From Pomacea canaliculata (Eukaryota > Mollusca > Gastropoda > Architaenioglossa > Ampullariidae): a stretch of 64,000 nucleotides of DNA. Positions 1-64,000 of this stretch are shown here, one piece after another (positions within the stretch are counted from its first letter, which is position 1; every line of letters begins with the position of its first letter). The DNA lies in the NCBI RefSeq assembly GCF_003073045.1, contig NC_037597.1:1488190-1552189 (forward strand), in the 5' to 3' direction. A program made the translations under genes and the position numbers. The notes under the pieces are model-generated. The model was given only the letters and a program-made list of their open reading frames with translations. It was not told the DNA's origin and did no database searches.

Positions 1-298
1 AATAAACTAAAAGTAGAAGCAAAACCCTGCGAAGGCTCTCTTGTCACAATATAAATATACTTTGTGCTGGAGAGATTAGCACAGAGGATTCATGGTTTTA
101 AAGAGAACTGCAAACACACCAGGCAATTAGTTTGCAGCAACCTCTGAGTGTAGTAGGATAGGTGGAGTAGCATCATCATACAACAGAATCAGTTAAACTT
201 TCTAGCACATTTGTGCAAGCATTCACCACCTGAAAACACTAGAACATACGAGACAGATGATGATAACTGATGCTTAAATGATGTTTTTCTTAGTGAAA

Positions 299-304
299 TT
301 TATT
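299..304 (-). promoter_or_regulatory. Probable polyadenylation signal of ADAT3
   Basis: The plus strand reads TTTATT here, which is AATAAA on the minus strand. It lies about 30 nt past the ADAT3 stop codon, so the 3' UTR would be very short. No other gene feature is seen in bases 1-298. The hexamer is common in AT-rich DNA, so this rests on position. Confidence 0.45.
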
Positions 305-334
305 TTTGCTCTTTTAAACCCCTTAAATTTCTGG

Positions 335-3300
335 TCAGTGGTGTGCTCTGATGTCTGAAAGCACTTCACCAGTCCATCTGAAAACATCAAAATGATGGTT
401 AAGTCCTGCTTGCATATGCACCTTATATTTTGAGCCAAGACCCCCATCCACATGTGGTGTTGAATAGAATACACGATTCACCCTGGAGTGAACTAAAGCC
501 ATGCTGCACCTGTTGACAAAAATCAAGTCTAGAAATAATGCAATAATATGTTACTTTCATCTTTTCATAATAGGTACATTACACGTGATTTCTACAATAA
601 ATAGAACAATCTGAGATCAAGCACTTTTTACAGAAAACTACACACATGGCACTATTTTAGAAAAGAAATTTGCATTTAACAATTATAAACAGAGATATAT
701 CAAAAACTTATTTTATGATTCTCCTTTGGATTGTCTAGACATTTCACATTGTAATTTAATGCCTCAACATACATTGGACAAGGCTCCATGTTCAGAAAGA
801 TGTCATAGCCAGTGCAGAGATATGGTCCACTTTTCTCACTGGCCATCTGACCATTAGAACTTTCACAAGATGTCAACTCACAAACATTGCTTTTTTCTTC
901 ACTAGGTCTGAAATACATATCAGGGTCTGCACATTTTCACACAAATGTACGCACGCATGCAATCACATACATGTACACGCATGCACAGAGACCAAAATTA
1001 TATATAGACTGGACTGGACATAAAAGAGAAAGACAAATTGAAGTACATACATGAATTATTTACTGCAGTTGCTAGGAGAATCCACAGTCTGAGTATTAAA
1101 CAGTTTTTAGATGTGGGTCACGACAAGAGTTTTTTTCCAATTCAGTCTCCCTTGATGGCATTTGCTATGTCCAATTTAATTCTTATAGATGTTTTATTTA
1201 ACTCTAGCTTAGCTATTAAAAACACAGAGGTGAAGATTTCCCTGGTCACAGAGAGTACATTTCTAGTTATGAAGAGCGATTTGTTATGGTGAAATGCTGC
1301 TTGGATTCTTCCAAACTATCTTGAATGAGTCAAAGAAGGAAAAAACAAAAACACAAGTCTAGCAACATGAAATAAAAAAAAAGAAAGTTTTATAAGCAAT
1401 CAACAATGCCAGCCCACCTTCCAGGCACCACATGCCTCCTCCCTGACTTCTGGCCACTAAGTCCAGCCCCACCATCACTGCATGGTGCAATGGATTACTT
1501 CCCCTGCACATATCATGCCCTTTGGCTATGATGGTATTTGTGTCCGGGTCAACAACCACAATTCCATAATGTTTCTGTTAAACAGAACAAGAAACAAGTA
1601 AATAAATAGGCACTCAAAGCAATCTAATTCTTGTGAAATGATTATAAAAATAAATGTCCTAGGTCATTTAAATCATTGATAACACCTCCGATGTAATAAC
1701 TGTTTTTATCCACAGCTTTTCCTGATCATTACAAATCAAAGGGCCGCCATATAGCGTAGTGGTTAAAACACTTGCTCGTCACCACTGCAGTGAGAAACTA
1801 AGGGTTAAGATCTCATCTCAAGACACTTTCTGTATATGACACCTGTCTGCAGGCCTGGGCATCAGGGGTTTTCTCGGGGTACTTCAGTTTCCTGTCCACT
1901 CACTCTCCTCCCATAGTGCAAAATCACCTCAAGGTGGAAGAACTTTCCTACTAAATAAACCAACCGAATCAAACAAAGCAATGAAAGAAAGAAATCACAA
2001 AATGCACCAATTGGTACCTGTCCTTTTTCTGCAGCTTTTTTCCCTAATGATTCAGCTTCAAGCAGATAATTCTTAATTCTTTGGATTTCTTCTTTGCTGA
2101 AGAATGTTCCTGACAACATCTGTGCAATTCTGAAGGGAGAAAAAACCCAGAATATCCAAAAGCCATAAAAAGCAAAATTATTAAAATAATAAACAACTGT
2201 GTGTGTCAATTAAGAATAATGAAGAGGAATAATGATGATGATGTGCTTTATATAGCACATAATGGAGATTACTAATGCTCTCAGCATAAAACAGAGACAG
2301 CATACACAGGATGGATGGATAAACAACCAAGCAGACAAGTAAAAGACAAATGTAGAAGAGGCAAAGGGGAATCAAGGAACAAACAGCAAGACCCATGAAT
2401 CTGCAGAGGATAACAAGCAGCTGGACTAGTCAACAGACGGTAAGAGTAAGTAGGTGGGCTAGTAGTATGCGGACTATTGTGTTAGTAAATATTTTTTGAC
2501 TACATGTGTTGGACTAAACTCAGGAGAATGAGAGTTGGAAAGGTATATTAAAAATACTGTGAAGATGTTTTCAGGATCATGGGCCAACAGACAAGTTTCA
2601 CCAGGAAATTAACAAGGAATTACCTCTTATCCTCATGAAAGGTGACTGGCCAGTAGAACGATGACTCCTCATACTGAGCACGTGTTGCTGGGCAACATAT
2701 GGGTACCTTCACTAGGTAAGGTTTGCTAAGTGTTGTGCTGGGTATATCACTAGATTTAAGTAATGATGTCATCATAATATTAATCTGCTCACTCTCCCTC
2801 ACAGAATCATCATGATCCCTAGGGATCATCACAAAATCTCTATGACCTGCAGAGGTTGTTACAAAATCCCCATTATGTTTAGTCATTTTGCTGACATGGT
2901 GGCAGGGACAAAGCAGTATCTGCAACTGACCATCTGAAACAAGTCAGAGACAGGTCTGTGGACCACTTGGAGAAAAACCTATTTTTATGTCAGCATTTCT
3001 GTGCGTAATGACCTTCAGATAAAGAAGAGCAACAATAATGGTAACAGAATTTACAAAGCATGCTTTCCTGTGTATATACAGGCTCAATGTGCTGTGCTCA
3101 CAGGACTACAAACAAATCAACAGTTTAACATACAACAAAGTACACAAACACTTTAGAGACAGCATACAAACAACACATTGGTAAACATAACAAAATGTGG
3201 ACAAAGATGAGAAACTGATAAGTGAGCAGAAAAGAAGACATATTGATATGCGCACATCCAATTGTCAAGTACAGTTTCTAATAAATAAATAATGATAAGC

Positions 3301-4047
3301 ACCTTATCATTCATTAATAAACACAACTATTCTGCTCTAAATGTCCCCAGCTATAAGCATAAGTGAAAGACCTACTTTTTGTCCACTAATAAATATTATA
3401 CAATACTTATTAATATACTTTAGGTGTCAGGAAAAAGAACTGCTTTGTGCTCACTGATATTCTCAAGGTAGCTCAGTACCTTTGCTTTTGTCACCTCTCA
3501 CTCGTTTTAAGTGCTGGAAGGAACCAAGTGGAGCAGTGATATTTAGGTGCCTGCACATACAGGAATACACAGGTCAAAATATGATGCATCTGCCAGTAAA
3601 AAAAAAAAAAGAAAAAGAAAGGAGAGAGATGATAGAGGTGACAGCTTTTTTCACCTCTTAGTATGAAAAGTCTACAGTCTAATAAAAAGAAAACTGATCT
3701 GAAATAGTTCTTCACATTTTCTTCAATGTCTCAAGCTCTCTCCACCCACTTCCTTCCCCCTAGAAAAATGGTATGCCATTTTAACATAAAAAATATTTTT
3801 TTATTTGGTAAAGCCAAATGAGCAAAACAACCTTTCCTTTATCTAGGTTAGTATTGAAAACACATAAAATTCATGACAGGAGAGGAATTATTATTATTAT
3901 ATTTTCATATCTAATATGAGTAAAAAAATCTCACTTCACTAGTGCTGCTGTGAATTTCCGATCTGTGATATTGCTGACATAGAAATCTGCCAGCTGTACA
4001 GGTTGAGTGTAAATATCAGCTAGCACAGGCATCAGAATTGAAGACAT
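335..4047 (-). CDS. ADAT3: tRNA-specific adenosine deaminase-like subunit 3 (ADAT3), 7 coding exons
   Basis: ADAT3 pairs with ADAT2 to deaminate adenosine 34 to inosine in tRNA anticodons. Minus-strand coding exons are 4047-3935, 3550-3480, 2933-2624, 2129-2018, 1574-1418, 926-773 and 509-335. All introns are GT-AG and the total is 1092 nt (363 aa plus stop); human ADAT3 is about 350 aa. The N-terminal half has HLKRVR (exon 2) and a WPVTFHEDK block (exon 3), both typical of ADAT3. The deaminase domain has H233-A234-V235, where a catalytic enzyme has HAE; valine for glutamate is normal in ADAT3/Tad3. The zinc motif EPCPMCSMALVHSR follows, with C304 and C307 joined across the exon 6/7 boundary. 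The protein ends shortly after NHHFDVFRW. A good acceptor (TTTTCCTCTCAACAG) ends at 4079, so a non-coding exon probably lies upstream. A SINE sits in intron 4. Family call is firm; splice sites are inferred from consensus and phase. Confidence 0.93.
1741..1985 (+). repeat. tRNA-derived SINE (family A) in ADAT3 intron 4
   Basis: The element opens with an A-box-like TAGCGTAGTGG and has a degenerate B box (GGTTAAGATCTC) about 50 nt later, as in RNA polymerase III SINEs. The body has 'ttctcggggtacttcagttt' and 'cacctcaaggtgg', and the 3' end is a repeated aaataaaccaaccgaatcaaa-like tail. It lies antisense to ADAT3. It differs from the other SINE family in the window (23.5, 55.6 and 59.6 kb). Only this copy was noticed. 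Confidence 0.65.
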
Positions 4048-4942
4048 TATTTTTTTGAAATGCTGTTTGTAAACGTTCCTGTTGAGAGGAAAACACACTG
4101 TACAGTGTACATGAATGAAATTAGCACTTCCATGTTTATCAAACATTTAAATTTAACACCTCTGTGTACATTCAAATCAACTGACAGTAAATACTGAACG
4201 CTCTGTTCCTTTCGTATTCATAATCCTATGTCATCAGCAATGACATAACAACGACCAGAATAACACAAACCATTAGCGCTATGAGTATTAACATCTTATG
4301 TGTTGAGAACAATATTATTTTAGTCGGTATCATATGCTGGTTATGTGAGTCTGTATGATGATCACAATGACAGCATGGACGCGGATATCAACTAACAGTT
4401 GACTGCTCGATTGCGTACTGTGAATATGCTCAAATGTAAGAATGCTTTCATCTGCCTTCATCGCTCATCCAGTCGCTACAACTATTCTTGATTCGGATTT
4501 CCCACACTGTAGCTCAGACAAGACAAACCAACCGAGAATAATGCAAGAGGTATGAAGTGACGACACCACAGTCGTACACTACCGCGATGAAGGGAGCTAA
4601 TTTACGACTCCATTCTGCACTAGAAGCTAGAAGAGACAAGACAATAAAGGACATACAAACTTTTAGTGAAAACAAGCAAGAGGTGTGTTATTATGTAGCG
4701 AGCTAGTGTCGGCTGTCACTAATGAGCAAACTGAGCATTTCAACCATTTGAGGTCTTGACCTTTTGAGGACGAGGTGATCCAAACAAAGATCATGTCCTC
4801 AGCCAAGGCAAAACTACATTTAGGGAGAAAATGTAAATAGTGTCGTCCTCATCAATTTTAAACTCATCTGAGCTCATTAGAAGAAGCAAGGCAATGCAGC
4901 AACTACAAACCATACTGCAGGCTAGTGCCAGAGAGCCCTAAG
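4048..4942. promoter_or_regulatory. Shared intergenic region and inferred 5' exons of ADAT3 (-) and the SLC46-like gene (+)
   Basis: The two genes are divergent. On the plus strand a strong donor (AAG|GTAAGG) lies at 4942/4943 and pairs naturally with the acceptor at 7204-7205, 35 nt before the transporter ATG, so a non-coding first exon probably ends at 4942. On the minus strand the ADAT3 start exon begins at 4078 after a polypyrimidine-rich acceptor, so its own leader exon should lie at roughly 4200-4650. Both transcription starts would then fall within a few hundred bases. No TATA box or clear CpG island was recognised. Confidence 0.45.
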
Positions 4943-5430
4943 GTAAGGCTTACAGTGGTCGCCTCATTAGTATATATACTTATATGTGTTTCTGTGTGTG
5001 ATTTAGACTGCGAGCTAACGCATGTTGTAGAAGTAAATATGCATTTGTTTAATTTTTTGTCTTTTTTTATAAAAAAAAACACACCAAAACGCCAAGGTAG
5101 AGTTATATCTTATTGATCAGTTTTTAGTGGGAGTAGAGGTCCACAGTTTAGTCATATTCTAGTTCTAAATCTTTCTTAAGAATAATATATTACCAGTTCA
5201 GATGATCACTTCACATTTACATCTTAAATGGATATATAGGTAACATATATATATTAGAAGGCATACAGTTTTAATTAACTCTTCATATATATAGTGTGTG
5301 TGCATAGACTAAAAAAGTTAGGTCTTAACAAATATAATGAGTCTAAATTTACTTACCATGTGCTGAGGATATCTATTAGTAAGCTAGTATTTTAACACAA
5401 ACCGGAGGGGAAACAAACATCTGTATTTAA

Positions 5431-5668
5431 CCCTCTGAGCATGACATAAAAGTATAAATATTACAAAGACTGGCCAATAAGTGCATGAAGACTGTGAAGA
5501 AAACAGCTAGTGACGTTTGTTTTTTATTATTGCTGTTCTCAGGTAAAGATTAGACCAAGAAACCTATACATTTTTGAAAAGGAGAAAGCTTGAACTTTGC
5601 AATAAAAATACAAATAAAAATTGCCACCCCCTGCAAAGCCACAATTGTGGTTCACCATGCTCTAAGGG
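5431..5668 (+). mobile_element. piggyBac-type MITE, copy A
   Basis: This 238-bp non-coding element starts CCCTCTGAGCATG and ends CATGCTCTAAGGG, an imperfect 13-bp terminal inverted repeat (11 of 13 match). It is flanked by TTAA at 5427-5430 and 5669-5672. TTAA duplication with CCCT...AGGG ends is the piggyBac hallmark. The same element occurs inverted at 24810-25041, with long shared blocks such as AAGAAACCTATACATTTTTG and AAAGCTTGAACTTTGCAATA. It has no transposase frame, so it is non-autonomous. It lies in the inferred 5' UTR intron of the SLC46-like gene. Confidence 0.8.
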
Positions 5669-5672
5669 TTAA

Positions 5673-7204
5673 AGATAGAAATTAAAGTTTAAAATTTGTT
5701 GTCAGAATAAAAGAAAAAAATGTTCCTTTTCCTGGATTTTGAGTGCTGAGCTGGCTTTTGTGGCACAGAGTAACCACTTTCTTTCAGGTCTGTGTTCTCT
5801 TCAGTCTTAGCAATTGTTCATTTTTGTTTTGGGGTTGGGCAGTGGGGTAAGTGTTTAGTCTGGGTGTTGTCTTGTTATCTGATGTTTCTTGATAGTAACT
5901 GAAGTATTTAAACCAGTATTTGTTTATTCATTATACCAAGTTGTGCAAGATTTATTTATTAGCATTATAAAATTAGGAGTCACAGCTCCAGTGACTAAAA
6001 AGTCACTTTTATGTGTATGATAATATATATATATGTACACAATGTTCATCAGTCCACTAGATGCTGTCTTTTGTGTTTTTTGCTAAAGGGTCATGGAGAA
6101 GCAAACTTTATGTCTGAAAACACTGGTCGACTGCATTGATTTCTGCACCTTGCCTGCAGAGCTGATCTTTTTTAACTGCCTGCTGTTTCCATGGTAACCT
6201 GCAGTAGTTGATGTTTTTCCTATAGTTTGGCAACAGGGCTAAGGCTGCTAAGTTTCACCTGTCAGATGACTGAAGGCCTGGGATTCCAGTCAGTGCTTCA
6301 GCTGGCCCAATCATATCCCTATGCTCTGTGTTTTTGTTGGACAGGAAATATATTAATAGTTTATAAAAGAGTAGGAGTCACTTGTAGAATGTAGAATGAG
6401 GTTAGTGTTCGTCTTTTTATTCAATAATTAAAAGTGACTGTATGGTCTATACTTATCTATAAGGAAACATACAACATGAGCTTTCCTATACTTGTGCCAA
6501 AATATACACCAGATGTATGTGATAATATATACAATTAGGAACATTTATTTAAGGCCAAAGTGTCTAAAACTATGTCTAGTCATATGAAAACAAGCTTAAT
6601 TTCTTTGAAATTGAATCAGGACTGAAAAGGCTAAGATTTTTGCTATAATCTCCAAGAGGTGAAGACAATTTTCAGGTTTAATAGTTAAAAAGTAGCTGAT
6701 GGATTTTGAAGGCAGGCAACAAATGTCAAGGATAATGACACTGACAGTGTTGCATGAAGTTTGCCTCTGGGTATCAACATATGCCACAGAATGTGCCAAA
6801 ATGTTGTGGTCACATTCATGTGTTTATTAATATAACTTGATAAATGCTGGTGAAGGGAAGAGGATTGTCTACTCATTGCCTTTTATCATTTTTTTCTTTC
6901 TCCACCCCCCCCCCCACTCCTTCTCTCTTCTTTCGTTGTTCACTATTAAACAAATTTGTTATTAGTGCTTTTCACATGGGAATTCATTTTTTTTGGTGTG
7001 AATTAACAAAATAAAAGTTCTACCAAAAAAATTTAACCAAACAGCATACTTTGAATCCTTTCCTACCATATTAATCTGCTCGTTTGAAGACCAAATTATG
7101 TGATGCATAAAAAAAATAATCATCCTAAGTTTGATGTACGTTTTGTACATAAAGATGAATGCTTATGCAATATTTTTTTTTTAAACTCAAGTGTGTATTT
7201 TTCA
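5673..7204 (+). other. Remainder of the inferred 5' UTR intron of the SLC46-like gene
   Basis: AT-rich non-coding sequence with no persuasive open frame. It has short homopolymers, including a C run near 6905-6914, and ends in a T-rich tract followed by ATTTTTCAG at 7205, a good splice acceptor. I see no other gene or repeat. Confidence 0.5.
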
Positions 7205-7240
7205 GAGTTGTAATGCTGCGACTGGAGATATACTGATGCA

Positions 7241-10200
7241 ATGGCAGTCTCCAAGGTCATTAGGTGTGGATCACTACAGTTCAACATCCGCAATATTACA
7301 GTGGAACCTGTGCTTTTTCTTTATTTTTTCGCAGCCTATATTGTAATTCCGACCCTGCAGGCTCTGGCCTATCACAAGGTGTGCATACAGAAGTACAATG
7401 CATCCTTTTGCAGTGAGCTGCAGAATGTTACTTTTCAGAAGGAGCATGCAGAAGAAAGTGACTATGTGCAGACGGAAACATCCCACCTCATATTGCTGGC
7501 AAACATTGCCATGACTATCCCAGCCTGCTTCACGGTGTTTTGTTTCCTTGGGTCCTTTGGAGACAAAGTTGGTCGCAAGTTCCCCATCTTGCTGCCAACC
7601 GTTGGAGCAATAATACAGGCGTTTGCAGGTCTTCTGAATGCAGCTTTTCCATCAAGCTCTGTCTACTTTCTTCTTATCGGCCCTGCAATCAGTGGTTTAT
7701 GTGGTGGGATTATAGCAGCTGTGATGGCTGTGTACAGTTACATTGCACACATTGCAACCACAGAGTCCAAAACAATGCGCATTGGCATTGTGGAGAGTAT
7801 GGGCTTTCTGGCAGGCACTCTTGGTGTCTTCTTATCAGGCTTGATGCTTGATCGTACCAGCTTTGAATTTGTCTTTGGTTTCACCATGGCACTGCTGTTA
7901 CTTGCAACAGTGTACATTGTTTTTTGGCTGGAGGAAATTAGACCACCACAAACAGTGAACATAAGCAACATTTGTGGGCGATGGATTTTGGAAAATGTGA
8001 AGGAATCAGTGAACTTCATCACAAAACGGCGGCCACCTCGAGTGCGATGCACCATCTTCCTTCTTATCATCAGCATCAATTTAATACTTCTTTGTACCAT
8101 TGGTGAGGGAATCTTTCTTTGCTTTTTTTTGCTATAAATATAGTTGTTTACTGCAATTAATAGCCTTCAAAGATCAAAATCAGCTATTTTATATGTGTAG
8201 CATCTCTGCCTCTCTCTCACACATTAACATGAACACACATATTTGCATGCATGCACATATATAAATACACATACAAATTGTATATATATATAGTGTACAT
8301 ACATAGTACATACATATATATAGTGTATATACAGGCACAGGCAAAGCTTAATGTATGGATAAAGTTGAATGTATGCATTCATGCACATAAGCGCGCGCAC
8401 ACACACACACACTCTCTCTCTCTTTTCCTGTCCCTATTTCATTCTGTATTTGGTATGTGAACAGGTAATATTTTAAATTGGACTTTTCCAGTGTGAAAGC
8501 TGACCGTTTGTCCTACTTCGTACACATGCTGAGAGTTTTGTTGCTTCTCTTTCATTAGGTGAATTTGACATCATCCTTCTGTTTCTGCGTCGAGAGCCAT
8601 TAGTCTGGTCTCAGTCTATGTTTGGTTACTTCAAGGGAGCAGAAAATCTGCTAAAAGGACTTATGTTGGTGGTTGTCCTTCCTATTCTGAAGAAAAAATT
8701 ACACGTACGGGACACAGCTATTGTGATGGGTGGTGCCATGTCCAAGGTGGCTGGCCTGATCATACTTGGCATTGCAACAAAAACATGGATTGTGTTTATT
8801 GGTAGGCACTACTTACTATTACACTTGTTTGAGATTTAAAACTGTTAGAATTTTAGACCACTCTCATGACTTGTTTGCTTTTGACAGTAGAGGTGTTTTC
8901 AAAGAAAGGAAGGCAGATGGCTGTAAGGAGCAAAAGTAAATCACAGAAAAGTTAATTTTTTTGCTCTGTGCAATAGCTGTGTGTGTGTGTTTTTGAGGGA
9001 TAGAGAGAAAGAGTGAAGGCTTGGATCAACTATGTTAAACAAGTTTCTAGGAGAAGACAAAGTATTTCACTTTCATTAGTTCATCAAACTACTTCAATGA
9101 GCATTAAAATAATCTTTTCAGGTATTTCATCAGTTTATTTTAAAATTCTTACTATTATATGAAATCTGTATGTCTAAAATTAATATTTAAAGATTGACTA
9201 ACATGTTTTATTTCTTTGAAAAGATTTGAGATTGATAAAAAGACATTAAATATTTCATTAAAAGAATGTGGTGCCAGCGTTCCCTTTATTTTGTCTTAAA
9301 AGCTGGAATCGTTGGAATGGCACAGGGACTGCCTTCCGCTGGTCTTCGCTCCATGATGTCCAGCCTGGTCAAGGATGATGAGCAGGGTGGGTTGCCCAGT
9401 GTCCTCTGTGTCTTCATTACTTCAAAATGTTGGAACATCATTTGAAATATCCCTTATAAAGATGATTTTATCCTTGGCAAAAACATAAAACTTGAATGAA
9501 GAGAGAGAGATCATCATCTTTGAGTCCTCTGTTATCTTTTACCAGTCTGCATGGTTCACATTGTGTATATCATTTGGCTGCATTTATCAGTAGTAGCAGT
9601 ATATGATGTTCATCTTATAAACATTCTTCTATGAAAATGTGAATATCAGAATTGTGACCTTGTATAGGTACGTTTAAAGACACGTGCCCTGCGGGATACC
9701 TTAGTATATTTCTTTTATATCATTAGGTTTTCATTTACAAAATTGTGTGTTTTTTAAATGCTTAGTTTCCCCCCCCCCCCTTAATTTTTATGTCTTTTTA
9801 TGGATGTTTGTGTATTTTTTTTTCAGGTCGTCTGTTTGGCATTGTGGCAACAGCAGAAAGTTTGATAGGCATCTTAGCAGCACTTCTCTTTAACACCATA
9901 TATCCACTGACACTACATTTGTTTGCAGGCACTTGTTTTTTAATGGCTGCAGGCATTTCCTTTGTCTCATTCTGCATAGTACTGTGAGTTATATTCTTGG
10001 TCATATAGAGAAGTATGTAAAAAATCAGTTCTACTCACCTTTCACGATGCTTAAAAATAATTCAGTTTTATGAATTTTCAGACACCATGACCATTCCAGT
10101 ATGGTATTCCCTTCCATTGTTATCTATATAGTTAGAGTTCACAGTCATAGTTATGAAATATTGATGGAAACTTCCAGCAGCGATGCAGGGCATTGTGCTT

Positions 10201-10372
10201 ACCGGGAAAACCTTTGTGTTTCAGTTACTTGCACAAGTCTGGGGTGGCAGAAATGTGTCATTCACCCCCATACCGTAACATGCCAGAAGAAGCTGATGCA
10301 GAAGAATTCAAAGATGAAGATGTCTTTCATGTGGCTATCATGGCAGATGAGGATCATTTTGCTTACATATGA
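7241..10372 (+). CDS. SLC46-family proton-coupled solute transporter (PCFT/SLC46A3-like), 5 coding exons
   Basis: A multi-pass membrane transporter of the major facilitator superfamily. SLC46 members carry folate, sterol-type or muropeptide-type cargo with protons; the cargo here cannot be told. Exons are 7241-8102, 8559-8801, 9303-9386, 9827-9983 and 10225-10372, giving 1494 nt and 497 aa; family members are about 450-500 aa. The N terminus has the SLC46 opening ITVEPVLFLYFFA in the first membrane segment. A luminal loop follows with two N-glycosylation sites (NAS, NVT). The MFS signature GSFGDKVGRK (residues 104-113) lies between segments 2 and 3. Exons 3-4 give GLPSAGLRSMMSSLV and DEQGRLFG, typical of the second half. 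The tail is acidic and cytosolic, ending at TGA 10370-10372. All introns are GT-AG and phases agree. It is not resolved whether this is A1, A2 or A3. Confidence 0.92.
8250..8425. repeat. Dinucleotide-rich low-complexity tract in SLC46-like intron 1
   Basis: Alternating purine-pyrimidine sequence: degenerate AT/AC runs around 8260-8330, then GCGC followed by (CA)n and (CT)n at 8393-8423. Open frames across it on both strands are composition artefacts. Confidence 0.8.
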
Positions 10373-10754
10373 TAAAACTCCTGTTTTTTCGAGTTATAGT
10401 TAATCTGGATTTTAAAAAAATGACCATCTTGTAATACAAAATTTTGTGCTTTTGCTTTACCTTTTTGGTCTGCTTATAGGACTAGACTAACTTGCTATGA
10501 TGCAGCCTTAGTCATTGATATCAAACACCAACAACCCATCCCTATGGGATAGATATTGCTGGAAGTAGTGGTGGTGGGGGAAGGGGATAACAATTTTTGC
10601 AGTTACTTTAATTGTTACCTTGGGAGTAGTGCCTAGAAGCAGATTGAAAACATTCTAGTTCACTTTTTTATGAAAGAAGCAAAAATTATGTATTCAGAAA
10701 GACAATATGCAGATTTTCTGGTTGTGTCATCTTCTCATGGTGTCATGTGAATTT
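10373..10754 (+). other. 3' flank of the SLC46-like gene
   Basis: Presumed 3' UTR and flank. No coding frame is convincing, and no canonical AATAAA was found close to the stop, so the transcript end is unknown. A G-rich tract lies at about 10567-10586. Confidence 0.35.
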
Positions 10755-11400
10755 CATTTATAACAATGCCTTGACAGGCATAAAAGGAGACAATATCTAA
10801 TCAGAAGAAGCAGGGATGACATCAACATCAAGAAGATGGAGGCAATGCAGGTCAACAAAAAGCAAGAAGCCCCACTCCAACTACATGGGGAATGTATTAC
10901 AGAGACTGACAGCTTCACCTACCTTGTCAGCAAAGTCAGCAAATATGAGGGTGCAGATAAAGATGTAAAAAGCCGAATAAATAAAACCAGGTCTATACGG
11001 ATCTGGAACATGGCGTGTGACAAACACTATCACCAAGAAGATTCAGACACTCATCAACAGATGTCTGATCCACATCCTCAACATAAGATGGCCCAAGAAG
11101 ATCTCCAATACAAACCTGTGGGAGAGAACCAACCAAAAACCTGCCAGCCAAGACATCAAGAAGCGGAAGTGGGGCTGGATCGGTCACACCCTGCAAAAGC
11201 CGGCCAACAATTTACCGAGGCAAGCTCTGGGCTGGAACCCACAAGGGCAGTGCAGGGTTGGGAGACATTGAGAGATCGGTCCATAGCAAGGCGGAGACAG
11301 CTGGCATGACATGGACCCAACTGGGAAGGGACACCCAGAACTGGATCCAATGGCGTGGTGTAGTTGCAACCCTATGCTCCATTGGGGGCATAAAAGAATA
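10755..11400 (+). mobile_element. Decayed non-LTR retrotransposon 3' end (endonuclease/RT LINE), copy 1
   Basis: The translated sequence, across frames, has ITETDSFTYLVSKVSK (a 'FTYLG' block past the RT domain), then a stretch like [16 protein letters not shown] and a block with [15 protein letters not shown]. These match the C-terminal part of the LINE ORF2 type often annotated in invertebrates as 'craniofacial development protein 2-like' or endonuclease-reverse transcriptase. Frameshifts break it. It ends with GTWTQLGRD-like coding sequence and an AAGAATAAGAAGAA tail. The next element (11510-12235) is a second copy of the same 3' region. Confidence 0.75.
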
Positions 11401-11509
11401 AGAAGAATCTAGTCTAATACAATGCAGATGTTCACAAATGGTAACAAAATGAGATGTGTGATGTAAGATTACTCACATTCTATCAGCTGTCATGATCTCC
11501 TGTAATTCA

Positions 11510-12235
11510 AAAGTCTTTTCCTCTCTTTTTCGCATCGGCCTAAATAAATTACTGAGTAAGCTAGCAGAGGAAGCAGAGAAGACTGGCTTAAAGGTTAACA
11601 GAAAAAAGACCAATGTGATGAGAATCAACAATAAGCAGAAACTCCCAATCCATCTTCAAGGAGAGAACATCCTGAAAACAGACCGCTTCACGTATCTGGG
11701 GTGCATTGTCAAGCTGCAACTTTCAACATCCTACTCCCCATCTGGAACTCCCGAGCATTATCCTTTACCAGTAAGACCCGCATCTTCAACACCAATGTGA
11801 ATGCAGTCCTACTGTATGGTTCTGAAACCTGAAGAGAGACAAACACCATCAACAACAAGCTCCAGACCTTTACCAACCGATGCCATATTCTGGGAATAAG
11901 ATGCCCTGAAAGATCTCCAACAGCAGCCTGTGGAAAAGAACCAACCAGAATGCCACTAGCCAAGACATCAAAAAGCGCAAATGAATGGGCTGGATAGGAC
12001 TCACCCAGCGCAAACCAGCTGACACCATTGCCAAGCAGGCACTTGACTGGAACCCTCAGGAATGGAGGAGAGTTGGGAGACCAAAGCAGACCTGAAAAAG
12101 AACAGTAGAGAGCAAGGAAAAGGACATTGGAACCACATGAGCCCAACTGAAGGGGCTGCCCAAAACTGGGTCTGCTGGCGAGGTGTTATGTCCCTATGCT
12201 CGTCAAAGGAGCAACAAGAAATAAACTAAACTAAA
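11510..12235 (+). mobile_element. Decayed non-LTR retrotransposon 3' end, copy 2
   Basis: It codes for a block beginning LNKLLSKLAEEAEKTGLKVN, the NRKKTNVMRI segment and FTYLGCIV, which is the end of the RT domain and its C-terminal extension. It then decays through stops and frameshifts with recognisable LLYGSET and NRCHILGIR segments. The last part ('cccaactgaa...tccctatgctc') is homologous to the 3' end of copy 1, and it stops in an AAATAAACTAAACTAAATAAAT-like tail. It is dead and in the same orientation as copy 1. Confidence 0.75.
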
Positions 12236-14870
12236 TAAATTATTTTTTATTTACAAATTATGTCTACAGTTTATGACTGCCAGTCATGCAGAATAAGTCT
12301 CATTCATTTTTGGGAGCATATTTTATCTTCATAAGCAGAATAAAGATGTCAAGATGAATATATTTCTACAACCTATTAGTTTATAAAGCATGTATAGTGA
12401 TTTATCTACAGATCATCAAATCTGCTAACAGACTTTAAAATAAAGTGGTAAAAAATGCAGGACTTTACTTTCTTAGTAAAGTTCTTGTATGGTATATTTT
12501 TATAAGTTGTTTGTGATGTATAAATACCAGCTTTTTTTCCTTAGACACTCTTATCATGAGAAGCTGCAACTGCCATAAGCATGTCCTTTGCCTTTGGCTT
12601 CTCATAGTACAATTAAGCAGGTAAATTCATTTTTTACTCCTTAAATGAATTTGAAACCATTTTGACAGATTATATTCCCCTTGCAAATGGCCATTTAAAT
12701 TTTTTTGAAGAAATATATTTTTAATATCGTTAAATAACATTTAAATATTAAAGCTATCCTACCAAGTATATTTTAAAACAAATAAAAGTAAAGGATTTTT
12801 AATCATAAATTTTCAAATCATCACAGATCAGAATTCACTCAAAATATTTCTAGGTTTTTTTCTGTTAATATTTTACAATTCAGGATTTTAATGTACTTTT
12901 TTTTACAGTAATGTTCAAAGAAAAACGTGTTCATATCTGAGTTTAAGAAGACAAAGCAGCAGATCTGAATGTGAAGTTAATTTTTGAAAACTTCTGTTCA
13001 TATTGTTTTTAAGACTGTCATAATTTGCATCAGTTATTTTCAGTATCAGAGCTTGTTGCTGAAAAATTTTAGGTGCAGTTTTAGTATCATTAGACTCTGC
13101 ATGAAAGAACAGAAGACTTAATTCTTTGAGCCCTGTGCCTTTCACCAGCTCTCATATTAACTTGGAGTCTGCTGGTAGTTCCCTAGTATTAAAAACCTTT
13201 GATCTTAAGTAAAAACTTAATTATCCCCTCCCATATTACTTCTAAAAACTGATTTAGTGTGCTTACCTGGCACACATTTTACGTGTCACATCTCAAGATT
13301 TGTTTCAAAGTTTAAATCTCATGAGAAAATATGTTTAATGATTTTTTCCCACAAAATTGTACAGTTTGATCAAAATGATAACATTCCATTGTGAAAATGC
13401 TGATTTTTGGTGATTGTTTCTTCACATTTCATATAAAAATTAGGACGTTTTACATATCTGGGATATAGAAATTTTTCATGAAATATTGGTTCTACATTCT
13501 TTTGAAATACTATTTTAAAGCTTCAGCAACACATTTCAGCTGAATAAATGTTAAGCTTTGTGATACATTATTATTGTACACAAATATTTTTTTTAAATGG
13601 GTGTACATTTCTTGCATTTTTGTTGTTTCTTAATCAGTTCTGTTTTTTTAAATAGCACATAATATTTTATGCTACATATTGGTTGTCTTTTATTTTTGTT
13701 AAAGAAGTCTCACATATCATGTCTTAATGATCTGACTATAGAAAATGGTGATTGTTGTAACATTTAAGTTTGCATTGTGATGTTCTGCAACGGTATATTG
13801 CCATTAATTTCACTCCCAGTGCAACATTTATTTCAAGGTAATTGTCATGTGCATGGAAAGTCTTTTTCTTTTTTGTAACAGACGAATCCTCCATATTTTG
13901 CATAACTAATTCTATAAAAAAAAATCATCTAAATTTTATTGCAGTTGTCCACTTCCTATTCTAGAACTGCCATAAATAAATACTCACTAAAGTCTTATAA
14001 ACCACACAGTTTCCTTTATCTTATATGGTGGGTTTTAGACAGTCTCCATCTTTTATGTATTTTCAGGGCTCAAGATGTTTTATTTGCCTTGATAGTGGTG
14101 CAACGAATGTGTCTCTTTCCTCTTTAATAAAGTAAAATACATCTAGCATCACATCTGATGGTGGTGTGTCAAGATACATGCCATCAACATTATTGGGCAA
14201 TGAAGCATTTATGCTGTTTAAATCTCAATAGATTTCTTATTTTTGTATTGTTTAGTGACCTGTAGCAATATGAACAATAGTTGTTGAGTATGCCTTCTAT
14301 CCTTTTACAAGGTATTACTTTTAAAGCATTTTTATATTTTATATTGCACATTTTTAAAATTTGGGCATTCAGTTGTTAATGGTTATTTTAATATAGATTT
14401 TTTTCTTGAGAGTAAGGATATTATGAATTTACAACATATATGAACAGTGTAAGTGGATGGGTAGGTGAGTAGGTGTGTGTTTGTGAGTATGTTTGCCTTC
14501 ACATTTACATGTGTATAGATGTTTATGTTAATGCATACATGGGTAAATGCAAGTGCCATACATGCATCATTACATATTCGTGAAAAGTACAGATGTTTCT
14601 GCATTTTATCAGCAAATATAGATTGATGAGTTCAAAGTTGGAAATTGTTAACCATAGTACAGGTGTTAATTATCATTTGACACCCTATGGTTTCATTTAA
14701 ATGCCTAAGTAAAACATCTAGAAGCTGTTTATCTCAAGAAAATTTTATCTTGCATAATTATCTGCTTAAAATAGGTTGGATTCAAGATGAAAACAAGGCT
14801 TTTTTAAGAATAAAAGTTGTGGTCAGATATGTTTTTATTTAATGTCTTTTTTTTTTGTCTGTAGGTGCGC
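12236..14870. other. AT-rich intergenic region, no gene seen
   Basis: About 2.6 kb of strongly AT-rich sequence with many homopolymer runs. The open frames are short and lack codon or domain character. A stray splice-like TTTTTTCCTTAG at 12543 has no coding exon behind it. It may hold the SLC46-like 3' UTR and ancient repeats, but I cannot name any. Confidence 0.5.
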
Positions 14871-14929
14871 ATACGTCTGTGTGCAAGGGGGGGGTGTGGG
14901 GGGGCAGCCGGTCCACCCCATAATATTAG

Positions 14930-15090
14930 CCACCCACCTAGCACGGCCGCCTTCAGAGTACCTTTGAGGACCGGCTCTGGCAAGGTACATCATGTCGTAC
15001 GACATCGAACCACACCAGCCTCTGCTGCTTCACGGTAATGAGGAGAGGCTCCTGGGGATCCACCGATCGAGGAGCCGCCCCCTCAAAAAA
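14930..15090 (-). mobile_element. LINE ORF2 C-terminal remnant, minus strand
   Basis: The minus strand encodes DPQEPLLITVKQQRLVWF followed by a VVRHD-like block. This is the 'LLATVKRRKLAWFGHVTRHD' segment near the C terminus of the endonuclease/RT LINEs. The related segment in the fragment at 61262-61442 (QEPLLAIVKRCKLVW) supports it. It is short and broken by later insertions. A G-rich tract lies just upstream at 14886-14904. Confidence 0.6.
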
Positions 15091-15345
15091 GATATTAAGG
15101 GGACAAGAATGTGAACAACGTTCGTTGTCAACATGAAGTGATAGAGTGTTGGCTGCCCTACGTTCAAATATCGTCTCGGGCACATTCTTTCTCTGCATGT
15201 GGCATTTGTTTACAAGGCTGGCTGCTGCCTTGCCGTGATATAGCCGTAAAACACCAATCCCCCAACCGGCGTGAAACAATAACACCCTCCCACTAAAGCT
15301 GAGCATCTTCCTATGCCACCGCACAATCACCATGTTATGAAAGTG
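15070..15345 (+). repeat. Dispersed repeat shared with 27560-27700, interrupted by a SINE
   Basis: The left part ('aaaaaagatattaa...acaagaatgtgaacaac') and the right part ('gagcatcttcctatgc') both recur at 27585-27700, where they are almost adjacent. The present copy carries about 150 bp of SINE family B sequence (15146-15290) between them. The SINE therefore probably inserted into an older repeat. Confidence 0.55.
15146..15290 (+). repeat. tRNA-derived SINE family B, 5'-truncated copy
   Basis: It matches the family B body from the B-box area (TTGGCTGCCCTACGTTCAAA) through 'ttctctgcatgtggca', 'tttacaaggctggctg' and the tail 'gccgtgatatagccgtaaaa' with caccaatccccc. The A-box end is missing. 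Compare 23502-23686, 55575-55757 and 59579-59732. Confidence 0.7.
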
Positions 15346-15477
15346 TCGTCTAGGCATGCGTAGGTAACTTAATTGGCTAAGCTAGACATTAGGCCAGGGA
15401 GAAAGCTGATTTTAAAGAAAGAAAAACCATTGATGGGAGTGGGCGTAAATAATGGTAAGAACACCGAAACTTCTTGT

Positions 15478-15600
15478 TTTTAAGTCCAGCATCCATTATT
15501 ATGTTTGTGTGTTTTTTTCTTTTTAGTAATAGCACTTTGAGCCAGCCTTTAATGGTGGGGGAAAGAGCTATACAAATTAAAAATTATTAGTAGTATCGAA
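15478..15600 (+). repeat. LINE 3'-tail repeat (copy 1)
   Basis: It carries 'ccagcatccattattatgtt', a T-rich stretch, then 'gcactttgagcc' and 'gctatacaaatt' with a short AT tail. The same string order occurs at 36085-36210. The 'GCGCTTTGAGC ... CGCTATATAAAT' ending is typical of CR1/L2-clade LINE 3' UTRs. No coding part is attached. Confidence 0.6.
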
Positions 15601-15859
15601 AATGGTCAATCAATGCAAATAAGTGATTGTTCGGCATCATATATGCTACAACACTTTTCTTGGCAGCATACAACGGATTGAATAGCTATTCATCGGTTTC
15701 ACTGAGCCGATCAGGCACATTAGTCACTGTCTTAAAAGACCATAGATTCTTTGCATTCATCTCGAGCACAGACTCACTTCATAGGAGCATGGACGTGTAA
15801 TACAATTTCGTGATACGAGTCCGAGATCGCCAGTGTCCCATTCAGGGGAGAGTACTAGC

Positions 15860-15934
15860 TTCGTGACTTCCGGTGTGGTTTGTTGACGGAAAGGTTACTT
15901 CCGGTGTGGTTTGTTGATGTCCCAACACGAACAC
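15860..15934 (+). promoter_or_regulatory. RRP36 core promoter and non-coding first exon with duplicated ETS-type motif
   Basis: The block ACTTCCGGTGTGGTTTGTTG occurs twice, 30 nt apart (about 15867 and 15897). ACTTCCGG is the ETS/GABP motif (CCGGAAGT on the other strand), common at TATA-less housekeeping promoters. A donor AACAC|GTGAGT follows at 15934/15935 and would pair with the acceptor at 17249-17250, just before the RRP36 ATG. Bases 15935-17250 would be the 5' UTR intron. The transcription start is inferred. Confidence 0.55.
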
Positions 15935-16499
15935 GTGAGTTATCTTAGTATTACCTTACTGAAACGCCTAGGTTTTATGATTAATTTTTATTTATAGTTT
16001 ATTGAACAAGCTCTACACTTTGTCGAAAATGTTGAACTGATGGAAGCACTTAACTAGTTTATAAGCTCCTTTCTGCTTGAAACGGAAAAAAAAAAACCGA
16101 CACACGACTATCCATTTTCAGATCATATTTTATTGGCTATAAGCCAAGGGAGGATTTTTAGCCATAACATCTGATAAGACATAAATCACACAATAACAAT
16201 GTCGTATGTATAACAAATTGTGACAATATGGCGAAAGGTATAGATGAATACATGATACTACATATATATAGAAATTACTTAAACAGTGAAAGTTCAATTC
16301 GAATAAATTTGCTTAAATTTAATGAGTATAATATTTAATTAGATGTAATATTCATCAGCTAGTGAAATTTAAATACATTAGGACGACGCATAAAATATAT
16401 AGGAAGCAGCACTTTTCGAGACACAAACAAAAAAAGCCCCTGCCCCAAAGCCAACCAAACTATCATGTTTGTTTCATCATTACTACTGACATGACCTTT

Positions 16500-17010
16500 C
16501 ACAAACAAGTTGCAGTTTTCTGTCAGTCTGCTTTTTACGAGCTCCATAAGATTCTCACGACAAACTGCTAGCACCCTTGTCCATGCTTTTGTTCTATCTA
16601 GACTGATTTACAGTAATTACTTCCCCTGGGGCTGCCCTCCATACATCATTCACAAACTTCAGAAAGTACAAAACTCTGCTGCACGTTTTGTGCTCAAAGC
16701 AAGGGAACAAGACCACGTCACTCCTCTCAAGTTGTTTGTGCTCTGCTTCAGTTTTTTTGAAGCTACTTCGCCTGCCAGTTTCTCTTAACTTCTTTTCCTC
16801 TACATCCCTACCAGAAAGCTTCGCTCTTCATCAGACCAGTGCATTCTATCTACTCTTGTCACCAAAACGAAACATACTATCACCGACTTATTATCAGTGG
16901 TGCAACAAAACAGTGGAACTCCCTTCTTTTTTTTCCCTATCCATCCACCCTTTTACATATACAGCATTCTCACACACTTCACATGATATTTACTTAGAGA
17001 TCTGTGCCCA
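16500..17010 (+). mobile_element. CR1/L2-like LINE ORF2 C-terminal remnant in the RRP36 5' UTR intron
   Basis: It encodes LVHAFVLSRLIYSNYFPWG then LQKVQNSAARFVLKAR and DHVTPL, the 'LVHALVtSRLDYCN ... LQ.VQNaAARLv ... HVTPLL' region after the RT domain of L2/CR1 elements. Past about 16760 it shifts frame through a KLRSSSDQ-like block and a 'WNSLP' remnant at about 16915. It is a dead fragment sharing the host gene's orientation. Confidence 0.8.
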
Positions 17011-17261
17011 TTCTAGTTTCCCGCACATATGGTGGGCACTATGTGGTACAATTTGTCGTGAAAAGAAAAAAATAGGGCAACCATCCCTTGACATCATCAA
17101 AACTAAAGCTTCTTAATTTTTTCAATGTCAGTTGATTGTTTTAATTATTAGGCACCATTTTCATCACTTTCTTGTAGCTATTTAAGTTAACTTTCAAGCC
17201 TGAGATTAGCAAAAGGGATTAACGAAATATTTAAAATATTGATATTTCAGATCTCCATAAA

Positions 17262-20200
17262 ATGGAAAGCACTGATCAAGATGTCACAGGAACTGACAAG
17301 ATGGTAATTGTGTTAGTGTATAATGAACAAATGCATTTTATTGTATTTTTGGATGAACGCATATGTTGGTAAATTGAATCCTCAATGAAGTGGTCGGAAA
17401 CATTGTTTGACATGAAAATAACATACATAACCCTCTCCCTCCCAACTAGCTTCTCATATGTTGGTAGAACTACAGGCATATAATGAAATTGTCCAAGAGT
17501 GGGCTAAAAGAAAACATTAACCTTTGAAATTTCAAATTGTAATCAATCTGTTTTTCTGGGTCTTTGTTGATCTTAAAATCTTAGCATTAAAAAATGTATA
17601 ATGATGTCAGTTACTTGGAGAAGTTTCTCGTTACTATATTTTAGTCTATGTTAACTTACTCATATTTTAATTTAACAAGTATCTAAAAATAAATCTTTTA
17701 CTTCTGTGTGCTTTATCATTATGTCTAGCATTTTTTAACTGTGCTTTATAATGCCTAACTTTTCATTTATTTTTAAGTATATTAATATATGCCATTGTCA
17801 ATATTTTTGCTTTTGATCATTTTTCCTTGAAACAATTGAGTGCTACATGTTTAATCAAGATAAATTGGTTGTTTACAAGCTTGCTGTAAAAGTTGTAATT
17901 TGTAAGACAGACTGAACTGTTATTGCTGTATTTTGAATATGTTCTTTATAGTTCAAGTAGCTGACCTTACTTTCTTTGTTTGTTTCAGGATGTTATACGT
18001 GAAGGTATGTTTTTAGAAATGTTTTGGTACACATGTACACTTATATCAATAACATTTATGATATTTTCAATGTTATTCTTGGTGTTTATTTACCATCCAG
18101 TATGTTTTTGTCTCTGGAAAATCACCTAGATATTTAAAGGTTATTTAGAGGTTTATCACAAACACACATATGCATGTGCACATTACACAATATGCACATG
18201 CATGCAGACATTTATTTATACTTTCACAGAATGAGCATAAAAATATTTTCAAACTGATAAAAACAGGTCTGCATAGAAAATGTTTTAAGCTATTGATAAA
18301 TATATGAATTGCTGCATACAGTCATCTCTGTGTTGTTTACAGAATTATCACAGCTTACTGCAGAAGAAATGCAGACTTTGAAGGAGAAAATGGGCTTAAA
18401 AGCGTAAGTCAAAGAACGTTTTATTCAGTAAGGGCTTTTTATAAAATTTTTTAAAAAAGGAAAACTGATACATTTTAATCATGTAACAGGTTGAAATTTA
18501 AATGTAAAGAAGATGTCAGAGTTAAAATACAGGGAATATGAGGGAGCCATACCCGATTGGTGGCACGTGTCATGCTCAGAACTTCTTTCTTATCACTTAT
18601 CAATGCCTCTAACATGAAGTGGCAAGGAGAAACATGAATCTTGAGAAATTAAATCGATTTCCTTACCTCTTCAATCAAATCTTTATTTGTGCCCCAAGCC
18701 GTAATGTCACTAATTGTGGAGTCATGGCTGACAACAGCATTTTGATCTCTTGACCACAAGTGGATGATACAACGTGCTCAGAAAATACAAAATCTCAAAA
18801 GCCCAAACACAGATGTAGTAACAACTGTCATCGAATGCACAGGAAAACATAGGAATGGAATAAGTGTGCATATGTTCCCAAAGGATTCAGGGTCCACAGC
18901 TACTATATAGAAGCATACTTTTTCTCGTTCAAGAACACCAAGTAGCTTGATGAACACCTGAAGTTATCTTGATAAATAAACTTCATATTCAACTTTTCAA
19001 ACCACAATATTACTGCTGTGACCAGTAACACAAAATGTTGTTAGTAATATACACACAGTGAATGATCACAAAATTCTGCAACAGCATCCATGAAAATATA
19101 TCTGCTTTTCCAATTTTTTGTTGTTGAGCACATTGTATTTGCAGTTTTGAACCAGGTTCAAACACAAGGATTAGTACCTTCAAGGTTACAGAACAGCATT
19201 TTACACTTCTTGTCACTTTTAGAGCACGTCAATTGAAGATTGTCTGATGAACCCGATGCATTGCTCCACCTTCTGGCCATTATATACTTATCAAGATACA
19301 GCAGCTGTGATGTCACACATTCTCTCATGGGAGTGAAATTTTGCAGCACTTGCTGACTATAGGTGCATATTGGCAACATGTTAATAAATAAACTCCTGTG
19401 TTTTGCTCTGAAATTTAAAGATTATATTTATATTATCTGTACCTACCAAAATGTGTTTACAACTCGGACCAGTCCTGTAGGTCTTTTAGCTCTTGTTTTT
19501 TCCTTCAAAGACTTTAAAGTAAGTTCTTCAGAAGATCGGGTTTTTTTTTGTAGACAACAATATTTGGCTTTCCTTTCCCGTGTTTAAAGTGGCTTTTTCT
19601 GAAAGACATGAAAGACATTTTTATTCATTCTTTTCGTGATTCATTTATTTCATTGTTTTGTTGCTTGATGCTACATGAGCACTAAATGTATACATTAGTG
19701 ATTCTTTCTTAACTGAATGAAGAAAAGGTATGATCTCCCTTCTTTGACTCTTTTGGAGTTATGCTTTATAAAGTTTTTCATTTCTCTGATAGTTTCAGAA
19801 AAATTTTATCAAATCTTACTAAAACTCAGGAGCCAGCAAAACATCCACTGAAAATTCCTCGTCGAGAAAACAAAAATAGGTAAGCCAGAGATATGTCAAA
19901 TTGATTTTTTTTTTTTTTTAAAATATAAAAGCGGTAACCAAGAATCATATAGTTTACATGCAATTATAAAGCACACTGCACCTTTAGGCAGGATGTAACC
20001 AACCAAATTATTTACCACTTTCAGACCCACAGAGATATCTTCCAAGAGAAAAGTTGGTTTTCTTCGTAAAATACCAGGAATATCCAGTGGAAGGAAAAGA
20101 GTGAGTTGGTACCTTTTTGTCATGTTCCTAATTTAAATTATAACTATTATGTCAGCTTCATTATTGTTTCATTACCATCCATGACGAATTCTCTGGTGTT

Positions 20201-23200
20201 AGTTTCTGTAACAGGCTTATTTTACATTGTGGGGTTGTTAGCCCTACCACAACCTAATTTTCCTCTTAGTCGCCTCTTATGACATGCTTGGCTGGATGGC
20301 AGGGACCCTATTCTTACAATGCTCGCTAGGCAAGCATACCCTGAGGTCCCACAACTTAATGTTACAAAAATGATACACATTAGGAGCAAAACCCAAAATC
20401 TACAGTTATTTTTACTAAGTTGTATTCTTTAATCCCTGCTAACCTTAACTGGCTGGTTTCAAGTTATCTTCTGTCATCAGCCTGAACTACTTTATGTTTC
20501 CCCAGCTTTATTACTCATAATACATTCTTTATTGGTTCCTCAATATTTAATAATGGGAATAGTTGATGGTAATGAGCTAGTCTTCTGAGATTAAAAAGCT
20601 AAAAAAATTAAATGTGGCATTTTGTCTAGCACCCATGTTGAGAATCGGAACACTTTATTTCTTGGTTCTTCCACTTGCTCATAATATGGTAAAATTTTCC
20701 ATTGTGAGTGGTTATTGACCAGCATGCATTAATCAGGGTTTATTTTTTATATTTATTTTTCTATTTTAGGTCGCTAGAGATCCTCGTTTTGATGATTTGT
20801 CGGGCACATTTCGTGAAGATATCTTCGAACGTGACTATGGATTTTTGACAGATCTGAAGTCTCAAGAAAAAAGGGTGAGTAGGTTTTTGAGAACTATTCT
20901 GAAATAAAATTGACAAAAAAATATAAAGCTGCATTAAAATCACTCTGGTTAGTGCATGTAAATTAATCTACATGAAATGTCTGTAGCATTTTTGTTGTAC
21001 GTAGCTTCAAGTGTCATGGTATTGCCTCTTTTTCAGTGATATAAAAGAAATTTGCAACAATTCTTAAAACCAAACTAAAAAACATAGAAGTTGTAAAAGT
21101 AGGGTTAAAAAAAGTGAGACATTGAAAATTATTTAATTTTAAGTAAGTTTTCATATTTGTTAATTATCAGACTTTTGAAACAGTTTTAGAGCTTGTGTGC
21201 AAATGTTTTATGTTAATGTTAATTAGTAATTATTGTTACTTAGTGGTAATAAATATTACACAATTATTATTTAGTTATGAAGGAGCTATAGTTGCAACTG
21301 ATACATGTGCATTTTGAAAAGCAACAAAGCAGGTAATTTTGGTCTTCAATCATCACAGAAACTGCATAAGATGTTGAAGAAAGAAAAGCATGTAGAGAAA
21401 AAAGCAAAACTGCGCCAGCTCCTAAACAGAATGGTAAGCACCATTATTGAATACAATATATTATGTGATGCATTTTAATACACATTCTTAATGTATGAAC
21501 TATCACCTGACAGTTTTTTTTGGAGTGTTAAAAGGATATCCCCATATGAAGCTACATGTAGCTTTGATTTAAATTGTTTTCTTGGATCGGAAGCTTACAA
21601 CATCTTTTCAGTATTGGATGCCAGCACATGACTTTTTAATTTTAGACTTAAACCAGAATTAGAGTTTCTGATATGTGAGCACCATTAACTGACACTTCAT
21701 CATAAGCAGCCATACACTTGCACAGCTGTCATTCAAGTCTGATCAGTCATATGCCAACTTTTTTTTTGCTACCGGCTGCTACCAACCAGAAAGAATCAAC
21801 TCAAGGAACCACTTTTCATTTAAGAATTTCCTTATTTATTTGAGCATGTCAACAGCTTGAAGGATTGGTTCTTACTGTTGGTGACCTTCATTGTGACACA
21901 CCAACATGCTTCTAATTGTCGAAAGTACTTGATATTATTGGAGTATTAATCCCTTCCAGTTGGATTATAGATAAGGCCATGGTACTGAATCTGCTCTTCC
22001 AAAGGTTTTAAATGACCTACTCCTCAGTGCTGGTGACAATGTGTCATTTCTGGCACTTGTCAGCTGCATTTGATACTGTAGATTATTCTATACTTTTACA
22101 CAGACTTTATAAGTCTTTTGGTATTCATGATGTTGCTTATTCCTGGTTTTGATTCTATGTCATGGACCGAACCAGACTTTATTCAGATACTTCTGTTCTG
22201 AGATGTGATCACCAATACACTGCTGATGATACACAGCTTTATCAGTCATCTCCACTTACTGCACTCTGGACTTCTGACATGGACACATGAATGTATAGAT
22301 GATGTTAAGTCCTGGATGCTCCAAAACAAACTGCAACTGAATGGCTACAAGACTGAACTGCTACTTAGTTGTAAGTCACTCAAACAGCTTGGGTGTCTTG
22401 ATCAGTTTGACTTGGAATGGGTTACCCATTAGCCTTTGACACTGAATCTTTTACCACTTTTCAGTCGAAGATTAAGATGCATATTTTCAGAACAATGACT
22501 TAACTGTGACCCTGTTCTGACCATGAGCATGCAACAGCATGTCTGTAAATTACATGTGTGTAAATAAGTGAATGTTGTAGAAGTGCATGGGTATCTTATA
22601 CGCGAATATGGGTGCATGGTTGTTGATGATTTCGTCTATGTAGAATGTATTTAATTTTTGGAAATGCACTATACAAATCCTTATTGTTATTATTAGTATT
22701 TTGAAATCTCAACCAGTCTTCTTCTTTCTTTGATCAGTGACAAAGTTTTAATTTTAGTGAACAGATACAAGATATGGATGAAGTAACCAGGATATATAGA
22801 CCTGGGAAAAGAGAACACATAAAAGATTTGAAAGAAAATAAAGCATTTTTATCCTTTTTTTTTTTTTGTTGTAAGTCTATTTAACAGCTTCGTTGAATCT
22901 ATCAACAAAAGTGGAAAGAGTTTAGAAACACATAGATCATGTGACAACAAAATTCTTGTCACAAATAAGTCAATAACTGATTTTTTTAAAAAAAAGACGG
23001 TGGTAAAAGTATTTAAGAATTCAACTACTCAAATATTTTTTCCACCATTTTCTTCTCACTGAACTTCGATAGTATGCAAAAGGGAATGTACCCAAATCTA
23101 TTAACAAGCTTTTGTGAGGATTTGTGGTTGAAGACAGAAATTCTAATAATGAATCAGGTTTCTTACATCACTGTGACTTTTAGGATGTAAGCAGTCTCAG

Positions 23201-24360
23201 TTGAACACTTTTCACTGACTTGCCTCAAGCATATGCAAGACTGGTCAATAACTGCATGGCAATATGTCATGGTTCTTAAAATGTATAATGCCTACTTATG
23301 ATTTTTTTTCTTCTTCGAATGCTTTGACAGTAACTGCGCTGCAAGGAAACTCTGGGGAGCATAAGATGACGACTTTGTTGTGAATCTTTTTTGTTGTCAC
23401 AGAGCATGTGAGCTGCAGTCCACCGAGCGTTAACTTCAGTCTTATAGTTTGTGGAGTGCTTGCCTGTCAGGGTTTATTCCCCATCCCTAAGCTAGATTGT
23501 AGAGCGACCTGGTGGCATGACGGTTAGTGCCCATCACCAATACAGTAAAATTTGGCTGTCCTGGGTTCAGCTCTCGTATCAGGCACGCTGCTCTTTTCTC
23601 TGTATGTGGGATCTGTTTGCAGGGCTGACTGCCTTGCTGCGATATAGTCTTACTTGCTGGCTCAGCATAAAACACCAATTCCCCTGCCTTTCTAAAAGCT
23701 GGATTGTGACTCTTTCTTGTCTTTGGTGTCAGTTAATCTGTGTTTGCTTGTGTCCATGGATGTACTCCTAGGTGATCACCTTCTTTTCTAGTTATGATTT
23801 TATAAAGTACCAAATTTTATAACTTTTCATATGCATCTAACAAGCTGCTTTTATCCATAGGAACAACAAGAGAAGGTCACAGAAGAAAAGAAGAGGAAGA
23901 AGAAGCTAGAAAAAGAGTGGAAGCAGAAAGAAAAGGAGCGAGTTCAAGAAGGGAAAGCCCCATTCTTCCTAAAGAAATGTGAGCCACAAATGTTAACAGG
24001 AGAAACTAATAAATAATTTGAAAAAAATCAGTGCTTGGATCATTCTTCATCAATTGTTGCTATATAAAAAAAATTCCTAGATAGCCTGTGTAAATATGCC
24101 ATTGAAAAGTGATATTTCAAATTCTGTTATGTGGGTTTTTAAAGTGGTGTCTGTTTTGTAGATTTAAAACTGATTCCAGTTTTTTGATAACAGGTATAAA
24201 TTTTCTATTTTTTGTTAAAACAGCTGATAAGAAGACGCTGGAGCTTGCTGATAAATACAGAATATTGAAAGAGAAAGGAACGCTGAACAACTTTTTGCAG
24301 AAAAAAAGAAAGAAGAAAGCATCAAAGGAGAGAAAACGATTACCAAATTTGTCACCATGA
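17262..24360 (+). CDS. RRP36: rRNA-processing protein RRP36 homologue, 9 coding exons
   Basis: RRP36 is a nucleolar SSU-processome factor needed for early pre-rRNA cleavages on the 18S side. Exons are 17262-17303, 17989-18004 (16 nt), 18343-18403, 19793-19879, 20025-20100, 20770-20874, 21359-21433, 23861-23978 and 24224-24360, totalling 717 nt (238 aa; human is about 259). All introns are GT-AG and phases agree. The diagnostic block VARDPRFDDLSG begins at residue 95, followed by FERDYGFLTDLKSQEKR. A lysine/glutamate-rich coiled coil spans about residues 120-183. The C terminus has GKAPFFLKKSDKKTLELADK and ends in basic KKRKKKASKERKRLP, as in the family. The ATG follows an acceptor at 17250 by 11 nt, and the leader exon is at 15934. 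Intron 7 (2.4 kb) holds a LINE and a SINE; intron 3 (1.4 kb) holds a possible THAP fragment. The exon 4 acceptor is ambiguous by 6 nt (19792 or 19798). Confidence 0.93.
18805..18905 (+). pseudogene. Possible THAP-domain fragment in RRP36 intron 3
   Basis: One plus frame reads ECTGKHRNGISVHMFPKDSG and then meets a stop. C, GIS-H and FPKD are spaced as at the start of a THAP zinc finger (C...gisFhrFPkd). THAP domains spread with P-element-like transposons. Only about 25 residues are visible and the later Cys and His residues are not found in frame, so this is a weak call. Confidence 0.3.
20195..20352 (+). repeat. Probable dispersed repeat in RRP36 intron 5
   Basis: The segment contains 'cttagtcgcctcttatgaca' followed by 'tgcttgg...ccctattctt'. 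I recognise this wording as a frequent interspersed repeat in invertebrate genomes, and its base composition is higher in GC than the flanks. No second copy was noticed in this window, so the call depends on memory of the motif. Confidence 0.35.
21950..22690 (+). mobile_element. CR1/L2-like LINE reverse transcriptase remnant in RRP36 intron 7
   Basis: Frames joined across shifts give LVSAAFDTVDYSILLHRLYK and FGIHDVAYSWF, which is RT motif A with its flank (DLSAAFDTVDH). TADDTQLYQS follows (the YADDTQLY catalytic box with Y changed to T), then DDVKSWMLQNKLQLNGYKTE. The stretch between motif A and the DD box is shortened, suggesting an internal deletion. The 3' end is GCACTATACAAATCC with a short TTATTATTAG tail. 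The copy is dead and sense to the host gene. Confidence 0.85.
23502..23686 (+). repeat. tRNA-derived SINE family B, near full-length copy in RRP36 intron 7
   Basis: A box TGGCATGACGG, B box GGTTCAGCTCTC, then the shared body 'ttctctgtatgtgggatctg', 'ttgcagggctgactgccttg' and the tail 'gatatagtcttacttgctgg' with 'ctcagcataaaacaccaatt'. It matches the copies at 55.6 and 59.6 kb across almost its whole length. It starts next to a T/A-rich boundary; no clean target-site duplication was seen. Confidence 0.8.
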
Positions 24361-24565
24361 AACCATGCAACTTCACTTTTTTCTTTCACATAAGCCAAAC
24401 TTGCACACACATACACTGTATATATATATATGCATATGAGAACACAAGGGAAAGGTGTGAGAGATTATTTTGTGGATGCATGAGATTTAGGCTTCTGCAT
24501 CATGTTTGGATTTGTTTCACAAATGTTTGATTAAAATTTGAAGTATGCTCATTTAGCTTATTTTT

Positions 24566-24592
24566 TGTTGTTGTTGTTGTTGCTGTTGTAGC
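24566..24592. repeat. (TTG)n microsatellite
   Basis: Seven or so TTG units with one TGC interruption, in the RRP36 3' flank. Confidence 0.9.
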
Positions 24593-24747
24593 AGTGCTGC
24601 TTAATTTTGTATATTTAGCCTACATGTATTATCTGAGGATGTGGACATGTTGATGGCTTTCTTCATAGTGGTAGATGGTTCCATAGCCTAGTGACTGAAG
24701 AGGCAGTAAACTGTACCATAATCTTTCCACCACATTTTACCTTTCCT

Positions 24748-24753
24748 AATAAA
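24748..24753 (+). promoter_or_regulatory. Candidate RRP36 polyadenylation signal
   Basis: The first canonical AATAAA after the RRP36 stop lies here, about 390 nt downstream. Transcript evidence would be needed to confirm its use. Confidence 0.4.
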
Positions 24754-24809
24754 TCAGGTACCCATATGTTGGCTGGGCAAAGGAAATTTTAATTGCAGGC
24801 CTTACTTAA

Positions 24810-25041
24810 CCCTTATAGCACGATGATCCATGATTGTGGATTGCTGGGGAAACTCCGGGAAGGCAATTTTCATTACTTTTATTGCAAAGTTCAAGCTTTC
24901 TTCTTGCCAAAAATGTATAGGTTTCTTGATCTAATGTTTACCTGAGAGCAGCAATAATAAAAAAACAAACATCAGCCAATGTCATCTTCACTTATTAGCC
25001 AATCTTTGTAATACTTATACTTTTATGCCATGCTAAGAGGG
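24810..25041 (-). mobile_element. piggyBac-type MITE, copy B (inverted relative to copy A)
   Basis: A 232-bp element flanked by TTAA at 24806-24809 and 25042-25045, with CCCTTATAGCA at the left end and TGCTAAGAGGG at the right. Its reverse complement aligns along its length with copy A (5431-5668), sharing the AAGTATAA..TATTACAAAGA, TTTTTTATTATTGCTG and AGCTTGAACTTTGCAATAAA blocks. The middle and last quarter have diverged. It has no coding capacity. Confidence 0.8.
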
Positions 25042-25045
25042 TTAA

Positions 25046-26094
25046 ACCAGCTTTGAAGTCCAGCACACTAACTCCTAGCTACCAAGTCTGAAAGCATGTG
25101 AGATCCTGCCCCATGCTTACATGTACATGAAGAAAATTGATGTAAAGTACTTACAAAAGCTTATGCACGTTTGCTTCTCTGCTTGGACTTGTAGTCCTGC
25201 TACAGGAGGACACCATTGTAAAGAATTTGTGGTCAGGTCATTTCAGAAAGTAGCACCTGTGCTAAAGTATGCATAGTCTGGAGCAGCATTCTGCCTGCAT
25301 CTTAATAACAATTAAACCTTTGATGCCCACCATCCTTACCCACTCTTCTCACCATTTCATCTTCCTCCTTTTAGTCCTTTGGCTCATTTATCCAGTTTCT
25401 CCTCATGTGCAGTCTCTTTGTAATGAATTTCTGTACATTATAAGACTAGTTTATCGTCATTAGGCTCAGTCTCCTGTCAAAGGAAAAAAGCCAACAAAGA
25501 GCTATGTAGTGGTGCCCAGACAGTAGTGAGGGTGGAGATTCAAAACATTCCTGCTAGGTACAGTACTTAACTTTCCAACACACGGCTGCCGGAGTTTTAG
25601 GTTCCGGACTGGTATAACAGCTGGATGACTTTAGTCCTTAAGCTTGTTTTCATGCGTAAATGCTGGTGCTTATACAGAAGCACATACACCAAATGACGCG
25701 CAACCAGACATTCAACAGGTGAGTTTGGGATCAAAAGTAGGGGTATTTTGTGACAAGCATATAAAATTCTCAACGTAATTATAAAAGCAGGGCTTTCTCA
25801 GCAAATGAGTACTTTATAAAGAATTTGAAAGGAAGCCAACTAAGGTCTTCGACAGAAACAGGTGCCTCGCTAGCGATCCCACTTAATCCGACATCGCCGT
25901 CAAAATTCAAGCTGCATAATCGATTTACCTACCCTTGCCCGGCTACCCTTACTTTTGGGGTTTCTTCAAACAATACGTTTTTTTTTAAAAATTTTCTTCA
26001 AACGAAAAAATGTTAGATAAAATATTTTTGAAAACCGTAGTTTCCCCTATCTGGTTTCCTTGTCTTGAATTTATGTTTTCATCAGCTCATTCGG
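25046..26094. other. Intergenic region between RRP36 and the next promoter
   Basis: No convincing coding exon. The frames at 25269-25463 and 25825-26016 lack domain character. Composition shifts from AT-rich to a more mixed sequence after about 25550, which may mark the start of upstream promoter sequence. Confidence 0.4.
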
Positions 26095-26229
26095 GGTACT
26101 TCCGGTGTGTAGTTGACGACTGGGACAGAGCAGCCGACAGGTCGAAACGTCAAAAATTTCCGGTAATTGAATGGGATACCTTAGAGGTGGTGATGCGAAC
26201 TGTGATTTGAACAAAACGTACAATATACA
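26095..26229 (+). promoter_or_regulatory. Candidate promoter and 5' UTR of the distal first exon of the CEP170-like gene
   Basis: GGGGTACTTCCGGTGTGTAG at 26093-26112 repeats the ETS-type core seen before RRP36 (ACTTCCGGTGTG). The following 120 nt is moderately GC-rich and leads into an ATG with an in-frame upstream TGA at 26203. The arrangement resembles a TATA-less housekeeping promoter. Confidence 0.45.
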
Positions 26230-26253
26230 ATGATGGAGGATGGAAAGGATGAG
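26230..26253 (+). CDS. Candidate alternative first coding exon 1a of the CEP170-like gene
   Basis: It reads MMEDGKDE and then meets a strong donor, GAG|GTATGT, at 26253/26254. The 24-nt length ends in phase 0, the same phase as the start of the FHA exon at 41453, so direct joining would give MMEDGKDE-EPEDRAHV. An in-frame stop lies upstream (26203-26205), so the ATG opens a frame rather than continuing one. No other plus-strand gene begins before the CEP170-like exons, which makes this the most likely partner. The splice of about 15 kb is inferred; the exon could instead belong to an unrecognised small gene or a non-coding RNA. Confidence 0.4.
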
Positions 26254-27559
26254 GTATGTAGCTCTCTACGTAGTTTAATGCATATTTCTTGTTACATGGC
26301 GTTTTTTGTGATCTTCGTTTGCGAGAGGGTTGACAGTCTCTTTGCAGCAGACGACACACAAAAACAGGTTGACTCATCGGGTGAGCAAGATGCGATGACC
26401 CATCACAATTCGTAATCGACTAGGATTGATATTTCATACTAATTTAAAAGAAATTTAGAAAGCACAGTACAAATAAATAAAAATAGTTTGTAAACATTCA
26501 CTTGAACAAAGAATCGTTTATGTTTCAGTGCCACAGATTAATTAATGTTATTCTATAGGAGAAACTGTTTTAAAAAATGAATGTTAAAAATTAGCACGGA
26601 AGAACAAGTTTTAAACTTGTGATTGTAAAGATAGGAAAATGTATTCATTGCTTTATTTGTTGTTAATTTTTGGTTAAAAGCAGCTAGTGTTGTTGGTTGG
26701 AAAATTATTTTTGTAGACATGAATATACTATAATTTCTTATGCATACATTCTCATTGAAAATATATTATTCAAAGGGAAGAATATGAGCAAGATTAATAC
26801 TTAAAACTGTAGACTGCGAAAACTAACACAGGAATCACAGTTCATCCACATTTTATAATTTTATCACATCCTTTTAACTTACACTGCAGATTATTATCTA
26901 CCTGTATGCTGTCTGCACCCTGTTTTCTCCCCCCTCATTCTCTTTAAATCTTGAGGTGCTTTTAAAAATTTCTTCAAAACCTATTTTTGCTTTTAGCTTT
27001 GAGAAATTGCCACTTAATAGTATCTAATTCAAATATTTTGAAAAAGTATTTTAGTGTTTCCGTAACTTTGAAAAATATTTTAATAATTTACAAATCTTTT
27101 GGTAGATTTGGTCTCAGTTGTACAATTTATTACCCTGTTTATGTAAAATTTCGTTCAGTAATATAAATATATGAATTTAAAAGAAAAGTTCTGCATGATA
27201 TATATTTCATAGCTACCCCCCAACCCCCACATTGTTAAAATTTATTTCACATTCAGCTAATTTTGTAATCATAGTATGCATTTAGGTGCTTTTAAAATAG
27301 TTTCAAAATGTTAGCAGATATAGTTATGTTGACTTTTCTTTATCACCTACAATCAGGATTATATATATGGTTGCACTTCTTTTGTGCATCTATTTTCAAT
27401 ATTTAAACATATTGTGATAGTGGAAAAAAATTGTGGTAGTATATATGCTTAGAGCAGAATGCTGCTAGGGATGTTGCAGGTTTTAAAAAACCCAGTGATA
27501 TAATTGGTGAAGATGTTTACAAAGTGTTTTCTTTTTGTGTGTGGATAATATTTCAGTGG
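26254..27559 (+). other. AT-rich intronic or intergenic stretch
   Basis: No exon, repeat or RNA gene recognised in about 1.3 kb of A/T-rich sequence. Confidence 0.5.
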
Positions 27560-27700
27560 TTAAAGAGCTGGGGGGAAGGGGCAGGGCTTCCCTAAAAAAA
27601 GATACTGATGAGTCAAGAATGTGAACATCATTCACTGTCAGCCTGAAGTACCCCCCCCCCACACACAAATAAAAAGTAGAGCATCTTCCTATGCTATTGT
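27560..27700 (+). repeat. Dispersed repeat, second copy of the 15.07-15.35 kb element (without SINE)
   Basis: 'aaaaaaagatactgatgagt' with 'caagaatgtgaacatca' at 27594-27630, followed by 'gagcatcttcctatgc' at 27680-27695, matches the two halves of the repeat at 15070-15345. In place of the SINE found there it has a C run and a short ACACAC stretch. Confidence 0.5.
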
Positions 27701-27919
27701 ATTTATGCTTGAGTGTGTATGTGTGTCACCTGCACTCTACAGTGCCTTTCAGACGAGGAAAATAACTAAATAAAAACGACAACAATTTAAATTTTAAAGT
27801 AAATATAATTTGAAGAAAAAGAAACACAAAGCAAATCCAAAGTTTCCAACCCACAGTCCGAACACAGCTTCTTCCACTGTTTCAAAATATCCAATGTTCC
27901 TTCTGACGATGCAGTTCCC

Positions 27920-28015
27920 CCATGAAGTCTCCACTTGAAATTAACACAATAGTCTCCCTTGAAATTAATACAAAGTCTCCACTTGTAATAGCTGAAACTC
28001 CTCCACTTGAATTAT
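27920..28015 (+). repeat. Imperfect short tandem repeat ('gtctcc..cttgaaatta')
   Basis: The unit 'agtctccacttgaaattaa' and close variants (tctcccttgaaattaat, tctccacttgtaatag, cctccacttgaattat) recur about four times at 26-32 bp spacing. It may be part of a larger element that includes the duplicated block at 28.3 kb. Confidence 0.6.
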
Positions 28016-28311
28016 CATGATAGGCGACGAACCCCAGGCAGATTACGATGAACGAAAGAAGAACAAATAAAACAGAAAAAAAACAAAAAAACCTGGAGAA
28101 AAAAAATAAACAGTCTTTAGACAAATGGCAAGTTCAAAACCTAATTCTCCCCACTTCTCAAACCAATACCTACTTTTTTAACTATCTATATCCATAAAAT
28201 ATACACATATATATCATACTCATCCAATACAGAAAGTTCCCCATTCTTCAAACATTAAAACACAGACTCACCAAAAATAAACACATGCAATGTTCAAACG
28301 ATACAAAATCG

Positions 28312-28447
28312 CACTCAGTCCAGTCAGGACTAAAACTCCAAGTCTGTTCAAGACTTGTTACAAAAATTCCTCGATACAAATCTGTCAGGATTTACACACA
28401 GTCCAGTCAGGACTAAAACGCCCAGTCGGTTCAGGACTTGTTACAAA
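28312..28447 (+). repeat. Direct duplication of a ~52-bp block, period ~84 bp
   Basis: The block opening 'cagtccagtcaggactaaaa' and ending 'gacttgttacaaa' occurs at 28312-28364 and again at 28396-28447, with a few substitutions. Each unit also carries internal AGTCC/GGACT complementarity, so it could fold. It could belong to a transposon end or a small satellite. Confidence 0.7.
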
Positions 28448-28799
28448 CAAAACGTCCGCTCCCAGTAGGTCCTGGATGTTTTAGATAAAGGAAGGGAATG
28501 AAAAGTACACTTTTAAAGCACAGATCACAGTCCAGTAACTATATAGCAAAAAGGGATGTATTAGCATCTCAATAACGATACTAGCAAAGCTTAGCCGTTA
28601 TTATTCGTATGAATACAGTCGGGACTGTTGTCTTCCGAGTCTGTCGGTTTGTGAAGTCAGCATTTTTTCCCAAAAATGTTAAACAGCTTGGAGTATCAAC
28701 TCCATACCTCGTGCGTTTATGAGTTAGGATGATTTGGCTTTTTACTGACGGTAATGACAAAGCGTCATCGCTATTCTGCAGGGAAGCCCCCAATATCTA

Positions 28800-29476
28800 G
28801 AGTATTCACTGCGGGGCGGGCGGGGCGAGCTGTTTACCTGTTCCTCTCACCTTGCACGCGACAGGCCCAGTGACGCCGTAACAGGACGCGCGTGTCGGTA
28901 CCTTGCAGTATCCGTGAGGACAACATCGCGCCAGTGTCTTCATCCACGGTCAGTGAACACGAACATTCATCAGTGCCTTGCATGGTTACCACCGCGCGTT
29001 GTAGCTAGAGCAGTGCTAAAGCGGATGAGCAGGCTACCCTATATATCCTCTGGCCAATTCGCACCGATCAGTTCGAAACTGTGTACTGTTATTCTTCATT
29101 CCTCAGACAGGCATACGGAATAGAACATGGATAGAACTCGAATATCGTGTGGCATGGGTGATCGTTGTCTCTTTCTCTCACACACACAGACCGTAACTCC
29201 GTAAGCTAAAAACAGTTTTGGAACGATTGCGGCCTGAGAACTGTTGTATTATATTTGTCATCTGTACACTTGGATCAAGTTTCAAGCGAGAAAATTTCAG
29301 CATGAAATGGACAGAAGTGTCTAGTAGTTCATAAGTTTACTCTGCGGATAACATGATGTAAATAACGTAGAGCAGACAAGTGGGGCTAGCGATATCAGGC
29401 GCGCAGGATCGGCTACTGTGCGAGGTGCAGCGATCGGCCGGCAGTCCCCATATAGCAGTGGGACTGAGGAGTTACC
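28800..29476 (+). promoter_or_regulatory. CpG-rich putative promoter and 5' UTR for alternative first exon 1b
   Basis: Sequence here is far more CpG-rich than the flanks. It includes a GC-box cluster at 28811-28830 (GGGGCGGGCGGGGCG) and several further CGCG steps to 28920. The leader continues, with an in-frame TGA at 29525 minus 60 (29465-29467), to the ATG at 29477. A GC-box-bearing CpG island immediately before a phase-matched coding exon suggests an alternative promoter. The frame at 28914-29123 inside it has no domain character and is not called. Confidence 0.45.
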
Positions 29477-29542
29477 ATGACACGAGCAGGCAAGAGACGC
29501 ACTGTGAAGCCAGATCTTCAACAGATGCTCATCAGTTCCACG
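29477..29542 (+). CDS. Candidate alternative first coding exon 1b of the CEP170-like gene
   Basis: The exon has an ATG in good context (GTTACCATGA) and encodes 22 residues, beginning MTRAGKRRTVKPD and ending LISST. It meets the donor ACG|GTATGC at 29542/29543. It ends in phase 0 and so could join the FHA exon at 41453. The peptide is basic, unlike the acidic exon 1a product. An upstream in-frame TGA (29465-29467) bounds the frame. The join is inferred; no sequence in the window proves that this exon and the CEP170-like body share a transcript. Confidence 0.42.
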
Positions 29543-32500
29543 GTATGCAAGTCTGATTTGTAATGTAACTGAAACAGCTTAAGCAAAACAAAACATTCTT
29601 TAAAGTTTTTCGTGTATAGCAACCCAACTGTTTGCTGGGATAGCTACACCTAAAAAAAAAAAAAAAGTAAAAGGTCACCTGAATTTTTCTACGTGCTTTC
29701 CATTGGGGACTTAAACCAATCTCTATCAGATTTACCTATTGTAATCGGTATACCCTGTTACTTTTCACATCTTCTCCTCTCTGTTCTTTCATGTTCCTGG
29801 CAATTTTCACTGTGGATAAGTGTTTGTAATATTGCTGATTGTGGGGCCACAAGAATTTTGTATATGGCAAAGTTTTATAAATTTTATCATCTGTGTCTAG
29901 TAATTTTCATAGTGACAAAATTTTTGTCATCTGAATCATCAGGATAATGATATTCATGGTAGAAGACATTCTTGATAATAGGTATGCCTGTCAAGCATTG
30001 ATTTTGCACCCACATAAAAATGTCAGGAATGCTATACTGAATAGATGCTATATTGATCCATCTCATATATAGTGAGTCACTGAACCAGCTCATTTATACC
30101 AAAAAGGACAGAAAACCTAGTGTAAGATATGGCTAAAGCTGAATCATTCCTGATCCAGTAGTGACTTTTTAAGTGAGTGAAACATGACATGCATATATGT
30201 TTTAACAAGATTCATCATGCTTCATTATTTGCTAAGAGAATGTGCTAGAAGATTTTTGCCAGGGTTGGCCATTTTGGTGAGGATGAAAAACTGACACAAC
30301 AAGATTTTCTTGGCTATCCAGCAATGTGACTTTGTGAAGGATTCTCTTAATTGTTGAGGTGTCTGTACAAGAGGTAATAGATTTCTTGTGTACACAAAGA
30401 AAATGCTGAAAGTTCAGATGTCAGAGGTCAGCTGTGAAGAGTGTTTGCACTGGAACTCTCACCAATGGCTGTACAAGTAGAGTGAAGGGAAGAAATCTTT
30501 CATCTTAGAAAGCATAGCACATACTAACGGTTTCACATAATCTTGTAGAAATGCACAATTTTCCATATTTCATGTTGTTGAAAGGTCACAGTTTATTATT
30601 TGAATGTTTCAGCTTAAAGTTCAAAATATGTATATTTGCCATTTTGATATATATATATGTGTTGGTCAGATCAGTGGGACTGAAGCAAGTTGTTGATTCT
30701 TAACTGAATGCAGTCAATGTATTAGAATTGAAGCTTGGATTTTACAGACAGTGAAAATTACATGGAGATTATTGGTCTTTTCATTTTTGACCTCTTTGTG
30801 ACAGTGGCAGTAAGTTGTAAGGTGCATTTTTGTTGAAAGGCAAAAAGGTTGCTTTTAAAAGACTAGTTATCAACTACCAGTTAAGTTGGTTCAGCCATTT
30901 GGTGGGAACTAAAGCTTCACATGAAAACTTAAATAAAACTATTTAAAGAATATGTTCATTTAAAGAGGACGTTTTGTGTGTGGAGGCCACCATCTGTAAG
31001 TCACTGTTGGGAAGGTAGTTCTGACCAGAATGAATGTTTTGTAAAGTCCTCTCTAAACAACAAATACTGTAGAAATCACGTTGGCCCATCACACAGCAAG
31101 CATAAACATGGGATGGCAAAGGGTAACCTTGAGCAAGAGATTTTGGTGGGGCGTTGATGACAAAGACCGCTCCAGGCAAATATTGATCTTCGACCCTGTG
31201 CAGAACGGTTTTTGCTCCTTGTTTTTCTTACCTGCTGTATGGTCGAAATGCACAGGTAGTATATTTTTATGGGAAAATACAGAAATATCCATTATTCAGA
31301 AAGTTACCTTTTAACTGTCTTGCTATCTGCTGCATTTTGAAAATTTAACACGCTTTGATGTTCGAGAAAGTAATAGAGATGGTGGGATCAGTAGACTGCT
31401 TGGTAAGACAGCTGGCGATTTGGGCGTTGTCGCTTGTCTGACGGGTATTGGGCTCACCTATTCTAGTTCATGTGCCGTTAACAGTGGATTCTGATTATCC
31501 CACCCGCACCCATCCCTCACATATTAACTGCTATCAGGCGTTATGTATTGTCAACGCTTGTTGCCTCCTGTTGAATTTTCTCTTCTTGCACCTTAGCTTG
31601 GCGCACGCACGCGCGCACGCACACAGAGATGACAGCCGTTATTCTGTACACTTTGACGCCATGTTACATTTTTAAATAATAAGTAGCGTTAGGAGATTTC
31701 GCTGTGTTGGTAACGTGAAGTTGACGTTCACTGTACGTCGTTCACTGTTTACCGTACACTTACCGTCTTTCACGCTGCACGGCCTAGCAATTGTCAACCT
31801 GTCACAACGCTGGGCGCTCTCACTACGACTTCGCAATTGTACTCGTCAAATGTTACGGGCTTGCAATATCTACACTGTGGTAATCCCAGTTGATAGAAAC
31901 ACCGTGGTGTGGGTCATGGGAGCGGTCCTAGGAGCAGCCGCGTCATAATGGTGGCCGCGAGTAATGGACAAAAAAAAGAGATACTAGTGTCTGGTATAAA
32001 GCAGCACTCATTGCTCACTGTTGTCCAAGTTTCTAAGCAAAGTCACAGCACAATATCCAACTTATGAATAAGTATACACGTGCATTTTGTATGCATTCGT
32101 CATCCTCATTCTTTAATCTGAGCTTTTTTTTTAAAAGATCAGCGTGAAACTTTTCATAGGCTTTAATTTATCTTTGCTAACAAATTTTAGTTGGTCAGTT
32201 CTACAAAATAAAATTATGATGACTGATGTGATATTATGTTCCCTAACTATTGAATAAGCCTCGTACTTGTGTGGCAACGGTGAAAATGTCCAAGTGCACG
32301 CACTGTTCAATGAGATTACCGATTCTAGAGGCTTGAATCGATGTTGTCACAGAACTGGCTGTGACGGAACAACGGTGTTTATTCAGACCACTGGGGTAGT
32401 CACATATTTCTGTCAGCCTGCGATTCTTGAAACTCTTTTAGGGTTTTGGGTGATCGTTTTGTAGGTCGCCTGTCACGCAGAACATGGTGTGTGCGCAATA

Positions 32501-33677
32501 CCAAGGAAACTGGAATATGGACAAGTTCATTGGCATTAGGAAATGAGTTTAGTCAGCTTCACAACCTTCTTCTTGACGTATATTCTACTTGTTTTCCTGT
32601 TCTCTCAGTCCTCGGGCTTCAGAATTGACCCTTGTTTGTTCACCATTTGTCTTGAGTCAGGTTTAATTTATATTATATATATTATATCTTTTATTAACTA
32701 CAACGCAATAGTTGTCATCATGTGTTTTGTCTTATTCTTCGCTGTCCGCAAACGCGAAGATCAGTTTTATCTCCCTTTTAACTTTACAAGCAATGAAAAC
32801 AAGCAAACAGCGTCTTGTAATGAGACAAGTCCATGAAAGATCAGACAAGAGGACGCCATGAAGAATGTGGTAGTTCTCAAACAATTGTCAGATCACACGG
32901 TCATTAACTCTCACACTACAGTGTCCTTGTGAAGCAGGTGAAGACATCTTTTGTACACTGAAACTTTTATTTCAGTGCAAATGATGATAGGAAAACCTGA
33001 AAGGGAGGCAAAATGGGTCGGTTTGTGTGCATGTTTTTTTCTTTTCTTGATGGTCACTTTTTACCTTTGCCAAGGCAGAACACCTATTTACCCAACGTTT
33101 GGGCTATCAGGGAGAAAGACTGAAGCTTTCTGACAATGAAGGCTAGCCTTTGTTTGGTCTGTCAAGTGCGGCAAATCTGCATATGGTCTGCTTGAGAAGG
33201 TAGCTGGCAGAGCTTCGTGTGCGACAACACCAGGCAGCTCTGTCAAGTGCTGTCGCCCTGCCTGCTTTACATGGCGGGCAGGTCCCGGCGTTTGCAGAAA
33301 GCGTCTGTCGACTTCATTGTTGTGCTGAGTGAATGTGTGTGATGCCTCGTAGATACTTTCTTAGTAAGATCAATTTCCTACCGACTTTTTATAACCGGAT
33401 ATTGCGCCCTGCATTGAAGCATTCATTTGGCAATCTAGTGACAGCTGACAGCGATTTCATTTTCTTGTTCACTTGTATGGTAGTGTGTCAGTTGTAAGAG
33501 TTGGAGAACCGGGGAGGTATAATGATATCAGAGCACAAAGCAGCACAAGCCAGGTTCATTTTATGTAATGGGAACTCCGCTTAGCTAGAGCTACTTTTGG
33601 TGGTAATGTTTGCGATTAATTAAATTGTATTCTTCTTTTGTCGTTATAGTTGTTGACACGTTGCGGTCGAATATCAT

Positions 33678-33678
<1 letters not shown>
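29543..33678 (+). other. Long stretch without a recognised exon
   Basis: About 4.1 kb, probably intronic to the CEP170-like gene. The open frames (29693-29947, 30943-31314, 32446-32836 and others) overlap on both strands and show no domain character. A GCGCACGCAC/CA-type run lies at 31600-31625. Sequence from about 31400 on is less AT-rich than the first half. Confidence 0.45.

Positions 33679-33712
<34 letters not shown>
33679..33712. repeat. (TCA)n microsatellite
   Basis: Eleven near-perfect CAT/TCA units. Confidence 0.95.
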
Positions 33713-33714
<2 letters not shown>

Positions 33715-36084
33715 TCAAAGACCAGTTAGTTTCTCTTCGCAATCACAGCTTTCTTTGTATATCTTTATTTTCCACAGTTTAATAGCATTAAAAATTATAC
33801 CCAAGTTTCCATGTTTACAACACCTGTTATTGCAGACGATAACATGTTCATGTTAGTAGACGAGTCCAATGGCCTACATATCTATGTTACACCATCTTTG
33901 ACTTTTATCACGAATTAAGGAAGAGTTCAAACCCTGTCATTGGATACTTCTTTAACTGAGTAAAATTCATTAAACACAGTACTTAGATGGACTGGTTAAG
34001 ACTCCTTTGGTCACAATACTTGAACTGACTTGCTGAGCTAAAAGTTGAACGCAATACTTCGACCGACTTGCTAAGCTGCTTACATCGACTCCTTACAATC
34101 CTACACAGTAGGCGGCGTGCATAGCAAGACATCAGTGGAGCTCCGTCTCATTCTAATGTGTATTTTTAAACATCACACAGAGTGTGCGAGAATTGTCGTA
34201 GGTTTCGACCTGTTGTGCAACTTTTCCCCGTCTGTTGACATTGTTGCAGTAAGGCAGCATTATGAAATAGCTACGCCTGTTGTCTTTGCTAGGAGGTTCA
34301 CTTGTTGGACCAAGGATACAATGAGGGATGCCCCCATAAAGACTGGGTAAGACGCGAAGAACGGTTATCGCTGTCTGCAGCTGTGTATTAGTGAACATTT
34401 CAATGGATTGACATGATGACAAGATTGTGCTAACAAATCTTAGTGCCTTGTTTTCTCTCCGGGATTTAAAACATCGCTGTTATAAAAAGCAGTTCACTGG
34501 TGTGTGAGAGAGAAGGAAAGATTTGTGATACGCCTTGTGTTCGTGTTAACACATCACACGTGTATCGATGGTGATTCACTCTTGGATTGACAGCTTTTAT
34601 TACCGCGTTTTTTTATTTTCTATTTGAGGCATAACATTCGTCGTAAAATGACTTTTAAAAACCGCGTGGCTTTTAACCTGTTCAGACGAGATGCGAAGAT
34701 CAGGGAGTATACAACTTTGGCTGCTTTCAAGTATGCCTTTGATGTTTCTTGCTGGCCATGCTGGGAGCGAAGCGGTAGGCTGTCATATCCTTGTCGAATA
34801 ATGTTAAGGCCATCTTTCATCTTGCACTTGCCTGTGCTAGGAGGTCACGTGCTTGGTGTCGTAAGAGCTTGCGGACTTGCCGCTCCTGTCAGGGTTACAC
34901 AGGTCAATCGTCAGTCAACAGACGCTGACACTTTCACCCAAGCTGCCCCCCTCCCCACCTCCCACGCCCCAAGAGAGTCGCTTTATTGCAAGTATACTTA
35001 ATCACGATATAACGGTCTAATGGATTGATCCTTACAGTTGTTTATAGTCCATATATAATGCGGTATATAAACATATCTTTGTGTCAACAAGTTCAGAATA
35101 TTATATGTGCTAGACACTTAGAAGACCCTTGTTATGATACGTGTGTATGCTAAGAGTTTGTATGATATTATTCGAAAACTTGAAGTTAACAGATTTATTA
35201 TCAAAATTCAAATTAAAAGTTGAGAGCGATAAGGTCATCTGCCATGTGCAGCAGCAAATACACATAACCCTGGGACATATTTCGAAGAACAAATCGGGTC
35301 CAGACAATAGAGCGCCTTTTCCATAGCATCTCACAGGAATACCTACTTTAACATCATCGTTGTCTTGTATCCACTGTGTTCATAGTGAAGCTAAACGAGT
35401 TTTAGCGGCCTTTACTTCATATGGAACAAGAACTAACCTAACAAGAACTGACTTTCTGGTCTTACCCGGCATTCTGTCTTTGGGTCGTCGTCCCGCTGCT
35501 GAATTTTTCTTCACTGTCCTGATGGAGGAGCAGGCTGGAGAACCTGTGTATAGCATTTTTCTCCCGTGTCACTAAGTAGAATTTAAACTGAATGGGGTTT
35601 TAATCGCTTTACTTTGAGGATACATGGTTGTCCATTCATATTTTCTATTCAATGGGAAGGAATGGTTGGCAAATTCGGTCTAAAGAACATCAATGACAAG
35701 GGCCTAAGGCTCTAGGGTTCGCTACGGAACTAAACATCGCACTCCAACTCTACAAAGAGTCGAGGATGGCAGCTGAGCTCTTACCGAGATGTTTCGATTC
35801 ACTACCAGCTCGATTGTGTACTGCATGCTCTGGAATACTTGGATAGCAAAGGTATCACACAAGGCTAGCCATGTTTTAATATCAACTAGCGGACAGGTGT
35901 GTCTCATTGGCCTCCACAGCACTCTCTCCACAGTCGTAGGCTTTTTAACAGTCTATAACTACCCCAACATGCTGGTGGTTGCCTCCAGTATTTCAGTCCG
36001 GAAATACTTGAACATATCTTGGCTATTTTTCAGTGACTGTAAAACTAACCCATGATCTTATTGCTAGAAGTCGGCTATTTTTCA
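33713..36084 (+). other. Stretch without a recognised gene
   Basis: No supported exon. The frame at 34624-35001 (125 codons) starts in good register but has no recognised domain, and its possible donors are not phase 0, so it does not fit the alternative-first-exon pattern. Otherwise mixed-composition intronic sequence. Confidence 0.4.
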
Positions 36085-36203
36085 GTAATCGTTTTTGAGA
36101 CCAGCATCCACTATTATTATGTTTGTGTGCTTTTCTTTTTAGTAAAGCGCTTTGAGCCCACCTTTAATGGCGGGGAAAATCGCTATATAAATAAACATAT
36201 TGC
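36085..36203 (+). repeat. LINE 3'-tail repeat (copy 2)
   Basis: 'gaccagcatccactattatt' then 'aagcgctttgagcccacctt' and 'cgctatataaataaa' reproduce the tail at 15478-15600. It is the intact-looking form of the CR1/L2-type ending. It abuts a different LINE fragment to the right. Confidence 0.65.
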
Positions 36204-36900
36204 TATTACATGATTGCGATGAGCCGTTTCAAATCCAAAATAAAGCCAAGGCATATCCAGGCGCGGGCATAGGCAGCAACCACAACCTTGTTTTAACAAG
36301 CCTGAAACTGGAGCTGAAGTCCAAACACCGAAACACAACCCCCGAATTCGCTTTGACTTGGAAAAGCTGCGAGACCCAAACGTTGAAGAAATCTTCCAGT
36401 TTCAGGCTGCATGCAGATTAGCCGCCATGATCGGCTATGATAAAGATACCGTGGCTGGAAACACCAGAGGGGTGCTACTCCCATCAGCCGAAGATGTGCT
36501 AGGGAGGCAAAAGAATAACGACTCTGGGCCACAAACCTTGTTATAGATTATGTGATCAGTGGAGGGCCTTGAAGGGAAGGAGAGAAAGAGCACCACCGGA
36601 GCAGTTACCGAGTACATGAAGGTGAATCCCAACGTTATAAAAGGGATAAAGGCAGTTGAGAAAACTGGATTGGAGATCAATAATGTGTAAGACATATGAG
36701 AGAATGGCTTGGGGTGATAACAAAAATACCTATCACCTACTGAAAACCCTTACCTAGTCATGTAGGCAAAACACATCAATCATGGAAGACATCAGTGGTC
36801 ATCTTACAGTAAGCAAGGGTGCACCTAACCGACGGTCTGAATAATTCAAAGACATGTACACCTGCCAGCTGGTGACAGATCCAAACGAGAAATTTGAAAA
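36204..36900 (+). mobile_element. LINE ORF2 endonuclease-to-RT linker remnant
   Basis: Joined frames give KAKAYPGAGIGSNHNLVLTS, where SxHNL is the end of the apurinic endonuclease domain (SDHNLV). FDLEKLRDPNVEEIFQFQA and a SAEDVLGRQKNN block follow, the linker before RT motif 0. Downstream stops and frameshifts mark decay. It belongs to the same broad endonuclease/RT LINE type as the fragments at 10.75-12.2 kb but covers an earlier part of ORF2. Confidence 0.75.
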
Positions 36901-39900
36901 GGGGGGAGTGGAGCTTAGTGGCTAGGAGTGTAATGTGGAAGATTGACAGGTGTGATGTATAGAGTTGATTGATTCACGTGACGAGCACTGTGAGCTGACG
37001 TAGGTCAGACGTTGAATAGGCTTTTTGTTCCACCCCAACTATTGAAGATTTCTAGAGTTTCAGATTGTAATGGTCTGAGTCAATTTTTTTTTAAAGAAGA
37101 AATGCTTATATTCTGATAAATATTTTCAGCCACCTTTAGAAGTCTTGATCCTATGTCCTTGTTTCCATTGTTGTTCATCTCGCGCGTCATTCATATATAC
37201 CACACACAGGTGGGATGAAGGGGTAGGGGTGCTGACCCAAAGGATGGCTCCTCTTCGTGCTTTTGCGCTCGTGGAGACACCGATGTCGACTAGCTCTTTA
37301 GAAATGGCTGCTGGAGTAAGATGTATGTGGAAGTAACACGTCGGGATGGGTATGAACTAGCTACAGGCCTTTATAGTGATGGACGTGTTTGAGAGAGCTT
37401 GGCCATGGCAGTACCTTGATTGATGGGCTACACATCGGTAGTCATCCACAGGACTGTAGCAAGTCGTGACAGCCGTAGCACGAATAATACACGTCCATGG
37501 CCGTAGTTACCTCCCTGACATCAGTCACATTTGTCTTTTCATTGTTTCTTGCCCACGTCTTTATGTCTGGTATTGAGGTAGACTGTTCCTTGTCTCACGC
37601 AGGCAAACACACACCACACCACTCCTCCTTTCATACATGATTTTCCATTTTTTTCAGTTCACAGCGTCTTGTGTTAAGAAGGGCCGAATGAAACAAGACA
37701 GCTTTCTCTTTTACTGAGTTGCATTAAGTACAGAGTGACCATATTCAGTGTGACTTTATCAAGACACAGTTAGTATATCCTTTTGCTCAAGCTGAATGGA
37801 TGCCGAAAATTACTTATGTGCGCCCGTTAAACACATGTCGACACACCACACTAGTCTGCGATGACCACGAAAAGGTTCGTTTCTCATGTAAGGAAGCTTG
37901 CGTGACGTGGTCTACTCATGGCTGAAGGAGACGGTCAACACCAGTATATGTTTGAGATAGTTATTGGTGTGTCTTATTTCAGGTAGGCTGTTACGCTCAC
38001 CTTGTCACCCACACACAGACAACAGTTAAATTGTCAGTCTGCGTTGTCATATGACAGGTGGAGGTAGTGCTCTGTTTCATTCCTACCTCCAACACGGTCT
38101 CCGCTACTCCCTCCACCCCGCGCTCGTCTCTGTGTTTTCGTGGAACGGATGGTTTGTCTAGCGGCGGCGTCTCTTGTAAGCCATTACTGTGGAAAGACGA
38201 AATTCACATTTATATTTAGCATAGAAGCCAGCTGGCAGACGCCGCCCGAGTTCGACTTGTGTAAGAAGTCTGTACCGAGAGAACGCCGTGAACACGTGCA
38301 TCCCAGTTTCTCTCCAGCAACAGGTTGCCGTGCACTCATCTTACGCTTGTGCATGGAAGAGAGAAATGTTTTTTAGCGAGAATCGCCATCTTCAAGAGTG
38401 TGGCCTTCTTCTATCCGAAAAGATTTGCCGTTTTTTGTTCAGGATGTGAGGGAAGTCTGCTAATATCTCAGCGGTGTGTGTGGTCCGACTTCATCCCCCG
38501 ACGGGCCAGTGGCTAGTGAAGGATGTTCTTTTGAGATGGTTCCTACGAGCACGTTCCAGACGAAGTGACACACTCTCAGTGGAAATGAGAAGTACTTAGC
38601 TGACCTTATGAACTCCAGGCCTGATGCCACAGACAGATTCGGGCGACGAAAGTCGGTGCCTTATCACACTGGTTGCCTTTGGCCCTTGAAGGAATTCATT
38701 TTCGCAACGTCTCTCAGTGGCACAAAAGTCTCTTGTTTCGCTGTAAATCTTTCATGGCGGCTGAAAACGCGGGAGGGAATAAAAACGAAAACAGGTGGGT
38801 CACAGAAACGTGAACGGGCTTCCTGCACACCCTGGAGAAGGAGGTGCGTCGGAAACAAATCTGAGCTCGCAAGCGTTGCTGTTGACTATAAAGACGTTTT
38901 GTTCTATCTTCTCTAAGTAGGCAAACCTTGAATTGCAGGATACAGTGGTCACCGCTGTTACGTGTGGCGACGACAGGCAACGGCTGTGCAATTCCTCTGT
39001 GTGGACAGTCGCTAGTGGCCACTATCAACATGCACGAGGGAACATGCGCTGCTCCTCAGTCATCCCCTCACCTGTAGTTATCACTGTCGTACCTGCAGGT
39101 CTCTGTGATTTCTTGACAGAGTCTCTTGTACTCTGTCATCAGTGGGAGCTGAAATAGGCAGATTTATGGCAGGAATGGCATGTCTGGCTATGCACTGGCT
39201 GCTTCAGTCTGTTATTAACACTTAAAGTGTTAATCTTGTGCTCATCGTGAAATACGCGTCACGCCTCAACACAGCTTGTCGCATGGAGGTTTACATGTAA
39301 GAGGTGTTTACCACCACAACAACCTGTTCTTTGTGAGCTTTGACGAGCAACGTCGTCAGGTGTCTGTGAATGCGCTCGTTTATGTCATCTGCCAGGTGCA
39401 TCGGTGTGTGCAAAAGTATGGACAGTTCAGTTTGTTGCACAGCTCTCATCTGATTTGTTAACTACGAATAGGTGTTCTCTTTCGCTCTCTAAGCTTTTGT
39501 CGGTGTCTTATCGTGTGTGCGCATGCGTGCGACAATGAGCGACGAAAAGGGATGGGAAAAGAGAAAGTGAGAAAGATGAAATCAGTAGCTTAGATGTTTA
39601 GAGAGGTTTTAACACAAGTGTATTTGATCGTGATAGTTGAGGTAGTGGGTGGTGGTGTGTGATTTAAAACAGCGCCTTCTGCGAGTTCATCAATGTTTAA
39701 TTATATGTTAAAAGGACGTTTTGTCAAGGTGCAGTATCGCCGCACAGTAGTCTTCCGGCCTTTGACACCGATAGTAGAAGCTTGAAAATCGAGCAGGAAG
39801 TGCAGCGCATATCAGTGAGCATTGCACCTGGGAGTGGTGGAAGTTGTAGCACGGACTGGACTCGGATACACACACAAAACAGATCGTTTACTGCTCAAAG

Positions 39901-40076
39901 CGCAGCCTGGTTCCACAGACACGGATTTATACCGCAGGTGCATTCAAGCATGAAGCGCGTCTTGTGCACTGTTAGGTGCCGACGGTTGTGCGTGAGAGTA
40001 CATAGTGTACCCGTCAGTGTATGAGGCCATCACAAGACGACTTATTGTGGGTGTGACATGAAGATGAGCTGGTGCT
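36901..40076 (+). other. Stretch upstream of CEP170-like exon 1c, likely promoter-bearing
   Basis: Mixed to GC-richer sequence with raised CpG from about 38000. No recognised exon or named repeat. Overlapping frames at 38608-39031 occur on both strands and look spurious. Part of 39700-40076 is probably the 5' UTR of exon 1c, since an in-frame TGA lies at 40065. Confidence 0.4.
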
Positions 40077-43000
40077 ATGGATAAGGCTCGCCTTAAGGCC
40101 CAGAGCCTGTTAGACAAGCTACATGTCAAGTACGGAATGACACCCAAGAGTCCAGTACCTCTGGTACCAGAACCTGAACATGCTGAGCATGCATTGCTGG
40201 ACAAGGTAGGGTGTCACACTGCAACCATAGTGTTTGTCTCTAATCACGTCTCATGTTGTTTGACTGTTCTTACCTCAGATCATCTGTCTTGCGCTACTTG
40301 TACTTCACTGCAATTACCTACAGCTTAATTACTTATAAATGATTTATATACATATATGCCGTATATTGTGTTATTTTGTCTCTGCTTTAAAAAATCCAAT
40401 AAACGTTTGTGTCGAAATATCTCAACTGATTCGTTGAAGTTTACATTGCGTCTTTCCTAGACTTGTCGAATACAAGACAGAGTTGCATGAAAATACTTGC
40501 AACATTTTTTAAATGGAAAACTTAGATTGTATTAACTTTACGACGATACACAGTATAAACTATTGGAACTACATAACTTTCTGCTTTGAGAACCTTGTGC
40601 TTCTAGATGTAGTAATGATTTATATCAAAAGCCTTTAGGCAGATTTGTACAAATATCATTTTATGAATTTCCGAGGCCGCATTTCCCTGACTAGCAGTAA
40701 AGATTGATTGTAGGAAAGGGGCGGGACTGTTATTGACTACTGACGACCAGAGCGGGGTAAGAAACAGAAGTGTTTTCTAACCAAATATCTGCTTCACAGT
40801 CCAGCGACCTAACCAGGATACCGAGCGAATGTCAGTACGGGTGCTTGCAGCTTGGAGTACATTTTACTAACTAGGCTTTTACTCAGACCTTACTCTACAG
40901 GTCTAATTCCTACCTATTTCGGGAAAGATGGACAAAGAATCACTGTTCTGCCTCTCTCTGTGTCCGTCTTTTTCTTTATGCTTAATTGAAGCAAATGCCC
41001 GAACCCATCGTACACACAAACCTCTTGACTTACTTACCTACCTTACGTCAAGGACCGCAGTGAACCGGAAAAAAAATCTTACATTTTTACACGAAGCATA
41101 ATAGAAGATTATTTAGTGTTAAAAACATCAAAAAAAATAAAAAAAAAGACATGCATAAATAGTTGATCAAGCTGCTGTAGTCATCGCTTGATATTCATGG
41201 CTTGAATAGGATTTTGTTTTTTCAGTGTCTTGTGTTGTCCTTCATTTGCTGTCCGGCCTCCACTTCCCACCTTCCCATTTCACTTTTTATTTACAGCAGA
41301 AATCCAGCAGAGAAAGATCTGTGGTATACTTCATAGGTCTATGGGACATCTTGCTTTGTGTGACGTTGATGTTGTGATTGTGACGGGGTGAGTAGGAGAG
41401 GGGTTAAATGGCATTCAGTTAAAGTTTTGTGTGGTGTATCTATTTGCTGCAGGAGCCCGAAGACAGAGCCCATGTCGGCGGGGAGAACTGGTACCTTGTG
41501 GACTCTCACAGTAGCAAGTTCCGTCTGCCGAAAACCATGCTGTTCCTGGGCCGTGAGGAGTGTGACATCATCATACAGGTTCGTGTTTACCGTTACAGCA
41601 TAAAGCAAGCAAGCCGCCTGGAGTGCGGTATCATTCAGGTGTCTCATCGTTTAGTCACTCTAACCACTCGGCTATCCGTTTCATTTGCAGCACAAAGCGA
41701 ACCGTGTGTTCTGCTTGACTGATGTTACACCGCAAAAGATTTGACGAATATCCGATGAAAGTACTTCGCGAAGGTTATTTAGTGCAGCGTTGAGTGATCA
41801 TCTCGGAGGGTCCAGTACCAATACGAATAAATTATTAGGAAGGCATTTGGTTTTGTACGGTAGAAGTAGTGAACGTAAAAAATTGCATAAAAACGCGCAC
41901 GCGCACGCGCACACGCACACGCACACTCACACGCACACGCACGTGCACGCGAGATTGCCGTGAGTGAACCTGGCCTTGTGCTCTCTTAAAAGCATGAAAC
42001 AGTATGTAGATTCCACTGTGGAACGATCTGTCTGCAAGCTGCCAGCCTAATGGACCTCTCAGGATAGATAATTAGTCCACTGGCCAGGACATCGACATGA
42101 ATGCATTCCTCGTGCCTAGAGGTGCCGACATGGTTTACATGAATTTTATCCACTTACACCGGCAGTCTCATGCTCAAAGGGAATTATCTGTGTGAGTGAG
42201 GGAGATTGATCCGTTTTTTCTAGAACTATTGCCCTGCGAAAGGCCATAAAACAATATCACAATAAAAAATAACAACACTACAATAAAAATGATCAGGAAA
42301 CATAATGGAAAATCTCATATTTACAATAAAAGAAAAAGAAAATATGATTATTTCAATCCTGCCACCTGAACACAATTTTTTTTTCAGTTTCTCAGAAAAA
42401 TTATGTACATTTTCAACATCTCGGTTCAACCGAACAAAACCAAATTCACTTTAATGTTGGATACTTGGTTCACTTTACCTTACCCCTACCATCTAAATTA
42501 GTGTTGCCCAACCCTTTCTTACCCAAGGGCTGCACTGGACATGTAATCCTTAGGGCCGGAACATGTAATCTTTAGGGCCAGAACATGGTGGTTTTGCCAG
42601 AATCATGACGTTAAAAATGAAATTATGTTGTGTCTGGTTAAAATGGATGTGGCCCACGGGTCGTAGGTTGGGCACCCCTAATCTAAATCATAACATTTTA
42701 AACACTTTATGAGGCAGTCTCTCATTGATTAGCCTAATGAGTTTTAACCAAAAGCTAATACATCTAATGACTGAATTAACAGTTATTGAGTATGGGTGTA
42801 GTTGACCACAGACTAAATGGGAGAAAATATCACGACATGTAATACTGTTAGTAATGCTGCTATCCTCGCAAAAATAATTATCCAACTCAGAATCACTATT
42901 TCATTACCTGTCTTTGATGTTTTTGAAAACACTACAATGTTCACATTCAGTTACATCATACACCTTGCTGATTGTATCAAGTGATGAAACAATATCTGCA

Positions 43001-46000
43001 GTTCCACGTAAAATGTTGTCAAGGTTATTTTTAAGAGTTTGCATGCATTGTATGCGTCTTACTGAAAACAGGGTGGCAGTCTGAGAACAGACCCTGGTGC
43101 GCGGTAACTATTAGTAACAGGCAGCATTTAGTGAGGTAAAGGGTGTGATTGGCTATGCTGGCTATATATATATACATTTTATCATTGTAATATATAGATG
43201 GTCCAGTTCCCTTATTTTTGTGAAAGTAGTTATTACTAAATCTGCATGCAATGTGTAGAACACCGTAGTCAGCTAGCCAGGAAGACCGTTAATTATGTGT
43301 AATACTGTAAGAACAGAAGAGTTGTGTCCCTTTTACATCTTTTCTTTGGGAATGAAAATTATTCTGTGATCCACATCTTTGCCTAATAATACATCAATTG
43401 AAATGTTTTACTTATCAGCCCTTGTGTTCTTTGTATATGTCTGTCGCAGTGATATCCATTTTTTTAATAGTGTCTCATGTTTTAGATTTGGAAAGAGAAC
43501 CCTCTGTTCTTTTAGTTTATATGCGCTATAGCTAGAGCTTGTCCTTGTGTATTAATTATGATCCAGGATTGGAATTAGCTAGTGAGGTTTACTTAGTTTA
43601 GACTTAAGTTGAATATACACAAGTCAGGTGTCAAGTACTAACACTACTGGAATGCCAAAAGGGAACTGGCAAATGGTAAATAAATATTGACATTTTTGTT
43701 TGTAGCGTATCTTTGATATCTGTATCGTTTTTGTATCCCTAATTTTTGTATTGACATATTACCTTGTGTTTTTTGAGTAAATACATATCAATATAAATAT
43801 CTCATTTTGTGTAATTTATGAGCAGACAACTGATGTTAATATCGTGTGAGCTGACAGAGTTTTGAGTGCTCTCCCCTGCTGCTTCGCACCCGCCGTAAAC
43901 AAGTTTTTTTTTTTTTTCAATGACCTACTAGCTAAAACAAGCGAGACGGTCTATTCCTTCATTTAAAATCCAGTCGATTTTACTCTCATCCTTTTGTGTT
44001 TACTAGTATAAATCAAGTCTGGTAGTTAATGAAACAGACATTACTGACAGACTTTCTGATGATCAATGGTTTCCAATTAGCCATAGAATAAAATCCAGCA
44101 AAGGTATCTTACCACAATCTTTTATTTTCAACACACTAGTTACTTATCTGTATATATATTTATATGTCTGTACGTGTTGAACATTGAAATAGCTGTCCTG
44201 TGAGATTGAATGCACATCGTGTTAGATGTGCTATAGCATTGATGATGGTGGTTCTCCCTACTGGTGTCTGAAAGCAGGTTTACACAAACGAGCTAGATAC
44301 GCAAACAAAGACCCACAGACGTACCGCCCTTTCTACAGCAGTCGTGCAGGTGAGGGACATTCAGATCGTGTTGTGTCAACAGACTACACTCACAGTGTGT
44401 TTATGTCAATGGGTCATGCTGAGATCGTGTTGGATCTGTAGGCCATTCTAAGGTTTGTGCTCTGTGTTCACCCACGGCACAGAACTCCATGTTTGTTCTC
44501 ATTAGCAGAGCAATAGACATGAAAGGCTGCCTTGTTGCTTGTCATCCTGGTTGTGGTTTTAGTTAGTGGTGTCTGATGTAGAAAGATTGTAGAAGAAAAA
44601 GATGTCGACGTTTGTGTACCATTCATTTGTTTTAATGGAAGAGGTGTTTGTGGATCAAGACCGCATCGACAGGAGCAGCTATTAGTACCAGGTAAGTCGG
44701 CTTTCGGTATTGCTTATCTTTGGGCTTAGGGGCCGTCAGCATTTAATTCTTCGTCTGAATATTTGCTGACAGGATTTTCACGTTTGATACCAGCACCTTG
44801 ACTATCGCGGCATTTCAGGCTTCGAATTCATTTGCAATTTGAACAGTAATTGATGTATGCATGTGTACAAAGCTTGCAAAGGAAGAACATTGTTTGAGTG
44901 AGTCACACATCACACGCTCACATCTACATATGCTGGCACGATCATCGATAAAGCGACTGATTGCAACAAAAGGACAACACATCTGATTTAAATGTAATGA
45001 AAAGTATAATTGACCAGTCTGTCAATCGGCATACTTTATTTGGAATGTGCCTGCATTTGGTGTGCGGGGAAAACTGTTAGCTTTTGCACACTAGGCAACA
45101 AGCTGATATCTGACAGTATCATACAGGTACAAAAAAGGTTGAAATCCGACAATTAGAATCCGCTCACACACTAGACATAAACGTAAACGGTTGTAGCAGT
45201 GGCTATTACTGTAGAGTAGTGTCATGCTAATAACTATAATACACGCTAATAACTAATAACTATAATACACGATTCTGATGGGTAGCTGACATCTAGATGT
45301 TTTTTTAGAGAAGTTATGAGATAGGGGTTGGGATGAAGAGACGCTTCACCAGACCTTATTCCGACAGAGGGTGTATCGCGTGAAGTACACTCTGCCAAGA
45401 TATTTACTGGTTCTCGGCGCTAAGTCTCGTGCACCGCGCCTTCATTCTTGGCAGACCTGTCCAGGCATGTCGACTAACCGGCATCCTGTCTGCCACGATT
45501 CGCTTTCAGACAAAGAGCCGGTCAGCAGTGTTTTTCTTGATGCCTGCTGGCCATCTGCTGTTACAAGCAGAACAGAGAAACATGGCAGCAAAGACATGAT
45601 AGTTCATCTGAATCACACCTGAACCATCACAGTTTATCCACGACATGCAAGAACGGCAACAGTACAAATAGATGAATACAAGGCGCGCGCGCACACACAC
45701 ACACACATGAATTGTACATGACATTGTAGGTCTTTGTAACCGTTTGAGACTAACCATAAGACGCTTTAGTGATATCAGTTCTGCACTGCCAGTGTAGCTG
45801 TAGTGGAGTCTTTCCTTGGGTCAGTAAGTCTGAAATCTCGATGTTGTTAGCCAAGAAGGTCGGAGTCATCATAAGTCATTGTTGATCATGCTGCGCAGAC
45901 CTGTTGTTTAGTGCCGGTAGTTGTTTGGCGGCACTGACAGCAGGGAGACCCATGTACGCAGTGCGGATATTATCTACTATCCTTTTCAACCGCCGCGCCT

Positions 46001-46447
46001 ATGTGGGCAGGTAGTGGGCTGGCTTGCCTCGTAGTATCGCAGATCAAAGGACTTCATGTAAGGTTCCTTTTACTTACAGTACAGCAAGTCCTTAGTACGA
46101 CGGTGAGCACGGCTATCGATCTTGTGCTACCTGTAACACGTGACAGGTGCAAATCAGGTGTGGCATAGGTCACGGAGTATTTTGTCAACGGGTTCCATCG
46201 AAAAATTAAACTGACGTTAGTGACCGCTACTTACTGTGGCATTCGAAATTGTTCTGATTCCATTTTAATTCTTGTCTGCAGATAGTATTCTGGCATATTT
46301 GTTGTCATTTCTCGCGGCCTATTTCTGTTGCCTATCGCGTAGCTGTTGAACAGGTTCCTGACTTTACGGGGTTTACGGGACACGCACGCTCTCGAACGCT
46401 TTGGCCGACAGCTCTGTAGTGGACAAGAGCGCCAAACCAACAAGCAT

Positions 46448-46479
<32 letters not shown>

Positions 46480-49400
46480 CCACATTTTTCGAGAAAAGTT
46501 ATTTTTAAAATGCTGTATAATGGAACAGTCTAAAAAGGGTTATGCAATCAATATTCGCGTGCGAGAGTCGGCGGTGGAAAATTCTGCCCGAAAAAAAAAA
46601 CAACTTAATCGTTATGTATGTATACCGTGTACATCCACGCAACTGTGTGCGAACTGCCCTCTCTGCTCTCTGCTCTCTGCACATGTATAGCTCATCATTT
46701 ACATTATCGATGGGTTCATGTTGGATATTTTAAAATTAATGAGGAACGCCAAGAATTTATTAGCATTGTCTCCAACATAGATAGAAGTCATGCGCTGCAC
46801 GAACCTATCTTAATTTGCTTTAGGCAGTCATGTTCCATTCAGAGCTGGAGGCCAGCCAAGAGCACCAGCAGTTGGCACTTGGTTTTCTCCGGCCATTCTA
46901 ACTTGCAATCGCACAGCTGCAGACGCGTCAGCGTTCACTCCCCAGACTGGCTGGGGAGCAGTGTTTTTGTGACATTGGGATATTCTGGCATGAAACCTTC
47001 GAACACGCTAGTACAGATCGGCAGTCACAGAGCCTGCCGCTGTTGCCGCGTACAGCAGTGCCCACCACCCAGCAGCCCAGCTCCACGTCTCCTCTCGCCT
47101 TTCGCCCTCGCCTTCCTTTCGAGCGTTTTCTCGGTATCGTATCCACGGTTTGTTTCATTATATAATCGTCACTAGTAACAGACACAAACAGTCTGCGTTT
47201 CCGTTTGTTGTAATGCTAGCATTATTCGCGTGATATGTAGAAGGGGTTTTCTTCCTGGTGAAAGGGAGGGAATAAGATCTTTTATGACAGGTCGTCGCGG
47301 AACTGCCAGGGGTATTTTTAAGGCAGCGATTGTATTAATAGTGTGTGTCTCTTATGTGGGCGGAAAGGACTAAGTTAAGAGAACGATTGAGTTGTGTCAC
47401 GGGACAGGACAGCCAGAAGTTTCTGCTTAATTGTTTCTTCATCCTTGTCGACTAATGCATTGCGACAAAAATGCATATATGATTAAAGTGAAATTGTTAT
47501 TTCATGTTGTTGACAAATATATACACCACCAGCAAATAAAAGTATGATCTATTTTTAGAATCTTGCTGCCATTTGTTGTCTGGTACATAATTTATCCAAT
47601 AACAAACATAAGTTTAGCCAATACTTATGATTTTGAAATTACTCATGTACTTATCAACACAATAGTAATAGATATCAACATATGTGAAAGGAAGAAAAAT
47701 TAATTCCTCACTATAAACTTTAAAATTTATGCAATAAAGTAATATTTTGATGTTTAAAATAGCTCTAAATGAGTTTGAATGTACAGACAGAGTAGCAGAA
47801 TCCACATATGCTTTTGCACCTGCTTGAGTGCATAGGTGCAGCTCTGCAGCACCTTTAGCCACCTTACTGTTTTGAGGTTTGATGTCCATTTTTTCAGGAA
47901 TTTAAAGTGTAAAGAAATGTTCTAAAGTAGTTTTTCCACAGAACATTATTGGAAGGGTGAACTGTGTGCAGTGCTTTCAAAGTAGTTAATTTTTCTGTTT
48001 CAGTCTGGTACCGTTGACAAACGACATGCTGTCATAACGTTTGACCTTTATCTCAACCGTTTTAAAGTCAAAGACTTGAGTACTACCAACGGAGTAAGTG
48101 ATGTACATGCATTAGTATTCATTTTGAAGACCAGGAACTTTAAAAAAAGTATTGTTATTTGTGTGTGTGTGAAGAGAGAAGGATTGAGAGTATTTTGTTT
48201 AAACAAACTTTCCCCTATCTGTGTCTATTATTCATGCCTAGCTTAGTAATGTGAAGTGCAGAGAGCCTGGTTGCATGCTTGCTAAATAAGCATTCATCAT
48301 AATCGCCATTATTAAATGTTAACACCATCAACTGAAATTGCATATAACGTTAACATATAGAATGAATTGAAATTAAGGCAAGAATTTATATGTTTATATA
48401 GATTTGGATTAGTTTGAATGTAAAGGTTAGTGCAAGCAAAGATAGGCTGTGGCTGCCATCAAAATAATGTCAGAAGTCTATCAAAGCCAGGCATTCAGAA
48501 ACTTGATGGACAGAGGACCTTGAATATCACATTATATCAGTGTATGATGAATTAGTTGTAACAAATATGGAGCAGTGTTGATATGGTTTTAGTGAAGGCA
48601 TTATAGGTGTAAACCTATTCCAATATTGAAAAGAGGGCATATGCAAGGACTGACATTGACTCGCTGTGCCTTCATTAGGTAATGCTTATCTCCTCTAGCT
48701 ACCACCTACAAGTTTAGGGTATGAAGTTGCAATCAGCTGATAAATGCTGCACTTGTAATAATGAGTGGATGACAAAGATAATCTATTTCTTTGTTTTTAG
48801 ACACTGTATTTGTGGGATCCAGTCAACTTTTTTGTATTTTGTTTCCAAAAAATATTTAAGCCACATGAACTCTATTATTGGGGACATAGTTTATAGCACT
48901 GTTTATAGCATTGTACTTCAGTATGTCTCAGTGTATTGCTTTCTTAAAATTATATGTAGACACAGAGAGACTGAGGAAACAATGATAAATTACTATTATC
49001 ATTAAAAATTGTCATTGGTCACATGGGGAATTATTCATTACTTTATTCACCAAACATGTGTTCAGCTACATTGGGTTTGTCCCTCAGCTTACCTGTCTGT
49101 TTGGCCTTTAAAGACACACCCACTAAGCTAAGGTTGGGTGCTAATCTTCCACAGGCAAGCATGTCACAGTCACCTAGCCCCATTAACTTTGAGTGTGCTT
49201 TGGAAACACCTTACACTGTTTGCTACAACATATGCTATATAGCCCTTACTCTACTTGGTAATGAATAGTTTATATTATCTATAGTAGTTTGGATCTGCTG
49301 TTGGTGGGGAGCTTCCTGCTTAAGACTAAGGCAAACTGCTAAATATTTAACGTTTTCAGACCTACATCAATGAGAGCCGCATACCAGAGCAGGAGTACGT

Positions 49401-52400
49401 AACCCTTAATCACATGGATTCCATTCGTCTGGGCTACGATATCCTTTGAAATTTGTGTGAAGTTTTGACACCTTCTCTAAATGCTTAAAAAAAAAAAAGG
49501 CAAGAATATTGGCAAGTTAGACTTAATGATAAATTCTGCTGTTCTGAATCTTCTGCTCAAACTTTGGGTTTCAGACAAGTTATAATCATGTCTAAGTTAT
49601 AATCATGTCTAAAATGTAGTTGTGAGATAGTTTTTGAAAGCTGTTATGCTTTGTAACACAAATTTATTTGGCAGAAAGAATTCAGAATTTCACTATTTTT
49701 AAGCCATTTTCCTTTCTTTTCTTTTTAGAAACAACAGACTTTAGAAAAGCCAAAGATAAACACCACCATTACATTTGAGGTCCTGAAATATCAAAAGGTC
49801 CATCTGTATTGTTCTCAGAACTAAGTTGCTCATTTCAGGTGATTTCTAGACATGCTTTACTTGTCCTTGACTGTATTCACATGCTAAGGTGTACCACATC
49901 GAGCAGGGAGACAAGCAGAGTGAGGGATCACCTTCACCCCCTCCACTACCCCTTCATCCACCTCCACCCTTGCCGTCAAAGGCAGTGTCTTCTGTGGAGA
50001 TGGAGGTAGAGGGGACGGAAGTACCAGCTTGGGTCAATTGGCACACCAGTCAGATGGCAGAATGCCAGGTGAGACTCATTCTCCTACTACAGTCATTCTT
50101 TCACCTGCCAGATGTGCACAGAAAGATCTCTTGAGTCAATTGGTTTTGCTTTAGTGAGCATCTAACAGAGCATCATTTTATTTAAAAACAAACTCTTGTC
50201 ATCATATTGTCATTTGTTTCAGTTTTTTGGCTGTCATTTCTATGCCCTTACCACTTACAAGAATTCACAATAAAAAACAACAAACAACTGCATGTAATTA
50301 GCTTTGTAACTGTTTTAGTGATTTTATATGGAGTTATTCATGTACTTCGTCAGATAGAAGGCATTTCTAAAGAGTGAAAAAAATCAGAGAAGCCATTTAA
50401 AAAAATAAGATTAACATCTTCTTTGACAACATAGCACAATCCTTGCAAGTGAGTGTGCTGGCATGCATGTCAAGCTGCTTGTCTTTAAAGTCATATTTTG
50501 CATGAAACTGCTTAGCCAAAATTTTATCAGTCTTAAAGCGTTTAGTAGTTGGCCATGCTATGTAAAACTGATCTGGCTTTGCATGTTTTCACAAATTTTT
50601 AAGTATAATTCAGAAGAGATCTGTTCAGAAATGTAGCTTTGGGAAAGATTTATTAAAACAAAATTTGAGTACAGTAAATGTTCTAGTTGGGAACTAATTA
50701 GCTTCAAATTGAAGTTGGGGGAAATGTCAGAATATAGCACCTTATGGGCAGTGGTGCATGCTCTCCAAACAACGAAAGTGTTTGCTATATGCTTTTATGT
50801 CTATCATGAGAATGCTAGTGTTTATCTTGATGTGCCAGTTGATGTTTAAAGTGGCATGCATTGTTTTTACCACGGAAAGCTGCAATACTGTGGATACTAC
50901 CCTGGTACCAGCCGTATATGGTACCCAACACTGGTAGGTATTGTGGTCATATTAATAATCATCCTCTTCCTCTTGGATTGTTCTTGGTGTTTTGTGAATG
51001 GTGGCCTTGTCTCATGCACTTCTGGAGAAAAGTTAATTAGTATTATGATAAAGAAGAAAAGAGCTCTGATGACATTGCTCAAAGAGGTTGTGTATCCATC
51101 TTACAGAATTGTTTTTTTTCTTTCCTATTTATTTTATTCTTTTCTTTCTCTCTATTTTAGAGAACAGAGTTTCTGTCTGAGATGTCTGCAATCAGTTTGT
51201 ATAATCAACAAATCAACTCTATTTCCTTGTGTGTATATATATATGTGTGTGTATGTTGGGTAGAAGGGTGTATGTGAGTAAAAGCACTGTTGCAAGAGAA
51301 AAATGGTTTGATTAAGCATGGAGAAAGCAAAAGAAAAAGCACTTCATCTAGTATATTTTCTTGTAGAAGGAAGCATGCCCATGATTTTATCAGCTAGCTA
51401 CCTGTATATAGTAGTGTCTGCCACCAATCAAAGATACAGTATAAAATGATGTCTTTAAGAAGCTGTGCTTGGCATATTATTATTATCAGAACCCCCTTCT
51501 TTGAGTAGCTCTTAAGGTTTAGTCCATATTTAAATATACTGGCAAAGCAGTTTTGTTAAGATGTGAAGCAGACATGTAATAATGCATGAACATGATCCTA
51601 GGCATGGTGTCTCCTCACCTAGTGGGAAACTCTTCTTACAATACAGCACAGGCAGCTGCTTATTACCGTCTTGTGTCTGTACCATGTATGCAAGGTTCAC
51701 AAAAGTTAGCTGCTCTTGTAATTAGAAAACAGAAATTATGAATCAGAGAGGATCATCAAATTAAATTGAAGTTCAAGCATCATCAGATTTAAGTTTTGAC
51801 GAAAAATTATAGACAAGTATTGCATGACAAAGCTGTGAAGCAGGTTCTCCTAGAGAATTAAATACATGTACCTCATTCTGCTCTATTAAATTGCTAACCT
51901 GAGTGCAATGAAACAGTCCCACAATCTGAGTAAATGACTCCTGTAGGTTTCTGGGATACAAACCTTCAAACATAAACATTAAGACATGATGCTTGGACAA
52001 GCTAAAACCTGTTTCCTTGATGTTGCTTATATAGGATAGCTGCCATGGCAACACATAACATGTGCTTCCAGCTCTTGCACTGGCTGTCTTTCTGAGGTGT
52101 TTACACTAGTCCTTTTACACACTGAAAAGTTCAGTAAAGCATGCTTAAAATACAGTAACACAACAATTTTTATACCAGACTAATGACAACATTAACCTCT
52201 CATCAATTTTATTTTGTGTTTGAATCAAATTGTATTCATAAAATATCCACCTGAATGTTATGTGCAAGGATTTACTTCTCATCCCAACTTTTCATGGAGA
52301 TTTTATTTTTATTCTGTTTTTAACAGTTCTATTTGATGTCTATAAAGTGCTGGAGTTAAAATCAATGTCTTTTATATTTATTTCTTTTGGTGTGTCAGTT

Positions 52401-55400
52401 TAGGTCAAGGTAACTTTCATTGTTATTTTTTTAAATGAGTATGTAGCATTATGAACCCCAAAACCACAGAGTGAAGAAGGCATACATGGTTTGCAATATC
52501 ATTAGCTTTTCATGAAGCATGTAAATAAATACCAATTCACCAATTCTGAAGGCATTCAGGTAAAATGCTTGATAATAATGGTACATGTATAATGCAGTGC
52601 AACACTTGGACCTGTGTAAAATATTGTAATTTTTTTAATATCAATGCAACTTTATTGATTCTCAGGGGCAATTCAAAACAGTGCTCGTACTAGCAATAGT
52701 TTATATATATACATGATATAAAAAGAGATCTTACATTAATTTCATTTTTAAGTATTATTAAAATTATAATAAGTGTTTTACTTTCTTAAGATATATGTTT
52801 CTTTTAGATAAATGTAGCAACTAAGCCTTCATTATTTCTGTGTTAATATTTATACTCTGAGTTTCATGTCATATATATGTCACATCTCAGAAAATCAAAT
52901 ATTTTGCAGGCTAGTTTTTTTTCTCCTTTAATAGATTTTGTGTTGTGGTGTAACTTTTAACATCTGAATAAATCTTGTCTCTATATCATAAGAAGTGATC
53001 ATTTTAAAATGATTAGTTAGAAGTGATAATCATCAAAAGTATTTTTATTTCAGGGATGTATTGCAGAACAGAAGATTGAGCACACATGCACGGCAGGCCA
53101 TACTCATCACTCCAAACTGCAGGAGCATGGACAGGGTGCCTGTGTGATGGCATCAGACTCACACTGTGCCATAGAACCTGAAGCTGGTCACAACCCAGAG
53201 CAAGATCTTGAGGGACTCAAGCCACGGCTAGGCAGGAACACATGGCCTCGGAAGAAAGTGCGTCAGTACACTCACGTGGTGTCAGTATTTGACGAGGACT
53301 TAGATACCCAGGGTCAGCCTGTGACTACAAGTGGCAGTAACACTTACTTTGTGTCAGCGGATGATTCAGTCACACCAGCGTGTGGCAGTAGAGGCATGGA
53401 CAGTCATTCCTTTGATGCTGGCAGTATACAGCGAATACCTCGTAACAGCAGGCTACCTCTGCCTCCAGGTTAGTATTTGAAAATTGGCCTTATATTCCAA
53501 CAGTAATAACTCTGAGTACAGTGAAATGAGAAATGAGATGCAATAAGAGTTTGTACTGATAAAATTGTTTAGCGTTTGTTTGGCAAGAGTGAGCGAGAGT
53601 GTGTGCATGTTGTGTGTGTGTGGATAAAATTGAATGTTCCTTAGAACCTTTGTAAGTGCCTTCATAGTTCAGGGTTTAGAAGTATACGGTATCCTCTCCA
53701 GTAAACATCTGTTAGTTAATTCCATCTCTAAATATCTTTTTTTACGTTGCTACTATTCAGTCAATTACCTGCTTTGTGTTGATAATGCATGCACAGATGT
53801 ATGTGATTGTTGTGAATATCTACTTAGCCTTGTTTCTCCATATCTTTCAAATTACTCTGTATATACCAGGGTTTATTTAAATACAGAAGCCTGGCAGCTT
53901 TTAGTGCCTTTGAAAAATAAGGTTTTCTTTATATTGTGTATTCCAGGTCATGCTCAATGTGTAAATTCATCCATGTCTAAGTTGCCCTATTTCAGGGCTT
54001 GCATTCATGGCTATTGGCAATTTACTCACAGATGAAATTGTCCTAATTGAGAAGGGGACTTGCAGGTTAAATAAACCCAAGAAACTCCCAGTTCATGAAC
54101 CATTGAAGAGGACGCTTCATAACTGAGAAGCATAGCAGGAATTCCTCAAAAGGATGCGACTACATACGTTGCCTATTTTGGGGCCATTGGTGAAGCTCTG
54201 CAGCCTACAATTAAAAGAAAAGTTAACAAAAATGAAAAGCAAAAGAAGGGTGTAAAAACATGAAATGATGTTCCTTGAGCAAGTATTAGATGATAGTTAA
54301 AATAAAGAGCATAAATCTTAATCCATTTTACCGATGGTGTCTGATGAAATCAATTTCTTCCTTTCAGAGGTTATTGGTCAGACAGGAACCAGCAGGTCGA
54401 GTGCTTGTTACCTCCCTTAGCCTTTGGTGTCCGTTTATGTTGAGTCGTTGTCTCCCTTTAGTCTTCAGTCGATCCGCCTTATTCCCGAGTGGCATTCTCC
54501 TCTGTCTTCGTGAAAAGCCACGGACAGAAACAGTACAGTGTAGACCACATTCACACTGAAAACACACACAAAGTTTAAGCACTCATTCTTCTTCGAAAAA
54601 GCTACCTCTTCTCCTGTCTGCGTAGACAGCTATGTATGAACGGGTCTCGCCTGGCGAGGTAAGTGCTTCTACGGTAGCCGACGGATCTCTACACTGGCTG
54701 ATGTCACGGGGCCTGAGAAACGAGGCCAGGGTGACATGAGAACCTCCAGTCTGACATGAGAACCTGTAGTGCTCCGGCACAGTCGTGGGCGTGTGGTGCC
54801 GTGCTTCTGTTGCTGGCTGTGGGACGAGTAGATCAGACCACTCACCGCATTGAACTCCTCCCCGTGTTTGTTGGACTTCGATCGGTGGCTGCCAGCGACT
54901 GGGCAGTTAGCCAGTAGATTGCACGATAGAAAGAATCGATGCTTCACCAGCCATCGCAGAGCTTGGGTGCCAGTGATGAGAGGGAGTCAGCAATGACAAG
55001 TAGATGTGACTTGTTTCTGCGGTAAGTGGTGCGAACTGCAGTTGCTGGACGTGCGCGTTATCAGTTAGGTCACACTGCCCTCAAACAGCTTTTGGGGGAT
55101 TGTTATGCTATACAGTACATCATTGTGGCACATCTATGCAGCAATATAGCACTTAAATGTAATATGATTTGAGAAGGAAGCGATTTGATATAGGAGGGAA
55201 TTGTTCAGTTGCTGCGCTGATAGGTTGTCATTACTGCATCATCCAGGACCGAACTTCCAGCACGAGTGAAAATCGAGTCTACATCAGTGAATGAAAGGTT
55301 TTTTGGTGCAGCTTGTGAGTGATTGAGAACACCAGACTGGAGCGTTTACTTATTGTTATCACTTTCTTCGCCATCGTCAACATCGTCGTTATTGTCATCA

Positions 55401-58400
55401 TCGATGGGCGTATCACAGAAAATGCAGGGTTAGACAAGAAAATACAAAAATCACCCTTAGTGTTTTTATCATCGCTAGTCTGTGCAGCGAGTGCAGTCTA
55501 TCTTGGTCGTGGTGCAGCGCATTACAAATGCCCAATATTATTATTACTTCAAAGCTTCAGTCTCGATTTGAGGACGGTCCGGTGGTGCAACGGTTATAGC
55601 ACTTGTCACCAATACAGTGAGGGTTGGCTGTCCTGGGTTCACCTCTCATCCCAGCACTCTGTTCTTTTTTCTTCATGTAGCATCTGTTTACAGGGCTGGC
55701 TGCCTTGCCGTGATATAGCCTTAGTTGCTGACTCGGCGTAAAAGACACATCCACCACTTAGTCTCAATATGGATTTTCAGCCACTCACTGTGTGTCTGAT
55801 CAAAATACAACTTTTTTGGTGGTGGGGCGGGGGAAAAACTAGGGAGGCATGGGAAATGCGTGGATTGCATTGTGAGTAGATAAAAGCTGAAGCGAGGAAG
55901 GATATATTTACAGCAGTTGGACCGTGAGGCCGTGAGAACTTGTAACTTCTTATTTAGCTCGAGGATATGTGTGTGTGTGCATGAGGCTGTAGTTGTGTGC
56001 ATGGGTGCGTGTCCTATCTTAAAACACAATCTGTGCTTCAAACCTGGGAAATGCGCTTTTATTGCCCATTTGTACAGATGCATGTGTGTGTTTGACTAGT
56101 CAGCAGACTAGACCCGAATAAACTTGTTCTCAGGCGCTTATGTACGCTTCAAGGCAAATCACGAACTTGTATTACACATCCAGGTACATGATATCTGATA
56201 TCCTTTGGCGAAGGCAGTTTTCGTGTCGCTGCCCCTACAGTCTGGAATTCATCCCATCCTGGTCTGAGTAACCTTCCCACTTTGGTGTTGAAGCGAAGCC
56301 TCGCGTGTCACTAATGTACACTTCGTTTTGGACATTGAGTGGGGTTCTAGGATGCTCCTTGTTTTGTGGCTAGTGATATCAGTGGAGTGTACTAGCGCAG
56401 GTCTGTTATCTTTTAAGTGTAGCAATTCACGCCGTTTGTCCAACATTTGGCAGGAATATTCCTTTCGATGATGGGCCGTGTTTAGCAGGTGTGCACTGCT
56501 CTAGAGAACGCTTATTTTCTCCGATCTAAGATGTTACCGGTGTCTCAAAAAAAAAAAAAAAGAAAGAAAATAATCTACTCCGCAAAGACATTTCGACAGA
56601 AGCTGAGAACGTCTTCATTTGAGACGGTACCGTTGAAAGAGAGTGGAATAGGGAGCGAGAGAGGGGAGAGCAAAGGAGCAAGTCTTGTAGACACCACTTT
56701 TATTTACCCACTTATCAAGAAATATGTATGCTACCACTCTCATCCCTATATCTTTCATCATCTCTGCGATCACAGTCACCAGAATGAAGCTGGGTCCTGT
56801 TGTGTAAATGTTGGCAGTGGCCTACGAATCTCTGATGTTCATGATGCACTGAGGTGTTTGTTGGGGTGGTGCATAGATGCATGCCATTGTGCAGCATAAA
56901 AGAGGCAGATTTCCATAGTCTGGTGACCCTAAGGACAGTGAACTTATAGTGGTTCGGCGAGTCTAGGGCAGTGGTTTGTGAAAGGTGAAGCTCAACCCTC
57001 TCCTTATGTCTTTAGTGTAGGCTATAGTCAGTTGAACTGCCGCTTATATAAGGTTCCCATCACCCTCTCAGACAGGGAGTATGAAGAGAGAAGAGACAGA
57101 TGCAACAAACGTTTCAAAGAATGGTATTGCGAAAGCAGTGTGTTATCACTAAATTTTACTCGGTTACTTCCAGTGTCACTGAAAATTCGCATACAGTCTG
57201 CCAGCCACCAAGTACTGCCAAATACTGTGCACTGACACACACACACCGCAGTCGTTAAGACGCGCGTGCACTGACAGACAATCGATGCAAGCCACATGCA
57301 CTGAGCTGCAGATAGCGATTAGGTGGAAACAATGGCACTATGATGTCTTGCGGCCCTGGCAGAACAAACTGCATGTTCCTGGCCTCACAGGGTCGCAGTA
57401 CCCGCCTTCCCATGTATTCGACACACATTCTTTCCCCAAGTCCCGTAGACATAGCGTGAACTCGAATACCAGCGAAGCACAGCAGTGAGCCGCAATTAAG
57501 TGGGAGGTTGGCAAGGAATGCAGTTTGCTGTCCTTTCCCAGTCTCGGACCACCACTATGCTTCTCCCCTACACCCCTGTCTGCTGAGAGGAATGAGTCTA
57601 GCGCCTGACATCCCGTTGTTGAGATTCCAGACTCCCGTGCCTCGTCCCGCCACCCGAAGGTGGGGACAGGTAGCCGTTGCACACCACCACCCCACCCCTC
57701 TCATCATTCGGCTTACTGCAGTCCTGCACGCATCTTGCCAGATTGTCTGGAGCACCTCTCCATCCCCGGCCCAGAAAGGGTTGTCACTCAGCGACTTCTT
57801 GCTCTGCCTGGGTTCCCGCGCTTGTCTAGGTTCTTTACTGTTATTATTAGGATCCCTCCCCCTGCTTCTGAAGAGCAGCTGAACAAACCACAAGATTATA
57901 GAAAGTGGGGTGGGGGTTGGCGGGAATCCAGTTTCTTGGCTGTAGCCTGTACAAGCTGTAGTCCTGGGTTCATTTCTAGGTTTACTGGTGGTATCGACGC
58001 GGATACTAGTCGCAGGTTTGTAACAACCGCGTATTCATTGCAGTTGTATGGTGCACTCTCTTCTAATGTCTCCTGATTTCGAATGGCATGTCATTTCAGG
58101 ACAAGAAGGTTGAGGGGGACAGCAACTGGAAAGAGTAGCAAAATTGAAAATCAGTTGCCAGAAAGAAAATGCGCTTCAAGGCTTGTTTGTGGAACGGGAT
58201 GGACGTGTCCAAGTCACCAATAGTTTTCACTTTCGGTGCTTCGCATTCACAGATGTATTAGTGAATGGGTGTTCACAGGTGTACTAGTGTGATTTAACAG
58301 TTGTATTGGGTCAGTGAGTTCACACATGTTGTAGAGAGCTATAATAAAGCAACTTCTCTTTCTTCTGGCTGAAGTTTGCAATGGATTGAATGCAGGTTTG

Positions 58401-59223
58401 TAGCTCTATGTTGTGCAAGAGCCAGGGAAAGCAGTCGTGACTATAGGCTCGCAGTTGAGTGGAGAGATGTCATGATGCTGTCTGTGGTCACCATGATTAC
58501 TGGCCCTGGTAGACAGAAAATGTTAACGAGGAAATGTCATCGGTCGGGGAGAGGGGGGACTGGATATGTCAACCTTTTGTCGGCAGACCTATTTTAGTCA
58601 CATAAAATGTACGCGCGTGTTGCTGGGATTGTGTGCAAAGTAGGCCGCAGTACATGCAAAATATCACAGGAAGTCATGTGGTTGATGTGACTAATTAGCG
58701 TTTGTGGTCTGCTTCTCACAGTCTGCTTTGTGTGCGATAGTTTTGAAAAGATGCACAACTGGCTTATGAAAGTGTCGTGGAGTTACAGCACGGGACAGAC
58801 ATGCATTATGAGGAGGGGCGCAAACGCCTTCACGTGCAGTGCTGACATTTTAACAGTTAGCCTTTAGCAGTTAGCACGAACACACCTCCCACAACACACA
58901 CACACAATTTTAAGTACAGAGGCCGGAAAGAAGCCAGCTGCTTAATCTGTAACTACCAGCTTGATCCTAATAACCTCCTGCAGCATCCCTGGCGCTCGGC
59001 GTTGGCGGAAACAACCTGAAACTGTGAAGCCGGGTACTTAGCGCTAGGTTGCATTTTTGGTCGGCCTGCTACCAGCGGCTTACTTTGAAGAGGACTCCAG
59101 TCTTGTTATCCTGACAGCCTTTACCTTATTTTGCAGAGTTGGAGACGGTGAAGAAAGGGACACCACTGTACGGGCAGCCGGCCTGGTGGGGAGAGGACAC
59201 AGACTCCAGCGCGCGTGCAGCAG
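40077..59223 (+). CDS. CEP170-like FHA-domain protein, 5' part (gene continues past the window)
   Basis: CEP170 proteins bind centrosomes and microtubules. Coding exons are 40077-40205 (exon 1c), 41453-41578, 48004-48093, 49360-49438, 49881-50068, 53054-53468 and 59137-59223; 1114 nt or 371 aa are visible, ending in phase 1. Residues 56-142 form an FHA domain starting NWYLVDSHSSKFRLPKTM, with G76-R77, S86, H93 and N114-G115-T116 at the phosphopeptide-binding positions. The order of motifs matches human CEP170 (WFLV..., GRED, NGT...IPEQ..., LRFGYD). The segment GTPLYGQPAWWGED (residues 350-363) matches the conserved CEP170 GTPLYGQPSWWGDD. Between them is a variable, proline-rich, Ser/Thr-rich region. 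Most introns are GT-AG; the one after residue 141 is U12-type AT-AC. The N terminus carries about 50 more residues than human. Start choice: ATG with G at -3 and +4. Confidence 0.88.
41893..41952. repeat. (CACGCG/CACACG)n purine-pyrimidine repeat
   Basis: About 60 bp of CACGCG, CACACG and similar units, a strongly alternating purine-pyrimidine sequence able to form Z-DNA. Confidence 0.9.
42499..42680 (+). mobile_element. hAT-type MITE with intact 8-bp target-site duplication
   Basis: A 182-bp element with ends TAGTGTTGCCCAACC and (reverse complement of the right end) TAGGGGTGCCCAACC, matching at 13 of 15. The 8-bp flank ATCTAAAT is identical on both sides (42491-42498 and 42681-42688). TA(G)-type ends, 'CCCAACC' termini and 8-bp duplications fit hAT. 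An internal direct repeat 'acatgtaatc(c/t)ttagggcc' is present. It has no coding capacity. Confidence 0.82.
44602..44691 (+). other. Possible additional leader exon with a 27-codon upstream ORF
   Basis: An ATG at 44602 opens a 27-codon frame that stops at a TAG at 44683. It is followed at once by a near-perfect donor CAG|GTAAGT at 44691/44692. No acceptor or coding exon partner is obvious, so it would be a non-coding first exon, if real, that splices to 48004 and yields a product lacking the first half of the FHA domain. Chance is a strong alternative. Confidence 0.2.
46448..46479. repeat. (TTG)n microsatellite
   Basis: About ten uninterrupted TTG units. Confidence 0.95.
49439..49880 (+). 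other. U12-type AT-AC intron of the CEP170-like gene
   Basis: The intron starts ATATCCTTT, the exact U12 AT-AC donor consensus, right after codon base G of GGC-TAC-G. It ends at TATTCAC with TCCTTGAC at 49864-49871, a U12 branch site 9-10 nt before the AC end. Splicing there restores GAT and gives SIRLGYD-AKVYHIEQGD, which aligns with CEP170 LRFGYD-TNLFTVVQG. A conventional GT donor fails: the frame runs from GGC TAC into GAT ATC CTT TGA with no GT before the stop. Confidence 0.85.
50069..53053 (+). other. Intron 5 of the CEP170-like gene (3.0 kb)
   Basis: GT-AG intron, AT-rich, with no exon, named repeat or RNA gene recognised. The frames at 50856-51263 and 51773-52054 carry no domain. Confidence 0.6.
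53469..59136 (+). other. Intron 6 of the CEP170-like gene (5.7 kb)
   Basis: GT-AG intron (CCAG|GTTAGT to TTTTGCAG). It holds a short direct repeat 'tgacatgagaacct(c/g)(c/t)ag' at 54732-54770, a family B SINE at 55575-55757, and GC-richer sequence around 54400-55000 and 57240-57900 where frames overlap on several phases and strands (not called). No supported exon. Confidence 0.55.
55575..55757 (+). repeat. tRNA-derived SINE family B, near full-length copy
   Basis: A box TGGTGCAACGG, B box GGTTCACCTCTC, body 'ttcttcatgtagcatctgtt', then 'tacagggctggctgccttgc', 'cgtgatatagccttagttgc' and 'tgactcggcgtaaaagacac'. It is the best preserved copy in the window; 'cggcgtaaaa' is the 3' end seen in several molluscan SINEs. 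Confidence 0.82.
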
Positions 59224-59578
59224 GTAAAACATGAAAACCACCTGACTCGAGGCTCTATGGCCAATCATATTTTTCTTAATAATCTCAGATAGCGCTGTGA
59301 GCCACTCTCTCGCGGTCTTTCTTGGAAACTGTAATGTATGCTTCTGGTTGATGTGTATGCTTCTGGCTGTCCCTTCGGTGTTGCTTTTAGCGATAGACTG
59401 ATTTGGTAGTCTCTAGCGATTGTCTCAGTCATGTGGTAGGCATGTTTGTCGTGGTCAATCTCTAATGTTTGTCTCCGTCAGTCGAGTGTTAGGAGTGTTT
59501 GTATCCATCAGTCATTTTATTTTCTGTTATTGCAGCACATTCCTTGTGTTCAACTTGTGTTAACCGTAGCAATAGGAA

Positions 59579-59732
59579 GCGATCCATTAGCGCAACGGTT
59601 AGCGCCTGTCATCAATACTGTGAGGATTGGCTGGCCTGGGTTCAGATTTTATCGCGTGCACCTTGTTCTTTCTTTGCATGTGCTGGTTGCTTTGCCTTAG
59701 TTGCTGGTTCGGAGTAAAACACCAGTTCCTTC
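59579..59732 (+). repeat. tRNA-derived SINE family B copy
   Basis: A box TTAGCGCAACGG, B box GGTTCAGATTTT, body 'ttctttgcatgtgctggttg' and tail 'gctggttcggagtaaaacac' with 'cagttcct'. The body is shorter than in the 23.5 and 55.6 kb copies: the 'ctgtttacagggctggc' block is deleted. Confidence 0.78.
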
Positions 59733-60437
59733 CCACCCCTCCTCTCCTGTAGCAATGTCGGTGCAAACTAAGACCGAATGGTGCACGGGATGAGGAGTGG
59801 GGCTAAGCAAGTTTTATAACTACTTCGCTTAGTATTTTATGTGACTCGTTGGTAGAGTACTTAAACGATTCCTTTTGTGAACATTTTGATATAACTTCCT
59901 ACATATAATCTATGTAATTTTTAAACAATATGAAATGTAAACAGTTGGAAATTGTTGTCAGAATGAAATGGCACCCACTAGTGGTATCTGTTTTTTAAAG
60001 CTGCAGACTTTTGCTTGAAGGTGTGACAGCCATGGGAATGAGCGCTCTAGCAACAGTTGTCAGTGTTTGAAGTTTCTGGGTGCTGGTGAAGAGTGGAGCT
60101 CCCTTATTTTTATTAAAAGAGAGAATGTGTGTGTGCGTGGGCTCGTGTGTTTGTTAGCTCGCGTAAGGGACCTTGTGATAGAAATTTCCCTTTTGCTACC
60201 GTTGCCAAAGGAATGCTGTGGGCTTGGAGTGTCTGGTTAGGGAAGCTTGGCAATCAGCTTAATGCCTGCTTTGGTTTTCTCTGAAAATGGAGAGAGGAGT
60301 GCTGTGTTTGCGTCCTTGTGGCGGCATGGGGTAAAGGAGAGAGGTGAATATCTCGAGTAAGCTGCAGCCGAGCTAAGGGCTCGGTGTGTGTTTTAAGCTG
60401 GCTCACCACATCAACAAGAATCTCTTGCTTCCTCCAA

Positions 60438-60650
60438 TCATCGCTGGCCTCTTCTCGCAGCGTCTCTGGTAAAGTTGATGTGTATTGACGGAAACTCCAT
60501 TTTAGCTTTAGAAACCCAGCAGACTTGCATCAGCCGATCAGCAATCCCAATGACTTCGAAAGTTTTGCATTCTTCTTCCACTTTTTTGGCACTATTGTCA
60601 CCCATTTTGCCAAGCTCACTTACCGTTATAGCGGCTGTACCTACTTTCAT
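60438..60650 (-). other. Unrecognised 70-codon minus-strand ORF
   Basis: It begins MKVGTAAITVSELGKMGDNS and continues with VEEECKTFEVIGIADRLMQV and a basic C terminus (TRDAARRGQR). The residue balance looks more protein-like than neighbouring frames. It lies antisense in a CEP170-like intron, has no visible promoter or paired splice acceptor, and a donor-like GTAAGTGAG sits at codons 9-12. It matches no family I can name. It may be a retrocopy fragment or chance. Confidence 0.25.
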
Positions 60651-61261
60651 ATAATCGATTTTACTCTTCTAGTCTTTTAGTCTTCTATATTTTTTTATGT
60701 CTGACATTGGCTTAAGGTGTCTAAAAGCAGATTAGAAATAGTTTTGGTTCTGTCATGATCAACCATAGGAAGTGATGTTCATTTCATTGACTCTAACATT
60801 ACATTTTAACATCTTGTAACGGATTTCGTCGTATTTATCTAAGTTCATTGGACAGTCCATGACATTTTGCCGTCTTGAAAATGCTGCAGTGGTTACCTGA
60901 GAAAGCTGTTGCGATTCCTCAGTACAATACCACATGACGGGGGAACGATTTTGGAGACTGCGTGATGGGGAGGGGGAATCAGCAGAAAGAGGAAACTGCC
61001 ACCATCTGGAGTACCGATGCTAGTCTTGAGCCAGGGAAATATCTCACTGAATTATGGATGAATGTAGCATCATGAGAAGGAGAGCGGAAGCGATCATGGT
61101 GCGACGACGGAAGGTCGTGAACCTTGGTGTCTAGCATTCATTCCTTTCATTGTCTAATTATTTCCCATCGTGACTCCTTACCTTGAACAGAGTACATTCG
61201 ATTTCATACACGTTTACTCATCAGTCATTTATTTGTTCCCTTCACTGAAACTGATCTTTAG

Positions 61262-61960
61262 TGGGCAGGGGGAGGGTAGAGGTGACAGGTGGCAGGATCC
61301 GCCACTCACGGCCACCGCGACGTCGACCACTCTTGGAGGTACCTTCAACGAGGTGTCGTTCCGTGTCACATGACCAGACCAGCTTACATCGCTTTACTAT
61401 TGCAAGTAATGGTTCTTGGTCTCCTACGAGTGTGGCGACCAAAGATGCAGCAATGATAAATACTAACGGAATGGTTCAAATTGTTCTCCGTTGTGTTCGA
61501 TACAAGAAACCATGACTTACTTTTGTCAGTGCTGCTCTCCATGCCATGTGCACTTGAACTCAGGGCCGTGCTTAGGGGCAGGCGGACGAGGCATCTGCCT
61601 AGGGCCCCGCGCTTAAAGGGGCCCCGCTCTTTTGATTGATATGTGACTTTAGATCCCAACTAAAACCGTGTGATCGTGGCGTGAGGGCCCCGCACATGCC
61701 CTTTGCCTCGGGCCCCGCGGGGGCTAAGAACTGGTCTGCTTGAACTGTATGTCTTTGGTAAAGTCTTACAGTTTCTGATGAAGTCGACGTCGTCTGCAAA
61801 TGCAGATGGAGGTGCTATGGTCGTGGAAGTTTCACATATGGTGTTCTCCAGAAAAATGTCGACCAGCACAGGCGATAGTGGGTGACCTTGAGGGACGCCT
61901 GCTGATGAATGATATACAGAGTCATTATACTCTATACAGTGCATTTCTATACACACATTA
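61262..61960 (-). mobile_element. Endonuclease/RT LINE remnant, minus strand, split by a hAT MITE
   Basis: The high-coordinate end encodes SAGVPQGHPLSPVLVDIFLE and a PPSAFADDVDFI block, which are RT motifs B and C (GxxQGxPLSP ... FADD). The low-coordinate end encodes VGDQEPLLAIVKRCKLVW and GRRRGGREWR, the C-terminal block of the same ORF2 type. They lie in order on the minus strand and are interrupted by the MITE at 61561-61738. The GRRRGxR segment resembles the same block of the fragment at 14930-15090. Confidence 0.8.
61561..61738 (+). mobile_element. hAT-type MITE nested inside the LINE remnant
   Basis: A 178-bp element starting CAGGGCCGTGCTTAG and ending CTAAGAACTGGTCTG, an imperfect 15-bp terminal inverted repeat (11 of 15 match). 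It is flanked by identical 8-bp copies CTTGAACT (61553-61560 and 61739-61746). It is very GC-rich internally, with runs such as 'ggggccccgc' and 'gggccccgcgggggc' that self-complement. It is in the family of 'CAGGGCCG...' hAT MITEs. The overlapping open frames across it are artefacts. Confidence 0.85.
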
Positions 61961-61980
61961 TCAGTCAGTTTGTTTAGGTT

Positions 61981-62052
61981 GCTACACTGACCATCTCTCG
62001 CCGTGATATAGTTTTAAATTGCTGATACGGCGTTCAACACCAACAAACAACA
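61981..62052 (+). repeat. SINE family B tail fragment
   Basis: 'ctcgccgtgatatagtttta' with 'aattgctgatacggcgttca' and 'acaccaacaaacaacaac' match the 3' end of SINE family B. The tRNA-like head is absent. Confidence 0.6.
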
Positions 62053-62310
62053 ACAGCTTCATTGTGGAGTCGGAGTCTGCCAACATTCATGCTTAATGTA
62101 CTGTAATGCACGAAGTTTATATCTTGTTTACCCTCTCTCTCCACGCTGTGGTCTCACCCTTTGCCAGTAGTTTTCATGCAGATTGTTATTTATAATTTTA
62201 CAAGCCCTGCCTGCCAGAGCTCTCGTCTTATCGCGATGCCTTCTTCAAACGCGGCGTGTCGGCTTGATCAGACAACGGCAGAGCAGCCGCTACGGGCCAG
62301 AAGATGATGT

Positions 62311-62335
62311 CTTTTTTTTCTCTCTCTCTCTCTCT
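62311..62335. repeat. T run followed by (CT)n microsatellite
   Basis: Eight T then about eight CT units. Confidence 0.9.
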
Positions 62336-64000
62336 GAATGTTCACACACACGATTGTAAGTTGCTTGCGGTATTAAGACATGGAAGATATCTGAGACGGA
62401 ACCAGACCATTGCGTGTTGGTTGACTTCTGAACTGGTATTCATGTAGAGCCTGCAACTATCTGCCATGTAAAGCCTGTACAACTACCAGCGACAATTAAG
62501 CTGCTTTTGTTTCCATGTGCTCTGCCACTGCCTTCTTACCATTTACCATGTGAAATAAGAAACTAAGCTGACCAGTTATTGGTGGAAATTTTCAACGTTG
62601 TTAATCTGTGACAGAGTACATTAGTGAATACCAACCCTGCATGATCTGGTTGTCTCACTGTAGTGACATTCGGTAAAATAAGTAGCATCGTAAACTAGCA
62701 CTTGTCTAGAGATTCGGTCAGTAAAACAAGTAGCATTGTACAGTCTGAAGTGGTACATTCTGTAGAACAAGCTTTACAACAGGACGTGTGTGCTCTTGTT
62801 CCCGGGCTGGTTGGTTAAAAATTAATCTTCACCCTCGCACTAAGCGCGCTCCACAAAGAGTAGACCAGACGGCAGGCTAATTCCCCGTGTCAGGCTGCTT
62901 CTCCCATCAGACATACTTGGCAGTTGCCAGAGATTTGAGCAGCGCCCCTCACGCGCCCTCTGGCCCACGGGTTGCTGGCGGCTGTAGCTGTGTAGTGGGC
63001 GACAAGACAGTGGTTTGCTTTTGTTTCTCTCTCTCCCAGCCTTCAAAATGCAAGGTTTTGTTTTTTTCAAACCTCTGGTTACAACTGTTTGAGATTTTAG
63101 ACCCCCAGTTAAAATTGTTACGGCTATAAGTACTCCCTTAAAACCAGTCATAAGGCCAGCGATAAGTACACATCGGTGCACGTATTGATATTTTCACGAT
63201 TTTGAACCCTGATATGAAGAAACTGGTTTTATTGTGTAAGACGTTTTGTGCATGTAAAATTGTCTCTGATATTTGGTAACAAATAATAAAAGACAGTTCA
63301 CGTTTTCTGACACCCGGTTGACGCTTGTCAAATTTTCTTGACACGATTTGAAGGTATCTTGATTTACTCGCGTTTTTACGCGATGGACAACACTACTCTT
63401 GCGACGGTAACTTTTGTGACACAGTGTCAGCTCTTGTCATTAATGGCTGTCTTTAATTATTATCATTCCTCTTATGCTCATGTTGTTGACGTATTCACAT
63501 GAAGGCTGCAGCTGTTGACCTATTGCAACAGTCATTGGCCAGCCTTCATGCCTAGTTCATGGTCTTTACTTTTACAGTTTGGTGTGCTTATGCAGTCTTC
63601 ATATACGACTTCAAACGGATATTGTAGTTTAGTTAGCTTCTAAACAAGTTGAAAACCATACATGTACATAGATACAGGGAAATGTAGCTATCGAAACTGG
63701 GACATGTTTCGTTTATCATCTATTGACAGCTTCAAGACTTTGAGTTTAGGTTAACTAAAGCGTATTATATCAGGGGCGGTGTTATTACATTGAAACCAGC
63801 GTGGCGTAGAATTCACATCTTCAGATAGACCACGCATTCCTCCACCTCAGGAGGTTTTTTTTTCTCTCTCTCTTCTGCGTGCAAGAGCCTATGATAGACG
63901 ACTTGGCACCGAGCTGAAGGCGAGAACAACAGTACCTACTGACTGTTCTGTGCACTCAGTGCTTGTTCCACTAGCGTGTACTGCCAAAAGCCGTTGTGTC
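62336..64000 (+). other. Right edge, continuing CEP170-like intron
   Basis: No exon that could follow the phase-1 exon ending at 59223 was recognised, and no named repeat. The frames at 62840-63181 on the minus strand and 62887-63129 on the plus strand lack domain character. The intron therefore probably continues beyond the window. Confidence 0.45.

Follow-up and report, generated by a model that had tools for sequence, protein, structure and literature searches.

A predicted U12-type AT-AC intron in the coding region of the FHA domain of an animal CEP170 gene

Positions 49439-49880 on the forward strand of the window, by which we mean the whole 64-kb stretch of DNA that was analysed, almost certainly form a minor-class AT-AC intron of the U12 type, set in the part of an animal CEP170 gene that encodes the FHA domain. 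A preliminary description of this DNA had proposed the same reading. We adopt it because the donor, the branch site and its spacing, the AC end, the intron phase, the reading frame and the restored homology to CEP170 all agree with it.

Exon structure and CEP170 homology

The exons placed in the window are the following.

41453-41578, forward strand: CEP170 exon, ...ENWYLVDSHSSKFRLPKTMLFLGREECDIIIQ, 126 nt, acceptor CTGCAG, donor GTTCGT, phase 0; aligned to the CEP170 structure 4jon
48004-48093, forward strand: CEP170 FHA exon, SGTVDKRHAVITF...STTNG, 90 nt, acceptor TTTCAG, donor GTAAGT, phase 0
49360-49438, forward strand: CEP170 FHA exon, TYINESRIPEQEYVTLNHMDSIRLGY and the first base of an Asp codon, 79 nt, acceptor TTTTCAG, ending in phase 1
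49881-50068, forward strand: CEP170 exon, the last two bases of the Asp codon and AKVYHIEQGDKQ...AECQ, 188 nt, donor CCAG/GTGAGA, ending in phase 0
53054-53468, forward strand: probable next exon, GCIAEQKIEHTC..., acceptor TTTCAG, donor GTTAGT, with a fitting phase

Introns 1 and 2 are of the GT-AG type and exon 4 is followed by GTGAGA; only the third intron is AT-AC. The exon at 53054-53468 probably belongs to the same CEP170 gene, in the place that we infer for it. When the first four exons are joined, the product from ENWY onwards has 151 residues and no stop.

Compared with solved structures, this four-exon product matched CEP170 best (PDB 4jon, E = 3.2e-29, 105 bits), whereas the second-best solved protein reached only E = 6.4e-07. 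The alignment with 4jon places query residues 2-100 on chain residues 6-104 without a gap and runs across all three junctions. Together with the Pfam FHA match (E = 2.5e-16), this identifies an FHA domain of the CEP170 type and bears out the earlier assignment of the gene as CEP170-like. The likeness is one of protein sequence, as the 4jon chain is silent on the introns of its own gene. The Pfam FHA model stops at residue 87, before the junction with the fourth exon, and it is therefore unhelpful for choosing between the spliced product (2.5e-16) and the read-through product (5.2e-17).

Beyond the junction, the 12 residues that begin with the split Asp scored 21 against the CEP170 chain, and 7 of 127,930 windows scored higher. 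As a score of 21 was reached by 9 of the 127,930 windows, the split-Asp stretch itself included, the residues past the junction are not the only ones to match this well. One other continuation, DTNLF near 49656 inside the intron, scored higher (25 vs 21); it was rejected, since no GT donor precedes the stop in its frame. Searches for relatives of the FHA protein gave 4 pattern matches in viral contigs and 40 in genomes of bacteria and archaea, and none of these was confirmed, an outcome to be expected for an animal gene.

Signals of the AT-AC intron

The intron and its recognised signals are listed below, with the consensus sequences taken from the available text of PMC2831892.

49439-49880, forward strand: predicted U12-type AT-AC intron, 442 nt, from donor, branch site, AC end, frame and shuffle test
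49439-49447, forward strand: U12-type 5' splice site ATATCCTTT (C at +5), compared with the consensus ATATCCTT
49864-49871, forward strand: U12-type branch site TCCTTGAC, with 49870 as the likely branch A, compared with the consensus TCCTTAAC

The donor ATATCCTTT at 49439 is a full match to the U12-type AT-AC 5' splice site ATATCCTT(T), as the preliminary description had stated in calling it the exact consensus. It had also placed a branch motif where one should be expected, and TCCTTGAC indeed lies there. Its likely branch A precedes the first exon base by 11 nt, and a review (PMC3584512, available text) gives 11-13 nt as the best spacing between branch site and 3' splice site. The branch region GTCCTTGAC agrees with 7 of the 9 bases of TTCCTTAAC and is the top site in the last 60 nt of the intron, a match that is weak on its own, as 202 sites on both strands of the window are equal or better.

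At its 3' end the intron closes with AC at 49880, and this AC end restores the reading frame. The spliced frame reads ...DSIRLGYD-AKVYHIEQGDKQ..., which recovers the GYD codon and the following block, both as previously described, and continues the gap-free alignment to CEP170 4jon. Without splicing, the frame reads Gly-Tyr-Asp-Ile-Leu-stop, with the TGA at 49447-49449. The Asp codon of Gly-Tyr-Asp is split after its first base (G/AT), which makes this a phase 1 intron, and phase 1 is the one that animal and plant minor introns have most often (PMC10639083, available text). The G+C content of the intron is 31%, and that of the flanking exons is 49% and 56%.

Two further features lie inside the intron. 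Two copies of AAGTTATAATCATGTCTAA with overlapping ranges, at 49577 and 49594 (forward strand), are spaced by 17 bases and form a small tandem duplication. At 49709-49728 (forward strand) there is a strong major-class acceptor-like tract, TTCCTTTCTTTTCTTTTTAG, which might serve as a cryptic 3' splice site if minor splicing fails.

Chance expectation in the window

Chance occurrence of these signals was estimated from 200 dinucleotide shuffles of the 64 kb, counted on both strands and without regard to position relative to exons. On the two strands of the 64 kb together there are 4 copies of the donor 9-mer ATATCCTTT, against a shuffle mean of 0.83, whereas TCCTTRAC, also with 4 copies but against a shuffle mean of 4.2, shows no excess by itself. 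The combination of a suitably spaced donor, TCCTTRAC and AC was found once in the 64 kb, at 49439-49880; its shuffle mean was 0.035, and at least one such combination arose in 6 of the 200 shuffles. The real set moreover falls exactly on the exon border defined by homology and in the phase required by the frame. Most of the weight of the signal evidence is carried by the donor.

Elsewhere in the window, ATATCCTTT is present at 37775 (forward), 56198 (forward) and 21539 (reverse), and none of these copies has TCCTTRAC together with AC in a range of about 2 kb. Donor-like sites of 8 bases are located at 34785 (forward), 55905 (reverse) and 14421 (reverse), and a further donor-like site, GTATCCTT, at 34319 (reverse).

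The window holds a number of features besides the CEP170 gene. An ORF of 307 aa at 7214-8137 (forward strand) matches the Pfam family MFS_1 of the Major Facilitator Superfamily (E = 1.6e-17) and may be extended by the ORF at 8504-8839, which is without a Pfam match. At 61660-62013 (reverse strand) there is a weak match to the reverse transcriptase family RVT_1 of Pfam (E = 2.4e-4), which at 21.3 bits lies below the curated cut-off of 29.6 and is probably the remnant of a retroelement. Rfam, searched over the 64-kb window at gathering thresholds, gave no matches.

Alternative splice choices and rival explanations

To compare the AT-AC pair with its alternatives, we enumerated the splice choices between donors at 49363-49469 and acceptors at 49475-49915, allowing GT-AG, GC-AG, AT-AC and AT-AG pairs. 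A single one of the 55 choices that leave the frame open, the AT-AC pair 49439-49880, retains both RLGYD and AKVYHIEQ. Five of the 55 are GT-AG pairs, with donors that lie upstream in the exon at 49399 (four pairs) and 49427 (one pair). The preliminary description had held that any GT-AG alternative would meet a TGA first. This is too sweeping, as these five pairs stay open. They were rejected as candidates, as each deletes part of the FHA core.

These open pairs are the ground for supposing that the major spliceosome joins the exons by a GT-AG splice and that the U12 motifs are coincidental, which we regard as very improbable. The best case for such a splice combines the donor at 49399 (TAC/GTAACC) with the acceptor ending at 49888 (CTAAG), a pair that is open. 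Its donor is poor, however, and the product would lose VTLNHMDSIRLGYDAK. All five pairs remove FHA core residues that align with CEP170 without a gap, and none of them accounts for the presence of ATATCCTTT exactly at the homology border.

Still less probable is that the intron has AT-AC ends and is nevertheless excised by the major spliceosome, a route known from some sodium channel genes. AT-AC ends do not by themselves settle which spliceosome removes an intron (PMC2831892, available text), and the CEP170 intron shares its AT and AC ends with those of the sodium channel genes. According to the same text, however, the sodium channel introns carry a G at +5, the mark of AT-AC introns removed by the major spliceosome, whereas the CEP170 intron has a C at +5. 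Its entire donor fits the U12 consensus, and its U12-like branch site lies at U12 spacing.

A similarly slight probability attaches to the view that what lies here is a decayed or incomplete copy of CEP170 with a meaningless exon border. In its favour, no start exon was identified upstream of 41453-41578, the first exon placed, and no C-terminal CEP170 domain was found in the one downstream ORF searched against Pfam (53030-53470, which holds the exon 53054-53468; 0 families). Yet the five exons, with the probable fifth included, join in frame into 897 stop-free nt with intact splice sites, and the remainder of the gene may simply lie beyond the end of the window.

Comparison with known AT-AC introns

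The U12-type reading of 49439-49880 places the intron beside other A-type minor introns, such as those in the AT-AC rows of a fly table (PMC2831892) and the P120 reporter intron (PMC8280824), as given in the available text of these sources. With A-type minor introns it has in common the ATATCCTTT donor, a branch site of the TCCTTRAC type close to the 3' end, the AC end and phase 1, and with their genes the presence of major-class introns elsewhere in the gene. It differs from the known A-type examples in its host gene, CEP170. The preliminary description had called AT-AC introns very rare in animals; they are indeed rare among all introns, whereas among human minor introns they make up about 26% (PMC10639083, available text). 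Molluscs are among the groups that are relatively rich in minor introns, as the same text states.

Among the papers listed by our literature searches, none was seen to describe a minor intron in CEP170; the U12 databases may well list one. The available text of PMC11684760, which also contains the term 'minor intron', names CEP170 once, in the title of a reference. The best reading is that the CEP170 AT-AC intron is an ordinary U12-type intron of a probably invertebrate gene and one clean new example of a well-described class.

Proposed mechanism and implications

The minor spliceosome recognises its donor through U11 and then U6atac, and its branch site through U12. In the CEP170 transcript, ATATCCTTT would thus be read by U11 and subsequently by U6atac, whereas U12 would pair with TCCTTGAC and leave A 49870 as the branch point. 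The cut after AC at 49880 would then join the exons into Gly-Tyr-Asp-Ala-Lys-Val-Tyr, the end of the FHA domain. Were the intron kept in, translation would end two residues on (GYD-Ile-Leu-stop). As a retained intron would lead to this early stop, the sequence predicts that the minor spliceosome is needed to make CEP170 at full length.

In human cells depleted of CENATAC, 92% of the A-type minor introns responded, compared with 24% of the G-type (PMC8280824, available text). Because A-type minor introns are the most CENATAC-dependent in human cells according to this source, the CEP170 AT-AC intron is expected to be CENATAC-dependent as well, provided that the animal has CENATAC. More tentatively, the FHA-domain intron of CEP170 might be an old AT-AC minor intron that is common to animals, with CEP170 as a direct CENATAC target, and minor-splicing defects might then hit centrosomes and cilia partly via the loss of full-length CEP170. 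We consider this broader proposal possible, if rather unlikely.

Gene prediction programs restricted to GT-AG introns would be likely to misplace the CEP170 exon border at 49438. An unspliced CEP170 message would lose the last part of the FHA domain together with all that follows it. The intron thereby makes a connection between the centrosome protein CEP170 and the minor spliceosome testable. If the intron position is conserved, CEP170 would become a further gene worth examining in disorders of the minor spliceosome.
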